Assembly: GCF_000518985.1 (NCBI RefSeq)
Contig: NZ_JAEQ01000013.1
Location: forward strand, 62,001-126,000
Direction: 5' to 3'
DNA from: Chelativorans sp. J32
GTDB taxonomy: Bacteria > Pseudomonadota > Alphaproteobacteria > Rhizobiales > Rhizobiaceae
Length of the DNA stretch: 64,000 nt
Shown here: positions 1 through 64,000 of the stretch, piece after piece
How positions within the stretch are numbered: position 1 is the stretch's first letter
How the letters are laid out: the number at the start of each line of letters is the position of its first letter
Translations under genes and position numbers: made by a program
The notes under the pieces: model-generated
Seen by the model: the letters and a program-made list of their open reading frames with translations, nothing else
Databases searched by the model: none
Told to the model about the DNA's origin: nothing

Positions 1-502
1 GGAAGGCGTGGGCGACATCCATCCCATAGCCGACCACGAAATAGTCGGGGCATTCGAAGCCCACGAAATCCGCCTCCAGGCTCGCCTGCCGGCGTGAACG
101 CTTGTCGAGGAGGACCGCGATAGAGACCGAACGTGCACCACGCGAAAGCATGAGCTCGCGCGTGAATTTCAGCGTCTTTCCCGATTCCAGAATATCGTCG
201 ATCAGCAGGATGTCGCGCCCCTGCACGTCGTTGTCGATATCCCGCAGCACTTTGATCTCGCCGCTCGTCTTGCCGGCGCCATAGCTGGAGATCATGATGA
301 ACTCGACTTCGGGCGAGATACCGGCGTCATGCATTGCGCGGATGAGGTCGGCCGCGAAGATGAAGGAACCCTTGAGCACGGAGACCACAAGCAGATCGTT
401 GTAGTCGCGCCCTGCTATTTCCTTTGCGAGCTCCAGATTCCGCTGCGCGATCGTGGAAGCGGAATAGAGGACTTCGATTTCCTTGCCGCGCACGACAGGC
501 AT
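1..502 (-). CDS. hpt: Hypoxanthine phosphoribosyltransferase, 3' end outside window
   Basis: Cytoplasmic purine-salvage enzyme that joins hypoxanthine or guanine to PRPP to give IMP or GMP. The first 167 residues are present; the C-terminus lies beyond base 1. The reverse-strand protein starts MPVVRGKEIEVLYS and carries the loop SVLKGSFIFAADL, the metal/substrate stretch EFIMISSYG, and the PRPP-binding motif ILLIDDILESGKTL, all typical of HPRT. I chose the ATG at 502 because an AAGGAG lies 10 bases upstream; the in-frame ATG at 511 has the same AAGGAG only one base away. Nothing in the visible part looks broken. Family assignment is firm. Guanine versus hypoxanthine preference cannot be read from this part. 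Confidence 0.93.
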   Translation of the reverse strand, partial: MPVVRGKEIEVLYSASTIAQRNLELAKEIAGRDYNDLLVVSVLKGSFIFAADLIRAMHDAGISPEVEFIMISSYGAGKTSGEIKVLRDIDNDVQGRDILLIDDILESGKTLKFTRELMLSRGARSVSIAVLLDKRSRRQASLEADFVGFECPDYFVVGYGMDVAHAF

Positions 503-572
503 TGGACACATGCTCCTTGAACAAAACCGATACACGTTCTTTTCCCTTAACCGCGGCTGGCCGGCGGTAGAA

Positions 573-612
573 GGAGAAGCGCTTTCCAAGGCTGGTTGCA
601 AAGGGCTTCTCC
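573..612. repeat. Imperfect 13-bp inverted repeat downstream of a small reverse ORF
   Basis: GGAGAAGC-g-CTTT at 573-585 can pair with AAAG-g-GCTTCTCC at 600-612 around a 14-base loop, with one G:G mismatch. On the reverse strand it follows the end of the small frame at 686-997 and is followed by TTCT only, so it is a weak terminator candidate. The rest of 503-685 shows no gene. Confidence 0.4.
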
Positions 613-685
613 CCAGGAAATAGTACGCTGTTCCGCAATTGTCGCTGAAAAAAGGACCGTGATGCCGCGTGCACCCTGTGCGCTT

Positions 686-997
686 CTAACGGGTCTGCGG
701 TTTTGCCCTGAACGCACGGATGCCAAGGGCGCGGGACATGGCAGCCGCGAGAAGCCACGAGGCCAGGAGGCTTCTCCCGCCTCGGCGCAGGATATCGAGG
801 CCTGAGTACCCTAGGTCAGACGCAGTTGCGGACGATGCGAAGGATGCCCTTGGAAGGCATTCTGGAAGCAGGGTCTCGTATTCGGCGTCGATGACGTCTT
901 CCTCTTTGACGTCCACGCCGTTTCGGGGCGCAGCTGTGGCTATGATAAGCTCTCCCGCTTCCGGACCCACTACTCTTCTCCGCGTTTCCGCTGACAT
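686..997 (-). CDS. Hypothetical small protein with one possible membrane segment
   Basis: 103-residue reverse frame, divergent from ftsE. I see no named domain. It has an acidic stretch around residues 29-42 (VDVKEEDVIDAEYE) and a hydrophobic stretch around residues 77-90 (RSLLASWLLAAAM) that could be one transmembrane segment, then a basic tail. In many Rhizobiales a zinc-ribbon (MJ0042-type) protein is encoded divergently upstream of ftsE. The acidic-then-membrane layout here resembles the C-terminal part of such proteins, but no Cys-rich N-terminus is present, so it could be a shortened relative or a chance frame. An AAGG lies only two bases before the ATG, which is poor spacing. If it is not real, 503-1161 is a 659-bp gene-free stretch. 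Confidence 0.35.
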   Translation of the reverse strand: MSAETRRRVVGPEAGELIIATAAPRNGVDVKEEDVIDAEYETLLPECLPRASFASSATASDLGYSGLDILRRGGRSLLASWLLAAAMSRALGIRAFRAKPQTR

Positions 998-1161
998 TTC
1001 CTTCGTGTAGCCGTTAATGGTTAATGTTCCGCAATTTGGCGGTTTTCACCCGTCTATTAATCGGGCATTAACCATAACCGCCAAAGGTAGGTCCGTGTCT
1101 CGGGCCGCCATCTTCGCAACCGCGGCTGGTTATCCGCTCCGAAAAGCGCAGGTCTGTTCAC

Positions 1162-1821
1162 GTGATACGCTTCGAGAATGTCGGCCTCAGATATGGCATG
1201 GGCACCGAGGTGCTCCGCGACGTTTCCTTTTTTCTGCAGGAGCGTTCGTTCCAGTTCCTGAGCGGTCCCTCCGGCACTGGAAAGACGACCTTGCTGCGGC
1301 TGCTCTTCCTGTCGCTGAAGCCCACCCGCGGCCTCATCACGATTTTTGGCAAGGATCGGTCGCGGATCACGCGCGAGGAATTGCCGCTCATCCGCCGGCG
1401 GATTGGCATCGTCTTCCAGGATTTCCGGCTGCTTGACCATCTTACCACCTATGAGAACGTGGCGCTGCCGCTGCGGGTCCGTGGGCGCGAGGAGGCAAGC
1501 TATCGCAGCGACGTGGTCGAACTCCTGAAATGGGTCGGCCTTGGTGACCGCATGCATGTCTTTCCGCCCGTTCTTTCGGGCGGTGAAAAACAGCGCGCGG
1601 CCATCGCGCGGGCGCTCATCGAGCAGCCGCAAATCCTGCTCGCTGACGAGCCCACGGGCAATGTGGATCCGCAACTTGCCCGCCGTCTGCTGCGCCTTCT
1701 GATCGAGCTGAACCGGCTCGGCACCGCGGTCGTCATCGCCACGCACGACATAGGGCTTATGGAGCAGGTCGACGCGCGGCGAATGATCCTCTCTGGCGGA
1801 AGGCTCGAGATCTATGATTAG
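1162..1821 (+). CDS. ftsE: Cell division ATP-binding protein FtsE
   Basis: ATPase half of the FtsEX complex, which sits at the division septum on the inner face of the cytoplasmic membrane and drives conformational signalling to periplasmic wall hydrolases rather than transport. The 219-residue ABC domain has Walker A GPSGTGKTT at residues 35-43, Q-loop FQDFRLLDH near 85-93, signature LSGGEKQR near 138-145, Walker B ILLADEP near 157-163 and the switch His in ATHD near 194, all intact. The start is a GTG giving MIRFENVGLRYG. Its stop overlaps the ftsX start by 8 bp, so the two are translationally coupled. The YdcF and PlsC genes follow on the same strand. Confidence 0.96.
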   Translation: MIRFENVGLRYGMGTEVLRDVSFFLQERSFQFLSGPSGTGKTTLLRLLFLSLKPTRGLITIFGKDRSRITREELPLIRRRIGIVFQDFRLLDHLTTYENVALPLRVRGREEASYRSDVVELLKWVGLGDRMHVFPPVLSGGEKQRAAIARALIEQPQILLADEPTGNVDPQLARRLLRLLIELNRLGTAVVIATHDIGLMEQVDARRMILSGGRLEIYD

Positions 1822-2803
1822 ATCCGATGCGGCGAGGGAGCAGGCGACCCGGCTGGCCGATAAAGTCGGCGCCCTGAAGCGGGAGGCCGCCATGCGCAAG
1901 GCGCGCAGGCAAAATCCTATCGTGCCGCCGGACAATGTCGCCGGGCGGGCGATGGTGCTCGTCATCGCCATCATGACCTTTCTTTCCTGTCTTACCCTTG
2001 GGGCAGTCACCCTGGTTCGCGACACCGCGACCACGTGGCAGACGCAGATCGCCCGGGAAGCGACGATCCAGATAAAGCCGGTCGAAGGGCTGGATATGGA
2101 GGAAGCCCTCGCCAGCGCTCAACGCATCGCAGCGGGCTATCGCGGCGTGCGCAGCGCGAGCATCGTGGATCGGGCGGCGACGGCACGGCTGCTTGAGCCT
2201 TGGCTCGGCCCCGGCCTGAATATCGACGATCTTCCCGTGCCGCGCCTGGTGATCATCACGATCGATCCGGCGGAACGCCCGGATTTCGCCGCGATGCGCG
2301 AGGAGCTGGCACAGGCAGTGCCCAGCGCGACGCTGGATGATCACCGGACATGGGTAGACCGGCTGGTCGCGATGGCGCGTAGCACGGTCGCCATCGGTAT
2401 CGGAGTGCTCGCGCTGATGCTTTCCGCCACCGGGCTGACGGTGATCTTCGCCACCCGTGGCGCCATGGTCGGGAACGGTCATGTGATTGAAGTTCTGCAT
2501 TTCGTTGGGGCGGAAGCCGGTCTTATAGCCCGCGAATTCCGCCGTCACTTCCTGCTCGCCGGTATGCGGGGAGCCGCCGCCGGAGGATTGACCGCTATCG
2601 TCGTATTCGTGATTTTCTCCTGGTGGTCGTCCCGCAACGTGGCTACCCCGGAAGGAGATCAAGCGGCCGCGCTTTTCGGCAATTTTTCCATAGGGCTGTC
2701 AGGCTATTTGGGTGTTGGACTCATCGTGGTGCTGATCGCGATCCTGACCGCCGCCACTTCCCATATTACCGTCATTCGTTATCTCAGACGCATAGACATA
2801 TGA
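1814..2803 (+). CDS. ftsX: Cell division protein FtsX (permease-like subunit)
   Basis: Membrane partner of FtsE. The 329-residue protein has the FtsX/MacB-like layout: a basic cytoplasmic N-terminus, a first membrane segment at about 43-65, a periplasmic domain of about 125 residues that in this family contacts hydrolase activators, then three more membrane segments near 194-217, 250-272 and 296-318. The ATG lies inside the end of ftsE. The terminal TGA forms an ATGA with a possible but less likely start for the next gene. Length and topology fit the alphaproteobacterial family; no unusual features seen. Confidence 0.94.
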   Translation: MIRSDAAREQATRLADKVGALKREAAMRKARRQNPIVPPDNVAGRAMVLVIAIMTFLSCLTLGAVTLVRDTATTWQTQIAREATIQIKPVEGLDMEEALASAQRIAAGYRGVRSASIVDRAATARLLEPWLGPGLNIDDLPVPRLVIITIDPAERPDFAAMREELAQAVPSATLDDHRTWVDRLVAMARSTVAIGIGVLALMLSATGLTVIFATRGAMVGNGHVIEVLHFVGAEAGLIAREFRRHFLLAGMRGAAAGGLTAIVVFVIFSWWSSRNVATPEGDQAAALFGNFSIGLSGYLGVGLIVVLIAILTAATSHITVIRYLRRIDI

Positions 2804-2907
2804 CGCCCAAGCAATTTTCACGGACCGATTCCTTTGGTAACGCATTGTGCTCACAAGGAGCATGCTCTGACTCGCCCTTGCCGCAATTGCCGTCTACTTA
2901 TGGAAAG

Positions 2908-3600
2908 ATGACGGGAATTGCGATTACGTCGGCGGATACCAGCTTGCGCCGCCCGCGTCGTGTGCGGATGGCGCTAAGATTGCTGCTTACCGCTTTTTCC
3001 CTCACCGTTGCCCTTTACATCGGCGGCTTCGGCCTTTTTGCGGATCACGTTGCGCATCTGCGTGCACCGGCGGAACTCAATCCTGCCGATGGCATCGTGG
3101 TGCTGACCGGCGGTCAGTCACGGATCGATACGGGCATGGATCTGCTCAAGGCTGGCAAGGCCAAGCGCCTGCTTATCAGCGGCGTCAATCCCATCGCCCG
3201 CGTGGATGATCTGAGGCTTGCAACAGGCAGCGACCGGGCGCTCTTCAACTGCTGCGTCGATATCGACCGGGTGGCGCTGAACACGGTCGGCAACGCGCAA
3301 GAAAGTGCCAAATGGGTGAGCGCCAACACCTATGGCAGCATCATTGTCGTCACCAACAACTACCATATGCCGCGCAGCCTGTTGGAGATGCGGCGCATCC
3401 TCCCGAATGCGGATCTGCAGCCCTATCCGGTCGTCAACACGCCGCTTGATGACGGAAGCTGGATCAGCAAGCCGGACGCAATGAGGGTGCTCTTGATCGA
3501 GTACAGCAAATATGTCGCGGCCTTGGCCCGCGGTCTCCTGCCGACGAGGGATGGCGCGGTGCCCTTTGAAGGCCTGAGCACCGCGATCGCCCACAAGTAG
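2908..3600 (+). CDS. YdcF family (DUF218) membrane-anchored protein
   Basis: 231 residues. One N-terminal membrane anchor (about residues 20-45, ALRLLLTAFSLTVALYIGGF) is followed by a DUF218/YdcF domain with the family motifs DGIVVLTGGQSRI, LLISGV, and IIVVTNNYHMPRS. DUF218 proteins include ElyC and SanA, implicated in envelope carbohydrate or undecaprenyl-lipid processes; the reaction is not settled. It follows ftsX, as in many Rhizobiales. I used the ATG at 2908, just ahead of the anchor. An in-frame ATG at 2800 forms an ATGA overlap with the ftsX stop and would add 36 residues of non-coding-like composition, so coupled initiation there cannot be excluded. Confidence 0.85.
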   Translation: MTGIAITSADTSLRRPRRVRMALRLLLTAFSLTVALYIGGFGLFADHVAHLRAPAELNPADGIVVLTGGQSRIDTGMDLLKAGKAKRLLISGVNPIARVDDLRLATGSDRALFNCCVDIDRVALNTVGNAQESAKWVSANTYGSIIVVTNNYHMPRSLLEMRRILPNADLQPYPVVNTPLDDGSWISKPDAMRVLLIEYSKYVAALARGLLPTRDGAVPFEGLSTAIAHK

Positions 3601-3686
3601 GTAGGCTTCTCGCTTTCTGCTCTTTACATCGAGCCTGCTTGCGGTAACGAACGGCGGTGGCCCGCGCCCTTCGATCAGGTTTCCGT

Positions 3687-4505
3687 ATGCTCTTCCTCCG
3701 CTCGCTGGCATTCAACACCGCTCTTTACCTCAACACGATCATCCAGATGATCCTGTGGGCACCCGTCTATTTCCTCCTGCCACGCAAGAAAGCCTGGTTC
3801 GTGCCGAAGTTCTGGGCGGCCTCCTGCCTCTGGCTGCACAAGGTGCTCGGGGGCGCAAAGGCCGAAATCTCGGGAACCGAAAACCTTCCCGCCGGCCCCT
3901 GCATCATCGCCCCGAAACATCAGTCATTTTGGGACACGATAGCCTTCCTGCCCTCGATTCCCGATGCAGTTTACATCTTGAAACGGGAGCTCATGTGGAT
4001 CCCGCTCTTCGGCTGGTATGTCGCAAAGATGCGCATGATTCCCATCGACCGTGGGAGCCGCTCGAAAGCACTGCGGCAGGCAGTCAAGATCGGTCGCGAG
4101 CGCATGAGCGAAGGCCGGCAACTCATCATCTATCCCGAGGGCACGCGCCGGCCGCCTGGCGCCGAGCCCGCCTATAAATACGGAATCGTCGAACTTTATG
4201 CCCAGCTCCAGGTCCCCGTCGTTCCGGTCGCGCATGTGGCCGGCCTCTACTGGCCGCGGCGGAAGTTCCTGCGTTATCCGGGCGTCATCCGCGCCCGCTT
4301 TTTGCCGCCCATCGAGCCGGGACTTTCGCGAGAGGATTTTCTGAAGCGGCTGATCCGTGAGACGGAAGCGGCCTGTGACGAGTTGTTGCTGGAGGCGGCA
4401 AGCGGCCCCAACCCTCCGCCCCTGCCGCCGACCGCGATTTCGCGAATCCAGGAATTGCAGAAGGCCGGCACAGCTTCGAAGGAAGCAAGCAGCGAGCCGC
4501 TATAG
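3687..4505 (+). CDS. plsC: 1-acyl-sn-glycerol-3-phosphate acyltransferase (PlsC/LPLAT family)
   Basis: Acylates lysophosphatidic acid to phosphatidic acid at the inner membrane, the second acylation of phospholipid synthesis. The 272-residue form starts MLFLRSLAFNTALYLN. It has a hydrophobic N-terminus, the catalytic HxxxxD block seen here as PKHQSFWDT, the FGWYVAKMRMIPIDR block, the YPEGTRRPPG phosphate-binding motif and a VPVVPVAHV block, the four conserved LPLAT motifs in order. A GTG at 3657 would add 10 residues. It is the last gene of the ftsEX-YdcF run and converges on the gamma-glutamylcyclotransferase gene with a 6-bp overlap. The family also includes ornithine-lipid acyltransferases, but this neighbourhood and the EGTR block favour PlsC. 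Confidence 0.88.
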   Translation: MLFLRSLAFNTALYLNTIIQMILWAPVYFLLPRKKAWFVPKFWAASCLWLHKVLGGAKAEISGTENLPAGPCIIAPKHQSFWDTIAFLPSIPDAVYILKRELMWIPLFGWYVAKMRMIPIDRGSRSKALRQAVKIGRERMSEGRQLIIYPEGTRRPPGAEPAYKYGIVELYAQLQVPVVPVAHVAGLYWPRRKFLRYPGVIRARFLPPIEPGLSREDFLKRLIRETEAACDELLLEAASGPNPPPLPPTAISRIQELQKAGTASKEASSEPL

Positions 4506-5033
4506 GCTTTTTGCAGGGCCGGAGATCCGCTCCGCCACCGCTTCCAGCCAATGATCGCGGATACCGAGTGCCTTCAGGTGCTGGACGGTGTTGATCACAT
4601 ATTCCTCGTTGGGCCCCGATTGCCCAACGGCTCCCGCCACCCTGCGCGCCGCTTCGGAGGGGTCCATCGCGCCCGCATATTGCGGATGCCGGCGATCGAC
4701 CACGTAAGTCAGCGCCTCCACGATCTGCCCGCCTTCCAGCCTGACGGCCAGACGGCGCTCAAGATAGACGTTGGTGATCAGTTCCCTTTCCCGCAGATAA
4801 GCGATGACTTCTCCAGCGAGCTTGCCCGGGACGGAGAAGGCAAGCCCGAGGCAGGAGCCTCCACGATCAAGGCCGAGCACCAAGCCCGGCCGATCAGGCG
4901 TGCCACGATGCACATGCGAATGGATGCAAAGCGCCCGGCGGTAGCCGAACAGCCGGGCTTTGCGCGTTTCGACATGGGCAAAACCGGGCCGCCACATCAA
5001 AGAGCCGTAGCCAAACACCCAAAAATCGTCCAT
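4500..5033 (-). CDS. Gamma-glutamylcyclotransferase, ChaC-like
   Basis: 177 residues, starting MDDFWVFGYGSLMWRPGF. The YGSLMW nucleotide/substrate-binding loop, the GLVLGLDRGGSCLGLAF block and the later tyrosine-rich YLERRLAVRL segment match ChaC-type cyclotransferases, which release 5-oxoproline from gamma-glutamyl peptides, chiefly glutathione. The protein is probably cytoplasmic; no signal peptide is seen. Upstream in-frame ATGs would add a proline- and lysine-rich leader running into the divergent gene, so I kept the start immediately before the conserved domain. Substrate is inferred from the family. Confidence 0.85.
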   Translation of the reverse strand: MDDFWVFGYGSLMWRPGFAHVETRKARLFGYRRALCIHSHVHRGTPDRPGLVLGLDRGGSCLGLAFSVPGKLAGEVIAYLRERELITNVYLERRLAVRLEGGQIVEALTYVVDRRHPQYAGAMDPSEAARRVAGAVGQSGPNEEYVINTVQHLKALGIRDHWLEAVAERISGPAKSL

Positions 5034-5094
5034 TTCGCTGGTTCTGCCTTTGTCTTTTCTGGGCAAAGACGATTCGGGTAAAGGGAGCAACGGC

Positions 5095-6075
5095 ATGGCG
5101 TCAAGAACAGGCTCGCGTTTCGGCCGGCGCATCGTGCTGCTTGCCGTTGCCGTCGTTCTTTTCTGCGCCGCCTATACCGCCGGCTGGTATTATTTCGCGC
5201 GTGGGCTGGAAACGCGCGCGGCCGCTACGCTTGCCAGCCTCAATGGCGGCGGCGTACGCGCTTTCTGCGAGGAGCCGGAGGCAAGGGGGTTTCCGTTCCG
5301 CATTGGCTTATACTGCAAGGGCGTTTTCTACGAGAATGTCAGCGATGGGGTTTCCATCCGAGCGGGGCGAATGCAGTCGGCCGCAAATGTTTACCAGCCC
5401 TACCGGGTTCTGGGCCAGTTGGATGGGCCTGCCAAGATCATCCTGCCTTTCACCATACCGCTGGAGGCCCGCTGGGAGTCCCTCTTGGCCAGCACACGGC
5501 TTTCCCGGCCATTGCCGGAAACCCTTTCGGTCGAAGGCAAGAAAGTGGAAATTTCAGCCGAGGAGGGCGATCCGGCCCCTCTTTTGACCGTGGACGATGT
5601 TCAATTCCACGCGCGGCAAAGGGAGGCCGATCTCGAAATAGCGGTCAGTTTCAGGGACCTTGTTGCCGGCGCAGAAATCGCACCGGGCTTGCCGCCCATT
5701 GAGGGGAGGGTGCTCGGACTTGTTCAAGACGGCGTCTCCCTGCTTAAGGAAAAGGTGCATGATCTGCGCGGGCGATCTGCAACGATCGAGGAAATGGTGG
5801 TCGGCGTCACCGGCGAGAGGGCGGGCTTTTCTCTTTCGGGCCCCATCTCCGTGAGGGATGACGGACGGATCGATGCGGATCTTTCGATTACGATCAATGA
5901 TCCCCGGGAGGTGGCCGAAGTCATGGCCCAAATCTTCCCGGACGAGGGCGATCAGATCCGGGCGGCTACAGGCATGCTTGCCAGCCTGGAAAATCAGCCG
6001 CTTCCGGTCCGCATCACGCGGGGCAAAGTCTTCCTTGGCTTTATCCCGCTCGGTGAGATCCCGGCGATTGAGTAG
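5095..6075 (+). CDS. DUF2125 domain-containing exported protein
   Basis: 326 residues beginning MASRTGSRFGRR, then a hydrophobic stretch (about residues 13-35) that is either an uncleaved signal anchor or a signal peptide, then a periplasmic DUF2125 domain of beta-rich character. The start follows AAGGGAG at good spacing, which decides against the ATG at 5050. DUF2125 proteins are conserved in Rhizobiales and have no established function. It lies divergent from the cyclotransferase gene and convergent with tyrC, so it is likely monocistronic. Confidence 0.82.
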   Translation: MASRTGSRFGRRIVLLAVAVVLFCAAYTAGWYYFARGLETRAAATLASLNGGGVRAFCEEPEARGFPFRIGLYCKGVFYENVSDGVSIRAGRMQSAANVYQPYRVLGQLDGPAKIILPFTIPLEARWESLLASTRLSRPLPETLSVEGKKVEISAEEGDPAPLLTVDDVQFHARQREADLEIAVSFRDLVAGAEIAPGLPPIEGRVLGLVQDGVSLLKEKVHDLRGRSATIEEMVVGVTGERAGFSLSGPISVRDDGRIDADLSITINDPREVAEVMAQIFPDEGDQIRAATGMLASLENQPLPVRITRGKVFLGFIPLGEIPAIE

Positions 6076-6081
6076 CCGTGC

Positions 6082-7023
6082 TCAGGCACCCTGCTTGGGC
6101 GGATGCGCAATGACCTGCCGGCCGAAATCTGGTGCGTCCACTTCCTGACCCGCTTCGATGATCGAGCGCCTGATGGCCCGGGTGCGGGTGAAGAGGTCGA
6201 ACAGCTTCTCGCCGTCGCTCCAGCGGATCGCTCTCTGCAACGCCGACAGGTCCTCCGAAAACCTGGCCAGCATCTCAAGGATCGCGTCCTTGTTGTGCAG
6301 GCAGACATCGCGCCACATGGTCGGGTCGGAGGCCGCCAGGCGCGTGAAGTCGCGGAAACCTGAAGCCGAATATTTGATTACTTCGGATTTGGTGACCGTT
6401 TCCAGGTCGTCGGCGGTGCCCACGATGTTGTAGGCGATGATGTGAGGCAGGTGCGAGACAATGGCGAGCACGAGGTCGTGGTGCTGTGGATCCATGGTAT
6501 CGACCTTCGACCCGCACCGTTCCCAAAACCGGGTCAGGCGGGCAAGCGCCTCCTCGTTCGTTCCGGGAGGCGGCGTAAGGATGCACCAGCGTCCTTCGAA
6601 CAGCCCGGCAAATCCGGCATCGGGGCCTGAATGCTCGGTGCCGGCGATAGGATGGCCGGGGATGAAATGCACCGTCTTGGGCAAGACGGGTTCCATCTGC
6701 TCCAGGACCGATCGCTTCGTGGAGCCCACATCGGTGACAATCGCGCCGGGTTTCAGGGTGCCGGCGATCTCGGCTGCGACGCTGCCCGAAGCACCGACGG
6801 GCACGGACACGATCACGAGATCGGCATCTTCAACCGCGTCGGCGGCCGTTTCGAAATACTCGTCGCCCAGGCCGAGCTCTCGGGCGCGGGCCAGGGTTTC
6901 CGGCCGCCGGGTGTTGACGACGATGGTGTTTGCCAAGCCTTCCCGGCGGATCACGCGCGCAATCGATGACCCTATGAGGCCGATACCGACAAGCGCGATT
7001 CTGTTAAACAGCGGGTCGGCCAC
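6082..7023 (-). CDS. tyrC: Prephenate/arogenate dehydrogenase family protein
   Basis: NAD(P)-dependent oxidative decarboxylation of prephenate (to 4-hydroxyphenylpyruvate) or L-arogenate (to tyrosine). The 313-residue protein opens with the Rossmann loop GIGLIGSS at about 13-20, followed by VSVPVGAS, the GSTKRSV block, and the substrate motif GHPIAGTEHSG; the later VSHLPHIIAY block is also typical. There is no fused chorismate mutase or ACT domain, so it is the short monofunctional type. hisC lies 3 bp upstream on the same strand, an order common in alphaproteobacteria. Arogenate versus prephenate preference cannot be decided from sequence. Confidence 0.92.
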   Translation of the reverse strand: MADPLFNRIALVGIGLIGSSIARVIRREGLANTIVVNTRRPETLARARELGLGDEYFETAADAVEDADLVIVSVPVGASGSVAAEIAGTLKPGAIVTDVGSTKRSVLEQMEPVLPKTVHFIPGHPIAGTEHSGPDAGFAGLFEGRWCILTPPPGTNEEALARLTRFWERCGSKVDTMDPQHHDLVLAIVSHLPHIIAYNIVGTADDLETVTKSEVIKYSASGFRDFTRLAASDPTMWRDVCLHNKDAILEMLARFSEDLSALQRAIRWSDGEKLFDLFTRTRAIRRSIIEAGQEVDAPDFGRQVIAHPPKQGA

Positions 7024-7026
7024 GGC

Positions 7027-8127
7027 TCACCTTCCTAAAAATCCGGCGAGCGCAGCAATGACGCCGCGATTGGCTTCTTCGCAGCCGACGGTCAGGCGGA
7101 GCGCATTGGGAAAGCCGTAACCTGTCACGCGTCGCAATATGTAGCCGCGAGAAGTCAGGAAAGCGTCCGCCGCCTCCGCGGTCTTGCTGCCCTCCATCGG
7201 GAAATGAACCAAGAGGAAATTGCCGACGCTTGGCGTTACCCTGAGGCCGAGCTTCTCCAGCTCTTCCGTCAGCCAGGTGCGCCAGGTTTCGTTATGCGCC
7301 ACCGCCCGTTCCACATGCGCCTTGTCACGTATGGCGGCCGCTCCGGCCTCGATGGCGATGGAGTTCACGTTAAAGGGGCCGCGCACACGGTTCACCGCCT
7401 CCACCACGTGGCTGGGGGCGTACATCCAGCCGATGCGCAGCGCTGCCAGGCCGTAGATCTTCGAGAATGTGCGTGTCATGACGACATTGTCATTGGACGA
7501 GACGAGCTCGATCCCAGCCTCGTAGTCGTTGCGGCGCACATATTCCGCATAGGCGGCATCCAGCACGAGAAGGACGCCGCGCGGCAAACCGGCGCGCAGG
7601 CGCTTCACCTCGTCCACTGGCAGATAGGTGCCCGTGGGATTGTTCGGGTTCGCGAGAAAGACGATCTTCGTGCGATCGGTGACCGCCGCGAGGATCTCGT
7701 CCACATCGGTGCGCTCGTTCCTCTCCTTGACGACCACCGGGGTGGCCCCGGCGGCGAGGATCTGGATGCGGTAGACCAGGAATCCGTGCTCCGTATAGAT
7801 GCCCTCGTCGCCCGGTTTCAGATAGGTTTGCGCGAGGAGGCCAAGGAGCTCGTCGGAGCCGTTGGAGCACAGGATGTTCGCGGGATTGAGCCCGTGCGCT
7901 TCCGCTATCGCGTTGCGCAATTTCGAAGCGGAGCCATCCGGATATCGCTCGAGATGCTGAGTTGCCTCCTGCACCGCCTCCAACGCGGCCGGCGAGGGGC
8001 CAAGAGGGGTCTCGTTCGAGGAAAGCTTCCAAACCTTTGCGGCGCCAGGCGCGCTTTCGCGGCCGGGTACATAGGCCGCAATATCCATGACGCCGGGCTT
8101 GGGCTGGGGACGATCGAGCGAAGTCAT
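7027..8127 (-). CDS. hisC: Histidinol-phosphate aminotransferase
   Basis: PLP enzyme exchanging an amino group between imidazole-acetol phosphate and glutamate in histidine synthesis; paralogs in the family also act on aromatic amino acids, which fits its pairing with tyrC. The 366-residue fold-type I protein has [11 protein letters not shown] near the N-terminus, CSNGSDELL, the [13 protein letters not shown] motif, [10 protein letters not shown], the PLP-lysine region [11 protein letters not shown], and LRIGW. The reading frame is intact and of normal length. It is transcribed away from the SAM-II/metA unit, so the 213-bp gap at 8128-8340 must hold starts for both directions. Confidence 0.92.
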
Positions 8128-8175
8128 CAGAAGTTCCGTCAGTTTGAGGCCGCCTGCTTTAACCCATCAACTCCA

Positions 8176-8204
8176 TTGACGCAAAGGGGAGGCAGGCCTA
8201 AATA
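8176..8204 (+). promoter_or_regulatory. Sigma-70-type promoter for the SAM-II/metA transcript
   Basis: TTGACG at 8176-8181 and TAAATA at 8199-8204 are separated by 17 bases. The predicted start, near 8211, falls just before the first base of the riboswitch, so the aptamer would be the 5' end of the transcript. Confidence 0.72.
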
Positions 8205-8212
8205 GCAAGGTG

Positions 8213-8270
8213 AACCCGTGGTGATTTGGCCGGTCGGCTTGCAGCCACGTAAAAGAAGTCGCTAAAGAGG
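8213..8270 (+). ncRNA. SAM-II riboswitch aptamer
   Basis: The stretch matches the SAM-II (metA motif) consensus of alphaproteobacteria almost base for base: the CGTGGTGATTTGG block at about 8217-8229, the GGCTTGCAGCCACGT block at 8236-8250 whose CAGCCACG closes stem P1, and the 3' pseudoknot strand AAGTCGCTAAAGAGG at 8256-8270. SAM-II binds S-adenosylmethionine and lowers expression of methionine genes. It lies between the promoter and an intrinsic terminator, directly upstream of metA. Confidence 0.93.
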
Positions 8271-8293
8271 CCGAAGATATCAAGTCCGTTGGG

Positions 8294-8324
8294 ACCGGCC
8301 GCGATCTTCGCCGCCGGTTTTTTT
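8294..8324 (+). terminator. Intrinsic terminator in the metA leader (riboswitch expression platform)
   Basis: ACCGGC-C-GCG at 8294-8303 pairs with CGC-C-GCCGGT at 8309-8318 around loop ATCTT, with one C:C mismatch, followed by seven T (8318-8324). It ends 16 bases before the metA ATG. This supports transcription termination as the output of the SAM-II element. Confidence 0.85.
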
Positions 8325-8340
8325 GTTTTGGAGTTCTACT

Positions 8341-9279
8341 ATGCCGATCAAGATTCCCGATCAGCTGCCTGCCCGCGAGGTGCTTGTGCGCGAGGGCGTC
8401 TCCGTCATGGACGAAAAGACGGCGCTTCGTCAGGATATCCGTCCATTGCAGATCGGGCTCTTGAACCTCATGCCGAACAAGATCCGCACGGAGACGCAGT
8501 TCGCCCGGCTGATCGGCGCCAGTCCACTCCAGGTGGAACTGACGCTGGTGCGCATCGGAAACCACAAGGCCAAGAACACGCCGGAAGAACATCTGATCGC
8601 CTTCTATGAAACCTGGGAAGAGGTGGCATCGCGCAAATTCGACGGCTTCATCGTAACCGGCGCCCCCGTGGAATTGTTGCCCTACGAAGAGGTGACTTAT
8701 TGGGAAGAGCTGGCGCGGATTTTCGATTGGACCACGACCAACGTCCATTCGTCGTTCTTCATTTGCTGGGGCGCGATGGCGGCTGCCTGGCATTTCCATC
8801 GCATCCCGAAACACACGCTCGAGAAAAAGGCATTCGGCGTCTTCCGGCACCGCAACTACGCTCCCGCCTCCCCCTATCTCGCCGGGTTCTCGGATGATTT
8901 CGCCATTCCCGTCTCGCGGTGGACCGAGGTGCGCGCAGCCGATATTCCCGCCGATTCAGGGCTGGAAATGCTGATGGAGTCGGACGAGACCGGCCCTTGT
9001 CTGCTCGCAGAGGCGACGGGAAACCGGCTCTACATGTTCAATCACATCGAATATGATTCCACGTCCCTCAAGGAAGAATACGATCGGGACGTGGCTGCCG
9101 GCGTGCCGATCGATGTGCCGCATGAATATTATCCGGGCAACGATCCTAAGCGGCCCCCGCTCAACCGCTGGCGCTCGCACGCTCATCTGCTGTTCGGAAA
9201 CTGGATCAACCGTGTCTACCAGACGACGCCCTACGACCTGGAGAAGATCGGGAAGAACCTGGAGCCCGCGCTGTCCTAA
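8341..9279 (+). CDS. metA: Homoserine O-acyltransferase MetA, predicted acetyl-CoA type
   Basis: First committed step of methionine synthesis, acylating L-homoserine. The 312-residue MetA-fold protein has the nucleophile C142 in [10 protein letters not shown] and the catalytic HxE in NHIEYD, in normal register. Residue 111 is Glu (TGAPVELLP); in characterised MetA enzymes Glu111 goes with acetyl-CoA and Gly111 with succinyl-CoA, so the likely product is O-acetylhomoserine although such genes are often labelled succinyltransferase. The ATG at 8341 follows GGAG with 8 to 9 bases spacing; an in-frame upstream start at 8323 would sit inside the terminator. Expression is predicted to fall when SAM is abundant through the upstream riboswitch. 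Confidence 0.95.
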
Positions 9280-9290
9280 CGCCCCCAGGC

Positions 9291-10358
9291 TCACGCGGTT
9301 AGAAGTTTCTCGGCGTCTTCCGAAAGCTTTCGCGTAAGCTCCGCCGCAGGCATGGGCCGCGCCAAAGGTGCTGCCTGACCGGCCCAGAGCGGCGAGAAAT
9401 CGCCCGAGCCCGCGCTTTCCGCCGCCTTTCGCAGTGGCGCAATCGCGGCCGTGGCAAGCGGAAAGGCGGGAGCTTCGGCGCTGATCGGTCCCACTTCGCG
9501 GATAATGCGGTTGATCAGGCCGCGCGCGGGACGCCCTGTGAAGACATTGGTGAGCACGGTGCGGTCATCGCGCGCCCGCGCAAGCGCTTCGCGGTGAAGA
9601 GGGCCGGTCAAAGCCTCGGGCGATTGAAGATAAGCGGTGCCGACCTGGACCGCCGATGCGCCCAACATGAAGGCAGCGGCCATGCCGCGCCCGTCCGAGA
9701 TGCCTCCTGCGGCGATAACCGGCACCGAGACGGCGTCGACCACCTGGGGCACCAGCGCCATCGTGCCGGGCTGTGTCGAAATATCCTCCTCAAGGAAAAT
9801 GCCCCGATGTCCACCGGCTTCGGCGCCCTGGGCGATGATGGCATCGCAGCCGCGTTCCTCGAGCCATCGAGCCTCGGCGACCGTCGTAGCGGAAGCGATG
9901 ATCTTGGCTTCCGTCTTGCGGACGCGCTCGAGCAGCTGTTCTTTCGGCAGGCCGAAGTGGAAGCTCACGATTTCCGGGCGATATTCCTCGACGATCATGC
10001 ACGCTTCTTCGTTGAAAGGATTTCGGCCGGCGCCTGCCGGTGCGGCATCCGGGTCGAGGCCGTATTCAGAATAGTAGGCGGCCAACCGTCCACGCCAATC
10101 GGCTTCGCGCCCGGAGTCCGGCTCCGGTGGCGTATGACAGAAGAAATTGAGGTTAATCGGCTTGCTCACCCGCTGGCGGATAATGCCGAGTTCCGTGCGG
10201 ACTTGCTCTGGAGAAAGCATCGCGCAGGGAAGTGCGCCGAGCCCGCCCGCCTGGGCGACGGCGATCGCAAGCTCAGAGCCGCCGGAGCCCGCCATGGGCG
10301 CCAGCAGCACCGGTCGTTCGATGCCGAACAGGTCGAGGATCCGTCGGTCCCGCCACAT
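9291..10358 (-). CDS. Nitronate monooxygenase family flavoprotein
   Basis: 355-residue TIM-barrel of the NMO/2-nitropropane dioxygenase family, which uses FMN to oxidise nitronates such as propionate 3-nitronate. Family blocks seen are RPVLLAPMAGSGGSELA, VSFHFGLP, the flavin phosphate site AQGAEAGGHRG, and PVIAAGGISDGRG. It is transcribed in the same direction as, and one base before, the methyltransferase's stop in the downstream-to-upstream layout (methyltransferase 10360-11121 first, then this gene), so they probably share a transcript. Real substrate unknown; many members are broad detoxification enzymes. Confidence 0.87.
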   Translation of the reverse strand: MWRDRRILDLFGIERPVLLAPMAGSGGSELAIAVAQAGGLGALPCAMLSPEQVRTELGIIRQRVSKPINLNFFCHTPPEPDSGREADWRGRLAAYYSEYGLDPDAAPAGAGRNPFNEEACMIVEEYRPEIVSFHFGLPKEQLLERVRKTEAKIIASATTVAEARWLEERGCDAIIAQGAEAGGHRGIFLEEDISTQPGTMALVPQVVDAVSVPVIAAGGISDGRGMAAAFMLGASAVQVGTAYLQSPEALTGPLHREALARARDDRTVLTNVFTGRPARGLINRIIREVGPISAEAPAFPLATAAIAPLRKAAESAGSGDFSPLWAGQAAPLARPMPAAELTRKLSEDAEKLLTA

Positions 10359-10359
10359 C

Positions 10360-11121
10360 TCACTCTCCCTTTTTCTCCATATGGATCGCAGCTCCGCGGG
10401 TCGCCCCCTGCGGGCTCAATACGGGAACGAGCACACGCCGCTTGCGGCGCGCTTTTGCCGGAATGCCCTGATAAAGCCGTTTCTCGGCCTCGACCACGAG
10501 GACTCCAGCGAAAAGGGGCCAGAACCGTTTGCCGGCACGCTCCAGCACTTGGTGAAGCCGCATCACCCAGCGGCGCCGCGCGGGCGGGAAATGCAGCGTA
10601 TCCGCCCACGCGCCGGGCGTGAAATTGGCCTCGCGAAGAAGCTCCACCAACTGCGTCCGGGAGTAGGGGCGGCCGGTTCCGAAGGGCGTATGCTCGAAGC
10701 GCGCCCAGACCCCTCGCCGGTTCGGCACCACGATGACGATACGCCCGCCCGGCGCCAGCACGCGCCAAAGCTCCATCAGCATCTGCCGTGGATTTTCCGC
10801 ATGCTCCAATGCATGGACCACCAGCACCCGATCGATCGCGGCGTCAGCGAGCGGCAGTTCCTCTTCGAAGACCAACGCCGTCGTGGAAGGCCGCCCGGTT
10901 GGCCACCGGATGGCCCCCTGGCGCGCGGGCATGAAAGCAAATACGCGTTCCGCGTCGGCACCGAAGCGCTCGAGCCAGGGCACGGCATAGCCAAGGCCCA
11001 CAAGACGCTCGTCCGGCAGCTTGCACCAGATCGATGAAAGGGCCATGGCAATAGACCTCTCGGCCAGCTTTCCGAGCAGGCTTGCGTAGAATGCCCTGAG
11101 GTCGACGATGTCGGTGTTCAT
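10360..11121 (-). CDS. Class I SAM-dependent methyltransferase
   Basis: 253 residues from MNTDIVDLRAFYAS. The segment with LPLADAAIDRVLVVHALEH and WRVLAPGGRIVIVVPNRRG is the Methyltransf_11 core (motifs IV to VI); the usual GxGxG motif I is replaced by a degenerate GLGYAVPWLERFG. A very basic C-terminal tail (KARRKRR) may bind nucleic acid or membrane. The gene is commonly found divergent from gloB in Rhizobiales, as here. The target is unknown. No clear ribosome-binding site precedes the ATG; a GTG at 11178 would add 19 residues. Confidence 0.82.
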   Translation of the reverse strand: MNTDIVDLRAFYASLLGKLAERSIAMALSSIWCKLPDERLVGLGYAVPWLERFGADAERVFAFMPARQGAIRWPTGRPSTTALVFEEELPLADAAIDRVLVVHALEHAENPRQMLMELWRVLAPGGRIVIVVPNRRGVWARFEHTPFGTGRPYSRTQLVELLREANFTPGAWADTLHFPPARRRWVMRLHQVLERAGKRFWPLFAGVLVVEAEKRLYQGIPAKARRKRRVLVPVLSPQGATRGAAIHMEKKGE

Positions 11122-11223
11122 ACGAAGAGGGTAAGCGTCCAGGGCGCCCGCTTCAAGAAAGTCTTTCGGCGGTGACAAAGGCCGGCCGAGACCCTATGTG
11201 TCTGACTGGATACGGAGATAGTG

Positions 11224-11991
11224 ATGACGCTCGAAATCGAACAGTTCATGTGCCACAGCGACAATTTCGGCATCCTTGCGCGCGATTCGGAAACGGGTGT
11301 CACCGCCCTGATTGACGCGCCGCAGGAGCGCCCGATTCTGGAGGCGATCGAACGTACGGGCTGGACACCCTCATTGCTGCTCATCACGCATCATCATGCC
11401 GACCATGTCGAAGCCAATCTAGCGCTCAAGGAGCGTTTCGGCCTTACGATTGTCGGTCCCGCCAAGGAGGCGGACAAGATTCCGGGTATTGACCGGCAGG
11501 TGAATGAGGGGGACATCGTGCGCGTCGGTAACCAGGAAGCGCGCGTGATCGAGACGCCGGGGCACACGGCTGGCCATGTCAGCTACTTTTTCCCCAAAGC
11601 AGGCGTCGCCTTCACGGCCGACACGCTGTTTGCTCTCGGTTGTGGCCGGTTGTTCGAATGCAAGCCGCCGGTCATGTACGAATCGCTCAAGAAACTGACG
11701 GAGCTGCCGCTCGAGACCGTCATCTATTGCGGGCACGAATATACCGAGTCCAACGCCCGCTTCGCGCTCTCGGTCGATCCCACCAACTCTGCACTCAAGG
11801 AGCGGGCAAAGAAGATCGAAGCGCTGCGGCGCGAGGACAGGCCGACCCTGCCGACCACCTTGCGTGAAGAGATGGCGACAAACCCGTTCCTTCGTTGGCA
11901 CGATCCGGTCATTCGCCGCAATCTCGGCATGGAGAACGCCCCCGATGTGGAAGTCTTCGCCGAGATCCGCAAACGGAAGGATATCTTCTAG
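11224..11991 (+). CDS. gloB: Hydroxyacylglutathione hydrolase (glyoxalase II)
   Basis: Hydrolyses S-lactoylglutathione to D-lactate and glutathione, completing methylglyoxal detoxification in the cytoplasm. The 255-residue protein has the metallo-beta-lactamase motif THHHADH (H56, H58, D60, H61), TPGHTAGHVSY, FTADTLFALGCGRLFE, YCGHEYT, and the C-terminal HAGH domain ending in NPFLRWHDP and a basic tail; these last features separate GloB from other metallo-beta-lactamases. A GTG three bases upstream is an alternative start. Confidence 0.94.
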   Translation: MTLEIEQFMCHSDNFGILARDSETGVTALIDAPQERPILEAIERTGWTPSLLLITHHHADHVEANLALKERFGLTIVGPAKEADKIPGIDRQVNEGDIVRVGNQEARVIETPGHTAGHVSYFFPKAGVAFTADTLFALGCGRLFECKPPVMYESLKKLTELPLETVIYCGHEYTESNARFALSVDPTNSALKERAKKIEALRREDRPTLPTTLREEMATNPFLRWHDPVIRRNLGMENAPDVEVFAEIRKRKDIF

Positions 11992-11994
11992 CCG

Positions 11995-12885
11995 TCAGAC
12001 CGCGGCATCTTCCGCCAGCTCCTTTTGGCGGAAAATCATGCTTTTGGCTGCAAGCGCGGCGCCGCCGGTGATGAGAAGGCAAGCCGCAAGCGTCGCCGCG
12101 GTCGGCTCGGCCCGGCCCGCAGCGATCAGGACCAGCGTGGACAGGAGAGGGGCTGCATAGCTGGCGGCTCCCAACACCTGGATGTTACCGTGCTTCACGC
12201 CATAATCCCAGGCGTAGAACGCAGCTCCCACCGGCAGGAGGCCGAGGCCGAGCACCGCCAGCCACTCGCCCATGTTCACCGGCCAGATCGTCTCTTCCAG
12301 CGCCATGTGGCAGAGTGCGGAGAGGAGAGCGGTGGCAGCACAGAACCAGGTGACCGTGCTTGTTGGCACTGCCTGAAAGCGGCGTGAAAGAAGCGAATAA
12401 CCGGACCAGAAAAGGGCACTTGCACCGGCTGCGGCGTACCCAAGGGAATAGCGGCTGTCGAAGCTGAAGCCACCATCCTTGCCGATGATCAGCAAAGTGC
12501 CAGCCAAGCCCAGACAGGCGCCGGCGACATGATGCCAGCCGAGGCGCTCGCCTGGCACAAGAGCCGAGCCGAGCACGATCAGAAGCGGCCAGAGATAGCC
12601 GATGAGGCTGGCTTCCACGGTGGGCGCATTGCGAAGCGCCGTGAAGTAGAGGAAGTGATAGCCGAAGAGGCCGCCGATACCGATGAGCCACACCACGGGT
12701 GGCACTCTCTCGCTCTTGCGGAAGGCCGGCGAGGCAGCTTGGGCGGCCAGCCCCACCCCCGTTCCGATGGCAAAGGTGATGGCGGAAAGCTGGAAGGGCG
12801 GGACGCTGCCGGATGCCGCCGTCATCAGCGCCAACAGCGCCCACATGGCAATCGCCGAAAAGCCGATCAAAGTCGCGCGCGCCAT
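11995..12885 (-). CDS. EamA-family (DMT) permease
   Basis: 296 residues with about ten hydrophobic helices arranged as two EamA repeats, consistent with a drug/metabolite transporter of the inner membrane. The second repeat carries LLPVGAAFYAWDYGVKHGNIQVLG, a block seen in DMT exporters of the YddG (aromatic amino acid exporter) type; substrate specificity is therefore only a suggestion. It converges on gloB with 3 bp between stops. A second, unrelated-looking EamA protein lies at 50458-51348. Confidence 0.84.
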   Translation of the reverse strand: MARATLIGFSAIAMWALLALMTAASGSVPPFQLSAITFAIGTGVGLAAQAASPAFRKSERVPPVVWLIGIGGLFGYHFLYFTALRNAPTVEASLIGYLWPLLIVLGSALVPGERLGWHHVAGACLGLAGTLLIIGKDGGFSFDSRYSLGYAAAGASALFWSGYSLLSRRFQAVPTSTVTWFCAATALLSALCHMALEETIWPVNMGEWLAVLGLGLLPVGAAFYAWDYGVKHGNIQVLGAASYAAPLLSTLVLIAAGRAEPTAATLAACLLITGGAALAAKSMIFRQKELAEDAAV

Positions 12886-12990
12886 TTATTCCGAACCCTG
12901 CTCCAGTTGCGTCGATCTTGTTGACCGGCGCTGTTGACCTGTGAAGCTCAGGTCCGGATGTTCACCGCCGAGCCTGATCAAGAACTGTCG

Positions 12991-13749
12991 TCACATCTGA
13001 CGCGCTCTGATGTGCACCGTTCCGATCTTCGTGGCAATGGTGGCTTCGACCGGCGAATAGAGTTCCCTACCGGCTACAGGGGCAAATCCCACAAGCATGC
13101 GTCCGCGATCGCGCAAAAAGGTGATCGAGGAATGGTTTCTCCGATATCCGGACACCGGTACGAACCGCGCCCGGCACGTTACGGCGGCACCACGAAAGTG
13201 CTCCCACTCATTTGCGGGCTGAAGCACGATATCGGCGCGGATCTCGCCGTCATAGACACGAATCCTGCGGTTGCAGACGGCGTCATTGCCGGAAACGGGC
13301 AAAAGCAAAGCGGAAATGGGATCGGCCACCCCAGAGAGATGATTGCGAGCGAGCGGGACCCAGTCGTCTCCACGTTTTTTCAGAGGTGGGTCGTTCCTGG
13401 TTTCGGCGACCCTGCCTCCCTGGAAGCGGATCGTCGTAATCTGGCGCTTGTCGCCTTCGGTGTATTCCAGCGCGTAAAGGCTGGGACGTGTGGAATTCCT
13501 TGCAAACCGGCCATTCACTTTCACCGTTCCGTCGGTGCGCTCGAAGATGCGCGCGATGCCAGCGCTGGCGAAGCTTCCGGCTATGGCAAAGCCTTCGCCT
13601 TCGAACCGGCTTTCGAAAGTGGCGCGTCCCACGGGGAAGCCGAAAAGAGAGACATCATAGCGCGTATGATAGGCTTCCGCGCCGGCCATCGGCGCCGACG
13701 CAAGGAAAAAAACCGCAGCGACAAAAACGCGGTGGCGGAGATTGATCAT
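12991..13749 (-). CDS. DUF3108 exported protein
   Basis: 252 residues: signal peptide (MINLRHRVFVAAVFFLASA, likely cut after AGA at 24) followed by a DUF3108 domain of about 220 residues, with YDVSLFGFPVGRATF at its start. DUF3108 is a periplasmic or outer-membrane-associated beta-rich family with no agreed function. The ATG at 13749 begins the signal peptide directly. It is divergent from rpmB. Confidence 0.83.
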   Translation of the reverse strand: MINLRHRVFVAAVFFLASAPMAGAEAYHTRYDVSLFGFPVGRATFESRFEGEGFAIAGSFASAGIARIFERTDGTVKVNGRFARNSTRPSLYALEYTEGDKRQITTIRFQGGRVAETRNDPPLKKRGDDWVPLARNHLSGVADPISALLLPVSGNDAVCNRRIRVYDGEIRADIVLQPANEWEHFRGAAVTCRARFVPVSGYRRNHSSITFLRDRGRMLVGFAPVAGRELYSPVEATIATKIGTVHIRARQM

Positions 13750-13848
13750 GGCTTGCTTCCGGCGTTGTCCTCTCCGTCCTTCCCACAGGCAAACCGTCTT
13801 TTACGGCGTTTGTATGGAGCGGTTTTCGGGCCGCTGGTGCCGCAAAGC

Positions 13849-13877
13849 TTGACCGCAGCCGGTTTTGCCTCTATTGA
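13849..13877 (+). promoter_or_regulatory. Candidate sigma-70 promoter of rpmB
   Basis: TTGACC at 13849-13854, 17-base spacer, TATTGA at 13872-13877; about 93 bases upstream of the rpmB ATG and on the correct strand. Confidence 0.55.
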
Positions 13878-13969
13878 ACCCGCGATTTCCCACGAGGCCG
13901 CTTAAGGAACCGCGCGCCGCAATCTGGTGCGGCAACTGGTCATGGGCCCGAAAGATAAAGGATAAACAG

Positions 13970-14266
13970 ATGTCCCGCGCTTGCGAACTGACTGGCAAGG
14001 CCGTGATCAGCGGCAACAATGTGAGCCACGCCAACAACAAGACCCGTCGTCGCTTTCTGCCCAATCTTTGCGACGTCACGCTGATGTCGGAGGCACTCGG
14101 CCAGAGCTATCGTCTGCGCGTTTCGGCCAATGCGCTTCGCTCGGTGGAGCATCGCGGCGGTCTCGACGCCTTCCTGCTGAAGGCCAAGTCGAACGAGCTC
14201 TCGCAGCGTGCGCGCCTCCTGAAGAAGCAGATCGTCAAGAAGATCGCCGAGCAGGCCACGGCCTGA
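13970..14266 (+). CDS. rpmB: 50S ribosomal protein L28
   Basis: 98 residues starting [24 protein letters not shown], with the L28 signatures [13 protein letters not shown] and the basic C-terminal helix. It is a structural protein of the large ribosomal subunit. The ATG follows AAAGGATAAACAG, a good ribosome-binding site; the longer upstream frame is non-coding. The length is normal for the alphaproteobacterial form. The queuosine-precursor transporter gene follows 50 bp downstream on the same strand. Confidence 0.97.
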
Positions 14267-14290
14267 TCCTTCGGGCGGGCGTTTGCCCGA

Positions 14291-14319
14291 CTGGTTCCAT
14301 CACCCAGGCTAAAAAAATG
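14291..14319 (+). ncRNA. preQ1-I riboswitch-like element overlapping the start codon
   Basis: CTGG (14291-14294) pairs with CCAG (14304-14307) as P1. The loop begins TTC, the C at 14303 sits where preQ1-I has its ligand-recognition cytosine, and the 3' tail is a run of A (14311-14316). Loop bases CAT (14298-14300) are complementary to ATG (14317-14319), so the P2 pseudoknot would contain the start codon of the following gene. The overall pattern GGTTC, CCC, TAAAAAA matches the preQ1-I consensus. The next gene encodes a predicted queuosine-precursor transporter, which fits. Confidence 0.72.
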
Positions 14320-14943
14320 AACCGCGCATTCCAAGTTTGGCCATTCGTGGTCGCCATGGCGTCTACCGTCGTGGCGTCCAATATCCTCGTTCAGTTTCCG
14401 TTTAACCATTTTGGGCTGGGCGAAATCCTTACCTGGGGAGCGCTCAGCTATCCCGTCGCATTCCTGATCACGGATCTGACCAATCGGCGGTTTGGTCCGG
14501 CGGTTGCCCGCCGCGTGGTTCTGGTGGGCTTCATCTTTGCCGTGGCACTCTCCGTGTGGCTGGCCACGCCGCGCATCGCCATCGCCTCGGGAACCGCATT
14601 CCTCGCCGCTCAGCTTCTCGACATCACTGTGTTCGATCGCCTGCGGAGACAGGCTTGGTGGCAGCCACCCTTGTTTTCGACGGTCGTGAGTTCGGCGCTC
14701 GATACATTGCTCTTCTTCTCCATCGCCTTCGCGACAGTCTTTGCCTTTTTCGATACGGCTGTCGGGCTTCACGATGGATCGCTTGCGTTCCCGGTGCCGC
14801 TCCTCGGTTTTGGCTCCGAGGTGCCACTTTGGGTGTCGCTTGCCGTGGGCGACTTCTGCGTGAAGCTCCTCATGGGCTTTGCCATGCTGGGCCCCTATGG
14901 AGCGATGCTTTCGTTTCTCAGGCCCGCTGAAGCGGTGCGCTAG
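14317..14943 (+). CDS. VUT/YhhQ family queuosine precursor transporter
   Basis: 208 residues, mostly hydrophobic, with six or so membrane helices. The family motif FLITDLTNRRFG, the SGTAFLAAQLLDITVFDRLR block and the late LPLWVSLAVGDFCVKL-like helix are typical of the VUT (COG1738/YhhQ) family, which imports queuosine precursors such as preQ0 and preQ1. No Shine-Dalgarno sequence is visible; bases before the ATG are an A run belonging to the preQ1-I-like element, so initiation is probably controlled by that fold. It lies in the same direction as rpmB and may be read through from it. Confidence 0.9.
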   Translation: MNRAFQVWPFVVAMASTVVASNILVQFPFNHFGLGEILTWGALSYPVAFLITDLTNRRFGPAVARRVVLVGFIFAVALSVWLATPRIAIASGTAFLAAQLLDITVFDRLRRQAWWQPPLFSTVVSSALDTLLFFSIAFATVFAFFDTAVGLHDGSLAFPVPLLGFGSEVPLWVSLAVGDFCVKLLMGFAMLGPYGAMLSFLRPAEAVR

Positions 14944-14949
14944 GGAAGG

Positions 14950-15969
14950 CTACCGTTCCAGCAGCCGGAATTCCAGGTAGAGATTGCGCTGCAGGAAGGA
15001 GCGGTTGTCGTCCGACATGAGCGAGACCATGGTCGCGCCATCGGAGCGCTGCCAGACGTCCAGCGCTTCCATATTGTCGATCTGATAGCCCATATCCGCC
15101 TCAAGCAGGACAGGCCCGTCGGCAATGCCGCCCGGGCGGATCGTCTCGGCCGGGATACGGCGGAGCCGCATAGCGACGCCGGCCGATAGCGAAAAGCTCC
15201 GCTCAAGCAGGAGGAGGTCACCATCGGGCAGGAAGGCGCCATCCGTGATGTCGAACTCGTCCCGGCGAGCAATGGTGAAGGCGCCTTTCCGTGGCCCGTC
15301 GAGAACGGCGGCGAAGACGTTTCCATTCTTGTCGATGCTTCGTTCTGTGATGGCGACCAGAGCTCCCGCAAGGACGCTTTCCTGCGGCGCGAAGGCCACC
15401 GTTTCGAAGCTTCTATTCATCCGGAGTTCGTGCCGGGGGATAAGGAAGTCCAGATCGGCAACAGGGCTTCCCATCTTGCCGGGTTCCAAGCGGAACTCGG
15501 AAATGCGGTGTTCCCGCTCGAAGCCGACGAGGACCCTGTTTCCGCGCAGGGCAATCGCTTCGGCATCTGTCGTCCATTTTTCTCCCGCGTTGCCGGCGGC
15601 GTCGAGTATCGGGCTCATCGTGAAGTCCTCGATGGCGCTCGGCCGGCCGCTCTCGTCGCGAAGAATTTTGCCGAAGAACCAGAAGCCCGTATCGGTGACA
15701 CCGATGAAACTCTCTCCCGGCGAACGGAAACGAAAGGAAGAGATGCCGCCGAAGTCGCGGCTGCGGGAGATCATCTCCAGTCCGCCGACGAATTCCAGAG
15801 CACCGAAATCTTTCTCGCGGGAGCCTATGCGAAAGCTGTCGATGACGCGCGCGGAAACCGAAACGCTTTCAGCAGAAGCATTTTCGGTTATTGCCGGTGA
15901 CGGAAAGAAAATGCCCGCAGCGAGAAGAAAAATACCGAAAAACAGGCCGTGAACCCGGTCAGCCCGCAC
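14950..15969 (-). CDS. Esterase-like activity of phytase family protein, exported
   Basis: 339 residues. An N-terminal signal peptide ([15 protein letters not shown]) is followed by a beta-propeller-like 'esterase-like activity of phytase' domain, seen from [42 protein letters not shown] and the C-terminal [12 protein letters not shown] block. Members are periplasmic; substrates are not known. Its start overlaps the end of cobT by 11 bp, so it is co-transcribed with the cobS-GFA-cobT run, a placement seen in other Rhizobiales though no role in cobalamin synthesis is known. Confidence 0.83.
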
Positions 15970-17851
15970 GACGCAGGCGTCCGGCTGCTCGGCCGCGCCG
16001 CAAGCTTTCCTCCTCGAAAAGGGAGGCGAGCTGCTCCGTCATGGCGCCGGCCAGTTCCTCGGCATCCACAATGGTGACGGCACGGCGATAATAGCGCGTC
16101 ACGTCGTGGCCGATGCCGATGGCGAGCAGCTCCACCGGAGAGCGCGTCTCGATCAGCTCGATGATCCCGCGCAGATGCCGTTCCAGATAGTTTCCGGGAT
16201 TTACAGAAAGCGTCGAATCGTCAACCGGTGCGCCATCCGAAATCATCATCAGGATCTTGCGCTGCTCCGGTCGCGCAATCAGGCGCTGATGCGCCCAAAG
16301 CAGCGCCTCGCCGTCGATATTTTCCTTGAGTAGGCCTTCGCGCATCATCAGGCCGAGATTGCGGCGTGCGCGCCGCCACGGCGCATCCGCGGACTTGTAG
16401 ACGATGTGACGAAGATCGTTGAGCCGGCCGGGATTGGCGGGCTTGCCTTCCTTGAGCCACTTCTCGCGTGCCTGGCCACCCTTCCACGCCCGCGTGGTGA
16501 ACCCCAGGATTTCGACGCGAACGCCACAGCGCTCCAGCGTACGGGCGAGAATGTCTGCACAAGTCGCGGCCACTGAAATGGGGCGCCCGCGCATCGAGCC
16601 GGAATTGTCGATCAGCAGCGTCACCACCGTATCGCGGAAATTGGTGTCGTGCTCCTGCTTGAAGGAGAGAGGCTGCATGGGATCGATGATGAGGCGCGGA
16701 AGGCGGGCGGTGTCGAGAACCCCTTCCTCCAGATCGAACTCCCAGGAACGGTTTTGCTGCGCCATCAGGCGCCGCTGCAAGCGGTTTGCGAGCCGGCCGA
16801 CCACGCCCTGCAGATTGGCGAGCTGCTTGTCGAGGAAAGCGCGCAGGCGGTCCAGCTCTTCCTCGTCGCAAAGGTCCTCTGCGCCGACCACCTCATCGAA
16901 TTCGGTGGTGAACACGCGATAGTCGATCGCATGGGCTGCTTGGTCGAACGGGTTCTCGGGCCGTCGTGCCTCGCCGGGCGTTTCGGCGTCGATATCCTCC
17001 TGCTCGACGGCATCCTCGGCAGCCGTGGCAGCAGCTTCGCTTTCGCCGGCTTCGTTCTCGTCGCTGGATGCATCGGCTTCTTCGGCTTGGCTGCGCTCGC
17101 CTTCCGACTGATCCTCGCCGCCCTCCTCGGAGGAGTCCTCGCCTTGCGGCTGGTCGTCGTCTTCCTCGCTATCGTCGGTCTGCTGGTCTTCGGCAAGATC
17201 CTCGCCCATGTCCATGGCGCCGAGAAGATCGCGAACGGCGCGGGCGAAGGCATCCTGATCGTTGATGCGGGGGAGCAACGTGTCGAGGTCGGTGCCGGCC
17301 TTTTCCTCGATCCAGTCACGCCAAAGGGAAACGATTTTCTCGCCGCTCTTGGGAGCAGGCCGTCCGGTCAGCTTCTCGCGTACCATCAGGGCAACGGCTT
17401 CTTCCAGCGGAGCGTCGGCGCGGTTGTTGATGTCGGCCAGATTGGCGCGCGCGTATTTGTCCTCCAGCATGGCCGCCAAGTTCTCGGACACGCCTGCCAT
17501 GGACCGGGCGCCGATGGCCTCGACCCGGGCCTGCTCCACCGCATCGAATATGGCGCGCGCCTGCGTGCCCTGCGGCGCCAGTCGGCTGTGAACGCGCGCG
17601 TCATGGCAGGCATGGCGCAGCGCCATCGAGTCTCCGAGGCCGCGGGTAACGCGAAGAGCGTCCGCCGTCGGCTTCTTGGGCAAATCAGGCAGCCGGACCC
17701 GGCTTCCCGTCAGCGCCGGTTTGTCCTTGGAAAAGACAACCTCGATCTCACCATCGCCAGCGATAGCGCGCACACAGCCGGTAAGCGCTCGCTTGAAGGG
17801 ATTGAGCGGGCTCTCGGCGGGCTGTCCTGGCTTGCGGTTGGAGGGATTCAC
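15959..17851 (-). CDS. cobT: Cobaltochelatase subunit CobT
   Basis: Large accessory subunit of the ATP-dependent aerobic cobaltochelatase CobNST, which inserts Co2+ into hydrogenobyrinate a,c-diamide. The 630-residue protein has the normal layout: an N-terminal domain with [15 protein letters not shown], a very acidic central stretch at roughly residues 215-300, and a C-terminal von Willebrand A domain with the MIDAS motif DNSGSMRG near residue 411 and [10 protein letters not shown] later. CobN is not in the window. The gene lies downstream of cobS, separated by a GFA-family gene. The symbol here means the cobaltochelatase subunit, not the nicotinate phosphoribosyltransferase of other nomenclatures. 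Confidence 0.95.
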
Positions 17852-17869
17852 GAGAAAAACTTTCTGGCT

Positions 17870-18217
17870 CTAGCGAGAGCGGCCGTCGAATTGTGTGGGT
17901 TGCAGACTGTCCAGATCGACGCCTTCGAGGCATCGGATATTGACGGCAACCATCTTCGTGCCGTCCGGCATCTCACCGCGTGAGAAGGACTCCATGCCGC
18001 AGACCGAGCAGAAGAGATGCTGGATCTTCTCTGTGTTGAAGCGGTACTCGGTCAGCTTCTCCTCGCCCTGCTCCAGCTCGAATTTCTCCGCTGGCGTGAA
18101 TGCAAGGATACTGCCGCTGCGCGAGCAGTAGGAACAATTGCAGGTGATCGGATGCGAAAGGTCCACGTCGACCTTGAAACGCACCTCGCCGCAATGGCAG
18201 CTTCCCTGATAGGCCAT
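17870..18217 (-). CDS. GFA family (CENP-V/GFA domain) zinc protein
   Basis: 115 residues beginning MAYQGSCHCGEVRFKV. The cysteine set is complete: CHCG near residues 7-10, CNCSYCSR near 27-34 and CSVCGMESF near 72-80, giving the two zinc sites of the GFA fold. The family was named for glutathione-dependent formaldehyde activation, but most members have unknown substrates. The start follows GGAGGG with three bases spacing. It sits within the cobS-cobT pair, 8 bp after cobS and 18 bp before cobT, and so probably shares their transcript. Confidence 0.88.
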   Translation of the reverse strand: MAYQGSCHCGEVRFKVDVDLSHPITCNCSYCSRSGSILAFTPAEKFELEQGEEKLTEYRFNTEKIQHLFCSVCGMESFSRGEMPDGTKMVAVNIRCLEGVDLDSLQPTQFDGRSR

Positions 18218-18225
18218 TTTCCCTC

Positions 18226-19212
18226 CTAGCTCAGCACGACATTCGCCGCCGACTCCGGCAGTTCCTCGCCGAAGGCGCGCTGGTAGAACTCGGCCACCAT
18301 GGCGCGCTCCAGCTCGTCGCACTTGTTGAGGAAGGTTAGCCGGAAAGCAAAGCCAACATCTCCAAAGATTTCGGCGTTCTCCGCCCACATGATCACGGTA
18401 CGGGGGCTCATGACGGTCGAAAGATCGCCATTCATGAAGGCAGAGCGCGTCATGTCGGCCACACGCACCATGCGGCCGACGATCTCGCGGCCTTTCTCGT
18501 TCTGGTAGTGCTTGGCCTTGGCCTGCACGATCGAGACTTCTTCGTCATGCGGCAGGTAGTTGAGCGTGGTGACGATGGACCAGCGGTCCATCTGCGCCTG
18601 GTTGATCTGCTGCGTGCCGTGATAGAGGCCCGTCGTGTCGCCCAGACCCACCGTGTTGGCCGTCGCGAAGAGACGGAAGGCGGGGTGCGGCCTGATGACG
18701 CGGCTCTGATCGAGCAGCGTCAAGCGGCCGGAGGATTCCAGCACGCGCTGGATCACGAACATGACGTCGGGGCGGCCTGCGTCGTATTCGTCGAACACCA
18801 GTGCGATATTGTGCTGATAGGCCCAGGGCAGGATGCCGTCGCGGAACTCGGTAACCTGCATGCCGTCCTTGACCACGATGGCATCCTTGCCGACGAGGTC
18901 GATACGGCTCACATGACTGTCCAGATTGATACGAACGCAGGGCCAGTTGAGGCGTGCTGCGACCTGTTCGATGTGGGTGGATTTGCCGGTTCCGTGATAG
19001 CCGGAAATCATGACGCGGCGATTGTAGGCAAAGCCTGCAAGGATCGCGAGGGTCGTCTGCTTGTCGAAGAGATAATCCGGGTCGATATCGGGCACATGGG
19101 GGTCCGTCTCGGAGTAGGCGGGCACGACCATGTCTGCGTCGAAGCCAAAGGTCTCGCGCACCGAAACCGTGGTGTCGGGCAGGTTGGCGATATCGCGGTC
19201 GATCTTGTTCAT
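18226..19212 (-). CDS. cobS: Cobaltochelatase subunit CobS
   Basis: AAA+ ATPase subunit of aerobic cobaltochelatase. The 328-residue protein from [13 protein letters not shown] has Walker [10 protein letters not shown] at 71-79, Walker [11 protein letters not shown] with DEYD at 141-144, the sensor-like [11 protein letters not shown] block and an arginine finger region [13 protein letters not shown], as in MoxR-like chelatase ATPases. ATG codons at 19212 and 19215 both follow GGAGG; the former has better spacing. Partner subunit CobT is encoded downstream. Normal family length. Confidence 0.95.
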
Positions 19213-19285
19213 CATACCTCCAGCGCGCACGGGGAGGACCGCACCGCTTCTCATCGTAATGTTGGCCTCTTAGCAGAGACCGGGG

Positions 19286-19906
19286 TTAACAGAAACCCGC
19301 CTGCTTGAGGAGCCGGTAGGCCTGTAGGACATCGCGCAGGCGTGCCTCAGACCCCCGATCGCCGCCATTCGCATCCGGATGGTGGCGTTTCACCAGCGTT
19401 TTATAGCGCGCCTTTATATCCGCGCCAGTCGCATTCGCCGTAAGGCCAAGCGTTTCCAGCGCCTTGGCCTCAAGCGGCTTGAGGCGCCGCTCGGTGGGAG
19501 CATGGGGGCGACCTTCCGCGCCGCCAAACAAATTGAACGGGTCGCCGAGGCGGCGGTAATAGGTTGCCTGACCCGAGCGAAACGGAGCGAACTCGGGGGC
19601 AGCTTGGCCATTGCCGAGCGATCCCATCTTCCAGGTCGGGCGGTGACCGGTCAGCGCCTCCTTCTGGAAACGCGCGATATCGGTGTCTTTCAGACCCGAG
19701 AAGTAATTGTAATTCTTATTGTACTCGCGCACATGCTCGAAGCAGAAGCGGAAATACTCCCCTTCCCGGTGCCGGCCTACCGGGGCACGATGAAGACCGG
19801 GCTCCTCGCAGCCATCCCACTGGCAACGGGGCGCGTCCGTCTTGGTTTCCGCCTGGGTATCGGGGCGGATACGAATTTTCTCGAAATATTTCGAGTTCAG
19901 TTTCAT
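19286..19906 (-). CDS. J-domain protein adjacent to cobS
   Basis: 206 residues. The N-terminal two thirds has a CxxxGCxxPG-like cysteine pair (CQWDGCEEPG) and the block FCFEHVREYNKNYNYF, typical of a Rhizobiales DnaJ-like family. The last 65 residues form a J-domain with the HPD motif in KRHHPDANGGD, which in this family stimulates Hsp70/DnaK ATPase. There is no G/F region or zinc-finger domain of canonical DnaJ. It lies just upstream of cobS, same strand, a conserved neighbourhood; client proteins unknown. Confidence 0.87.
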   Translation of the reverse strand: MKLNSKYFEKIRIRPDTQAETKTDAPRCQWDGCEEPGLHRAPVGRHREGEYFRFCFEHVREYNKNYNYFSGLKDTDIARFQKEALTGHRPTWKMGSLGNGQAAPEFAPFRSGQATYYRRLGDPFNLFGGAEGRPHAPTERRLKPLEAKALETLGLTANATGADIKARYKTLVKRHHPDANGGDRGSEARLRDVLQAYRLLKQAGFC

Positions 19907-20127
19907 GCCTGTCCTGAAGCGAGCAAATCAGTAGAGATTATGGCCTTCCGCGGCTGCGAAACAAGAATTGACATTTCGCGGACGTTGGACCTAGCACTCC
20001 CCGGCATTGCGGACGGTCTTACAAATCCCATTTGCGGACAAGCGTTTCCACTTGGGCCGAAAATGCGTTAGGCCATGAGTCGGATCATGACGGGGAAGCT
20101 TCCCCTATATGGTATCAGGAGGCATTC

Positions 20128-20430
20128 TTGTCCATCAAAACCGCGATCGAAAACAAGCTTACCGAAGCCTTCTCGCCGGAACGGCTCGATGTCGTTAATG
20201 AAAGCCATCTTCATGCCGGCCATCATCATACCGAGCGTGGTCATGAGGAAATATTCGACGGCACGGGCGAGACACATTTTCGCGTGCGCATTGTCGCGGC
20301 GGCTTTCTCCGGCCTGAGCCGCATCGAGCGTCACCGGGCGGTGAACCAGGTATTGTCGGAAGAGCTCAAGCGGGGCGTTCACGCGCTTGCTATCGAGCCT
20401 GCGGCACCCGGCGAGAAGACGCGGTGGTGA
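20128..20430 (+). CDS. BolA family protein, TTG start
   Basis: 100 residues, (M)SIKTAIENKLTEAF, with the BolA block VVNESHLHAGHHH and THFRVRIVAAAFSGLSRIERHRAVNQVL. BolA proteins work with monothiol glutaredoxins in Fe-S trafficking, and some regulate morphology. No ATG fits; the TTG at 20128 is preceded by AGGAGG at a spacing of 5, which decides the start. It is transcribed divergently from the J-domain gene, the usual arrangement. The histidine-rich HAGHHHTERGHEE segment could help cluster or metal binding. Confidence 0.92.
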   Translation: MSIKTAIENKLTEAFSPERLDVVNESHLHAGHHHTERGHEEIFDGTGETHFRVRIVAAAFSGLSRIERHRAVNQVLSEELKRGVHALAIEPAAPGEKTRW

Positions 20431-20467
20431 TTCTTCGTCGAGCTCAGCGCTGAACGGCCGGCAGCTT

Positions 20468-21760
20468 CTACTGTTTCGGCGGGGCTGCCTTCTCCTCGAC
20501 TGCAGGGCGGATCCTTAGGCGGGTGATGCGGTTCTTCTCGCGCTTCATCACGATGAAGCGTTTGCCGAAGAAGGTGAAGGCCTGCTTCTCTTCCGGGATG
20601 GTCTGCGTCTCGTGGATCACGAGGCCGGCGATCGTGGTCGCCTCATCATCCGGCAAGTTCCAATCCAGCGCGCGGTTAAGATCCCTGATCGGCACGGAAC
20701 CGTCCACCACGATGGAGCCGTCCGCTTCCTGCTTCACGCCCTGCATGTCCACATCGTGCTCGTCGGTGATGTCGCCGACGATCTCCTCGATGATGTCTTC
20801 GAGCGTTACCAGGCCCTCCACCTCGCCATACTCATCCACAACGATGGCGAAATGAGCCTTGCGACGCAGGAAGGCGTTGAGCTGGTCCTGCAAGGTGGTG
20901 GTGTCGGGCACGAACCAGGGCTTGCTTGCCACCTTCATGATGTCGATGCGGTTCGGGTCGTTGTCGACTTCATGCAGCGCGCGCAGAAGATCCTTTGTGT
21001 GGACGACGCCCACAATGTTCTCGCTGGTGCCCTTCCAGACCGGGATGCGTGTGTACGGGCTTTTGAGAAGTTCGCTCACCACCGCGCTGGCGGGTTCGTC
21101 TGCACTGACCGAACGCATATTGGTGCGATGGATCATGATGTCGGAAACTTCCAGCTCATGCAGATCCAGAAGGCCGCCCATGCGGTCCCGGTCCTGCTTC
21201 ACCACGCCACCTTCGCGGTGCAGCACCTCGACCGTGCCGCGAAGTTCTTCATGAGCCGTGAGCAATGGCTTGTCGCGTGCGAGGCTGACCCCGAAAATGG
21301 AGAGCAGGAGGCGCACGATCGCATTCGCGCCCGAGGAAAGCGGGCCGAAAACCAGCATGACGAAACGCGCAAAGGGGCTTACGAAAAGCGCGAATTGCTC
21401 GGGTCTCGCAAGCGCCCAGGACTTCGGCAGGATCTCCGAAAAGATGACGAGAATCACCGTCATGGCGATGGTCGCATAGACCACGCCGGCTTCGCCGAAG
21501 AGCGCAAGCAACACGCTCGTGGCAAGCGCCGATGCGAGGATATTCACCAGGTTGTTGCCAATGAGGAGCGCGCCTATCAGGCGGTCCCGCCTGGCGATCA
21601 GCTTCTGTACTAGGGCTGCCCGGCTGTCTCCGGCCCGTTCCAACGTGTGGAGGCGTGCGCGGGATACGGCCGTCATCCCCGTCTCCGTTCCCGAAAAGAG
21701 GAAGGAAAGGATGATCAGGCACAAGATGATTCCGCCCGTGACGAGAAGCCCGGTCGTCAT
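20468..21760 (-). CDS. CNNM/CorC family hemolysin-like CBS transporter
   Basis: 430 residues: a DUF21 (CNNM) membrane domain with four hydrophobic segments over about residues 1-195, a CBS pair at about 205-330 (IMIHRTNMRSVSADEP ... HFAIVVDEYGEVEGLVTLEDI) and a C-terminal CorC_HlyC domain. The family is linked to Mg2+/Co2+ homeostasis; 'hemolysin' is historical. Its ATG overlaps the aroB stop as ATGA, so it is translationally coupled to the aroK-aroB pair, a conserved order in Rhizobiales. Confidence 0.9.
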   Translation of the reverse strand: MTTGLLVTGGIILCLIILSFLFSGTETGMTAVSRARLHTLERAGDSRAALVQKLIARRDRLIGALLIGNNLVNILASALATSVLLALFGEAGVVYATIAMTVILVIFSEILPKSWALARPEQFALFVSPFARFVMLVFGPLSSGANAIVRLLLSIFGVSLARDKPLLTAHEELRGTVEVLHREGGVVKQDRDRMGGLLDLHELEVSDIMIHRTNMRSVSADEPASAVVSELLKSPYTRIPVWKGTSENIVGVVHTKDLLRALHEVDNDPNRIDIMKVASKPWFVPDTTTLQDQLNAFLRRKAHFAIVVDEYGEVEGLVTLEDIIEEIVGDITDEHDVDMQGVKQEADGSIVVDGSVPIRDLNRALDWNLPDDEATTIAGLVIHETQTIPEEKQAFTFFGKRFIVMKREKNRITRLRIRPAVEEKAAPPKQ

Positions 21761-22887
21761 TGCCGTAGCACGTCCTCAAGGAAGGCCAGGACCTCCGAGC
21801 CGGGCACGTCCTTGGCGATGAACGATTGCCCGATGCCTCGGGTGAGGATGAAGGTAAGCGCTCCGCGCGTCACTTTCTTGTCTTGCGCGATAAACGAAAG
21901 CAGCGTCGCCGCATCGGCCAGTCCGCCGGGGATCTGGTTCGGCCGGGTTGGCAGCCCCACAGCGCTCAAATGGGCCTCGACGCGGGCGGAATCATCAGGG
22001 CTCGCGAGATTCATGCGGGCGGAAAACTTATGCGCCAGAACCATGCCGACCGCGACCGCTTCGCCGTGAACCAGGCGTGCGCCATCATATCCCGTCGCCG
22101 CTTCCAGTGCATGGCCGAAGGTGTGGCCGAGATTGAGCAGGGCGCGGTCGCCCGTCTCCCGCTCGTCTTTTTCCACGATCTCTGCCTTGGCCCGGCAACA
22201 TTCGGCGATCGCTTCGGTTCGCGCGGCGCCCCCAGAAAAGATCTCCTCCCAGTTCGCCTCGAGCCACGCGAAGAAGTCAGGCCGGTTGATCAGGCCATAT
22301 TTTGCGACTTCGGCATAGCCAGCGCGGAATTCGCGTAGCGGCAACGTGTCGAGAACCTCCGTGTCCGCGAGCACGAGCCGAGGCTGGTAGAAGACGCCGA
22401 CCAGATTTTTTCCGCGTGGCGTGTTGATCCCGGTCTTACCGCCAACCGAGGAGTCGACCTGCGCCAATAGCGAAGTGGGCACCTGAACGAAGTTCATGCC
22501 CCGGCGGACCACGCCGGCGGCAAAGCCGGCAAGATCCCCGACAACGCCGCCTCCCAGGGCGATGACCGCATCGCGCCTTTCGAGCTTTGCCTCGAGAATG
22601 GCATCGACCGTTCGCTCCAGCGATTCGAAGCTCTTGCTTCTCTCACCGGGTTTCAGGCGGACAGCCACGCTCTCGATGCCAGCGGCGGCAAGTGCCGCCT
22701 GAAAGGTATCCAAATGGACGGCGGCAACATTCTCGTCGGTGACGATAGCCGCCCGGGTACCAGGAAGACGACCGGCAATTTCCGTACCCGCACGGGCGAT
22801 CAGGCCAGGGCCGATAAGGATATCGTATGCGCGTTCGCCCAGGCCGACGGGGACGGTCACCGCGTTCACTTCGCCGATTTCCTGCAT
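21757..22887 (-). CDS. aroB: 3-dehydroquinate synthase
   Basis: Converts DAHP to 3-dehydroquinate in the shikimate pathway; NAD and divalent-metal dependent. The 376-residue protein from [14 protein letters not shown] shows [15 protein letters not shown] (nucleotide site), [32 protein letters not shown] and the metal-ligand block [13 protein letters not shown]. Its start lies 22 bp inside aroK, so expression is coupled to shikimate kinase. Confidence 0.95.
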
Positions 22888-23471
22888 TCTCTGCCCTTTT
22901 GAAGAAACGCGACGAGACCTTCGACGACCTCCGAGGCGATCACTTCCTTCGGTTCGTCGCGCGTGCGGATGGTGATGTCGGCCTGTCCATAGATTGGGTA
23001 GCGGATATCCATCAAGCCCTGCATGACCGCGCGCGGATCTCCTGAATTGAGCAATGGCCGGTTCTGGCGCTTTGCCACCCTTTGCATGAGCGTGTCGAGA
23101 TCGGCCTTCAGCCACACGGAAACGGCTTGGCGCGTGACGGCGCGCCGAGTCTGTTCGCTCATGAAAGCGCCGCCGCCGGTGGAAAGCACCCGGGGGCCGT
23201 CCCGCAGCAGGCGCGCGATGACCCTCCGCTCCAGCGCGCGAAACTCCGCCTCACCGTAATTGGCGAACAGTTCCGGTATGGTCATCCGGGAGACGGTTTC
23301 TATTTCGTGGTCGCTATCGACGAACGGAAGGCCAAGCATCCCGGCCACCTTGCGCCCCACGACGGTCTTGCCGGCACCCATCAGCCCGACAAAGACGATG
23401 TTGCGACGCCCGAGCTGCTTCAGCACGGCACTGGTATCGGGCACAAGGGCGGATCTCGTGGACAATGTCAT
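22866..23471 (-). CDS. aroK: Shikimate kinase
   Basis: Phosphorylates shikimate at the 3-OH with ATP. The 201-residue protein from [14 protein letters not shown] has an N-terminal extension of about 22 residues, Walker [12 protein letters not shown] at 29-39, the shikimate site DSDHEIE, and the STGGGAFM and RPLLN blocks. The start lies opposite the small membrane-protein gene at 23587, with 115 bp between them. aroB overlaps its 3' end. Confidence 0.94.
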
Positions 23472-23586
23472 TCCACAGCTTTCGACACGAAATGCAGGAC
23501 GCGTCAAGCATCTGAAATAACAGATGCGCATGCTTGCATTGCCGGACTCTGCGAGACATAAGCGTCGGGCACCACGAAGGTTGTAT

Positions 23587-23733
23587 ATGCCTACCCTTTT
23601 TCGGCTTTTGACAACGATCGTCATCCTCATTGCGCTTGCATATGCTGCTATGTATGCGCTGGCGACTTTCGTGACGCCCAGGCAGACCGAGATCGTCGTA
23701 CCCATCCCGCCGGAACGGCTCGACCCAAGTTAG
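23587..23733 (+). CDS. Small single-pass membrane protein
   Basis: 48 residues, [20 protein letters not shown]..., with one membrane helix at about 7-29 and a short tail ending in the basic/proline-rich [10 protein letters not shown]. Similar short proteins with a YAAMYALxTFVxPR core occur between aroK and xerD in Rhizobiales; they have been labelled histidine kinases by error but contain no kinase domain. GAAGG precedes the ATG by 8 bases. Function unknown. A longer frame upstream from 23524 has no support. Confidence 0.75.
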
Positions 23734-23805
23734 GACGCTGGGGCCGTTGTTTGGAAATTGTTTGCCTTCTTCGTCTAGGAGTGTTGGCTTGACGGTCGGA
23801 AGAAG

Positions 23806-24732
23806 ATGGCAAGCGGCGCGCGGATCGAAGCTTTTCTGGAGATGATGGCGGCCGAGCGGGGCGCGAGCGACAACACGCTTGCCTCCTATCGCCGGGATCT
23901 GGAGGACGCGGATGGCTTCCTCTCCGCATCCTGTGGCGGGCTGGCCAAGGCGGGCTCCGCGGATATCCGCAACTATATCGCCGACATGACGGCGCGAGGC
24001 TTTGCCGCGACGACCCAGGCACGCAAGCTCTCCTCATTGCGTCAATTCTTCAAATTCCTCTATGCGGAGGGCCTGCGCGGAGATGATCCGACGGGCGTGC
24101 TCGACAGCCCCAAGAAGGGGCGGCCGCTGCCCAAGACCTTGAGCGAAGCCGAGATGGCGGCGCTTCTGGAAAGGGCGGCGGAGGAGGCACGCACCGCGCC
24201 GGAAGGTACGCCGGAAGCCATGACGTCTCAACGCCTCTCGACCCTGCTCGAAATGCTCTATGCATCGGGGCTGCGCGTTTCGGAACTGGTCAGCCTGCCG
24301 CTCCGGGTAGCGCTCAGGGATGAGCGCTTCTTCAACGTGCGGGGGAAGGGCAGCAAGGAGCGCGTCGTTCCGCTTTCCGGCAAGGCCAGGCATGCCGTGG
24401 CGCTGTGGATCAAGGAGCGTGCGCGGCATCCTGCCTTTGCCGAAAGTCCATGGCTCTTCCCGGCCGCTTCTGAGAGCGGCTATCTGCCCCGCCAGGTTTT
24501 CGCGCGCGAACTCAAGGGGCTTGCCGCGCGGGCGGGCCTGCCGTCAGCGAAAGTTTCCCCGCATGTGCTGCGCCACGCCTTCGCCAGCCACCTTCTGCAG
24601 AATGGTGCAGACCTTCGCGCCGTGCAGCAATTGCTGGGACATACCGACATCTCCACCACGCAAATCTATACCCATGTGCTCGAAAAACGCCTTCAAGAAC
24701 TGGTGCAGAAGCACCATCCGCTTGCCGATTAG
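23806..24732 (+). CDS. xerD: Site-specific tyrosine recombinase XerD
   Basis: Resolves chromosome dimers at dif together with XerC. The 308-residue protein has an N-terminal SAM-like core-binding domain (about 1-100) and a catalytic domain with all active-site residues visible: R157 in GLRVSEL, K181 in GKGSKERV, H253 and R256 in HVLRH, H279 in LLGHT, and nucleophile Y288 in QIYTH. The length and position next to aroK, and accA downstream, indicate the housekeeping XerD and not a mobile-element integrase. Confidence 0.93.
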
Positions 24733-24825
24733 CGGCATCGCCGCTATGTGAAACCCACGTTTTTGAGCGGCATGGCGCCGGAAATGCCCAACCGCAGTGT
24801 CTCGTGTCCGATATTTGGCGGGTGA

Positions 24826-25776
24826 ATGTACAACTATCTCGATTTCGAAAAGCCGGTCGCCGACCTTGAAGGCAAGATCCTCGAACTGAAGAAGCTCAGC
24901 GAAAACGGTGAGGCCGTGGACGTGGGCGAGGAGATCGCTCGCCTGGAGCGGCGCTCGAAGGATGCGCTGCGTGAGATCTATCGCGCGCTGACGCCCTGGC
25001 AGAAGGCACAGGTCGCGCGCCACCCGGACCGGCCGCACTGCATGGACTACGTGCGGACACTCTTTACCGACTTTACGCCATTGGCTGGCGATCGGGCCTT
25101 CGGTGAGGACGAGGCGGTGGTTGCAGGCTTCGCGCGGTTCCGGGGCGAGTCCATAGCCATCATCGGCCAGGAGAAGGGGAACGACACCCAGAGCCGGCTC
25201 AAGCACAATTTCGGGATGGCAAGGCCTGAAGGTTATCGAAAGGCCGTTCGGATCATGGATCTGGCCGACCGCTTCGGCATCCCCGTCGTGAGCCTCGTGG
25301 ATACGGCCGGCGCATATCCCGGAATCGGCGCGGAAGAACGAGGACAGGCAGAAGCCATTGCGCGTTCAACCTCGAAATGCCTGAGCCTGAAGGTTCCGAA
25401 CATTTCCGTCATAATCGGCGAGGGGGGCTCGGGAGGCGCTATCGCTATCGCTACGGCCAATCTCGTCTACATGCTTGAGCATTCGATTTACTCCGTGATT
25501 TCTCCGGAGGGCGCCGCATCGATCCTGTGGCACGATTCGACCCGCGCCAGAGATGCTGCAACGAACATGAAAATCACGGCGCAGGACCTCCTCCAGCTCA
25601 AGATCATCGACGGCATCATTCCCGAACCGATCGGCGGTGCGCACCGCGCGCGTGAGGCGGTAATCGAAGCCACCGGCGAGGTTATCGAGAAAGGCTTCCG
25701 CGATCTTGCGGAGAAGGGCGGCGATCACCGGGAACAGCGGCGGGAGAAATTCCTCGCCATCGGCCGCAGCCTTTAG
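24826..25776 (+). CDS. accA: Acetyl-CoA carboxylase carboxyltransferase subunit alpha
   Basis: Alpha subunit of the carboxyltransferase that moves CO2 from biotin carboxyl carrier protein to acetyl-CoA, making malonyl-CoA for fatty-acid synthesis. The 316 residues begin MYNYLDFEKPVADLEGK. The crotonase-like core shows AIIGQEKGND, LVDTAGAYPGIGAEERGQ, the acyl-binding loop IGEGGSGGAIAI and SVISPEGAASILW. The gene stands alone after xerD with a 93-bp gap; accD and the biotin subunits are not in the window. Confidence 0.95.
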   Translation: MYNYLDFEKPVADLEGKILELKKLSENGEAVDVGEEIARLERRSKDALREIYRALTPWQKAQVARHPDRPHCMDYVRTLFTDFTPLAGDRAFGEDEAVVAGFARFRGESIAIIGQEKGNDTQSRLKHNFGMARPEGYRKAVRIMDLADRFGIPVVSLVDTAGAYPGIGAEERGQAEAIARSTSKCLSLKVPNISVIIGEGGSGGAIAIATANLVYMLEHSIYSVISPEGAASILWHDSTRARDAATNMKITAQDLLQLKIIDGIIPEPIGGAHRAREAVIEATGEVIEKGFRDLAEKGGDHREQRREKFLAIGRSL

Positions 25777-25966
25777 GCTCCATTCTCGGCGTTCCCCGAT
25801 AGCTCCCGCGGCGGCTCAAGGCGGAAGATAATGTTACCCGCCATAATATTGCCTTTCCAGGTGCTTCAGGATAAGCGCTAATATGCTCGTGTCCGGTAAT
25901 GATTTGTCAAGCCTAACGGGTATTTAGTAGTGGGGACACTCACCTCCTGCGCCGGGAGAGGGGAAA

Positions 25967-27289
25967 TTGGCGAAAAAAACCCGAGACTTTTGCATGAGAA
26001 GCCGTTTCGTTAGCGCTGTGCTTCTGCCGGCCTTCATCCTTGTCGGATGCAGCGGCTCGCTTGAGGATATTGCCCCAAAGGCCGCCGAAAAGAGACTTCC
26101 TCAGGAAGTCACGGAAATCATGAAGGTGAAGGGCATGAGCACGAATGCCCCCATCATGATGCGTGTCTTCAAGGAAGAGGGCGTGCTCGAAGTCTGGAAG
26201 CAGAAGAAGGACGGGCGCTACGATCTCGTGAAGAGCTACGAAATCTGCAAATGGTCAGGCAAGCTCGGCCCGAAATATATCGAAGGGGATCGTCAGGCGC
26301 CGGAAGGTTTCTATACCATCCAGCCTCACCAGATGAATCCGAATTCCAGCTATCACCTGTCTTTTAATATCGGCTTTCCCAACGCCTATGACCGCGCCAA
26401 CGGGCGTACCGGTCAGCACCTCATGGTGCATGGCGCCTGTTCCTCGGCCGGTTGCTACTCGATGACCGACGAGCAGGTGGAAGAGATTTATGCCTTCGCC
26501 CGGGATGCTTTCCGCGGCGGCCAGACGGCCTTCCAGTTCCAGGCGTTCCCCTTCCGCATGACGCCGCAGAACATGGCGCGCTACCGGAATGATCCGAATT
26601 ACCCGTTCTGGCAGATGCTGAAGGAAGGTTACGACCAGTTCGAGATCACGAAGACGCCGCCGAAGGTCGATGTCTGCGAAAGCCGATACGTCTTCAATAG
26701 GATAGCTGCCGAAGGCTACAGCTTCGAGCCGACGCAGGCCTGCCCGCCCTCGACACAGCCCGAAGCCCTGCTGATGGCCTATCAGGCGCACAAGAAGAAG
26801 CAGGACCTTGCCATCTCCAAAGCTGCTTGGAGCTGGTCGAAAAAGGAGCCGAAGGCGACAATCGCCGGCCTGGAGGAGGCCAAGCTCGTGGCCGATTGGA
26901 GCCGCCGCCGCGCTCGTGGAGAACGGGTGAGCCCGGAACCGCCTTCGCTGAACCCCGTGATGGTCGCGAAGGTCAAACCGCTGCTGCAGTCCTCGCCGGT
27001 CACGGCCTATGCCGCTGCCCCCCAGCCGCAGCCCGCCGCCCAAGTCGCAGCCAATCCCGTCCAAGCAGAAGGCGAAGAGCGTGCTCAGGTCGCCGCAGCG
27101 CCCAACAGCGCCGGCGAGACGGTGGCCGAATCCCGGGTTCAGGTTGGCGCAACGCCGCTCATCACAGGCAGCACGCCCGTTCCTTCGCCGAACCCGAAGG
27201 CGGAAGCCGCGGCTGCCGCTCAGACACAGGAGGCCCCCGATCCGGAAGAGGGCCGTGTGAGCCGGCTCTGGAACATGCTCCGCAAGTGA
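25967..27289 (+). CDS. YkuD-type L,D-transpeptidase lipoprotein, TTG start
   Basis: 440 residues. A lipoprotein signal ending in the lipobox LVGC (Cys28) places it in the periplasm, membrane anchored. The YkuD domain (about 60-200) has the catalytic motif HGACSSAGCYSM with H155 and C163, so it likely forms or cuts L,D peptide cross-links, as the murein L,D-transpeptidases of this family do. The C-terminal 150 residues are Ala/Pro/Gln-rich and low-complexity. The TTG is chosen because GAGAGGGGA lies just before it; the ATG at 25994 has no ribosome-binding site and would shorten the basic signal region. The tusA-like gene overlaps its stop (GTGA). Confidence 0.86.
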   Translation: MAKKTRDFCMRSRFVSAVLLPAFILVGCSGSLEDIAPKAAEKRLPQEVTEIMKVKGMSTNAPIMMRVFKEEGVLEVWKQKKDGRYDLVKSYEICKWSGKLGPKYIEGDRQAPEGFYTIQPHQMNPNSSYHLSFNIGFPNAYDRANGRTGQHLMVHGACSSAGCYSMTDEQVEEIYAFARDAFRGGQTAFQFQAFPFRMTPQNMARYRNDPNYPFWQMLKEGYDQFEITKTPPKVDVCESRYVFNRIAAEGYSFEPTQACPPSTQPEALLMAYQAHKKKQDLAISKAAWSWSKKEPKATIAGLEEAKLVADWSRRRARGERVSPEPPSLNPVMVAKVKPLLQSSPVTAYAAAPQPQPAAQVAANPVQAEGEERAQVAAAPNSAGETVAESRVQVGATPLITGSTPVPSPNPKAEAAAAAQTQEAPDPEEGRVSRLWNMLRK

Positions 27290-27564
27290 CCACGCCGGAA
27301 CACGTCGTACAAACCTATGATCTCAGGGGGCTGAACTGCCCCTTGCCGGTGCTGAAGGCACGAAAGCGGCTTGCAGCCATGGGAGTCGGCGAGCGTCTGT
27401 GGGTTGAAACGACTGATCCGCTGGCCGTCATCGACATCCCGGCCTTCTGTTCTCAGGAAAACCACCGGCTGATCACGACGGAAAGCATGCCGGGCGGCCA
27501 CCGGTTTCTAATCGAGTGCGGCGAAGCCAAACCAAAACGTGAGCTTGACCTCAACCAAGCTTGA
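27286..27564 (+). CDS. TusA/SirA-like sulfur carrier protein, GTG start
   Basis: 92 residues. The CPLPVLKARKRL helix near residues 18-29 holds the CPxP motif of the TusA/SirA/YeeD family, whose Cys carries persulfide sulfur for tRNA thiolation or other sulfur transfer. The start GTG overlaps the TGA of the transpeptidase gene, so it is translationally coupled to it. No tusBCDE genes are near, and which acceptor it serves is not evident. Confidence 0.86.
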   Translation: MTTPEHVVQTYDLRGLNCPLPVLKARKRLAAMGVGERLWVETTDPLAVIDIPAFCSQENHRLITTESMPGGHRFLIECGEAKPKRELDLNQA

Positions 27565-27694
27565 GGCTTTATCGGAGCAGCTCCTGTCTTAATGGAGCTG
27601 CATCGATGTTCATCAACAGACGTCTTTATCCTTTCACCGTCGAGCGCTCGCGGCCCTCCGCATTATGCGGAACTGGTCCTCGGGAGGCGCTCCG

Positions 27695-28915
27695 ATGAGA
27701 ACGCCGGTGGATGATTTGCCGCCCGCCTTCGCCGCCCGGCCTGCTGCGACGGCGGGACGAAACGCGACCATCCTGTTCCTGAGTGCGCTCACGATAATGG
27801 CCGGCGCTACGATTGCGCCGGCGCTGCCTGCCATAGAAGCCAGCTTTAACGGGAGCCCCTCCGCAGCACTTCTTACGCGCTTGATCCTCACCGTTCCCGC
27901 GCTTTCCATCGCTCTTTGCGCGCCCTTCGCGGGTGTCTTTGCGGACCGGTACGGCCGCAAGCCGGTCGCCGTCGCGTCGGTTCTTCTCTATGCGGTAGCG
28001 GGAAGTTCGGGACTCTATGCGGATTCGCTTCTCACCCTCCTCATCGGCCGGGCGCTGCTCGGTGTCGCGGTCGCGGGCATCATGACTGTGGCGACAGCGC
28101 TTGTTGGAGATTATTTCACCGGCAGTGCCCGTGAACGTTTCATGGGCCGGCAGTCGGCATTTGTCGGTGTTGGCGGACTGTTCTTTCTGACCGGCGGAGG
28201 ATTGCTCGCGGAACTCCACTGGCGAGCGCCTTTCCTCGTCTATATGGTTGCGCTGGCGCTGGTACCCGCGCTCCTGGCTTTCATCCGGGACGAGCAGCCG
28301 CGGCCTGCCTCGAGGAACCTGAAGGCCAGCGGACCTGCAGGCCCGCTCATTACTCTGCCCCTTATGGCCATCCTTGGCTCGGCAGTCCTGAACAGCGTCG
28401 TGTTCTATCTCATGCCGACGCAATTGCCTTTTCATTTGCAAGCACTGGGTGTTCGCGCTCCTTTTATGGCGGGCATAGCAATGGGCCTGATGACCCTGAC
28501 TTCCGCAATCACGTCCTTCTATTACGGTGCGATGCGGGCTCGATTGAGCGTTCCGGCCATTTTCGCGCTCGGTTTTGCCCTGCTCGGGACTGGATTTTTC
28601 GTGGTGGGCTTCGCAGAGGGCTTCCTGACGGTCTTACCCGGTGCGGTCGTGGTGGGAATCGGTCTTGGCCTGGTAATGCCGAACTTGGCCACCGCCACCA
28701 TGGCGCTGGCGGACGAGAATAACCGGGGGCGTCTCGCCGGGCTGCTTACGGCAAGCATCTTCCTCGGGCAGTTTATCTCGCCCTTTGCCAGCCAGCCACT
28801 GGCGACCGGCGGTGGTTATGCCGTGATGTTCGTAGGGGGTGGGATGGCGCTGCTTCTCGCAGCCTTGCTGGCGCTCGCCGTGGCCGCGTGGCAACGGAGG
28901 AGCGCTAGCGCCTGA
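27695..28915 (+). CDS. Major facilitator superfamily transporter
   Basis: 406 residues with about twelve membrane helices. The loop after helix 2 reads FADRYGRKPVAV, the MFS signature (GxxxDRxGRR/K). Proton-coupled efflux of drugs or sugars is the usual role of this subgroup; substrate cannot be inferred. The ATG at 27695 follows GGGAGG at good spacing, which decides it over 27665. The gene converges with the COG0523 GTPase gene, their ends overlapping by 11 bp. Confidence 0.85.
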   Translation: MRTPVDDLPPAFAARPAATAGRNATILFLSALTIMAGATIAPALPAIEASFNGSPSAALLTRLILTVPALSIALCAPFAGVFADRYGRKPVAVASVLLYAVAGSSGLYADSLLTLLIGRALLGVAVAGIMTVATALVGDYFTGSARERFMGRQSAFVGVGGLFFLTGGGLLAELHWRAPFLVYMVALALVPALLAFIRDEQPRPASRNLKASGPAGPLITLPLMAILGSAVLNSVVFYLMPTQLPFHLQALGVRAPFMAGIAMGLMTLTSAITSFYYGAMRARLSVPAIFALGFALLGTGFFVVGFAEGFLTVLPGAVVVGIGLGLVMPNLATATMALADENNRGRLAGLLTASIFLGQFISPFASQPLATGGGYAVMFVGGGMALLLAALLALAVAAWQRRSASA

Positions 28916-29939
28916 AACCCGGAATCGACAGCGGGTTTTGCTCCAGAGCGGTGCGGTCGGGGGTATCGACCGCCATCTGGCCGGTGAAGGCGGCGAACAG
29001 CCGGCTGATATAGTTTTTGTCGAGATTGCGGCCGATCACGACGAGCCGGGTGCCGCGCTCGTCGTCCGGCCAGCGGGGCAGGAATTCCGGTGCGTGAAGG
29101 AGTTGTTTAACACCCTGGATCAGAAGCGGGTGCTCCGGCTGCTCCAAAGTCTCGACCAGCCCCTTTATGCGAAGGATTTGCTCGCTCTGCTGAGAAACCA
29201 GAAGATCGAGAAAATTCTCGACCGCCGATCTCGGCAGGGCAGCGCAATGCTGGAGCGTCACACTCTGAAATTCTTCGTGGTGATGATTGTGATGGGCATG
29301 CCCGTCCTGTGACGCAACGAGCATTCTCTGCCCGTCGAGCACCGGACGCAGGAGGCTGTCCGTGACCGATGGACATGTGGCGTCCAGCAGCTCTGCGGTC
29401 CCGTTCAGGATCGAAAGTCTTTGCAGGAGGGCTTGGCGCTCCTCCCGCGAACCGAGTTCTCCCTTCGAGACGACGATGCGGTCAGCCACGGCTGCCTGCC
29501 TGCGTGCCTCTTCGTACTGGTCGAGCGTGGCCGAGCCGTTCACGCCATCGATCACCGTCACAACGCAATCGGTCCGGTAAATTCGCGCTAGAAGAGGGTG
29601 GGCGATGACCGACTGCAGCAATGGGACGGGATCCGCCAGACCGGTTGTCTCGATGATGACGCGGTTGAGCGTGGGGCGATTCTCGGGAAGGGAGAGAAGC
29701 AGGTCCACGAGGTCGCCGCGGACAGTGCAGCAAAGGCAGCCGCCCGCCAGCTCCACGATACCGCCGGCTTCACTCTGCTCGACCAGAAGATGATCGAGCG
29801 ATACATCGCCGAATTCGTTGACGATCACCGCCGTGTTGGTGAGGTCGGGAGACTTCAATATGCGGTTCAGCAAGGTCGTCTTGCCGGCTCCGAGAAAACC
29901 GGTGACGATTACAAGCGCGATGGGCCTTTGGATAGCCAC
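28905..29939 (-). CDS. COG0523 (CobW/YjiA/ZigA-type) metal-chaperone GTPase
   Basis: 344 residues. GTPase P-loop GFLGAGKTT at 14-22, metal-binding GGCLCC with C68, C70, C71, VIIETTGLADP (switch/Walker B), and SKGE in place of the NKxD guanine motif, as in many COG0523 proteins. A histidine cluster HAHHNHHHEE near 214-223 precedes the C-terminal CobW_C domain. Members deliver Zn, Co or Fe to client enzymes. The His cluster suggests zinc or nickel/cobalt, but no Zur box was recognised and cobN is not adjacent, so CobW proper is not claimed. Confidence 0.87.
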   Translation of the reverse strand: MAIQRPIALVIVTGFLGAGKTTLLNRILKSPDLTNTAVIVNEFGDVSLDHLLVEQSEAGGIVELAGGCLCCTVRGDLVDLLLSLPENRPTLNRVIIETTGLADPVPLLQSVIAHPLLARIYRTDCVVTVIDGVNGSATLDQYEEARRQAAVADRIVVSKGELGSREERQALLQRLSILNGTAELLDATCPSVTDSLLRPVLDGQRMLVASQDGHAHHNHHHEEFQSVTLQHCAALPRSAVENFLDLLVSQQSEQILRIKGLVETLEQPEHPLLIQGVKQLLHAPEFLPRWPDDERGTRLVVIGRNLDKNYISRLFAAFTGQMAVDTPDRTALEQNPLSIPGFRR

Positions 29940-29945
29940 GGCTGC

Positions 29946-31049
29946 TCAACCGCCTTGTTCCACTGCGACAGGCGGAGAGTAGGCAGGCCGGGGCGTCGGT
30001 ATGGGCACATTGGCGTAACGCGGCTTTGCCGGTTCTTCGCCCATTGCTCCACCCAAACCGACGGCGACCACCTGAGGCTCGCGTGTCAAAGGATGGACAT
30101 GCGGCGACGTCAGGATCAGGCGCCCCTGATCGTCGCGCTCCTTCATCCGTTGGGCCACGGCTTCCTGGGAGCAGATTTCCGGCCTGATGTCGGCGACCGC
30201 TTCCGTCGCGGCTCCATAGCGCTTGAGATTTGCTATGTTCGGCCCGCCGAGGCCGGGGGCCTTGAAGCCCCTGGTCAAGAGGTCAGCGGCGATCTCTGCG
30301 CGCTGCACCTGTGAGTGGGCGCCAAGCACGATGGCCGCAAGCGTCCGCCGGCCGCGCGTGGCTGTCGCAACGAGATTGAAACCGGACGAACAGATATAGC
30401 CCGTCTTCATTCCATCGGCACCGTCGAAGCGGCCGATCAGGAAATTCGTATTCTCCTTGACCGACTTCCCGTTGCGTACGGCTTCGATGGAGAAATAGCC
30501 TGCATATTGTGGGAATTCCACGCGCAGGGCATGCACGAGAATGGCAAGGTCGCGTGCGGTGGTGAACTGAGCGGGGCCAGGCAACCCATGGGCGTTGATG
30601 AAATGCGTATCCACCATCCCCAGACGCTGTGCTTCCGCGTTCATACGCGCGACAAAAGCGGATTCGGAGCCCGCCACGCTTTCAGCCGTCGCCGTGGCGA
30701 TGTCGTTGGCCGAGATCACCATGATGATTTTCAGAGCGTTGTCGAGCGTCAGCACGGAGCCGACCGGGTAGCCCATTTTGCTCGGCGGTTCATTTGCGGC
30801 GTTCTGAGAAATGCGCACGGGGGAGTTTGGCTGGATTCGGCCCGATTGCAGCTCACGGAAGATGACATAGGCCGTCATCAGCTTTGTCAGTGAGGCAGGA
30901 TACCAGCGTTGAAAAGCGTTCTCGTGCGCGAGCACACGCCCGCTGCCCACGTCGAGCAAAACATAAGGGCCGGCTAGCGCCGGCAGGCTCAGAAGTGAAA
31001 GGCAGAGCGCCGCTAGCAGAGTGACCGGTCTGTTCCGCCAATACCGCAT
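29946..31049 (-). CDS. D-alanyl-D-alanine carboxypeptidase (S11 family)
   Basis: Low-molecular-weight penicillin-binding protein trimming the terminal D-Ala of peptidoglycan pentapeptides in the periplasm. From MRYWRNRPVTLLAAL the 367 residues have a signal peptide (cleavage likely after ALA near 26), catalytic SxxK as S53-LTK, SAN at 113-115 and KTG at 215-217. The C-terminal part lacks a clear PBP5-type amphipathic anchor and ends in a proline-rich tail. The longer frame up to 31151 adds non-coding-like residues. It is 6 bp from the COG0523 gene on the same strand, so the two may be co-transcribed. Confidence 0.9.
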   Translation of the reverse strand: MRYWRNRPVTLLAALCLSLLSLPALAGPYVLLDVGSGRVLAHENAFQRWYPASLTKLMTAYVIFRELQSGRIQPNSPVRISQNAANEPPSKMGYPVGSVLTLDNALKIIMVISANDIATATAESVAGSESAFVARMNAEAQRLGMVDTHFINAHGLPGPAQFTTARDLAILVHALRVEFPQYAGYFSIEAVRNGKSVKENTNFLIGRFDGADGMKTGYICSSGFNLVATATRGRRTLAAIVLGAHSQVQRAEIAADLLTRGFKAPGLGGPNIANLKRYGAATEAVADIRPEICSQEAVAQRMKERDDQGRLILTSPHVHPLTREPQVVAVGLGGAMGEEPAKPRYANVPIPTPRPAYSPPVAVEQGG

Positions 31050-31232
31050 ATCATCCGATTCCGTGTTGCCTGCCCACCATCGATATCCATAAGATGCATC
31101 GGGAAATTTCCGCTTAACCGGATTTTCCAACGCACCCGTTGCGATAGCCAACGCAATTTGTCGTTATCATGACGGGTCTCCTGCCCATTGTTTCTAAATT
31201 CTTGCGGACCGCAAGCATAGGGAAGAATTTTC

Positions 31233-32396
31233 ATGCCGATTGTGAATCGCGTTGCTGAGCTTCACGGAGAGATCACCAACTGGCGCCGCGAGTTGCACCG
31301 CAAGCCCGAAATCCTGTTCGACGTGCATGAGACCGCCGCCTTCGTGAGCGAAAAGCTGCGCGAATTCGGCTGTGATGAAATCGTCACGGGCCTCGGTCGC
31401 ACGGGCGTGGTCGGCATCATCAAGGGCAATCGCGGCGCGGGGACCTGCATAGGATTGCGCGCCGACATGGATGCGCTGCCTCTCCAGGAAGCAGGCGATC
31501 GGCCCTATGCCTCCGCCATCCCCGGCCGCATGCATGCCTGCGGGCATGATGGTCATACCGCAATGTTGCTGGGAGCAGCCAAATATCTCGCCGAAACGCG
31601 CAATTTCGCGGGCACTGTCGCTCTGATCTTCCAGCCGGCCGAAGAAGGGGGCGGCGGAGGAAACGAGATGGTGAAGGGCGGCCTGATGGAGCGTTTCGGG
31701 ATCACGCGCGTCTTCGGCATGCACAATCTGCCGGGAATGCCGGTCGGCCAGTTCGGCATCCGTTCCGGCCCGATCATGGCTTCCACGGCGGAGTTCACGA
31801 TCGATGTGCAGGGTAAGGGCGGGCACGCCGCAATGCCGCACAAGAGCGTCGACCCCGTCGTCACAGCGGCTCAGATCGTCGTGGGGCTTCAGACCATCGC
31901 TTCTCGCTCGGCTGATCCTCTCGAATCGCTCGTGGTGTCGGTCACGAAAATTCATGGCGGTGACGCCTACAACATCATTCCCGACAAGGTCCAACTGGCG
32001 GGAACGATCCGGACGCTAAAACCGGAGGTGAGCAAACTCGCCGAGGAGCGGCTGCATCAAATCGCTGAGGGCGTTGCGCGCGCCCAGGGGGCAACGGTAA
32101 CGATCGATTATGATCCCAACTATCCGGTGACCGTGAACAATCCCGCGGAAACCGATTTCGCGTCAGGCGTCGCCGGCGAGGTGGCCGGATCTGCCAACGT
32201 GGTCATCGACTTGCCGCCGATGATGGGAGGAGAAGATTTCTCCTATATGCTTCTTGCCCGCCCTGGCGCCTTGATCTTCATCGGCAATGGCGACAGCGCA
32301 GGCCTTCACAATCCATCCTACGACTTCAATGACGAGGCCATCCCCTATGGCGTGAGCTATTGGGTGCGGCTTGCGGAAATGGCACTCGCCGCCTGA
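31233..32396 (+). CDS. M20 family amidohydrolase (hippurate hydrolase-like)
   Basis: 387 residues. Metal-site motifs are RADMDALPL, HACGHDGHTAM, PAEEGGGG and the late MGGEDFSY, which group it with the M20D amidohydrolases (HipO, indole-acetyl-amino-acid hydrolases, N-acetyldiaminopimelate deacetylases). These cleave N-acyl amino acids with a di-metal centre; the exact substrate is open. No signal peptide, so cytoplasmic. A GGGAAG lies 10 bases before the ATG. It stands alone between dacA-like and tRNA-Arg genes. Confidence 0.88.
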   Translation: MPIVNRVAELHGEITNWRRELHRKPEILFDVHETAAFVSEKLREFGCDEIVTGLGRTGVVGIIKGNRGAGTCIGLRADMDALPLQEAGDRPYASAIPGRMHACGHDGHTAMLLGAAKYLAETRNFAGTVALIFQPAEEGGGGGNEMVKGGLMERFGITRVFGMHNLPGMPVGQFGIRSGPIMASTAEFTIDVQGKGGHAAMPHKSVDPVVTAAQIVVGLQTIASRSADPLESLVVSVTKIHGGDAYNIIPDKVQLAGTIRTLKPEVSKLAEERLHQIAEGVARAQGATVTIDYDPNYPVTVNNPAETDFASGVAGEVAGSANVVIDLPPMMGGEDFSYMLLARPGALIFIGNGDSAGLHNPSYDFNDEAIPYGVSYWVRLAEMALAA

Positions 32397-32502
32397 ACTG
32401 CGGCAGCGGCAAAATGTCTCGACCCGGGTGCTGCGCGGTCTTTGCGGCATGCGTTTCGGCTTGGCTACGTCGCTTCTACGCGCTATGAGTGCCTGTCCAC
32501 GG

Positions 32503-32579
32503 GGTCCCGTAGCTCAGTAGGATAGAGCATCAGATTCCTAATCTGAGGGTCGCAGGTTCGAATCCTGCCGGGATCACCA
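32503..32579 (+). tRNA. tRNA-Arg (anticodon CCT)
   Basis: A full cloverleaf is present. Acceptor GGTCCCG pairs with CGGGATC (one G:T), the anticodon stem-loop is TCAGA-TTCCTAA-TCTGA with anticodon CCT reading AGG, the T-arm contains GGTTCGAATCC, and CCA is encoded at 32577-32579. A possible promoter TTGGCT-N17-TATGAG lies at 32461-32489. I saw no integrase or duplicated tRNA 3' end, so no element appears to be inserted here. Confidence 0.96.
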
Positions 32580-32699
32580 CCGGTTCTGTTGCATTACAAT
32601 TTCGGTCTGCTTCAAAGTATTGAAAGTCTTGCATTTTAGCTGATCTACCGCTAAGAGCGGGCAGACCTGGCTGTTGCCTGATCGCTCTCTTCCGGGAAG

Positions 32700-32715
32700 C
32701 CGTTCCCCGGAACGG
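32700..32715. repeat. Short perfect palindrome between tRNA-Arg and opgG
   Basis: CCGTTCC at 32700-32706 and GGAACGG at 32709-32715 pair around CC. It is not followed by a T run. It may be an operator-type site or hairpin; nothing assigns it to a regulator. Confidence 0.4.
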
Positions 32716-32829
32716 AGTTTCCTAGTCGGCTTTATACGCTCTCATGGTTTCGCGTTGCGTTTTTGTGTCGTCGGCAGTGTTCTGCGGTCGGTTCGCAACC
32801 GTGTGCTATCCACCATAGTTGATGGATTT

Positions 32830-32870
32830 TGATGATCGTTGACCTTGGAAGAAGGTCGTCTCGATCATCA
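32830..32870. repeat. Two-tier hairpin in the opgG upstream region
   Basis: TGATGATCG at 32830-32838 pairs perfectly with CGATCATCA at 32862-32870, and inside it GACCTT (32841-32846) pairs with AAGGTC (32852-32857) around a GGAAG loop. The internal loop is TT against GTCT. Fifteen base pairs in 41 bases is unlikely by chance in this AT-richer stretch. It is 128 bp upstream of the opgG ATG. The rest of 32580-32998 shows no ORF or RNA family that I recognise. Confidence 0.6.
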
Positions 32871-32998
32871 TATTCTATGACAGCGCGTCGTTGAATTTTA
32901 CGCAGCGTTAGCCAAGGTTTTCAGCTTCCTGGGCTGTTCGCCGCAATTCTGACGAAGACATCCGGGCATTCGCAAACTTCACATCGAAGCAGGATTTC

Positions 32999-34600
32999 AT
33001 GGACAGACGTTCATTCATTATAGGCGGGGGCGCGGCACTGGCGGGTGTGACCGCATTTCTGAACAGTGTCGCTTTTGCCCAGGATCAGATTCCGGCAACT
33101 CCGCCGGCTGCGGCACCGGCTGAAGAGGCCCAGCCTTTCTCGTTCGATCTTCTGACCGCCGCAATGAAGGAAAAGGCGGCCAAGGAGTATCAACCGGTAC
33201 AGGAAGCCATGCCGGAAATCGTGACCGAGCTGACATATGATCAGCATCGCGGTATCCGATTCCTGCCCGAGGCATCTTTTTTTGCGGGCGAGTCGCCTTT
33301 CGAGCTTCAAGCCTTTCACCCGGGCTGGCTGTTCAAACAACCCGTGCATCTTCATCTCGTTGAAAACGGTACCGCCACGAGGATGCACATCACCTCGGAC
33401 ATGTTCGAGTACCGCGCTCCTCTGGTGGATCCCGAGGCATTCAAGGGCATAGAATTCCCGGGTGTTGCGGGCCTTCGTCTGCACTACCCGATAAACACGC
33501 CGGACGTTATGGACGAACTCGTTTCCTTTCTCGGGGCGAGCTATTTCCGTGCATTGGGCCGGGGCAGCATCTATGGCATTTCGGCGCGTGGCCTCGCGGT
33601 GAACACGGCGACGTCGGACGGGGAAGAATTCCCAATCTTCACCGATTTTTGGATCGAGAAGCCGGGGCGCCGCAACAAATCGATCATCGTGTATGCCGCG
33701 CTCGACAGCGCCAGCGTCACGGGGGCTTATGCGTTCCAGATCACGCCCGGGCAGAACACGATCATGGACGTGACCGCCCGGCTATTCATCCGCAAGGACA
33801 TCCAGCGACTGGGCATTGCGCCTATGACCTCCATGTTCCTTTTCGGAGAGAACAACCGTCATGCCTTCGACGATTTCCGCGGTGAGGTCCATGACAGCGA
33901 AGGCTTCAAGATCGTGCGCGCCAACGGCGAGGAGCTGTGGCGGCAGCTGAACAATCCGAAGGAACTTGCCAATTCCTTCTTTGGCGAGACGGGCGTCAAA
34001 GGGTTCGGGCTGTTCCAGCGCGATCGGAACTTCGACCATTATCAGGATGCCGAAGCCCATTACGAACGTCGTCCCTCGCTACTTGTGGAGCCACTGAACG
34101 ACTGGGGGAAGGGTTATCTCAACCTTGTCGAGATCCCCACCGAGCTCGAAGTGAACGACAACATCGTCGCTTTCTGGATGCCGGACGGAGAGGTGAAGGC
34201 GGGCCAGGAGCTCGAATATCGCTATCGCCTCACCTGGGGCTCGATCGAGGAGCCGACGGGGCAGCTTGCAAGGGCAGCCGCCCTTCGCACCGGTGTCGGT
34301 GGCACGTCAGGCGTCGAGAACCCGGAGGGGTTGCGCAAGTTCGTGGTGGACTTCGAAGGCGACGTGCTGGGGAACCTTTCAGCCGACTCGAACGTTGAAG
34401 CGAGCATTTCTGTGACAAGGGCGGAAATCGTGCACAGTGCGGTGTCGCGTGTCGAAGCAAATGGCGCATGGCGATTGGCCATCGACCTTATGCCGGAGGG
34501 AGACGCACCCGTCGAAATGAGTGGATATCTGACTTTGGATGGCAAACGGCTGTCCGAAACGTGGGCGTATCAGTGGAGAAGAACCGATGAGCAGCGCTGA
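32999..34600 (+). CDS. Glucan biosynthesis protein OpgG/OpgD (MdoG family), Tat signal
   Basis: 533 residues. It acts in the periplasm on osmoregulated periplasmic glucan backbones. The N-terminus has the twin-arginine pattern DRRSFIIGG at residues 2-10 followed by a hydrophobic stretch and an Ala-x-Ala cut near residue 27 (VAFAQ). The MdoG domain follows (FSFDLLTAAMKEKAAKEYQP, QHRGIRFLPEASFF, FWIEKPGRRNKSIIVYAALDS, RLTWGS). In E. coli OpgD is Tat-exported while OpgG uses Sec, so the signal is OpgD-like although the operon position next to opgH is that of opgG. First gene of opgG-opgH-opgC. An AGGA precedes the ATG by six bases. Confidence 0.9.
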   Translation: MDRRSFIIGGGAALAGVTAFLNSVAFAQDQIPATPPAAAPAEEAQPFSFDLLTAAMKEKAAKEYQPVQEAMPEIVTELTYDQHRGIRFLPEASFFAGESPFELQAFHPGWLFKQPVHLHLVENGTATRMHITSDMFEYRAPLVDPEAFKGIEFPGVAGLRLHYPINTPDVMDELVSFLGASYFRALGRGSIYGISARGLAVNTATSDGEEFPIFTDFWIEKPGRRNKSIIVYAALDSASVTGAYAFQITPGQNTIMDVTARLFIRKDIQRLGIAPMTSMFLFGENNRHAFDDFRGEVHDSEGFKIVRANGEELWRQLNNPKELANSFFGETGVKGFGLFQRDRNFDHYQDAEAHYERRPSLLVEPLNDWGKGYLNLVEIPTELEVNDNIVAFWMPDGEVKAGQELEYRYRLTWGSIEEPTGQLARAAALRTGVGGTSGVENPEGLRKFVVDFEGDVLGNLSADSNVEASISVTRAEIVHSAVSRVEANGAWRLAIDLMPEGDAPVEMSGYLTLDGKRLSETWAYQWRRTDEQR

Positions 34601-34739
34601 GGAAAGCTTGCGGGCACGTCACATCCTTCAGCAGAGCGCGTTGCCGGCAGCTCCAATGGCGATGCCGGAGCAGGTGCTGACGCGCCCCCGTCGCAGCATT
34701 TTGCTGCGGCCGCTCTTTCAATGGCTGGCCCTCAGATAA
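34587..34739 (+). CDS. Small ORF resembling the N-terminal tail of OpgH
   Basis: 50 residues overlapping the opgG stop by 14 bp. The segment SALPAAPMAMPEQ near residues 17-29 looks like the cytoplasmic N-terminal motif (LPxxxPxAMPxQ) that normally begins OpgH proteins, followed by a basic stretch RPRRSILLRPLFQWLALR. It then stops at TAA, and the OpgH membrane and catalytic part starts 43 bp further on in another frame. The frames cannot be joined by one indel, because the opgH frame has a TGA at 34762. It may be a split gene, a translated leader, or relic of a lesion. Confidence 0.5.
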   Translation: MSSAEESLRARHILQQSALPAAPMAMPEQVLTRPRRSILLRPLFQWLALR

Positions 34740-34782
34740 TCGGACGAATGGCCAGCCGGCCTGATCGACGGGATATTTACGA

Positions 34783-36588
34783 ATGGTTACGATGCGGCGC
34801 GCTGCCTCGATTTTCTTTGCCCTGGCGATGGCGCTCACTGCGAGTTACCTGGCCATAGGCTATTTCAATACGGACGGCCTGCAGTGGCTGGATCTCGTTC
34901 GCGTCGTGTTGCTGGCCCTCAGCACTGCATGGCTCGCTTGGGGGGCGGTCCTCGCGCTCAACGGGCTCTTCTCGCTGCGTCGTGGCCGCGTCCCCAGAAT
35001 GCGCGGGCCCATCACCGTCAAGACGGCCGTCGTCGTGCCCGTCTACAATGAGGATCCCGTAAAATCCTTCTCCCATGTCGCGGCTATGGTCCGGAGCATC
35101 GGCCGCACGTCCTTCGCCAGCCAGTTCGATTTCGCGATCGTTTCGGACACGACCGATCCGCGGATTGCCGCAAAGGAAGAGTTCTGGTTTGTCCGGCTCA
35201 AGGAGGAAGTCGGGCATATCTGCAGCATCTATTATCGCCGCCGGCCATCGAACCCAGGCAAGAAGGCTGGCAATATCGCTGATTTCATTAAAACCTCTGG
35301 GGCGCTTTACGATCATCTCATCATCCTTGACGCCGACAGCCTGATGGAGGGCTCGACGATGGTGGAGATGGTGCGTCGCATGGAGGCGGACCCGCAACTC
35401 GGTCTTCTGCAAACCCTGCCGAAGGTCGTCCGCGCACGATCGTTTTTCGGGCGCGCGATCCAGTTCTCCGCTTCCTATTATTCGCCGATCTACGCGCAGG
35501 GCGTTGCCCTGCTGCAAGGCACGGAAGGTCCCTTCTGGGGCCACAACGCGATTACGCGAACGCGGGCCTTCGCTCAAAGCTGCGGTCTTCCGCAACTGCC
35601 GGGGAAGCCGCCTTTTGGCGGTCACATCCTCAGTCATGACTATGTCGAGGCTGCCCTCCTTGCACGCAATGGCTGGAAAGTGCGGATTGATCCCGACCTT
35701 CGCGGCTCCTTTGAAGAAGGGCCGGACAACGTGGTCGATTACGCCAAGCGCGACCGTCGCTGGTGCCAGGGCAATCTGCAGCATGGCCGGATTGTATCCG
35801 CACCCGGCCTGAAGGGATGGAGCCGGTTCGTGTTCATCCAGGGCATCATGGCGTATGTGGCCGCTCCGCTCTGGGCGTTGTTTCTCGCCGCCAGCATAGC
35901 TGCGCCCGCAATGATGGTCGTTCCGGATTACTTTCCGGTCCCGGGCCTGCCGGTTTTCCCAAAGGTCGAAACGGCGAACGCATTGGCGCTGCTTACGGGC
36001 GTCGTCGGCCTTCTTCTCGGGCCCAAGCTCCTGATCCTGATCGACGGCATGATTACGGGCCGGAACCGTCGCTTTGGCGGAAGCTTCCGCGCCTTTGTCA
36101 GCGTTTTGATCGAGATTGTCTGCACGAGCATCCTGGCGCCCATCATGATGCTGTTCCAGACGCGGGCAGTGATCGAAATCCTGGCGGGAGCCGATGGAGG
36201 ATGGCCGGCCGCCAACCGGGAGGCGGGCCGCGTGAGCCTGGGCGAGGCATGGGCCGCCAGCTGGTGGATCGTGGTGGTGGGGCTGATCACAATCGGTGCA
36301 GCTTACAGGCTTGCTCCCGAATATCTCCTGTTTGTGCTTCTCGTTGCCGGACCTCAGGTCGCTGCCCCCCTCGTAATCAGCGGCACCTCCTATGTGAGCA
36401 GCGCTCTGGGCCGCTCGGCCCTGGGTCTGTTTGCGACCCCGGAGGAAATGGCGCCGACGCCAGTGATGCGTGAGCAACAGAATGTCCTGGCGCGGTGGCG
36501 TGCCGAGAAAGCCGATTCAGCTGTTTCAAGCGTGGCCGAAAAGATCGTCGAACCCAACGACTCTGCCGAGGTCGGGACGAGCCGATGA
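34783..36588 (+). CDS. opgH: Glucans biosynthesis glucosyltransferase OpgH (MdoH family)
   Basis: Inner-membrane GT2 enzyme that polymerises glucose from UDP-glucose into the periplasmic glucan backbone. The 601 residues start with two membrane helices, then the glycosyltransferase core: AVVVPVYNEDP, ILDADSLMEG (DxD-type), HDYVEAALL and the QxxRW-type RDRRWCQGN, then further membrane helices. It is much shorter at the N-terminus than E. coli MdoH (about 850 residues), and the short-form alphaproteobacterial N-terminal tail appears in the separate small frame upstream. opgC begins in its stop codon (ATGA). A GGGA lies about nine bases upstream of the ATG; the ATG at 34792 is an alternative. 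Confidence 0.92.
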   Translation: MVTMRRAASIFFALAMALTASYLAIGYFNTDGLQWLDLVRVVLLALSTAWLAWGAVLALNGLFSLRRGRVPRMRGPITVKTAVVVPVYNEDPVKSFSHVAAMVRSIGRTSFASQFDFAIVSDTTDPRIAAKEEFWFVRLKEEVGHICSIYYRRRPSNPGKKAGNIADFIKTSGALYDHLIILDADSLMEGSTMVEMVRRMEADPQLGLLQTLPKVVRARSFFGRAIQFSASYYSPIYAQGVALLQGTEGPFWGHNAITRTRAFAQSCGLPQLPGKPPFGGHILSHDYVEAALLARNGWKVRIDPDLRGSFEEGPDNVVDYAKRDRRWCQGNLQHGRIVSAPGLKGWSRFVFIQGIMAYVAAPLWALFLAASIAAPAMMVVPDYFPVPGLPVFPKVETANALALLTGVVGLLLGPKLLILIDGMITGRNRRFGGSFRAFVSVLIEIVCTSILAPIMMLFQTRAVIEILAGADGGWPAANREAGRVSLGEAWAASWWIVVVGLITIGAAYRLAPEYLLFVLLVAGPQVAAPLVISGTSYVSSALGRSALGLFATPEEMAPTPVMREQQNVLARWRAEKADSAVSSVAEKIVEPNDSAEVGTSR

Positions 36589-37763
36589 CCACTACACTTC
36601 CGCCGCAAGGCGTCGGGCGCGATCTCCGGATCGACGCATTCCGGGGACTTGCGCTTCTGATGATCTTCATCAATCACGTCCCGGGAAACGCTTTCGAGAA
36701 CTTCACCTCGCGCAATTTCGGCTTTTCGGATGCTGCGGAAGCCTTCGTGCTGATGTCCGGAATTGCGGTCGGGCTTGCCTATGCAAGGCTGTTTCGTGCC
36801 GGTGAGTATCTCAGAGGCTGCATGCGCGTCTGGCGGCGCGCCGGTACCTTGTACGTGGCGCATATCGTCAGCACGGCGATCGCCATCGCGATCCTGGCCG
36901 GGGGCGTCGTCTTCCTGAACACGATCGACGTGCTCCCGCGGGTCAACTTCACCCCGCTCTTGGAGCAGCCGCTCAAGACCATGGTGGGCCTGCCGCTCCT
37001 TACGCACCAGCTCGGCTATCTCAACATCTTGCCGATGTATGCGGCGCTTCTCGTGATCTCGCCCGTCTACATCCTTATCGGCCTGTGGAACCGGCTCGGC
37101 CTGGTGGCGGTCGCCATCGTGGTTTGGATCATGGCAGGCACTTTCCGCATCAACCTTCCCAACTACCCGCTTCCCGGCGGCTGGTTCTTCAACCCGGTCA
37201 GTTGGCAGTTGATCTATGCCATAGGCATTGCCGGCGGGCTTGCCATGATCCACAAGCGCCGGCTGGTAGGCTATCACGGCTGGCTGTTCTCGGCCTGCCT
37301 GTTCTATCTCGGCTTCGCCTTCGTTTGGGTGCAGTTCCGGCTGGGAGCCCTGCCGTTCGCCAGCTATCTGCCCTTCTATGTCGGCGGAATGGACAAGACC
37401 TTCCTTGCGCTCCCCCGTTTGCTGCACGTGCTGGCGCTGACCTATGTCTTGACCAATCTGGTGGCCGTCTCACGCCTTATGGCAGGTCCGGCATTCCGTG
37501 CCATAAGATTGATCGGGCAGCATAGCCTTGCTGTTTTTACCGTCGGGACGGTTCTCTCGATCGCATTGCAGGTCCTGCGCGCGCGTTTCGATACGAGTGC
37601 GATGGAGGATGCCGCGCTTCTGACGGGAGGCATCCTCATCCAGTACTGGATCGCCCGCTTCCTCGCCGCAACCTCGGAGAAGAAGCGCGGCGCAGCAGAG
37701 CCTGCCGGATCCAGGGAACCGAGCTTGGCGGATTCCCGTGCCAGACAAGCCGTGCGGGGCTAG
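36585..37763 (+). CDS. opgC: OpgC-type membrane acyltransferase
   Basis: 392 residues with about ten membrane helices and the OpgC block DLRIDAFRGLALLMIFINHVPGN at residues 12-34, where the conserved His of the acyltransferase-3-like fold lies. OpgC adds succinyl groups to periplasmic glucans (shown for E. coli and Rhodobacter). The start ATG overlaps the opgH stop by four bases. The protein ends with a polar, Ala/Arg-rich tail. Together with opgG/D and opgH it completes backbone synthesis plus decoration. Confidence 0.88.
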   Translation: MTTTLPPQGVGRDLRIDAFRGLALLMIFINHVPGNAFENFTSRNFGFSDAAEAFVLMSGIAVGLAYARLFRAGEYLRGCMRVWRRAGTLYVAHIVSTAIAIAILAGGVVFLNTIDVLPRVNFTPLLEQPLKTMVGLPLLTHQLGYLNILPMYAALLVISPVYILIGLWNRLGLVAVAIVVWIMAGTFRINLPNYPLPGGWFFNPVSWQLIYAIGIAGGLAMIHKRRLVGYHGWLFSACLFYLGFAFVWVQFRLGALPFASYLPFYVGGMDKTFLALPRLLHVLALTYVLTNLVAVSRLMAGPAFRAIRLIGQHSLAVFTVGTVLSIALQVLRARFDTSAMEDAALLTGGILIQYWIARFLAATSEKKRGAAEPAGSREPSLADSRARQAVRG

Positions 37764-37806
37764 TCTGGTCCAGTTCTAATGAGAGGCTATGCGAATCCTG
37801 CCTGCG

Positions 37807-39072
37807 CTAAAGCCAGTCGGGCAGGGAATCCAGCGCGATCAGCTCTTCATAGGTCTGCCGCGGTCGCACGACGTGAAAGCGATCGCCGTTGACCAGCACT
37901 TCCGGAACCAGCAGCCTTGAATTGTAAGTGCTTGCCTGCACCGCGCCATAGGCTCCGGCGGTGCCGATGGCGATCAGGGCGCCCGGTTCCATTCTGGCAA
38001 GATCGCGGTCGAGCGCGAGGAAATCCCCCGTCTCGCAAACGGGCCCTACTACATCGGCCTTGAGCCGGGGCGCATCCGGCGCCGGTTCGACGACGGGCCG
38101 GATCGTGTGATAGGCGTCGTAGAGGGTCGGGCGTATCAGGTCGTTCATCGCAGCGTCGACGATCAGGAAGTTCTTAGCTTCGCCTTCCTTTACATAGAGC
38201 ACCTGCGAAACCAGGATGCCCGCATTGCCAACGATGAGACGACCGGGCTCGAAAATCACTTTCACGCCCAGCCGCGTCACGTGCCTGCGCACCACCTCCG
38301 CATAGGCATCGGGCAGCGGGGGCGGCTCGTTGTCTTCCCGGTAGGGAACACCAAGTCCACCTCCGAGATCCACGTGATTGATGGCGTGCCCGTCAGCCCG
38401 AAGGGTCTCCGTCAGCTCCGTCAGAAGAGCGAAAGCCTGGTCGAAGGGCTGCAGCTCGGTGATTTGGCTGCCGATATGCATATCGATGCCGGTCACCTTC
38501 AGGCCAGGGAGGGCTGCCGCGCTGGCATATGCCTGCCGAGCGTCCTTCCAGGGGATGCCGAACTTGTTTTCGGACTTGCCGGTGGAAATCTTCTTATGCG
38601 TCCTGGCGTCTACGTCAGGATTGATGCGCAGGGAAACGGGCGCCTCCAATCCAAGAGCCTGCGCGCGGGCGGAGAGCAGCTGGAGCTCGGGCAGCGATTC
38701 CACGTTGAAGCACAGGATGCCCGCAGCGAGAGCGAAATCCATCTCTTCAGCTGTTTTGCCGACGCCGGAGAACAGGATCTTGCCGGCCGGAATTCCGGCC
38801 GCCAAAGCGCGGCGAAGCTCGCCTTGCGAAACGACATCCGCTCCGGCACCCAGATTTCCGAGCGTCTTCAGCACCGCCTGGTTTGAGTTGGCCTTCATGG
38901 CGTAGCAGACGAGCGCGTCGAGACCGGAAAGCGCTTCGGAAAACACCCGGTAATGCCGCGTCAGCGTAGCTGTCGAGTAACAGTAGAATGGTGTTCCAAC
39001 AGAGGCCGCAATACGCGGCACCGGAACGTCTTCGGCGTGCAGCATGCCGTCGCGATATTCGAAGTGGTTCAC
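37807..39072 (-). CDS. lysA: Diaminopimelate decarboxylase
   Basis: PLP enzyme making L-lysine from meso-diaminopimelate. The 421 residues have the Schiff-base Lys60 in CYAMKANSNQ, FSGVGKTAEEM, the phosphate-binding GGGLGVPY, EPGRLIVGNAG and the dimer-interface active site GPVCETGDF. Normal length (family about 420). It is the last gene of the argH-lptM-lysA run, a conserved Rhizobiales order. Confidence 0.95.
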   Translation of the reverse strand: MNHFEYRDGMLHAEDVPVPRIAASVGTPFYCYSTATLTRHYRVFSEALSGLDALVCYAMKANSNQAVLKTLGNLGAGADVVSQGELRRALAAGIPAGKILFSGVGKTAEEMDFALAAGILCFNVESLPELQLLSARAQALGLEAPVSLRINPDVDARTHKKISTGKSENKFGIPWKDARQAYASAAALPGLKVTGIDMHIGSQITELQPFDQAFALLTELTETLRADGHAINHVDLGGGLGVPYREDNEPPPLPDAYAEVVRRHVTRLGVKVIFEPGRLIVGNAGILVSQVLYVKEGEAKNFLIVDAAMNDLIRPTLYDAYHTIRPVVEPAPDAPRLKADVVGPVCETGDFLALDRDLARMEPGALIAIGTAGAYGAVQASTYNSRLLVPEVLVNGDRFHVVRPRQTYEELIALDSLPDWL

Positions 39073-39100
39073 TTCAAGAGCTTTCTAACTCAGCGTCGGC

Positions 39101-39304
39101 TTAAAGCAGCCGGTCGAGGATGAACGGGCGATCTTCGACGGGCTTTTGCGGCTCGGGCGGAACAGGCTGGTTGTTGCGCTCGGCCTCTCGCCGCGCTTCG
39201 ACGGCCGCCTCGTAGGGCGTATCAAGCGGGCCTTTGCGGCCACAGGCCGAGAGCCCGACTGCGAGGCCGAGCACAAGAAGGGTGAGCGTTGCCTGTGCTT
39301 TCAT
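39101..39304 (-). CDS. lptM: LptM-like lipoprotein (YifL family)
   Basis: 67 residues: lipoprotein signal MKAQATLTLLVLGLAVG with lipobox LSAC (Cys21), then the defining GRKGPLDTP motif right after the lipidated Cys. LptM assists LptD oxidation and assembly of the LPS translocon in the outer membrane in E. coli. The tail is charged and Pro-rich (PPEPQKPVEDRP). Lies between argH and lysA, all on the same strand. Confidence 0.88.
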   Translation of the reverse strand: MKAQATLTLLVLGLAVGLSACGRKGPLDTPYEAAVEARREAERNNQPVPPEPQKPVEDRPFILDRLL

Positions 39305-39337
39305 TGCCGTCCGATCCGTTGCAAATTCTTGAGGGTT

Positions 39338-40759
39338 TTAGCTGTTTTTCTCCGGCCTTGCATCCCGTTTCAGGCGTTTGCGCCAATAGCGGATTTGCCG
39401 GCGCACCTCGGTTGGAGCCGTGCCGCCGTAGGACGTGCGGCTTTTCACGGAATTGCCGACCGAAAGAACGGAATAGACGTCTTGCGTAATGGCCGGATGG
39501 ATCGCCTGCAAGTCCGAGAGCGGGAGCTTTTCCAGGGCGCATTTGCGCTCCTCGGCCAATGCCACCGCCCGTCCGGTCACGTGATGCGCCTCGCGGAACG
39601 GCAGGCCCGCTTCCCTTACCAGCCAGTCGGCGAGATCGGTGGCAGTGGAGAAGCCGCTGCCAGCGGCCCGCTTCATGGCGGCCGCGTTCACCTCCATATC
39701 GCCCACCATGCCGGTCATGGCGGCCAGCATCAGGTCGAGCGTCTCGGCCGTGTCGAAGACCGCCTCCTTATCCTCCTGCATGTCCTTGGAATAGGCCAGC
39801 GGGAGCCCCTTCATCACGGTCAAGAGGCCGATCAGATGCCCGTTGACGCGCCCACTCTTGGCGCGGATCAGCTCAGCTGCGTCCGGGTTCTTCTTCTGCG
39901 GCATGATGGAGGAGCCGGTCGAAAACGCGTCAGACAGGCGGATGAAGCCGAATTGCGGTGTCGACCAGATGACGATCTCCTCGGCGAGCCGGGAAAGATG
40001 TGTGCCGCAAATGGAGGCGATGGCAAGGAATTCCAGCGCGAAATCGCGGTCCGAAACCGTATCGATGGAGTTTCGCGTCGGCTCCCGGAAGCCAAGAGCC
40101 TTTGCCGTCATCTGCCGGTCAATCGGGAAGCCCGTGCCTGCCAGCGCCGCCGCACCCAGGGGGCATTCGTCAAGCCGCTCGATCGCATCGCGCACGCGGC
40201 TTCGGTCGCGTCCGAACATCTCCACATAAGCCATCAAGTGATGGCCGAAGGTGACCGGCTGCGCCGTTTGCAGATGCGTGAAGCCCGGCATCACGGTTGC
40301 CGCGTGCTCCTCGGCACGGGTGAGAAAGGCTTCGATCAGCCGGCCCAGCGCGGCATCGACGCGTTGAAGTTCCTCCTTCACCCAAAGGCGGAAGTCGACC
40401 GCCACCTGGTCGTTGCGGGAACGTGCCGTGTGCAGCCGGCCAGCGGCCGGTCCGATCAGCTCGGCAAGCCGTGCCTCGACATTCATGTGAATGTCCTCGA
40501 GCCTCGTCGAAAACTCGAACTTCCCGTCCTCGATCTCTGACAGGATCGTGTTCAGCCCGTGAGCGATCTTCCGTTCATCCTCGGCGGAGATTATGCCAGT
40601 CTCGGCGAGCATCGCCGCGTGGGCGAGGCTGCCTCGGATGTCCTGGGCGTAAAGCTTCTTGTCGAAACCGATCGAAGCGTTGATCGCTTCCATGATGGCA
40701 TCGGGACCTGAGGCAAAACGTCCGCCCCACATGCGGTTGCTGGCTTTGTTCTCGTTCAT
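39338..40759 (-). CDS. argH: Argininosuccinate lyase
   Basis: Last step of arginine synthesis, splitting argininosuccinate into arginine and fumarate. The 473 residues start [20 protein letters not shown] and contain [26 protein letters not shown] and the fumarase-superfamily loop [12 protein letters not shown]. Intact and of normal length. Divergent from tlpA with 27 bp between starts, so the two promoters must overlap or lie inside the genes. Confidence 0.96.
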
Positions 40760-40786
40760 CGTGGTAACCGGGCGCTGGAGTAAGAA

Positions 40787-41458
40787 ATGCCGATGATGAA
40801 GAAATTTCCAGCGTTTGGTCTGGTCGCGCTTTCCGCGGTCGCAGGCATCATCGCCGGGGTGACTGCCCTATACGTGATCGGTGGCCCGGATGGCAACATC
40901 GCTGCGGGAATCACCGGGGAAACCGCCGCCTGTAGCGCCAAGCTCGAAAGAGCCCAGGCCTTGTCCCCTGTTATTGGAGGGGAGGTGGCCGCGATGTTAC
41001 CTGCCGAGGAGGCGCAGTCGCTCGAAGACCTTCGTTTCAACGGTCCGGACGGCCAGCCAATGACCGTGGCCGATCTTTCCGGCAAAACGGTGCTCGTCAA
41101 TCTCTGGGCGACATGGTGCGTGCCCTGCCGCACGGAAATGCCGGCGCTCGATGCGCTGGAAAGCGAAATGGGCTCGGACCGTTTCGAAGTGGTGGCTATC
41201 AATGTGGACCGCGGCGACGACGAGAAGCCGAAGGCGTTCCTGCAGGAAACCGGCATCAAATCCCTCGCCTATTATCGCGACAGTTCGATGGGCGTCTTCA
41301 ATGACCTGAAGACGCGCGGGCTGGCGCTCGGCCTGCCGGTCACCTTGCTACTTGATGAGGATGGCTGCCTGCTCGCGCATATGAACGGCCCCGCCGAATG
41401 GGCGAGCGAAGACGCGAAGAAGCTTATCGAGGCCGCGCTACCTCCCTCGGGGAGCTGA
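40787..41458 (+). CDS. tlpA: TlpA family thiol:disulfide oxidoreductase
   Basis: 223 residues. An N-terminal membrane anchor (about 8-32) places a thioredoxin fold in the periplasm. The active site WCVPC (C111, C114) follows TVLVNLWAT. The region before the fold is longer than in plain thioredoxins and includes [16 protein letters not shown], as in TlpA/CycY proteins used in cytochrome c and cytochrome oxidase maturation. GGAG precedes the ATG by six bases. The position divergent from argH is conserved in Rhizobiales. Confidence 0.9.
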
Positions 41459-41511
41459 GCGGTTTGCGCCATTTTCCGCTGCGGGCTATCATTCCGCATC
41501 GGAGGTGAACC

Positions 41512-41865
41512 ATGCGAAGCCTGTTCATCCAAGCTGCGGTCCTCGCCGCGCTCACTTCGGCCGCTGGCGCCGCCGAATTGGTGATCGACTTGCCCGGCGA
41601 CATCCCGGTGGAGCGGGTCGCGGTGAATTATGACTGCGGCGGAACGCCCATGTCGGTCGAATATGTAAATGCGGGGCCGGTTTCTCTCGCCGTTTTCGAC
41701 TATGAAGGCGAACCGGTGGTTGCCTCCGCGGGTATCGCCGCCTCTGGCGTTCGCTACGCTGGCGGAAAGCTGATCTGGTGGACGAAGGGGGCTTCCGCAT
41801 CGCTCTATGACCTAACGGAAGGCGAGGACGCCGCGCCCATCGCCGAATGCACGGAGAAATCCTGA
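41512..41865 (+). CDS. MliC/PliC-like C-type lysozyme inhibitor
   Basis: 117 residues with a cleavable signal peptide (cut near AAGA-A at 20). The mature part has the MliC pattern: an early YDCGGTPMSVEY strand with a Cys, SGVRYAGGKLIWWTKGASASLYD (the G-x-R-Y and W-x-K-G-x-x-A-x-L blocks that reach into lysozyme's active site), and a final Cys near the C-terminus that probably forms a disulfide with the first. There is no lipobox, so it is the soluble periplasmic type. GGAGG precedes the ATG. Placed between tlpA and the acyl-CoA dehydrogenase gene, likely on its own. Confidence 0.8.
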   Translation: MRSLFIQAAVLAALTSAAGAAELVIDLPGDIPVERVAVNYDCGGTPMSVEYVNAGPVSLAVFDYEGEPVVASAGIAASGVRYAGGKLIWWTKGASASLYDLTEGEDAAPIAECTEKS

Positions 41866-41939
41866 GGTTAACGTCTCTGCCGGAACCGCATAGCCGCGGC
41901 GAGCTTTGCTGCTATAGTTCCGCATGACGGAGGGCAGCC

Positions 41940-44216
41940 ATGGATTTCAGCAGGTTCCGCCGCGAAAAGCTCACTGCGCCCATTTTCGATTGGGCCTCCC
42001 GCATCATGCCGCCGATCTCGGCCACCGAGCGGGAAGCCATCGATGCGGGTACGGTCTGGTGGGACGGCGCGCTCTTCACCGGCAATCCCGATTGGAACGA
42101 GCTCCTTGCCATGCCGCCTGCGAGGCTTTCCGCCGAAGAGCAGGCCTTCATGGACGGGCCGGTGCGCGAGCTCTGCGCAATGGTGAATGATTGGGAGCTC
42201 AACTGGCGGGACAGGGACCTTCCAAAGGAGGTCTGGGATTTCATGCGAGAGAAGAAGTTCTTCGGCATGATCATCCCGAAAAAATATGGCGGCCTGGGCT
42301 TTTCCAATACCGCCCATTCCGAAGTGGTTCGCACGGTTTCGTCCGCAAGCGTGATGGCAGGCGTGAGCGTCATGGTTCCGAATTCGCTCGGGCCCGGCGA
42401 GCTTCTCATGCATTTCGGCACCGACGAGCAGCGGGATTATTGGCTGCCGCGGCTGGCGGATGGTCGTGAAATTCCCTGTTTCGGCCTCACCTCGCCCCAT
42501 GCAGGTTCGGATGCCGCGGCCATGACGGACACTGGAGTGGTAGAATATGGCCTGTGGCAAGGAGAGAAGACGCTCGGTATCAGGCTCAATTTCCACAAGC
42601 GCTACATCACACTTGGGCCGATCGCGACCGTGATGGGCCTTGCCTTCAAAATGCGCGACCCGCAGAACCTGCTCGGGCGCGGCGAGGAACTGGGCATTAC
42701 GGTGGTGTTGCTTCCGACCGACACGCCGGGCGTTTCGCATGGCGAGCGGCATATCCCGCTGTTCACTTTTTTCCAGAATGGCCCGCTCTACGGCAAGGAC
42801 GTATTCGTGCCGCTCGACTGCATTTTAGGCGGCGAAAAGCAGATCGGTCAGGGTTGGACCATGCTGATGACCGCGCTTGCCGCGGGGCGCAGCATTTCGC
42901 TGCCCTCCCAATCGGCCGCCTCCGCCGCCATGTGCGCCAGGGCCAGCGGCGCTTACGCACGGATCCGCACGCAGTTCAACGTTCCCATCGGGCTTTTCGA
43001 GGGGGTGCAGGTGCCGCTCGCGGAAATGGCGGCAAATGCCTATTTGATCGATGCCGGAAGGCGGCTGACGCTTGCCGCCCTTGATCACGGTCACCGCCCG
43101 TCCGTGCTTTCCGCTATCATGAAGTATCATGCCACCGAGCGCATGCGCCGGTCGATGACGCATGCGATGGATGTGCATGGCGGCAAGGGCATCATAGAGG
43201 GCCCGCGTAATTACCTGGCCGCGGGCTATCGCTCCGTGCCTATCGGCATTACGGTCGAGGGCGCGAATATCCTCACCCGCAATCTGATGATTTTCGGCCA
43301 GGGCGCGATCCGCTCCCATCCCTTCATGCTCAAGGAATTGCTGGCGCTCTCGGATAGCGACAAAAAGCGCGGGCTCGATGCGTTCGACGACGTCTTCTGG
43401 AAGCATGCCGCCCATGCGGTGAAGAATGCCGGTCGCGCGTTCCTTCGGGGCTGGTCGGGAGGCCTGATCGGGCCCGCCCCGCGCGGAGCGGCAATGCCCC
43501 GGTACTGGAGGAAACTGTCACGCCATTCGGCGGCCTTCGCGCTGACGGCAGACCTGGCGCTTCTCACTCTGGGAGGCGCTTTGAAGCGCAAGGAGATGCT
43601 TTCCGCCCGCCTGGGCGATATCCTTGCGGAGCTTTACCTGCTCGGCGCGGTGCTGAAGCGCTTCGAGGATGAAGGCCGGCAGCCGGACGACCGACCGATC
43701 ATCGATTATCTGATGCGGGAAGGTGAAAGCCGCATTGCCACCGCGTTTCGCGGTGTGCTGGACAATCTGCCGGCGCGCTGGGCAGCATGGCTCATCCGTT
43801 TTCTCGCCTTCCCCTTCGGCGTGCCCGATCCCGTGCCGTCCGACCGGCTCGTGACAAGGCTGGCGGAGATTCTGATGAAACCTTCAACTCAGCGCGACCG
43901 GCTGACTCCGGCGCTCTATCTCGGCGAGGGTCATGCCGAGCATCCCATCAAGGACCTGGAGGAAGCCTTTCGCCTGGTCACCGAGGCTGCGCCCATTGAA
44001 AAGAGGATGCGGAATGAGCGGGTCCATGACGCAAACCTGGCTCTTGAGAGGGGTATCATTTCTCACGCGCAACGAGACTTGCTCGCAAGAGCGCAGGCGG
44101 CCGCGGATAAGGTCGTCGCGGTGGACGCTTTCCTGATGGCGGAAATCTCCCCGATTGCCGCTCAACATAGGCGAGCGGCGAGAGAACGCGAGAATGAAGC
44201 TTCTGTAGTGAAGTAG
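41940..44216 (+). CDS. FadE-type acyl-CoA dehydrogenase
   Basis: 758 residues, matching the long FadE class and not the 380-residue class. The acyl-CoA dehydrogenase core shows FFGMIIPKKYGGLGFS, PCFGLTSPHAGSDAA, GWTMLMTALAAGRSISLP and DVHGGKGIIEGPRNYLAAGYR, and the C-terminal ~250 residues fit the DUF1974 extension unique to FadE. It catalyses the first, FAD-dependent step of fatty acid beta-oxidation. Electrons would pass to ETF, whose genes lie just downstream on the opposite strand with hbd between. The membrane-associated N-terminus of E. coli FadE is missing here. Confidence 0.89.
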   Translation: MDFSRFRREKLTAPIFDWASRIMPPISATEREAIDAGTVWWDGALFTGNPDWNELLAMPPARLSAEEQAFMDGPVRELCAMVNDWELNWRDRDLPKEVWDFMREKKFFGMIIPKKYGGLGFSNTAHSEVVRTVSSASVMAGVSVMVPNSLGPGELLMHFGTDEQRDYWLPRLADGREIPCFGLTSPHAGSDAAAMTDTGVVEYGLWQGEKTLGIRLNFHKRYITLGPIATVMGLAFKMRDPQNLLGRGEELGITVVLLPTDTPGVSHGERHIPLFTFFQNGPLYGKDVFVPLDCILGGEKQIGQGWTMLMTALAAGRSISLPSQSAASAAMCARASGAYARIRTQFNVPIGLFEGVQVPLAEMAANAYLIDAGRRLTLAALDHGHRPSVLSAIMKYHATERMRRSMTHAMDVHGGKGIIEGPRNYLAAGYRSVPIGITVEGANILTRNLMIFGQGAIRSHPFMLKELLALSDSDKKRGLDAFDDVFWKHAAHAVKNAGRAFLRGWSGGLIGPAPRGAAMPRYWRKLSRHSAAFALTADLALLTLGGALKRKEMLSARLGDILAELYLLGAVLKRFEDEGRQPDDRPIIDYLMREGESRIATAFRGVLDNLPARWAAWLIRFLAFPFGVPDPVPSDRLVTRLAEILMKPSTQRDRLTPALYLGEGHAEHPIKDLEEAFRLVTEAAPIEKRMRNERVHDANLALERGIISHAQRDLLARAQAAADKVVAVDAFLMAEISPIAAQHRRAARERENEASVVK

Positions 44217-44243
44217 CGACTGGTCCGGATGCCGACCGAGAAA

Positions 44244-45125
44244 CTATCGGGTCGGTACCGGCGGGTCCTCGCGATAATCGTAGAAGCCGCGTCCGGTCTT
44301 GCGGCCCAGCCATCCTGCCTCGACATATTTCACCAGGAGAGGGCACGGGCGGTATTTCGAATCCGCCAGTCCTTCGTAAAGCACCTGCATGATGGAAAGG
44401 CAGGTATCGAGGCCGATGAAATCCGCAAGTTGCAAGGGCCCCATGGGATGATTGGCGCCGAGCCGCATGGCGGTATCGATAGCCTCCACCGTTCCCACGC
44501 CCTCATAGAGCGTGTAGATCGCTTCGTTGATCATCGGAAGCAGGATGCGGTTGACGATGAAGGCCGGGAAATCTTCCGCGACCGTGATCGTCTTGTCGAG
44601 GCTTTCGACGAAGTTCTTCGCAAGCTCGAAGGTATGGTCTTCCGTCGCGATGCCGCGAATGACCTCGACGAGCTTCATCACCGGCACGGGATTCATAAAG
44701 TGAATGCCGATAAAGCGCTCGGGCCGATCGGTCTGAGCCGCAAGGCGCGTGATGGAGATGGACGAAGTGTTGGTGGCGAGCAGCGCTTCGGGATTCAGCA
44801 CGGGGCAGAGCTGGGCGAAGATCTTGCGCTTGACGGTCTCGTCTTCTGTCGCCGCCTCGATTACCAGATCGGCGTCGGAGAGGTCCTCCATGGTCTTCGC
44901 GGGCGCGATTCGGGAGAGCGCATCCTGCCGGACCTTTTCCTCCAGTTTGCCCGAATGAACGTGACGGGCCATATTGCCGCTTACCGTCGCGATTCCCGCT
45001 TCGATGCGTTCCGGCGAGATGTCGTAAAGCTTAACGCGATAGCCGGCGAGGGCCGCCACATGGGCGATCCCGCTTCCCATCTGTCCTGCGCCGACAACTC
45101 CAACCGTCCTGATGCTACCCGTCAT
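44244..45125 (-). CDS. 3-hydroxybutyryl-CoA dehydrogenase
   Basis: 293 residues of the short PaaH/Hbd type. The NAD-binding GAGQMGSGIA lies near 12-21; the catalytic His is in GIHFMNPVPVMKLVE; the C-terminal domain has GANHPMGPLQLADFIGLD and GRGFYDY. It oxidises 3-hydroxybutyryl-CoA to acetoacetyl-CoA, in beta-oxidation or polyhydroxybutyrate turnover. It follows etfBA in the usual alphaproteobacterial order, but a good terminator separates it from etfA, so it may have its own promoter. Confidence 0.93.
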   Translation of the reverse strand: MTGSIRTVGVVGAGQMGSGIAHVAALAGYRVKLYDISPERIEAGIATVSGNMARHVHSGKLEEKVRQDALSRIAPAKTMEDLSDADLVIEAATEDETVKRKIFAQLCPVLNPEALLATNTSSISITRLAAQTDRPERFIGIHFMNPVPVMKLVEVIRGIATEDHTFELAKNFVESLDKTITVAEDFPAFIVNRILLPMINEAIYTLYEGVGTVEAIDTAMRLGANHPMGPLQLADFIGLDTCLSIMQVLYEGLADSKYRPCPLLVKYVEAGWLGRKTGRGFYDYREDPPVPTR

Positions 45126-45177
45126 GTCCTCACCACAGCCTTCTGCTGCCGCATCGATTTGCTGCGCTGCAAACTAA

Positions 45178-45209
45178 AAGGGCGGAGTCGCTTCGTCTAC
45201 CCCGCCCTT
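45178..45209 (-). terminator. Intrinsic terminator downstream of etfA
   Basis: Read on the reverse strand, AAGGGCGG (45209-45202) pairs with CCGCCCTT (45185-45178) in an eight-base-pair stem with a 16-base loop, followed by TTTAGTTT. It begins 29 bases after the etfA stop and ends 52 bases before the hbd start. Confidence 0.75.
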
Positions 45210-45237
45210 CGCGATTCTGCATGCGCCTAGAAAATTG

Positions 45238-46167
45238 TCAAAGCGCCTTTTCGAGTTCCGGCAGGATCTGGAAAAGGTCACCCACGAGGCCGTAGTCGGC
45301 GACCTGGAAGATGGGCGCCTCTTCATCCTTGTTGATGGCCACGATCACCTTGGAATCTTTCATGCCGGCCAGGTGCTGGATGGCACCTGAGATGCCGCAG
45401 GCGATATAAAGGTCGGGCGCCACGACCTTGCCCGTCTGGCCCACCTGCCAATCATTGGGCGCGTAGCCGGCGTCCACCGCTGCGCGCGAAGCGCCGACTG
45501 CGGCACCGAGCTTGTCTGCCACGGGCAGGATGACCTCTTCGAACTTCTCGGCCGAACCGAGGGCCCGCCCACCGGAAATGATGATCCTGGCAGAGGTGAG
45601 CTCGGGACGGTCGCTCGCGGCAATGCGGTTTTCCACGAAACGCGATAGACCCTTGTCGGCTGCGGCTTCCACCGTTTCAATCTGGGCTGCGCCGCCTTCC
45701 TCGGCTGCCTGGAAGGAGGACGTACGCACGGTGACCACCCGCTTCGGATCCGAGGATTCCACCGTCTGTATGGCGTTGCCCGCATAGGTCGGGCGCTTGA
45801 ACGTGGTGGCATTCACCACCTCGATGACGTCCGACACCTGCATCACATCAAGCAGCGCCGCCACGCGCGGCAGCACGTTCTTGCCCATGGTCGTCGCCGG
45901 GGCCACGAAGGCGTCATAGCCGTCCGCCAAAGCCAGGATGGTATCTGCCAAGGGTTCGGCCAGCTGCTCCTTGAGCGCTTCGTTTTCGGCAAGAAGCACC
46001 TTGCGCACGCCGGCGAGCCTGGTAGCCGCTTCCGCTGCGGGCTTCGCGTTCTGGCCCGCCACGAGGATGTCGATATCGCCACCGATTGCCTTTGCGGCCG
46101 AAAGCGCCTTTGCGGTTTGATCGGAAAGCGCCTGGTTGTCGTGCTCGGCGATGAGGAGAATTGCCAT
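45238..46167 (-). CDS. etfA: Electron transfer flavoprotein subunit alpha
   Basis: FAD-carrying subunit of ETF, passing electrons from acyl-CoA dehydrogenases to ETF:ubiquinone oxidoreductase. The 309 residues show the C-terminal FAD domain: [62 protein letters not shown] and the terminal [14 protein letters not shown]. Normal length. It follows etfB by 25 bp on the same strand. Confidence 0.95.
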
Positions 46168-46192
46168 TGTTCTTGTCCTTTCTATCGCGAGA

Positions 46193-46942
46193 TTAAAGCA
46201 CGCCGGCTTCGTTCTTCAGCCGGTCGACCAACTCGGCAACCGAGGAGACCTTAATGCCCGCCTTGCGCTTGGCCGGCTCTTCCGTCTTAAGCACCTTCAG
46301 CCTGGTCTTCACCGTAACGCCGTAATCGGCCGCGCCCTTCTCATCGAGCGGCTTCTTCTTCGCTTTCATGATGTTGGGCAGCGATGCATAGCGGGGCTCG
46401 TTGAGCCGCAGGTCCGTGGTGACGATGGCCGGCAGCTTCAGCTCCACCACCTGCAGGCCGCCATCCACCTCGCGCGTGACCGTCACGGCGCCTTCGCCCA
46501 CTTCCACCTTGGAGGCGAAGGTGCCCTGCGCCCACCCGAGGAGTGCCGCCAGCATCTGGCCGGTCTGGTTGGCGTCGTCGTCGATCGCCTGCTTGCCGAG
46601 GATGATGAGGCCCGGCTTCTCCTCCTCCGCGATCCCCTTCAGGATCTTCGCAACGTCGAGCGGCTCGACCGGCTCGTCGGACTTCACCAGGATGGCGCGA
46701 TCGGCTCCCATGGCCAGCGCGGTCCTGAGCGTCTCCTGTGCCTGGGCCGGGCCGATCGAGACCGCTACGATCTCTTCCACCTTGCCTGCCTCTTTCAGCC
46801 GGATCGCTTCCTCGACCGCAATCTCGTCGAACGGGTTCATCGCCATCTTCACATTGGCGAGCTCGACGCCTGAGCCGTCCGCCTTCACCCGCGGCTTCAC
46901 ATTTGCATCGATCACCCGTTTCACAGGTACCAGGACCTTCAT
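46193..46942 (-). CDS. etfB: Electron transfer flavoprotein subunit beta
   Basis: AMP-binding partner of EtfA. The 249 residues start [20 protein letters not shown] and show [17 protein letters not shown] (domain signature), [21 protein letters not shown], and the recognition-loop region near the C-terminus with [10 protein letters not shown] chose the ATG at 46942; a TTG at 46948 is in frame. First gene of the etfBA pair. Confidence 0.95.
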
Positions 46943-47146
46943 GCGCAACTACCTCTCCAAATCAAAGCAGGTTTCGGATTACACCTAAGTAGCCCGATCC
47001 GTCTTCCGATTTCCGCCATGTTCAGGGGAAAACCAGGTATGCGAAGACTATCTCCGCAAAAGCCGCCGGGACGGTAGTAAGGGCTAAAGCGCGCGTCAAT
47101 ATGCGCCGGGTCCGATGGCCGGCTTTGCATCGGCTTTAGATCGATT

Positions 47147-47860
47147 TTATTCGACCTCGGCCGCGCGAGGAAGAGTGACGGGGCGATCGAAAAGCGGCAC
47201 GCCGCGCCGGCGCATGAGCACGATCAGCACGGCCCCCGCGATGATGCCGCCGATATGGGCAGACCAGGAGATCTGGTTCTCGCGATCGATCGCGAACATC
47301 AGGAATTGCGAGCCGATCCAGAGCAAGATGACGATATAGGCCGGCAGGCGCAGCGGAATGCGCGCAAAGGCGAGCACCCACAGTTTTACGCGAGGATGCA
47401 GGATCAAATAGGCGGCGATGACACCGGCAACCGCGCCGGACGCTCCGATGAGCGGCGCCTGCGAATCCGGCGCTACAAGGCCGTGGAAGAAGGCTCCGGC
47501 AATCGTGCAGGCGAGATAGAACCCGAGATAACGCAGATGGCCCAGGGCATCTTCGACATTGTCGCCAAATACCCAAAGGAAAAGCATATTGCCGCCGAGG
47601 TGGAAAATGTCCGCATGCAGGAAAGAATAGGTGACATAGGTAAGCGGAGGCGGCACCAGTTCGAGTTCCGGCGGCAGCACCGCCAGATCGTGCACCACGC
47701 TCGGGATATAGCCCAGACCGAGGACGGTGGCCTGCATGGCTTCGGCGCCGCTCAACGACGTCATCGCCCAGACAAGGACATTGAGGCCGATGATGACCAG
47801 CGTGACATATTGATGCTTGATATAGCGCAGGTGGTTCGCGTCATGGAGCGGAATGAACAT
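47147..47860 (-). CDS. Rhomboid family intramembrane serine protease
   Basis: 238 residues with six or seven membrane helices. The catalytic dyad is Ser141 in GASGAVAG and His202 in SAHIGG; the loop motif HADIFHLGGNMLFLWVFGDNVED (HLxxNMxxL type) is also present, so the protein is likely active on membrane substrates. No extra domains. The ATG at 47860 begins MFIPLHDANHLRYIKHQYVT; a longer frame starts inside the adenosyltransferase gene. Substrates unknown. Confidence 0.9.
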   Translation of the reverse strand: MFIPLHDANHLRYIKHQYVTLVIIGLNVLVWAMTSLSGAEAMQATVLGLGYIPSVVHDLAVLPPELELVPPPLTYVTYSFLHADIFHLGGNMLFLWVFGDNVEDALGHLRYLGFYLACTIAGAFFHGLVAPDSQAPLIGASGAVAGVIAAYLILHPRVKLWVLAFARIPLRLPAYIVILLWIGSQFLMFAIDRENQISWSAHIGGIIAGAVLIVLMRRRGVPLFDRPVTLPRAAEVE

Positions 47861-47889
47861 CAGCCTGCACCCCCGGAAAAGCACCGCCT

Positions 47890-48471
47890 TCAGCGGTTCT
47901 GTCCGGGGACCCATAGCACGTCGCGCGCGCCATTGTCATTGACGGCACGTGCGGCGACGAAGAGAAAGTCGGAAAGGCGGTTGACATAGCGGAGCGCCTC
48001 GTCACCCACGATCTCCTCCGGCATCTGTCCGAGTTCCACCATCAGCCGCTCCGCCCGGCGCGTAACCGTGCGGGCGAGGTGGAGCGCAGCCGCGGCCGGC
48101 GAACCGCCGGGAAGCACGAAGGACGTCAGCGGCGAAAGGTTTTCATTCAGCGCGTCGATTTCGCGTTCCAGCCGTGCGGTTTGGGACGCCACGACGCGCA
48201 GCGCTGTAGCCCTGGATTCACCGGTCTGCTCCGGCGTGGCGAGATCCGCACCGAGATCGAAAAGATCGTTCTGGATGCGCGCGAGCATGGCATCGATATC
48301 TGGATGGCCCTCCGCGGTATGGATGCGGGCCATGCCGATACAGGCGCTTGCCTCATCCACAGTGCCGTAGGCGGCCACGCGCAGATCGCATTTGAGGCGC
48401 CGGGCGCCGCCGACGAGCCCCGTCGTGCCATCGTCGCCCGTCTTCGTATAGATCTTGTTCAGCTTTACCAT
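47890..48471 (-). CDS. Cob(I)yrinic acid a,c-diamide adenosyltransferase, PduO type
   Basis: Adds the 5'-deoxyadenosyl ligand from ATP to corrinoid cobalt. The 193 residues start MVKLNKIYTKTGDDGTTGLVGG, the ATP-binding P-loop-like N-terminus of PduO enzymes, and later show FVLPGG and the ARTVTRRAER block and ALRYVNRLSDFLFVAAR, which complete the active site. Cytoplasmic. It fits with the aerobic cobaltochelatase genes at 15959-19212. Member of an apparent operon SDR-HIG1-this gene-rhomboid. Confidence 0.93.
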   Translation of the reverse strand: MVKLNKIYTKTGDDGTTGLVGGARRLKCDLRVAAYGTVDEASACIGMARIHTAEGHPDIDAMLARIQNDLFDLGADLATPEQTGESRATALRVVASQTARLEREIDALNENLSPLTSFVLPGGSPAAAALHLARTVTRRAERLMVELGQMPEEIVGDEALRYVNRLSDFLFVAARAVNDNGARDVLWVPGQNR

Positions 48472-48490
48472 AGGCGAGGTTCTCCGGCCG

Positions 48491-48691
48491 TCAGTTTCCT
48501 GACTGGCTGAACCACATCGCCAGAACGATCAGCACGATCGCGACGAATTGCAGTGCCACGCGCGCCTGCATCAGCTTGTTCGACGTGTTGCTGGAGCCGC
48601 CGCGCATCATGTTTATGAGGCCGCGGACGAGCACGAAGACGACCGCGACCATGACGATGACGGCCAGGATGTTGAAGACGGTGGATGACAT
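48491..48691 (-). CDS. Small twin-transmembrane HIG1-domain protein
   Basis: 66 residues with two membrane helices (about 4-26 and 46-63) flanking a polar loop MMRGGSSNTSNKLMQARVALQ that carries the HIG1 family pattern (N-K-x-M-x-x-R-V). HIG1-type proteins associate with respiratory supercomplexes in mitochondria and some alphaproteobacteria; the bacterial role is little known. It lies between the SDR and adenosyltransferase genes, 19-21 bp from each. Confidence 0.86.
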   Translation of the reverse strand: MSSTVFNILAVIVMVAVVFVLVRGLINMMRGGSSNTSNKLMQARVALQFVAIVLIVLAMWFSQSGN

Positions 48692-48712
48692 GACTTCTGC
48701 CTTGTTGCGGGG

Positions 48713-49546
48713 TCATCCCTGGCCGGCGATGAGCCGGTAGAAAAGCCCGGCGGGGAGGATCCGTTTCATTATGACGCCGATCTTTGCCGGCAAGGTTACG
48801 ATATAATGCGGCCGCGGTCGCGGGTGTTCGAGCGCGTGGCGCAAGGATTTATATACCGCCTCCGGACCAAGCTTTAAGCGCGACTTGCTGCCGCCGCCTT
48901 TCAGTCTTGCGATCTGCGCCTCGTAGGCGCGGCTGTGCGCCGAGTTTTCCGCGTCGATATAGCGCTCGAACCAGGCAAGGCCATTGGAGGCGATGTTCGA
49001 GCGTATTGGCCCCGGCTCGATAAGAGAGACATGGATGCCGGTGTCGCGAAGTTCGGCACGCAGGCAGAGCATGAGCCCTTCGACCGCATGCTTCGACGCA
49101 GCATATGCGCCGCGATACTTGATCGGAAGCAGGCCGAGGATCGAGGAGCAATGGACGATCCGGCCATGGCCTTGGGCACGCATGACCGGCACGATACGCC
49201 GCGTGAGATCGTGCCAGCCGAAGAAGTTCGCTTCGAACTGTTCCCGCAATGCCTCCACCGGCAGATCCTCCACCGCTCCCGCCTGGGCGTGAGCACCGTT
49301 ATTGAAAAGAGCGTCGAGCTGGCCGTCGGTTCGCGAGAGAACGTTTTCGACGAGCGAAGCTATGGATTCGGGCTGGCGATAGTCCAGGTAGAAAGCTTCT
49401 ATCCCGTCCTTCTCGAGCGCGGCGAGGTCTTCGGGTCTGCGTGCGGTGGCGAAGACGCGCCAGCCGTCCCGCCGCAAAGCGCGGGCGCAATAAGCGCCGA
49501 TACCTGACGATGCGCCGGTGACAAGGATCGTTCCATTCGTTTTCAT
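48713..49546 (-). CDS. Short-chain dehydrogenase/reductase
   Basis: 277 residues of the classical SDR type. Cofactor motif TGASSGIGAYCARAL near residue 10-24, NNGAHAQAG in place of NNAG, catalytic Ser in HCSSILGL, YxxxK as YAASKHA, and PGPIRSN after it. The substrate is not evident from sequence; the C-terminal ~40 residues are hydrophobic/basic and could contact membrane. First gene of the HIG1-pduO-rhomboid run; divergent from the YihY gene. Confidence 0.88.
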   Translation of the reverse strand: MKTNGTILVTGASSGIGAYCARALRRDGWRVFATARRPEDLAALEKDGIEAFYLDYRQPESIASLVENVLSRTDGQLDALFNNGAHAQAGAVEDLPVEALREQFEANFFGWHDLTRRIVPVMRAQGHGRIVHCSSILGLLPIKYRGAYAASKHAVEGLMLCLRAELRDTGIHVSLIEPGPIRSNIASNGLAWFERYIDAENSAHSRAYEAQIARLKGGGSKSRLKLGPEAVYKSLRHALEHPRPRPHYIVTLPAKIGVIMKRILPAGLFYRLIAGQG

Positions 49547-49639
49547 AAGCAGCCGATTCGTGAAGACTTCTTGCTTATCAGCTACATGGCTTCACATATG
49601 AGGGCTAGCTGACAACGGTCCACTCTGAGGGATTTGTGC

Positions 49640-50491
49640 GTGCGGAAACTAGTGGCGTTAAGAAGGATCGCCAGGGACGCGTTCGGCCATTTCAATGCTG
49701 ACGACGGATGGGCTATGGCCAGTCATCTGGCTGTCAGCGCCATTATGGCCCTGTTTCCCTTCCTGATCTTTGCCACTGCGCTCGCAAGCTTTCTGGGCGC
49801 GGATGCATTCGCCGATACGGCTGTTCACATTGTCTTTGACACGTGGCCGAAGGAAGTCGCAGAGCCGATCGCCAGGGAAGTCCAGAACGTGCTTGGTGTC
49901 CGGCGCGGCGACGTGCTCACATTCGGCGTTGTACTTGCCGCCTTCTTCGCGTCCAACGGAGTGGAGGCGCTTCGGCTCTCGCTTAATCGCGCCTACCGCG
50001 TGGAGGAGCGGCGCTCGATCATCTTCCTGCGCTTGCAAAGCCTTGGATTTGTAATGATCGCGACGCTGGGGTTCACGGCCATCAGCGTGCTGCTCGTCAT
50101 CGCGCCGGTGGCGGCTAACATAGCGCTCTCGCGCGCCGAGTGGATCGAGCCCTATATGGGGACGATTACTCTTTGGCGTTATATCATCGCAGTGGTGGTT
50201 CTGGTTCTGGCCCTGGTGGTTGTGCATATCTGGCTGCCCGCAGGCAAACGCAAGCTGACCGACATCATCCCCGGGATCATCTTTACACTTCTCGGCTGGA
50301 TCGCAGGATCGAGTGTGTTTGCGGCCTATCTCGGCCGCTTCAGCAGCTACACAACGACCTATGCCGGGCTGGCCTCCATAATGGTGGCGGTCGTCTTCCT
50401 CTACATCATCTCGGCGATTTTCATCCTGGGCGGCGAGATCAACGCGGCGATCATGCGTTATCGGGCCGCCAGGCGCGTCCTGGCCGGCTGA
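49640..50491 (+). CDS. YihY/virulence factor BrkB family membrane protein
   Basis: 283 residues with about six membrane helices and the family blocks DDGWAMASHLAVSAIMALFPFLIF, SNGVEALRLSLNRAYRVEE and the C-terminal YAGLASIMVAVVFLYIISAIFILGGEINA. YihY-type proteins are polytopic inner-membrane proteins once called RNase BN; no nuclease activity belongs to them, and the function is unsettled. GAGGGA precedes the GTG at 49640 by seven bases; a TTG six bases upstream is worse placed. Ends overlap the convergent EamA gene by 34 bp. Confidence 0.86.
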   Translation: MRKLVALRRIARDAFGHFNADDGWAMASHLAVSAIMALFPFLIFATALASFLGADAFADTAVHIVFDTWPKEVAEPIAREVQNVLGVRRGDVLTFGVVLAAFFASNGVEALRLSLNRAYRVEERRSIIFLRLQSLGFVMIATLGFTAISVLLVIAPVAANIALSRAEWIEPYMGTITLWRYIIAVVVLVLALVVVHIWLPAGKRKLTDIIPGIIFTLLGWIAGSSVFAAYLGRFSSYTTTYAGLASIMVAVVFLYIISAIFILGGEINAAIMRYRAARRVLAG

Positions 50492-51348
50492 ATGGAGGCA
50501 AGCGCTACTCCAAGGGTGGTGACCGCCATGCCGCCGATCTGGATCAGCGTCAGCGTCTCGCCGAAGAGCGCCCATGCCATAACCGCGGTGACCGCGGGCA
50601 CCAGATAGAAGAGCGATGCGACCCGCGCCACGGCACCTTTGCGGATCAGGAACATAAGAAGGAAGATGGCGCCAAGGGACAGCACGAGCACGAGCCAAAG
50701 CATCGCGAAGACAAGCTCGCCATTGAGCACGAATTGTCTGCTTTCGAAGAAAAGAGAAATAGGGAAGGCGAAGAGGAAGCCGCCCAGATACTGGCAGAGC
50801 GTTCCGGTGATGAGGTCGGCATTGCCCACAAAGCGCTTCTGCCACACTGTTCCGGCGCTCATGGCGATCACCCCGGCAAGACCGACGCCGACCGTCGCCG
50901 GCGTGATCCCGCTGGCGAAATCTCCAAGTTTTGGCGAAAGCACGATCGCCACTCCGATCAGGCCTACGACCAGCCCGAGCCAGTGGCGGCTGTCCACCTC
51001 CTCGCCCGCGAAGGCGCCTGCCATCAGTGCCGTGAGCAGCGGTTGGAGGCCTACGATCAACCCGGCCACTCCCGCCGGCAGCCCTCGATGAACAGCCCAG
51101 AAAACGCCCCCGAGATAGATGCCGTGCATCAGTATGCCCGCCACGCCGGAGTGAAAGGCTGTGCGGGCAGGCAGCGGGCGTGCGCCGACGACCGGAATCA
51201 GCAATAGGAGGAAGGCAAAGCTGAGCGCGAAACGCACCCAAAGGAATGTAAAGGGCTCCGCCCAAGGCATGGCGTAGCGCGCGCCGATGAAGCCCGTGGA
51301 CCACAGGATGACGAAAAGTGCAGGCGCGGCCTTGGCAAGATCGGGCAT
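50458..51348 (-). CDS. EamA-family (DMT) permease
   Basis: 296 residues with two EamA repeats and about ten helices. It opens ALFVILWSTGFIGARYAMPWAEPFTFLWVRF, the RhaT/YdcZ-like N-terminal pattern of DMT exporters, and has the mid-protein GVAIVLSPK loop between repeats. Substrate unknown. Its 3' end overlaps yihY by 34 bp in convergent orientation, which gives overlapping antisense RNAs. Confidence 0.86.
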   Translation of the reverse strand: MPDLAKAAPALFVILWSTGFIGARYAMPWAEPFTFLWVRFALSFAFLLLLIPVVGARPLPARTAFHSGVAGILMHGIYLGGVFWAVHRGLPAGVAGLIVGLQPLLTALMAGAFAGEEVDSRHWLGLVVGLIGVAIVLSPKLGDFASGITPATVGVGLAGVIAMSAGTVWQKRFVGNADLITGTLCQYLGGFLFAFPISLFFESRQFVLNGELVFAMLWLVLVLSLGAIFLLMFLIRKGAVARVASLFYLVPAVTAVMAWALFGETLTLIQIGGMAVTTLGVALASIQPARTRLAAR

Positions 51349-51464
51349 GGGATTTCGGCTTCTGGTTGCTTCGGCAGATCATCTGCACTGTCTGATGCGC
51401 AAAGAAAAGCGAAAGTTCTGAATAGGATTTTCAAACGGGCTGAAAACGATCCAACCTGCGCTTG

Positions 51465-52352
51465 TCAGGCCGTCGCCTGCAGGCCAACCATCCTGGCGAT
51501 ATCGCCGGGTGCGGCGCCGGCGTCGCGCAACGCAGCGATGCCTGTATCTCCACGGCTCTTGGAGAGCTTGCGCCCATCTTCCCCCAGGATCAAAGCATGG
51601 TGGTGGTAATGCGGAACGGGGAGACCCAGCAATTCCTGGAGCAGCCGGTGGACTGCCGTTGCATGGAACAGGTCCCGTCCGCGCACCACATGGGTGATGC
51701 CCTGTAGCGCGTCGTCCACGACGACACTCAAATGATAGCTTGTCGGAACCTCCTTGCGGGCGATCACCACGTCGCCCCAGAGACCGGGCTTAGCTGCAAT
51801 CGGACCGGTTTCGCCCTCCGGCCCGTTGCCGCCCTCCTCCCAGAAGAAAGGTCTCGCCACATAGGCGAGCGCGGCTTCCACATCCAGCCGCCAGGCGCAG
51901 GGTTCACCTTCCTCCATGCGCCGGCGCCGTTCCGATTCCGACCGAGACCTATCGACCGGCGGAAAGAGCGGAGCGCCTTCGGGGTCGCGTGGCCAGGTCG
52001 TACCGTCCGCTTCTCTATCGGCGATATAGGCGCGCACCTCGCCCCGGCTCATGAAGGACGGGTAGACAAGCTCGGCTTCGATCAGGCGTTCGAGCGCTTC
52101 GGTATAGTCCGCCAGGTGTTCCGATTGGCGCCGAACCGGCTCCTCCCACTCGATGCCCAACCAGCTAAGATCGCGATAAATCGCCGCCTCCAGTTCAGGC
52201 GTGCAGCGGGTCGTGTCGATATCCTCGATGCGCAGCAGAAAACGACCGCCGACCGCACTGGCCATGGAATAATTGCGCAGCGCCGAATAGGCATGGCCGA
52301 GATGCAGCGCCCCGTTGGGACTTGGCGCGAAGCGGAAGACAGGAACTGTCAT
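51465..52352 (-). CDS. gluQ: Glutamyl-Q tRNA(Asp) synthetase
   Basis: 295-residue paralog of the GluRS catalytic domain without an anticodon-binding domain; it attaches glutamate to queuosine in tRNA-Asp. Motifs: FAPSPNGALHLGHAYSAL (HIGH-type), LRIEDIDTTR, TSYHLSVVVDDALQGITHVVRGRDL and the KMSKS-type KLSKSRGD. The zinc-binding cysteines of E. coli GluQ are not obvious. With the putative queuosine-precursor transporter at 14317 it is a second queuosine-related gene in the window. Confidence 0.92.
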   Translation of the reverse strand: MTVPVFRFAPSPNGALHLGHAYSALRNYSMASAVGGRFLLRIEDIDTTRCTPELEAAIYRDLSWLGIEWEEPVRRQSEHLADYTEALERLIEAELVYPSFMSRGEVRAYIADREADGTTWPRDPEGAPLFPPVDRSRSESERRRRMEEGEPCAWRLDVEAALAYVARPFFWEEGGNGPEGETGPIAAKPGLWGDVVIARKEVPTSYHLSVVVDDALQGITHVVRGRDLFHATAVHRLLQELLGLPVPHYHHHALILGEDGRKLSKSRGDTGIAALRDAGAAPGDIARMVGLQATA

Positions 52353-52430
52353 GAGCCGTGCAGGAAACGGATTGTGAGGGCCATTGACACATTGCTAGGC
52401 TTGGCTGAGGCCAAGTGCAAGGACCACCGC

Positions 52431-53075
52431 ATGCAGCGCATTGAAACGGACGCCGATATTTCGCGGGGGCTCGATGCTCTTGTCCTTCTGGATCGGAGGC
52501 TCGGACCCGTGCGTGCCATGGCGGGGGCCATACCGCTGCGGCGCAGTCCCGCAGGTTTCCATAGCCTTGCTTCGGTTATTGTCGCGCAGCAGGTTTCGCG
52601 CACAAGCGCCGACGCGATCTTCAACAGGCTCTGCCGATTGGTGGATCCTTTCACACCGGAAGCATTCCTGGCCGGTGGCGAAAGCGTGATGGTCCAAGCG
52701 GGCCTTTCGCGGGCGAAACAGCGCACGATGACCGCGCTTTCCGTGGCGTTGCGCGACGGAGCGCTCGATCTGGAAAGGCTGGACACATTTCCAGCGGACG
52801 AGGCTCTGGCCGCGCTCACGGCCATTCCCGGAATCGGCCCTTGGACGGCGCAGGTCTATCTGCTGGTCGCCGCAGGGCATCCGGACATTTTCCCCGCCGG
52901 TGACGTGGCTTTGCAGACCGCCGTTGGCCATGCTCTCGGCCACGAGCCACGTCCGCCGGCGAATCAGCTCGCGCTGATGGCGGAAACATGGAGCCCGTGG
53001 CGCTCCGTCGCCGCACGGCTTTTTTGGGCTTATTACCGCGAAATCCGTGGTGCGGAGGCCGCCCCGGCCGCCTGA
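52431..53075 (+). CDS. DNA-3-methyladenine glycosylase II (AlkA-like)
   Basis: 214 residues of the HhH-GPD superfamily. The helix-hairpin-helix reads IPGIGPWTAQVY near 132-143 and the catalytic Asp is D158 in PAGDVALQ. No [4Fe-4S] cysteines follow, so it is AlkA-like and not EndoIII/MutY-like. It removes alkylated purines. Compared with E. coli AlkA (282 residues) it lacks the N-terminal beta domain. AAGGA precedes the ATG by seven bases. It is divergent from gluQ with a 78-bp gap. Confidence 0.89.
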   Translation: MQRIETDADISRGLDALVLLDRRLGPVRAMAGAIPLRRSPAGFHSLASVIVAQQVSRTSADAIFNRLCRLVDPFTPEAFLAGGESVMVQAGLSRAKQRTMTALSVALRDGALDLERLDTFPADEALAALTAIPGIGPWTAQVYLLVAAGHPDIFPAGDVALQTAVGHALGHEPRPPANQLALMAETWSPWRSVAARLFWAYYREIRGAEAAPAA

Positions 53076-53201
53076 AGCCCGAAAATCGGCAAATGTAAGC
53101 AATTCGCCATCTCGGAACCGTGATTACCTTCTTCACATTCCTGTCACGACGGGATTACATTATCCGCGTCGATCGATCTGCCTATCAGGAGCCATGAGGA
53201 C

Positions 53202-53759
53202 GTGACGATCGCTGTATCGCCGGACGGCATGCCCGCTCTGGTGCTCAATGCGGACTACCGTCCGCTCAGTTATTATCCCCTGTCGCTATGGTCGTGGCAG
53301 GACGCCGTTAAGGCTGTGTTTCTCGACAGGGTCAATATCGTCGCGGAATACGATCAGGCGATCTCCTCTCCTTCCTTCACGATGCGGCTTCCGAGTGTCG
53401 TTAGCCTCAAGACTTATGTGAAGCCGTCGCGCTATCCCGCTTTCACGCGCTTCAACGTCTTCCTGCGCGACCGTTTCCAGTGCCAGTATTGCGGGGCGCG
53501 GGAGGAGCTTACATTCGACCATGTGATCCCGCGCCGGCATGGTGGCGTGACTTCATGGGAGAACGTGGTCGCCGCCTGTTCGCCCTGCAATCTCAGGAAG
53601 GGCGGCTTCATGCCGGACCAGGCCAAGATGTGGCCGCAGCAAAAACCCTACCGGCCGACGGTCCACGACCTGCACAACAATGGGCGGCTTTTCCCGCCCA
53701 ATTATTTGCACGAAAGCTGGATGGACTATCTCTACTGGGACGTGGAGCTGGAGCCCTAG
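53202..53759 (+). CDS. HNH endonuclease family protein, GTG start
   Basis: 185 residues. The C-terminal half has a complete HNH module: CQYCGA, LTFDHVIPRRHGG, SWENVVAACSPCN with two CxxC zinc-binding pairs and the D-H catalytic pair. The N-terminal half (PALVLNADYRPLSYYPLSLWSWQDAVKAVFL region) is conserved across bacterial chromosomal HNH proteins. No toxin/antitoxin, integrase or restriction genes are nearby, so it is likely a housekeeping nuclease of unknown role. The GTG is preceded by AGGAG at about 10 bases. Confidence 0.88.
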   Translation: MTIAVSPDGMPALVLNADYRPLSYYPLSLWSWQDAVKAVFLDRVNIVAEYDQAISSPSFTMRLPSVVSLKTYVKPSRYPAFTRFNVFLRDRFQCQYCGAREELTFDHVIPRRHGGVTSWENVVAACSPCNLRKGGFMPDQAKMWPQQKPYRPTVHDLHNNGRLFPPNYLHESWMDYLYWDVELEP

Positions 53760-53773
53760 CTCCCTTCGCGTCT

Positions 53774-54277
53774 TTATCGCTTCAGTGCTCCGCGCATTGC
53801 CACCACGGCAAGCACTGCGCTGGCGATGACATTCCAGCCCGCAAAGGAAAGTCCGAGGAAGCGACCGGCCGCCACGTTACAGGAAGGCGGAATGACCGCG
53901 TTGAGCTGGTCGAGCAGGCTTTCGGAGGAATTGCTCGGCGGGAGTGCGCCGCAATCCGTCGGCCCCTCCCACCAGCCCCATTCGACACCGGAGTGGTAAA
54001 CACCCAACCCAAGACCCCATAGCATCAGGAGACCACCGATCAGGAGTAGGCAGCGCGTGATGACCGCCGGCGCTTTCACCGCCGAGGAGATCAGCGCAAG
54101 AATCATTACCGGCACGCCTATGTAATAGGGCACCCGCTGCTCCAGGCAGAGCTTACAGGGCAGATAGCCGCCGATATACTGGAAACCCAGAGCGGTCCCC
54201 ACCGTCGCGGCCATGGCAAGCGCCAGAAAACCGGCGGTCAACGTCTGAAACCTGTTCGTCGGATTTGTGAGCGTCAT
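53774..54277 (-). CDS. dsbB: Disulfide bond formation protein DsbB
   Basis: 167 residues, four membrane helices. The first periplasmic loop has LPCKLC with C41 and C44; the second has C109 (TDCG) and C133 (PPSC), the complete set of redox cysteines. DsbB reoxidises DsbA with ubiquinone. Start at MTLTNPTNRFQTL; the longer frame to 54313 adds a basic leader. Convergent with the HNH gene (14 bp). Confidence 0.92.
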   Translation of the reverse strand: MTLTNPTNRFQTLTAGFLALAMAATVGTALGFQYIGGYLPCKLCLEQRVPYYIGVPVMILALISSAVKAPAVITRCLLLIGGLLMLWGLGLGVYHSGVEWGWWEGPTDCGALPPSNSSESLLDQLNAVIPPSCNVAAGRFLGLSFAGWNVIASAVLAVVAMRGALKR

Positions 54278-54385
54278 TGAACGGCTGCGCCTTGCAAGGG
54301 TGTACAACACCATATCCTAGCGAATTCCGGCTCTATAACGAGCGCGGCGATAGGGCGCAATCTCGACTCCCGCGAATGTGAAGAG

Positions 54386-54413
54386 TTGACGCGGGCACGC
54401 TTCCCCGTATAGT
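54386..54413 (+). promoter_or_regulatory. Sigma-70-type promoter upstream of tRNA-Leu
   Basis: TTGACG at 54386-54391 and TATAGT at 54408-54413 are separated by 16 bases. About 90 bases of 5' leader would precede the tRNA. Confidence 0.6.
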
Positions 54414-54510
54414 CCGCGCCTGCCTGATCTCTCCCGAAGCATGTGCCGGGGTCGGATCGGCAGATAAGTTGCCGGGAAGGCCCAGGCGCAGGGCTGATAC
54501 CTCGGTAAGT

Positions 54511-54597
54511 GCGGGCGTGGCGGAATTGGTAGACGCAGCGGACTCAAAATCCGCCGTCCTTACGGATATGTCGGTTCGAGTCCGACCGCCCGCACCA
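54511..54597 (+). tRNA. tRNA-Leu (anticodon CAA)
   Basis: Class II tRNA of 87 bases including encoded CCA. Acceptor GCGGGCG pairs with CGCCCGC; anticodon arm GCGGA-CTCAAAA-TCCGC gives CAA, reading TTG; a long variable arm (CGTCCTTACGGATATG region) precedes the T-arm GTCGGTTCGAGTCCGAC. No integrase or duplicated tRNA 3' end is visible nearby. Confidence 0.97.
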
Positions 54598-54642
54598 ACT
54601 CTTTCGCGTATCTCGGCTAGTCCGCAAGCTTAGGCAGAATTC

Positions 54643-55665
54643 TCAGCGCCAGCCCAGGGCCGGCGCGACATGGGTCAGAATCGCTTCGATCACATGGGCG
54701 TTGTAATCGACCCCCAGCTGGTTCGGGACGGTCAGGAGCAGCGTGTCGGCTTCAGCAATGGCCTCATCCTTTGCAAGCTCCTCAATGAGGAGATCCGGTT
54801 CGGCGGCGTAGGACCTGCCGAAGATGGCCCGCGTGTTCTCGTCGATAAAGCCGATTTGATCACTGCCCTGGTTGCCATGCCCGAAATAGGCGCGGTCACG
54901 ATCGTCGACCAGCGCGAAGATGCTTCGGCTGACGGAGACGCGCGGCTCGCGTTGATGCCCCGCTTCCTTCCACGCCTTGCGGAATGCTCGGATCTGCTCG
55001 GCCTGCTGGATGTGAAAGGGCTGTCCGCCCTCATCGAATTTGAGCGTGGAACTCTGCAGGTGCATGCCAAGCTTCGCCGCCCATTCGGCCGTGGCATTGG
55101 TGGCGGCCCCCCACCAGATCCGGTCTCGCAACCCTTCCGAATGCGGCTCGACGCGCAGCAGCCCTGGCGGGTTGGGGAACATCGGCCGAGGGTGGGGCTG
55201 CGCGAAACCCTGTCCGCGCAGGACATCGAGGAAGACTTCCGCGTGACGCCGGGCCATATCGGCATCCGTTTGACCGTCCCGCGGCGCGAAGCCGAAATAG
55301 CGCCATCCATCGATCACCTGCTCGGGCGATCCCCGGCTGATCCCGAGCTGGAGGCGACCACCGGCGATCAAGTCGGCCGCGCCCGCATCCTCCGCCATAT
55401 AGAGCGGGTTCTCGTAGCGCATGTCGATGACGGCAGTGCCGATCTCGATGCGGCTCGTTTTTGCGCCAACCGCCGCAAGCAGCGGGAACGGCGATGCGAG
55501 CTGGCGGGCGAAATGGTGCACGCGGAAATAGGCGCCGTCCGCGCCCAGTTCCTCAGCCGCGACGGCAAGCTCGATGGATTGCAGCAGGGCATCCGATGCC
55601 GATCGCGTCTGCGATCCCGCCGAAGGGGTCCAATGCCCGAAGGATAGGAAACCGATTTTCTTCAT
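54643..55665 (-). CDS. LLM class flavin-dependent oxidoreductase
   Basis: 340-residue bacterial-luciferase-fold protein, FMN-dependent. Family blocks seen: AEELGADGAYFRVHHFARQLASPFPLLAA, RIEIGTAVIDMRYENPLYMAEDAGAADLI and GRLQLGISRGSPEQVI. These place it with flavin-dependent monooxygenases of broad specificity. No partner flavin reductase is adjacent. It is divergent from the M29 aminopeptidase gene. Confidence 0.88.
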   Translation of the reverse strand: MKKIGFLSFGHWTPSAGSQTRSASDALLQSIELAVAAEELGADGAYFRVHHFARQLASPFPLLAAVGAKTSRIEIGTAVIDMRYENPLYMAEDAGAADLIAGGRLQLGISRGSPEQVIDGWRYFGFAPRDGQTDADMARRHAEVFLDVLRGQGFAQPHPRPMFPNPPGLLRVEPHSEGLRDRIWWGAATNATAEWAAKLGMHLQSSTLKFDEGGQPFHIQQAEQIRAFRKAWKEAGHQREPRVSVSRSIFALVDDRDRAYFGHGNQGSDQIGFIDENTRAIFGRSYAAEPDLLIEELAKDEAIAEADTLLLTVPNQLGVDYNAHVIEAILTHVAPALGWR

Positions 55666-55814
55666 ATGCTGGATGTAGCACGTGACGGTTATACTTCAAT
55701 GCCACAGAACATCGATACCGCGCGTGCCCGGTGGCAATCGGCTCGACGCTGTTGCCGTCCGGCACCTCCTCCGTTACTTCTCCTTCAACGATTGCTTTCG
55801 TAGGGAGTACTGCG

Positions 55815-57071
55815 ATGGATGCCCAAATCAAGGCTGCCGGCCTGCCGCACGAGACACGCCTCGATCGCCTGGCCGAGGTGGCTGTTCGCGTCGGGCTTGG
55901 ACTGAAGGCGGGACAGGAACTCGTGATGACGGCGTCGGTGGAGACCCTGCCGCTTGCGCGCCGCATCACCGAGCATGCCTATAAGGCCGGCGCATCCCTG
56001 GTCACGACCGTGTTTTCCGACGAGGAATCGACGCTGCTTCGTTTTCGCCACGGCTCCGACGAGAGTTTCGACAAGGCGCCGTCCTGGCTTTTCGAAGGCA
56101 TGGCGAATGCCTTCCGCAACGGCGCGGCGCGGCTGGCCGTGGTGGGTGAAGATCCTTCCCTTCTCGCCGGGCAGGATCCGGACAAGGTTTCGCGTGCCAA
56201 CCGCGCCCGGTCCAAGGCCTATATGCCGGCGCTCGAGCTGATCGCGGGCTTCCAGATCAACTGGACGCTGGTGTCCTTTGCCACGCCGGCCTGGGCAAAG
56301 GCGGTCTTTCCCGAGCTTCCGGAGCAGGAGGCGGTCGACCGTCTGTGGGACGCGATCTTTTCCGCCTCGCGTATCGATGGGCCGGATCCTGTAGCCTCAT
56401 GGGCGGCGCACAACCGCGAACTCGCCGCCCGGCGCGAGCACCTCGATGCCCGGAATTATCGGGCTCTGCGCTTCAGGGGGCCGGGCACGGACCTGACGGT
56501 CGGCCTTGCGGACGATCACATATGGCAGGGCGGCGCCTCCAAGGCCGCCAACGGCATCACCTGCAATCCGAACATCCCCACCGAGGAGGTCTTTACCACG
56601 CCGCACAAGGATCGGGTGGAAGGCGTCGTCAGAAGCACCAAGCCGCTCTCCTACCAGGGCACGCTGATCGAGGACATTTCGGTCCGCTTCGAAGGGGGGC
56701 GCATCGTCGAGGCCTCGGCGCGCACGGGCGAGGAAGTCCTGCGCAAGGTGCTTGAGACGGACGAAGGAGCAAGACGCCTCGGCGAGGTGGCGCTGGTGCC
56801 CCATTCCTCACCGATTTCCCGCAGCGGCATCCTTTTCTACAACACGCTTTTCGATGAGAACGCCGCCTGTCACATCGCACTCGGCCAATCCTACGCCAAG
56901 TGCATCCGCGACGGGGTCGGGATGGACGAGGCCGCGCTCGCGGCGAAGGGCGCAAACAAGAGCCTCATCCATATCGATTGGATGATCGGATCCGGTGAGA
57001 TCGACATAGACGGCATTGCCCCCGATGGTCGGGAAGAAGCCGTCATGCGGCAGGGCGAGTGGGCGTTTTAG
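55815..57071 (+). CDS. M29 family aminopeptidase (AmpS/PepS type)
   Basis: 418 residues. Metal-dependent aminopeptidase with the family blocks RYDRFRHGSD-like SDEESTLLRFRHG, TLVSFATPAWAKAVFP, NIPTEEVFTTPHKDRVEG (metal-ligand Glu), and HIALGQSYAKC plus SLIHIDWMIGSGEIDIDG with the remaining ligands. The ATG at 55815 follows AGGGAG by eight bases; the longer frame from 55731 has no support. Cytoplasmic peptide turnover is the usual role. Confidence 0.92.
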   Translation: MDAQIKAAGLPHETRLDRLAEVAVRVGLGLKAGQELVMTASVETLPLARRITEHAYKAGASLVTTVFSDEESTLLRFRHGSDESFDKAPSWLFEGMANAFRNGAARLAVVGEDPSLLAGQDPDKVSRANRARSKAYMPALELIAGFQINWTLVSFATPAWAKAVFPELPEQEAVDRLWDAIFSASRIDGPDPVASWAAHNRELAARREHLDARNYRALRFRGPGTDLTVGLADDHIWQGGASKAANGITCNPNIPTEEVFTTPHKDRVEGVVRSTKPLSYQGTLIEDISVRFEGGRIVEASARTGEEVLRKVLETDEGARRLGEVALVPHSSPISRSGILFYNTLFDENAACHIALGQSYAKCIRDGVGMDEAALAAKGANKSLIHIDWMIGSGEIDIDGIAPDGREEAVMRQGEWAF

Positions 57072-57121
57072 CGCACCGTCCAGCCAGGGGGCGCTCTCGG
57101 AAAGCATGGCTTGCTTGCAAC

Positions 57122-57232
57122 GCCCTAAAGCATCCGCCCGAAAACCGGAATCGGTTTTCGGAAAGCACGATGCGTGGATGCAACAACTTACAGCGTCCTT
57201 TATGCGTCCGAATGGACGCACGGGCTGTAGTG
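57122..57232 (+). repeat. Hairpin-rich intergenic repeat, copy A
   Basis: About 110 bp with two hairpins: CCGAAAACCG-gaat-CGGTTTTCGG at 57138-57161 (10-bp perfect stem), then an outer ACAGC...GCTGT enclosing TGCGTCC-gaat-GGACGCA at 57203-57220. Copy B lies 257 bp downstream in the same orientation. The layout resembles the dispersed palindromic intergenic elements common in Rhizobiales genomes. Confidence 0.8.
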
Positions 57233-57378
57233 CGTCCTTACGGGGCCAGGCCGCTGCAGCACCGCTCTGCTCTTTCAAGCCCAACCGTCTGATCTGCTCG
57301 GGGTTTATAATGGAGCTTGGCTCTTGCCCGTGCTCTCGACCAACGGGACGGATGGTAAGGGGGCGTGGGGAGTGCCAG

Positions 57379-57489
57379 CCTAAGCATCGGGCCCGAAACC
57401 GGAATCGGTTTACGGAAAGTACGATGCGTCGCTTCAATAACCTACAGCGTCCTCAGTGCGTCCGAATGGACGCACGGCGCTGTAGCGCT
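57379..57489 (+). repeat. Hairpin-rich intergenic repeat, copy B
   Basis: Same organisation as copy A with changes in the first hairpin (CCGAAACCG-gaat-CGGTTTACGG, now imperfect). The second is more complete: CTACAGCG (57442-57449) pairs with CGCTGTAG (57478-57485) around TGCGTCC-gaat-GGACGCA (57457-57474). Confidence 0.8.
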
Positions 57490-57682
57490 GGCAGAGCCAA
57501 GCGATGGCGGCCGGCACGGATTTTGGTGCGGGGTGGGCTTGGGAGCCTCGGTCAGGGCCAGCCGCCATCGTCCATGATGGTAGGTTCACGCCGCGCCCCG
57601 GTGTAGCTGGCCAATAGGTTATCTCTCGCCTCATCAATAGGGATGCTCCCTTTCCGGGAAGCAGGCGCTTGGGCGCCGCTTA

Positions 57683-57854
57683 TTCCACCTTCACCGGGGT
57701 GGAAAGCTACTCTCTCCCGACGCGCTCAGTCGGGGATCTGTTCATGGACCTTGCCGCTTCCACTCAGCCTGATGGTCGACAATGGGCTGCCACCGCGAAA
57801 AGGCCGGCCCGGCGAAGCCGCCCAGGTGGGGACGTAACTACCGGTGATAACCGG
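57683..57854 (+). promoter_or_regulatory. Structured 5' leader of the large exported protein
   Basis: Several hairpins follow one another in the 180 bases before the start codon at 57862: TTCCACC/GGTGGAA (57683-57689 with 57698-57704), CCCGAC/GTCGGG (57716-57721 with 57729-57734), CCACC/GGTGG (57790-57794 with 57825-57829) enclosing CGGC-gaa-GCCG (57810-57820), and CCGG-tgataa-CCGG (57841-57854), whose end is eight bases before the ATG. I recognise no riboswitch family. The remainder of 57072-57861 contains the two repeats and no credible gene. Confidence 0.45.
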
Positions 57855-57861
57855 AAAAAAT

Positions 57862-60800
57862 ATGAAATCTAAGGTGATGAAAGTGCTTCTTCCACGCCTT
57901 TCGATTCTCGCATATCTGGCTATCTTCATTCTTTGCCTGAGTTTGCCGGCAAACGCTCAAAGTGGTTCATGTTCGATAGCAAACTTGACGCCGCTCCTTA
58001 GTAGTTCGTCATCACGATACGCAGCGGCAAACAACAATACTTTGGTTGAAGTAACTGAAGCAGAATTTCGCAATGTGCAGGCGCTGTTAAACTCAGCGCG
58101 GTTTGTCGGCTGGGATCCAGATACGATACCCTCCACTCACGACTTTGCTGGTGAGTATGTTGAAGTTCTCGATGAGAGCCCTGCGATCGTTCCGGCGAAT
58201 AAGGTGCTCGTGGGGTTTTTCCTAGATGTCAGCGGAGTGCCAAATCAGATTTCGCCGCGCATCGGGACACCATCCGGAACCGGTATGACCGTTCGGCTCT
58301 CCTGGCCCGATGCATCCGTTAGCACGGTGGGTGAAAAGTGGTTCGTTATAAAGAATCCGACGGGCTCCATCAGTACTGATGGATATCTGGGGCTTCATCG
58401 CACAAATGCGGTGAGAGGATGGAAGTCGGGAGTAAATGGCCTGTATGTCTTCGATCTCGGTAACCCAGCTTTCGTCTCCAGCCGGTGCAATTGCGGACAA
58501 TTTCGAGTCTTCGGCATCTATGCCGACCGGGATGCCCTTTGTAACATAGCCTCGGAAGTGGCAGTAACGAAAACTCTGGTTGGGGAAAGCACCGCCCGGA
58601 ACAATGTTGCGGAGCCGGCCGAGGAACTGACTTATGAGGTAAGGATCACGCACAAGGGCGGTGGTCCGTTCAGCGATTTCGATTTCGTGGAGAATATTCC
58701 GGACGGTACGACGCTGACGGCAGTGACCGGAGCGAGTGGTTTCACGGGGCCAGTAAGAGGGCCCGCGGCGGTCAATCTGCGCGTCGCTCAGGTGCCGGTC
58801 GGAGGAACTGTCACCGTCACCATCAAGTTGGAGACGATCGCGAACTTTCCGGCCAGCATATCCTCGATAACGAATCGCGTTGGTGGTGGCGACGTGCCAG
58901 CCGATTGCAGCCAGTGTTCCGTCACCATTCCGACTCCAACTCGCGTACCGACCTCTCCGCCGACACTTTCCTGCTCCTCCTCCGGTAATTTCCTGAACAC
59001 CGCCTATGATGGCAATGGCGGGCGGCTGACATCCGGAACGGATTCCCATTGGGGAGTCGCCATGACCTCATCGAACGTTACGGGCCAGCCACCCCCCAAT
59101 CTGAACTACACCGCCGCCACCGTTTACACCGGCACCTTCTTACAAGCCCCGGTCGGTCCCGCAGGCTGGATTACGCACAATGCTGGTGGCGGACATGTCG
59201 GGAGCGTCGATGTGTTCTATCGCTATCAATTCAATCTCGATGGGGCGGTTGATCCGAGAAATCTGGCTCTCAACATGCGTTTCAATGCGGACAACGCCGT
59301 CTACGAGGTCTGGGTCAACGGCGTGGCGCAGGGGATCCGCTCCGGGTTCGGCAGCGGTGATCCGTATCAATATATCGGCTTCGATCTTGCCAATCCTGCC
59401 AGTGGCACCATGCAGGGGGCATGGCAGACGGGCCTCAACACGATCATCGTCCATGTCAAGTCGAGCCCCGGCACCGAAGCGTTCCTGGCCTATATCACGA
59501 CCACCGCGATCTGCCTTCCAAAGCTGACGCTGCGCAAGGACGTGGTCAACGACAATGGAGGGACGATAGCGGAAAGCGCCTTCACGCTGCGGGCCGCAGG
59601 GCCGGCCACCATCCAGGGCGTGATGGGGACTCCTGCCATCACCAATGCGACGGTGCCGATCGGCACCTATGCGCTGAGCGAGACCGGACCCGCCGGCTAT
59701 AGCGGTTCGCAATATGCCTGCTCGGTAGACGGGCGGGCGAGTGTCCTTGGCAATACGATCACGCTCGCCAATGGGCAGAACGCCGTCTGCACTATCACCA
59801 ATGACGATATCGCGCCGCGGCTCACCCTGGTGGCGCAGGTGATCAACGACAATGGCGGCTCGGCGGTGCCCGGCGATGTCGGGCTGAGTGCGACGGGGCC
59901 GACGCCCATCTCCGGCCCGAGCGGGAGCGCTCGGGTGACGAATGCCGCGGTCAATGCCGGCAGCTATACGCTCGATGTCACCGCACCTCCCAATTACGAG
60001 GCTGGCGATTACAGCTGCATGATCAATGGCGGTGCGCCGGTCGCCGGCAACAGCATCACCCTTTCGCTGGCCGATATCGCCGTCTGCACCGTCACGGTGG
60101 AAGACATGAACCCCATGGTCACCATTGCGAAGGTGAGCGTCGGCGGGGTTGGGCGGTTCGGCTTTGCCGGCGCGGCGGCGAATGCCAATGGCTTTCCGAT
60201 CGATGGCAGCTATGAGGTGGAGACGATCACGCCGGGAGTGGCCGTTGAGGGAGCATCGGTGCCGCTTGCCGCCGCCGATGTGGAGACCCGGATCGTCGAG
60301 GCCATTCCGGCGGGCTGGGTTCTGGAGAGCGCCCGCTGCGAGGACCGAAGGGCGGCGGCGACCGGCAATCCCGCCGGCCAAGTGATCGGCACGGTCAGCG
60401 ACGGCAAGACGCTCGTCATCCCGGCCGGGAACGCCAGGGCCGGTGCCGATCTCCTCTGCACCTTCACCAACCGTTTCCGCGGCTTTGCCGTCGAGGGGCG
60501 GGTGATCCTCGACAATGGCGCGGGCGGCGGCATGGCGCATAACCGCATCCAGGACGGGGCGGAAGAGGGCCAAGGCACTGTCCTTCTGCGCCTCACCGAT
60601 TGCGCCGGCAGCGAATATGCGAGGGGCGAGAGCGACGGGGCGGGCAATTTCTCGCTCAGCCTTGCGAAAGCGCCCGTTGGTACGCCGGTCTGCCTCGAGC
60701 GTGGCGAGATCGCCGGCCATCTTCCGGTCAGCCTCCATCCAGGCGATACCGGCGGTGCCTCGCCAGAGGCCGATAAGTACGAGGCACTGCGCTTCACCCC

Positions 60801-61581
60801 GGCGGCGGAGACCAATCATCAGGGCGTCGTCTTCGGCCTGATCGTCCGGCCGCGGCTTGCCACCGACAGCCGCGCCGTCGTGGCGCCGGGCGGTGCCGCC
60901 CTCCTGCCGCACCGCTACACAGCGACGACGACGGCCAGCGTCCTCTTCGCGCTCACCGGCGTAACCGGAACACCCGATGCGGCGCTGTTCTCCACCACCA
61001 TCTACCGTGATGCGGATTGTTCCGGCAGCATCGATGCCGGAGACTGGCCGGTGTCCGCGCCCATCGCCGTTGCCGCCGGGGACGTGATCTGCCTCTTTGT
61101 GCGGGTGCAGGCAAGCGTGGTCGCGCCCGAAGGCGGCACACTTGATTATATGCTGTCGGCCACCACGGCCCTTTCCGGCACCTCGGCCTCCCTCTCGCCG
61201 GCCATCAACCGCGATACCGTCTCCGTCGGGACCGGAACCGTTGCGGTCACGAGAAGGGTGCGAAATGTGACGCAAGCGGGTTCTTATGGGGTGACGGCCC
61301 TCGGGGCCCCAGGCGACGTGCTGGAATATTCGGTCATCTTCATCAACCCGTCAGCCTCGTCGGTGAGCGGCGTCAGGGTGCATGACGAGACGCCGGACTA
61401 CACGACCCTCGACGCCCCGATCAAGGTGAAGGAGAACCCCACCGGGCTCGACTGCCAGCCGGCCCTGCCGACGGCTAGCGCAGCAGTCGATTACAAGGGG
61501 CCGCTGCGCTGGGACTGCACCGGCACCATGTCACCCGGCGCCAAGGGAGAGGTCTCCTTCAAGGTCAAAATCGATCACTGA
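57862..61581 (+). CDS. Large exported multidomain protein (DUF11-, prealbumin- and SdrD_B-like modules)
   Basis: 1,239 residues. Signal peptide at 1-35 (SLPANA-Q), then an unassigned Cys-containing region to about 230, a DUF11-like domain at about 233-360 (VAVTKTLVGEST...), a jelly-roll-like domain at about 365-553 (WITHNAGGGHVGSVDVFYRY), three prealbumin/SpaA-like modules at about 555-652, 654-752 and 754-875 each ending in CTITN, CTVTV or CTFTN, an SdrD_B-like module at about 873-990, and a final DUF11-like domain at about 1128-1239. No LPxTG, PEP-CTERM or autotransporter domain was seen, so the surface-attachment route is unknown. The first 800 bp are near 43 percent GC while the rest is high-GC. 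The ATG at 57862 begins the signal peptide; a GTG at 57844 is in frame. Confidence 0.82.
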   Translation: MKSKVMKVLLPRLSILAYLAIFILCLSLPANAQSGSCSIANLTPLLSSSSSRYAAANNNTLVEVTEAEFRNVQALLNSARFVGWDPDTIPSTHDFAGEYVEVLDESPAIVPANKVLVGFFLDVSGVPNQISPRIGTPSGTGMTVRLSWPDASVSTVGEKWFVIKNPTGSISTDGYLGLHRTNAVRGWKSGVNGLYVFDLGNPAFVSSRCNCGQFRVFGIYADRDALCNIASEVAVTKTLVGESTARNNVAEPAEELTYEVRITHKGGGPFSDFDFVENIPDGTTLTAVTGASGFTGPVRGPAAVNLRVAQVPVGGTVTVTIKLETIANFPASISSITNRVGGGDVPADCSQCSVTIPTPTRVPTSPPTLSCSSSGNFLNTAYDGNGGRLTSGTDSHWGVAMTSSNVTGQPPPNLNYTAATVYTGTFLQAPVGPAGWITHNAGGGHVGSVDVFYRYQFNLDGAVDPRNLALNMRFNADNAVYEVWVNGVAQGIRSGFGSGDPYQYIGFDLANPASGTMQGAWQTGLNTIIVHVKSSPGTEAFLAYITTTAICLPKLTLRKDVVNDNGGTIAESAFTLRAAGPATIQGVMGTPAITNATVPIGTYALSETGPAGYSGSQYACSVDGRASVLGNTITLANGQNAVCTITNDDIAPRLTLVAQVINDNGGSAVPGDVGLSATGPTPISGPSGSARVTNAAVNAGSYTLDVTAPPNYEAGDYSCMINGGAPVAGNSITLSLADIAVCTVTVEDMNPMVTIAKVSVGGVGRFGFAGAAANANGFPIDGSYEVETITPGVAVEGASVPLAAADVETRIVEAIPAGWVLESARCEDRRAAATGNPAGQVIGTVSDGKTLVIPAGNARAGADLLCTFTNRFRGFAVEGRVILDNGAGGGMAHNRIQDGAEEGQGTVLLRLTDCAGSEYARGESDGAGNFSLSLAKAPVGTPVCLERGEIAGHLPVSLHPGDTGGASPEADKYEALRFTPAAETNHQGVVFGLIVRPRLATDSRAVVAPGGAALLPHRYTATTTASVLFALTGVTGTPDAALFSTTIYRDADCSGSIDAGDWPVSAPIAVAAGDVICLFVRVQASVVAPEGGTLDYMLSATTALSGTSASLSPAINRDTVSVGTGTVAVTRRVRNVTQAGSYGVTALGAPGDVLEYSVIFINPSASSVSGVRVHDETPDYTTLDAPIKVKENPTGLDCQPALPTASAAVDYKGPLRWDCTGTMSPGAKGEVSFKVKIDH

Positions 61582-61811
61582 GAACGGGCCGTAGGCCGAG
61601 CGCAATCCTCGGCTAAGCTGGCCGCCGAGCCTGCCGGCCGGCGTAACCGCAGGCTATCTTGCGATCCAAGCGCCGAACGCCGATTCAGGGTCAAAGTCGA
61701 GGAGCAGGACCAGAAAACGCTTTCATCAAAGACTTATTTTACTTTCAGAATGCGCGGGGGCTACTGTTTTCATCTTCGGCCTGATTTGCCGCACCGATCC
61801 TGGAGCCCTTC
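61582..61811 (+). other. Intergenic region between the two large exported-protein genes
   Basis: 230 bp without a gene. Two hairpins follow the stop: GCCGAG-cgcaatc-CTCGGC at 61595-61613 and AGCCTGC/GCAGGCT at 61628-61634 with 61649-61655, the second enclosing a CCGGCCGG palindrome. Neither has a T run, so factor-independent termination is doubtful. The last 90 bases become AT-rich and may hold a promoter for the next gene. Confidence 0.5.
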
Positions 61812-63224
61812 ATGCGCACACCCGCCCGGCTACAACATTTCGTTTCCGTGCGCTTGCGGTATTTTTTTGCAATGGCAATAGCAGTTCTACTGCTCGTGGG
61901 GATGAGCGTACCGGCGCGAGCGCTAACGCCATTCACCTGCGATTCTACGCTCTATATGAGAGTTGGAAATGGTTCGACTATCAACTTTGGCTATCTTGTT
62001 TTCGAGGGGGGGACATATACAATGAATGTTGTAAGGACTACCAGCGGCATAAACTTTACTGATATTGCATATAATCCTTTAGACAATTACATCTATGCCT
62101 TAGACACCGATACTAAGGAGCTATATAGATTTGGAGTTGGGTTTGAATACGTCAATCTCGGGAGAGTGAGCGGGGTTGCGCTTGATAATTGGACCGGTGC
62201 TCAATCATTTGCTCCCGATGGTTTTCTGTACATTACGAATGGAGGTAGGCGGACTAATCCCCCCAATTTAGGCATTCATTCTTTGTACAAGGTTAATATT
62301 TCAAATCTTACAGCGACTGAAATTCCTCTTAGTAGCAGGGCTAAGTCAGCCTCCGAACTGGCCTGGTACAATGGTCGCTTTTATCTCGCCGATCCTGACA
62401 ATGAAATAGGAACATATACTATAACGACTACTGGGCAGGTGCAAACCATTGGCCCTAATGATTTGCGGCTTATGCCGCTTGCCGGATGGGGCGGCACAAA
62501 TGGTGTTTGGTTTTTCCAGCTAGGTCGCCGTTTGGGCTACGGCCTGGTGATTTTTTCTATCGATGTAAACACTGGGGCGCCTACAATGGTTGTCGCGGGG
62601 AACTTCGAGGTTGGGGACAATTGGGGAAGTGCCAATTGCATACTTGCGCCTCTCCCCGACGTGAAGACGGGCGCTCGCATACGTTTTGCGAAGACGACTG
62701 TACCGGGAGGTGTAAATCAGAACTTCGCCGTCAGTGGCACGAATGGCTTGTCGCAAGTGACGATCAATTCCACGACGGGTCTGAGCGATTATCAGGAGCT
62801 GACCGACGTGAAGGTAGACACGACGTTTACCGAGCAGGGTGTGGCGGGCTGGCGGGGACAGCGCCTCGTCTGTGTGGCCGAGACCAGCAATGGTGGCGTG
62901 GTGCGGGGAAGCACCGTCTATAGCAATCTCACGCCGGGCACGGCGGGCGCGAGCTACACATCGGTCGCGCCGGCCAATACCTTTGTGGCCGGCAACGATT
63001 ACACCTGCACATTCACCAATGACCGGACGCGGATCAATTTTGCGAAGGTTACGCGACCGGCCAATGCCAACCAGTCCTTCACGGTCACGGGAACGAACGG
63101 CATCGGCCAGGTCATGATCAATGCGGCGGGCCAGCGCGCAACGCACGAGATGGCCATGCCGCGCCAGCGCGGCACCGCCGCCTCGGTAATGGTGGTGGCG
63201 GCGGCAACGTTCGCCACCGGCTGA
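61812..63224 (+). CDS. Exported repeat protein, interrupted by an in-frame TGA
   Basis: 470 residues to the stop. A signal peptide with a long basic lead (hydrophobic core MAIAVLLLVGMSV, cleavage after ARA near 37) is followed by a region to about 285 with propeller-like patterns (FTDIAYNPLDNYIYALD, LAWYNGRFYLAD) resembling DUF6923-type domains of bacterial surface proteins, then tandem repeats from about residue 288. Repeat 1 is complete; repeat 2 breaks off after GQVMINA, then runs into unrelated residues encoded by an inverted repeat fragment, and ends at TGA 63222-63224. The same frame reopens at once with more repeats. The head is 35-40 percent GC, the repeats about 55-60. Either truncated by rearrangement or the unexpressed or alternate state of a longer protein. 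Confidence 0.72.
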   Translation: MRTPARLQHFVSVRLRYFFAMAIAVLLLVGMSVPARALTPFTCDSTLYMRVGNGSTINFGYLVFEGGTYTMNVVRTTSGINFTDIAYNPLDNYIYALDTDTKELYRFGVGFEYVNLGRVSGVALDNWTGAQSFAPDGFLYITNGGRRTNPPNLGIHSLYKVNISNLTATEIPLSSRAKSASELAWYNGRFYLADPDNEIGTYTITTTGQVQTIGPNDLRLMPLAGWGGTNGVWFFQLGRRLGYGLVIFSIDVNTGAPTMVVAGNFEVGDNWGSANCILAPLPDVKTGARIRFAKTTVPGGVNQNFAVSGTNGLSQVTINSTTGLSDYQELTDVKVDTTFTEQGVAGWRGQRLVCVAETSNGGVVRGSTVYSNLTPGTAGASYTSVAPANTFVAGNDYTCTFTNDRTRINFAKVTRPANANQSFTVTGTNGIGQVMINAAGQRATHEMAMPRQRGTAASVMVVAAATFATG

Positions 63225-63239
63225 AAGGCACTCGGCTTC
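63126..63239 (-). repeat. Inverted repeat-unit fragment within repeat 2
   Basis: Read on the reverse strand the segment encodes KPSAFQPVANVAAATTITEA followed by AVPRWRGMAISCVA, which matches the centre of the forward repeats (for example TPSAYRPLTNVEAETVLSEG then AVPGWRGVELRCVA in repeat 3). In forward orientation it adds about 38 foreign codons plus the TGA. Removing it would rejoin MINA to the TRGNPTAYQ of repeat 2. A 14-bp exact inverted match, GCTGGCGCGGCATG, links it (63155-63168) to the forward copy at 63325-63338. Confidence 0.85.
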
Positions 63240-64000
63240 AACGCCACCAGGGGGAACCCCACTGCCTACCAGACTCTCACCGATACGACGGCCGACACGA
63301 CCTTCGTGGAGCTTGCGGTTTTAGGCTGGCGCGGCATGAGCATGAAGTGCATGGCCATGACGGGGGTCGGCGAGGAACAGCAGGACAAGGAGGTCTATAC
63401 GAATCCGGACCTGGGCACGGGCGGGAGCAATTACATTTCCCGCGTGCCGGCCAACACGTTCAAGCCGGGCAACGACTATACCTGCACCTTCACCAATGCG
63501 CGCACGCGGGTGCAGCTTGGCAAGAAGACGGTGACGCCCGACATCAACCGGAACTTCACGGTCAATGCCACGGCGAGCAACGGGATCACCAGCACCGTCA
63601 TCAATGCCGTCGGCATGACCCCCAGCGCCTATCGGCCGCTGACCAATGTGGAGGCCGAGACCGTTTTGAGCGAGGGGGCGGTCCCGGGCTGGCGCGGCGT
63701 GGAGCTGCGCTGCGTCGCCCAGACAGCGGTCAATAACGAGACGCAGGATAAAGTCGTCTTCGGCCCCACGGCAGTAGGCACGATCGGTGCTGACTATACG
63801 CACAGGCTGCCCGCCGGCACCTTCAAGGACGGCAATGATTATATCTGCACCTTCACCAATGAGGCGGCGCGCATCCGCTACGAGAAAGAGACGCTTCCGC
63901 CCAAATTCGACCGAGACTTCACGATGAATGCGGTGAACGGCCTGCTGCAGACCGTGATCAATGCGACCACCGGCTACAGCGCCTATGGCGTGCTGAGCAA
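63225..64000 (+). pseudogene. Continuation of the repeat protein after the TGA, open to window end
   Basis: In the same frame as the upstream gene, 258 codons follow the TGA without a stop. From 63240 they restore the rest of repeat 2 (NATRGNPTAYQTLTD ... GNDYTCTFTN), all of repeat 3 and the start of repeat 4. No start codon with a ribosome-binding site is visible near 63225, so on its own this part would probably not be translated. Extent beyond base 64000 is unknown. Confidence 0.65.

Follow-up and report, generated by a model that had tools for sequence, protein, structure and literature searches.

A gene for a predicted secreted repeat protein in Chelativorans sp. J32 carries, inside its tandem domain array, part of one repeat unit in inverted orientation, and this inverted part places a stop codon in the reading frame. 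As far as sequence comparison reaches, we confirmed that the inverted fragment is real, and we consider it a true, readable rearrangement, most likely fixed, that truncates the predicted protein. The window analyzed is 64,000 nt long and corresponds to bases 62001-126000 of contig C5 (127,800 bases) in a draft assembly of 45 contigs. The array gene starts at position 61812 of the window and is cut off by the end of the contig.

The truncated reading frame (61812-63224, forward strand) encodes 470 aa followed by TGA. It comprises an N-terminal hydrophobic segment that by eye resembles an export signal, a DUF6923 domain (PF21959), the first repeat unit and the first third of the second. Downstream of DUF6923, the sequence continues as tandem domains of ~118 residues each, several of them with matches to SpaA_4 (PF24514, prealbumin-like fold), at 36.1 bits before the stop and 52.7 and 160.5 bits after it (Pfam cut-off 27.3 bits). 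We laid out six units in the array gene, four of which lie inside or reach into the window: unit 1, an intact SpaA_4 unit of 345 bp (62676-63020), the disturbed unit 2 (63021-63497, 477 bp), the intact unit 3 (63498-63860) and the start of unit 4 (63861-64000), all on the forward strand. The remainder of unit 4, units 5 and 6 and the C-terminal part lie outside the window, and beyond the six units there is one more SpaA_4 match followed by C-terminal sequence. Units 4 and 5 look by eye like a duplicated pair, made of a unit-4-like start and unit-2/3-like sequence. Two cysteines per unit (alignment columns 72 and 117) are invariant in nine undisturbed units and may form a disulfide in each domain. 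SpaA_4 domains also occur in further very long frames of the same genome (C11:96442-96786 and C15:76223-77827, in frames of 2714 and 2781 codons).

Within unit 2, the inverted block most likely occupies positions 63137-63236 on the reverse strand (~100 bp, with several bases' play at the limits) and corresponds to the middle of a unit (family positions 40-71). An earlier note, made from the letters of the window, had read 63126-63239 on the reverse strand as the middle of the repeat family; that reading holds, with the limits now refined. When the whole genome was searched with unit 3, the reverse strand of 63131-63253 matched the family with an E value of 6.3e-8 (46% over 41 aa). A profile of the nine undisturbed units gave a minus-strand match at 63134-63238 (E 3.1e-7), and the independent Pfam model PF24514 gave a match with an E value of 0.0014 and 19.8 bits, which is under the curated cut-off of 27.3 bits. 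The gap-free alignable core (63140-63232) is identical to unit 3 at 63/93 nt, whereas ungapped placement at every position along either strand of the array gives on average 25.7 identities (sd 5.1); left unturned, the block agrees with the ten units compared at 27-35/93 nt. Chance antisense similarity was rejected on the basis of the unit 3 and profile E values and of this excess in identity.

Once turned, the block is identical to the ten units at 43-63/93 nt, which is similar to the range among the units themselves (43-71/93), suggesting that it differs from them as much as a unit of its own would. It is nearest to its own unit 3, followed by units 1 (61/93) and 2 (60/93) of the homologous array in Chelativorans multitrophicus DSM 9103 (hereafter G008), a member of the same genus; this ranking names no parent of the block. 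We found no near-identical forward copy of the block in the genome assembly, the best match being the 63/93 nt of unit 3, and this is what would be expected if the fragment had been moved rather than copied. That the block is a recent copy of the middle of its own unit, made by fold-back, was rejected, as the block agrees with the right-hand middle at 55/93 nt, no closer than with other units.

The TGA lies at 63222-63224 on the forward strand (codon 471), arises from a TTTCAG of the block read on the wrong strand and is the only in-frame stop from 61812 to the contig end. Because the antisense reading of the block puts this TGA in frame, the expected product has 470 residues, comprising the N-terminal domain and a single complete repeat but lacking the other repeats and the C-terminal part; such a truncated product may still be made. 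From 63225, the frame is open again on the forward strand to the end of the window at 64000 and on to the end of contig C5. The earlier note had described at least 258 codons of repeat in the same frame after the stop, and we found that the repeat frame indeed resumes in phase, for 258 codons in the window and for 858 codons to the contig end (window-equivalent 65800). The other two forward frames over the same stretch contain 36 and 19 stops, and the probability of 858 open codons from base composition alone is ~8e-11. The disturbed unit 2, at 477 bp, stands apart from the other five units (345-363 bp); its counterpart in G008 measures 354 bp, and the difference of 123 bp is a multiple of three, as had been noted for the insert.

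In G008, the homologous array forms one intact frame of 1513 codons with four units, no stop and no inverted piece. Relative to this frame, the J32 gene shows at codon 471 the kind of break by which pseudogenes are recognized. The N-terminal part of the G008 frame differs, so this frame is homologous to the J32 array but not to the gene as a whole. The DNA identity between the two is ~70%, and G008 is therefore too distant for dating the event.

Further decay after the break was looked for up to the contig end and was not found. In addition to the 858 open codons, dN/dS against G008 (NG86) is 0.39-0.57 after the stop (unit 3, 0.57; unit 6, 0.39; C-terminal part, 0.39 over 286 codons) and 0.25 in unit 1 before it, compared to 0.34 in the C-terminal part of the neighboring intact paralog that served as a selection control (57844-61581, forward strand, 1245 aa, SpaA_2 and SpaA_4). 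Constraint after the stop thus resembles that of the intact paralog, though it is not uniform, as the value for unit 3 indicates. Maximum-likelihood estimates differ from these (unit 1, 0.14; unit 3, 0.32; unit 6, 0.10; C-terminal part, 0.10; paralog, 0.13). As dN/dS averages over the whole time since the species split, these values show no more than that the region downstream of the stop has not gone unconstrained for long, and this, together with the lack of a second stop, points to a recent rearrangement.

Relatives of the array are sparse among the genomes we sampled. The 858-aa part after the stop has matches in 4/16 genomes of the genus, of which J32 and G008 carry the array and two others (G007 and G011) match more weakly. 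The unit profile matches 1/297 sampled genomes of the family, this one, with G008 evidently outside that draw. PF24514 matches 5/385 sampled genomes of the class; 12 matches fall in J32, and the remaining four genomes have a single match each. At the threshold used, the inverted block itself is absent from these matches. A search of genome contigs with a single protein and a search of viral contigs with an alignment returned no locus, and a second scan of genome contigs returned one locus, that of C. multitrophicus. The best-ranked papers of one open-access library included none that deals with the Chelativorans gene family or describes a comparable fragment.

The anatomy of the junction bears on how the fragment came to lie there. 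Against the profile of nine undisturbed units, the broken unit is tiled by a left remnant at family positions 1-36 (63021-63136, forward strand, ending INAAGQR), the inverted block at 40-71 and a right remnant at 34-118 (63237-63497, forward strand, starting FNATRGN, with a diverged INA repeated). An inverted, locally homologous stretch between forward fragments, in this order, is the pattern of a template switch or of end joining. Left flank and turned block joined flush score 86.1 bits, compared to 45.5 and 34.6 bits apart. The joined score is 89.2 bits with one residue fewer, 83.4 with three fewer and 83.0 with three more, and it falls below the sum of the separate scores when at least five residues are removed or at least six are added (each spacer being one random draw). 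At the chosen limits, the spacing between left flank and block is that of unit 3 (INA, five residues, SA). The block has an INA motif on either side, and the two versions agree in 9/20 aligned bases, a divergence that makes the flanks look like two different units rather than a fresh duplication.

A fixed local rearrangement, in one of two forms, is in our view highly probable. This agrees with the earlier note, which had listed a fixed rearrangement involving copying or deletion among its readings; the G008 array is intact, and the anatomy fits either an inversion with deletion or an inverted insertion. To the first form, in which a piece was inverted and the loss of ~240 bp next to it fused two units, we give roughly even chances; it is in our view somewhat more likely than the pasting of an inverted copy into a single unit. 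A flip in place of an otherwise normal unit was rejected, since the turned state holds two middles, in keeping with the note's remark that such a flip restores no full ordinary unit.

The second form, possible but somewhat less probable, holds that an inverted copy of ~100-123 bp of another unit entered a complete unit 2 during replication or repair and that the donor has since changed or been lost. Both flanks are nearest to one and the same C. multitrophicus unit, unit 2 (first part of the left flank, 48/66 nt; right flank, 169/258 nt), which fits insertion into a single unit; trimmed to one INA, they form a good complete unit of 157.2 bits, compared to 44.1 and 106.8 bits apart. The excess of unit 2 over its G008 counterpart is about the size of the inverted piece, and the number of units in the array varies within the genus (6 here, 4 in G008). 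As the left-right fit gains as much as the left-block fit, the tiling alone does not decide between the forms. Speaking against the inverted copy, no donor was found at better than 63/93 nt, the INA is doubled yet diverged, unlike a fresh duplication at an insertion point, and it would have to be coincidence that left flank and turned block join flush. The suggestion in the earlier note that a neighboring unit was copied backwards therefore stands as a live rival, but no present unit is the donor.

Under the inversion with deletion, the J32 gene would record a single, non-programmed local rearrangement within a tandem array of secreted SpaA_4-type domains. The ancestral array would have had one more unit. 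Two neighbors would have been fused through the loss of ~240 bp, and ~100 bp of the central part of the first would have stayed at the join, turned around. Possible routes are template switching at a replication fork and end joining after the array had broken, each of which could give rise to either form; end joining is probably available to this organism, given two Ku matches over the cut-off in its genome. The piece, now read on the wrong strand, would then supply the in-frame TGA. We infer that the block came from the very unit that was deleted, and likewise the loss of sequence, its extent, the route of repair and an event that is both recent and fixed. An ancestral array with one more unit was found in none of the genomes searched.

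An error of assembly, or a chimeric read joined across repeats, would produce the fragment with no rearrangement in the cell, and we regard this as improbable. The assembly is a draft, the contig ends inside this very gene, and its last 141 bases are common to a second contig. Against such an error, the block is unique, with no near-identical copy at which a wrong joining could have occurred, the contig end is ~2.6 kb away, and no stop interrupts the repeat frame on either side of the block. The assembly error considered in the earlier note is accordingly not favored, given that the assembly holds no near-identical forward copy of the fragment.

The contig ends of this genome touch the gene family at several points. 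The shared 141 bases are L009:10661-10801 at the end of C5 and L053:6153-6293 at the end of C6, and the starts of C18 and C19 (L066 and L029, positions 1-470) have their first 470 bases, which code for the C-terminal part, in common. The 3′ part of the array gene thus appears to be present at two loci. On C6, a leader that by eye resembles an export signal runs straight into the C-terminal domain, without any repeats in between. G008 likewise has a second locus at a contig end whose 3′ end is 95.1% identical over 792 bp (L069, C4 end; L028, C8), and the 3′ ends of the family may therefore be homogenized between loci in both species. In G008, one such gene lies between an M29 peptidase gene and the counterparts of the genes at L029:10249-11951. 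Synteny suggests that C5 joins C19; if it does, window positions 57844-64000 and L029 (C19) together hold four paralogs in a row.

Intragenic inversions can introduce stops, and invertons, including intragenic ones, were reportedly described by Chanin et al. in 2024. We consider a programmed, reversible inversion inside the gene, toggling a short and a long surface protein, very improbable. The gene is of a surface type, and for 741/930 tested pairs of limits the frame would be open throughout if the block were turned where it lies; this happens simply because the only stop lies inside the block, and the opened unit would contain two middles. The 14-bp inverted match proposed in the earlier note as a recombination site does exist (left arm 63155-63168, forward strand, part of the family motif GWRGM; right arm 63325-63338, reverse strand). 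It is explained by homology, as it sits in the GWRGM stretch common to most units, and recombination at this match was rejected because the resulting flip leaves a stop in the frame.

Other arms fare no better. No arms framing the block were found between 63100-63160 and 63205-63275 for lengths of 8-20 nt, with no mismatch allowed below 10 nt, one below 13 nt and two from 13 nt. Around the TGA within 62500-64700, 0/7 exact arm pairs of at least 10 nt, the 14-bp pair included, would open the frame when flipped, and the same holds for 0/4 imperfect arm pairs from the repeat search. The genome has four resolvase-family and seven integrase-family matches over the Pfam cut-off. The search for these two families found none within ~38 kb on the contig; the one match on the contig lies ~38 kb away and has a size that we take to be usual for XerC/D. 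Eight genes at 49.6-57.1 kb, scanned against Pfam, included one HNH endonuclease and no recombinase. With no such block in the relative G008 either, a reversible switch is not supported, nor is the switch at the 14-bp match suggested by the earlier note. We give an even smaller chance to a recombinase-independent intragenic switch, in which inverted partial units would toggle a short and a long secreted protein through template switching at the fork or illegitimate recombination; if it were true, the downstream frame would stay intact because the long form recurs.

The kind of event that we describe is already known. What the J32 gene offers is a clear case of breakage in a tandem-domain gene, in which an inverted unit fragment at an array junction is the sole source of the stop. 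Such a case suggests that bacterial arrays of secreted domains are reshaped not by slippage alone but also by local inversions accompanied by deletion or copying. Were both orientations to occur, this would be a new type of switch; no finding here points to one.

Compared to SpaA_4 as modeled by PF24514, the array units reach the Pfam cut-off, and the inverted piece is only a weak match under it; the Chelativorans units, ~118 residues long, also have conserved motifs of their own. The multiple-banded antigen of Ureaplasma has repeats. Inversion at specific inverted repeats alternates the expression of the neighboring genes in the Ureaplasma MBA/UU172 system, as shown on the DNA and protein levels (PMC3047005). 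Both cases involve a DNA inversion that affects surface-protein genes, in Ureaplasma those of proteins related to the multiple-banded antigen; unlike there, the J32 fragment lies inside one repeat, and we found no sites and saw no second state (PMC3047005). Invertons are flanked by inverted repeats of 10-40 nt and flipped by an invertase (PMC11892184), and they include intragenic ones (PMC11892184, PMC11868660). The J32 block resembles the latter as an inverted stretch within a gene (PMC11892184, PMC11868660) and differs from the general description there in that no framing repeats were found and the candidate arms leave the frame closed (PMC11892184). Closer in form are short-range template-switch mutations, for which the four-point model of Loytynoja and Goldman has a short stretch of the opposite strand copied between two switch points; such events were described in great ape genomes with the help of close relatives (PMC7954356). 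As in that model, three ordered fragments (left, inverted and right) suffice to describe the J32 event (PMC7954356). Unlike the great ape cases, it was compared only with a relative of ~70% identity, its inverted stretch is ~100 bp long, and its return point seemingly lies about one repeat unit further on (PMC7954356).
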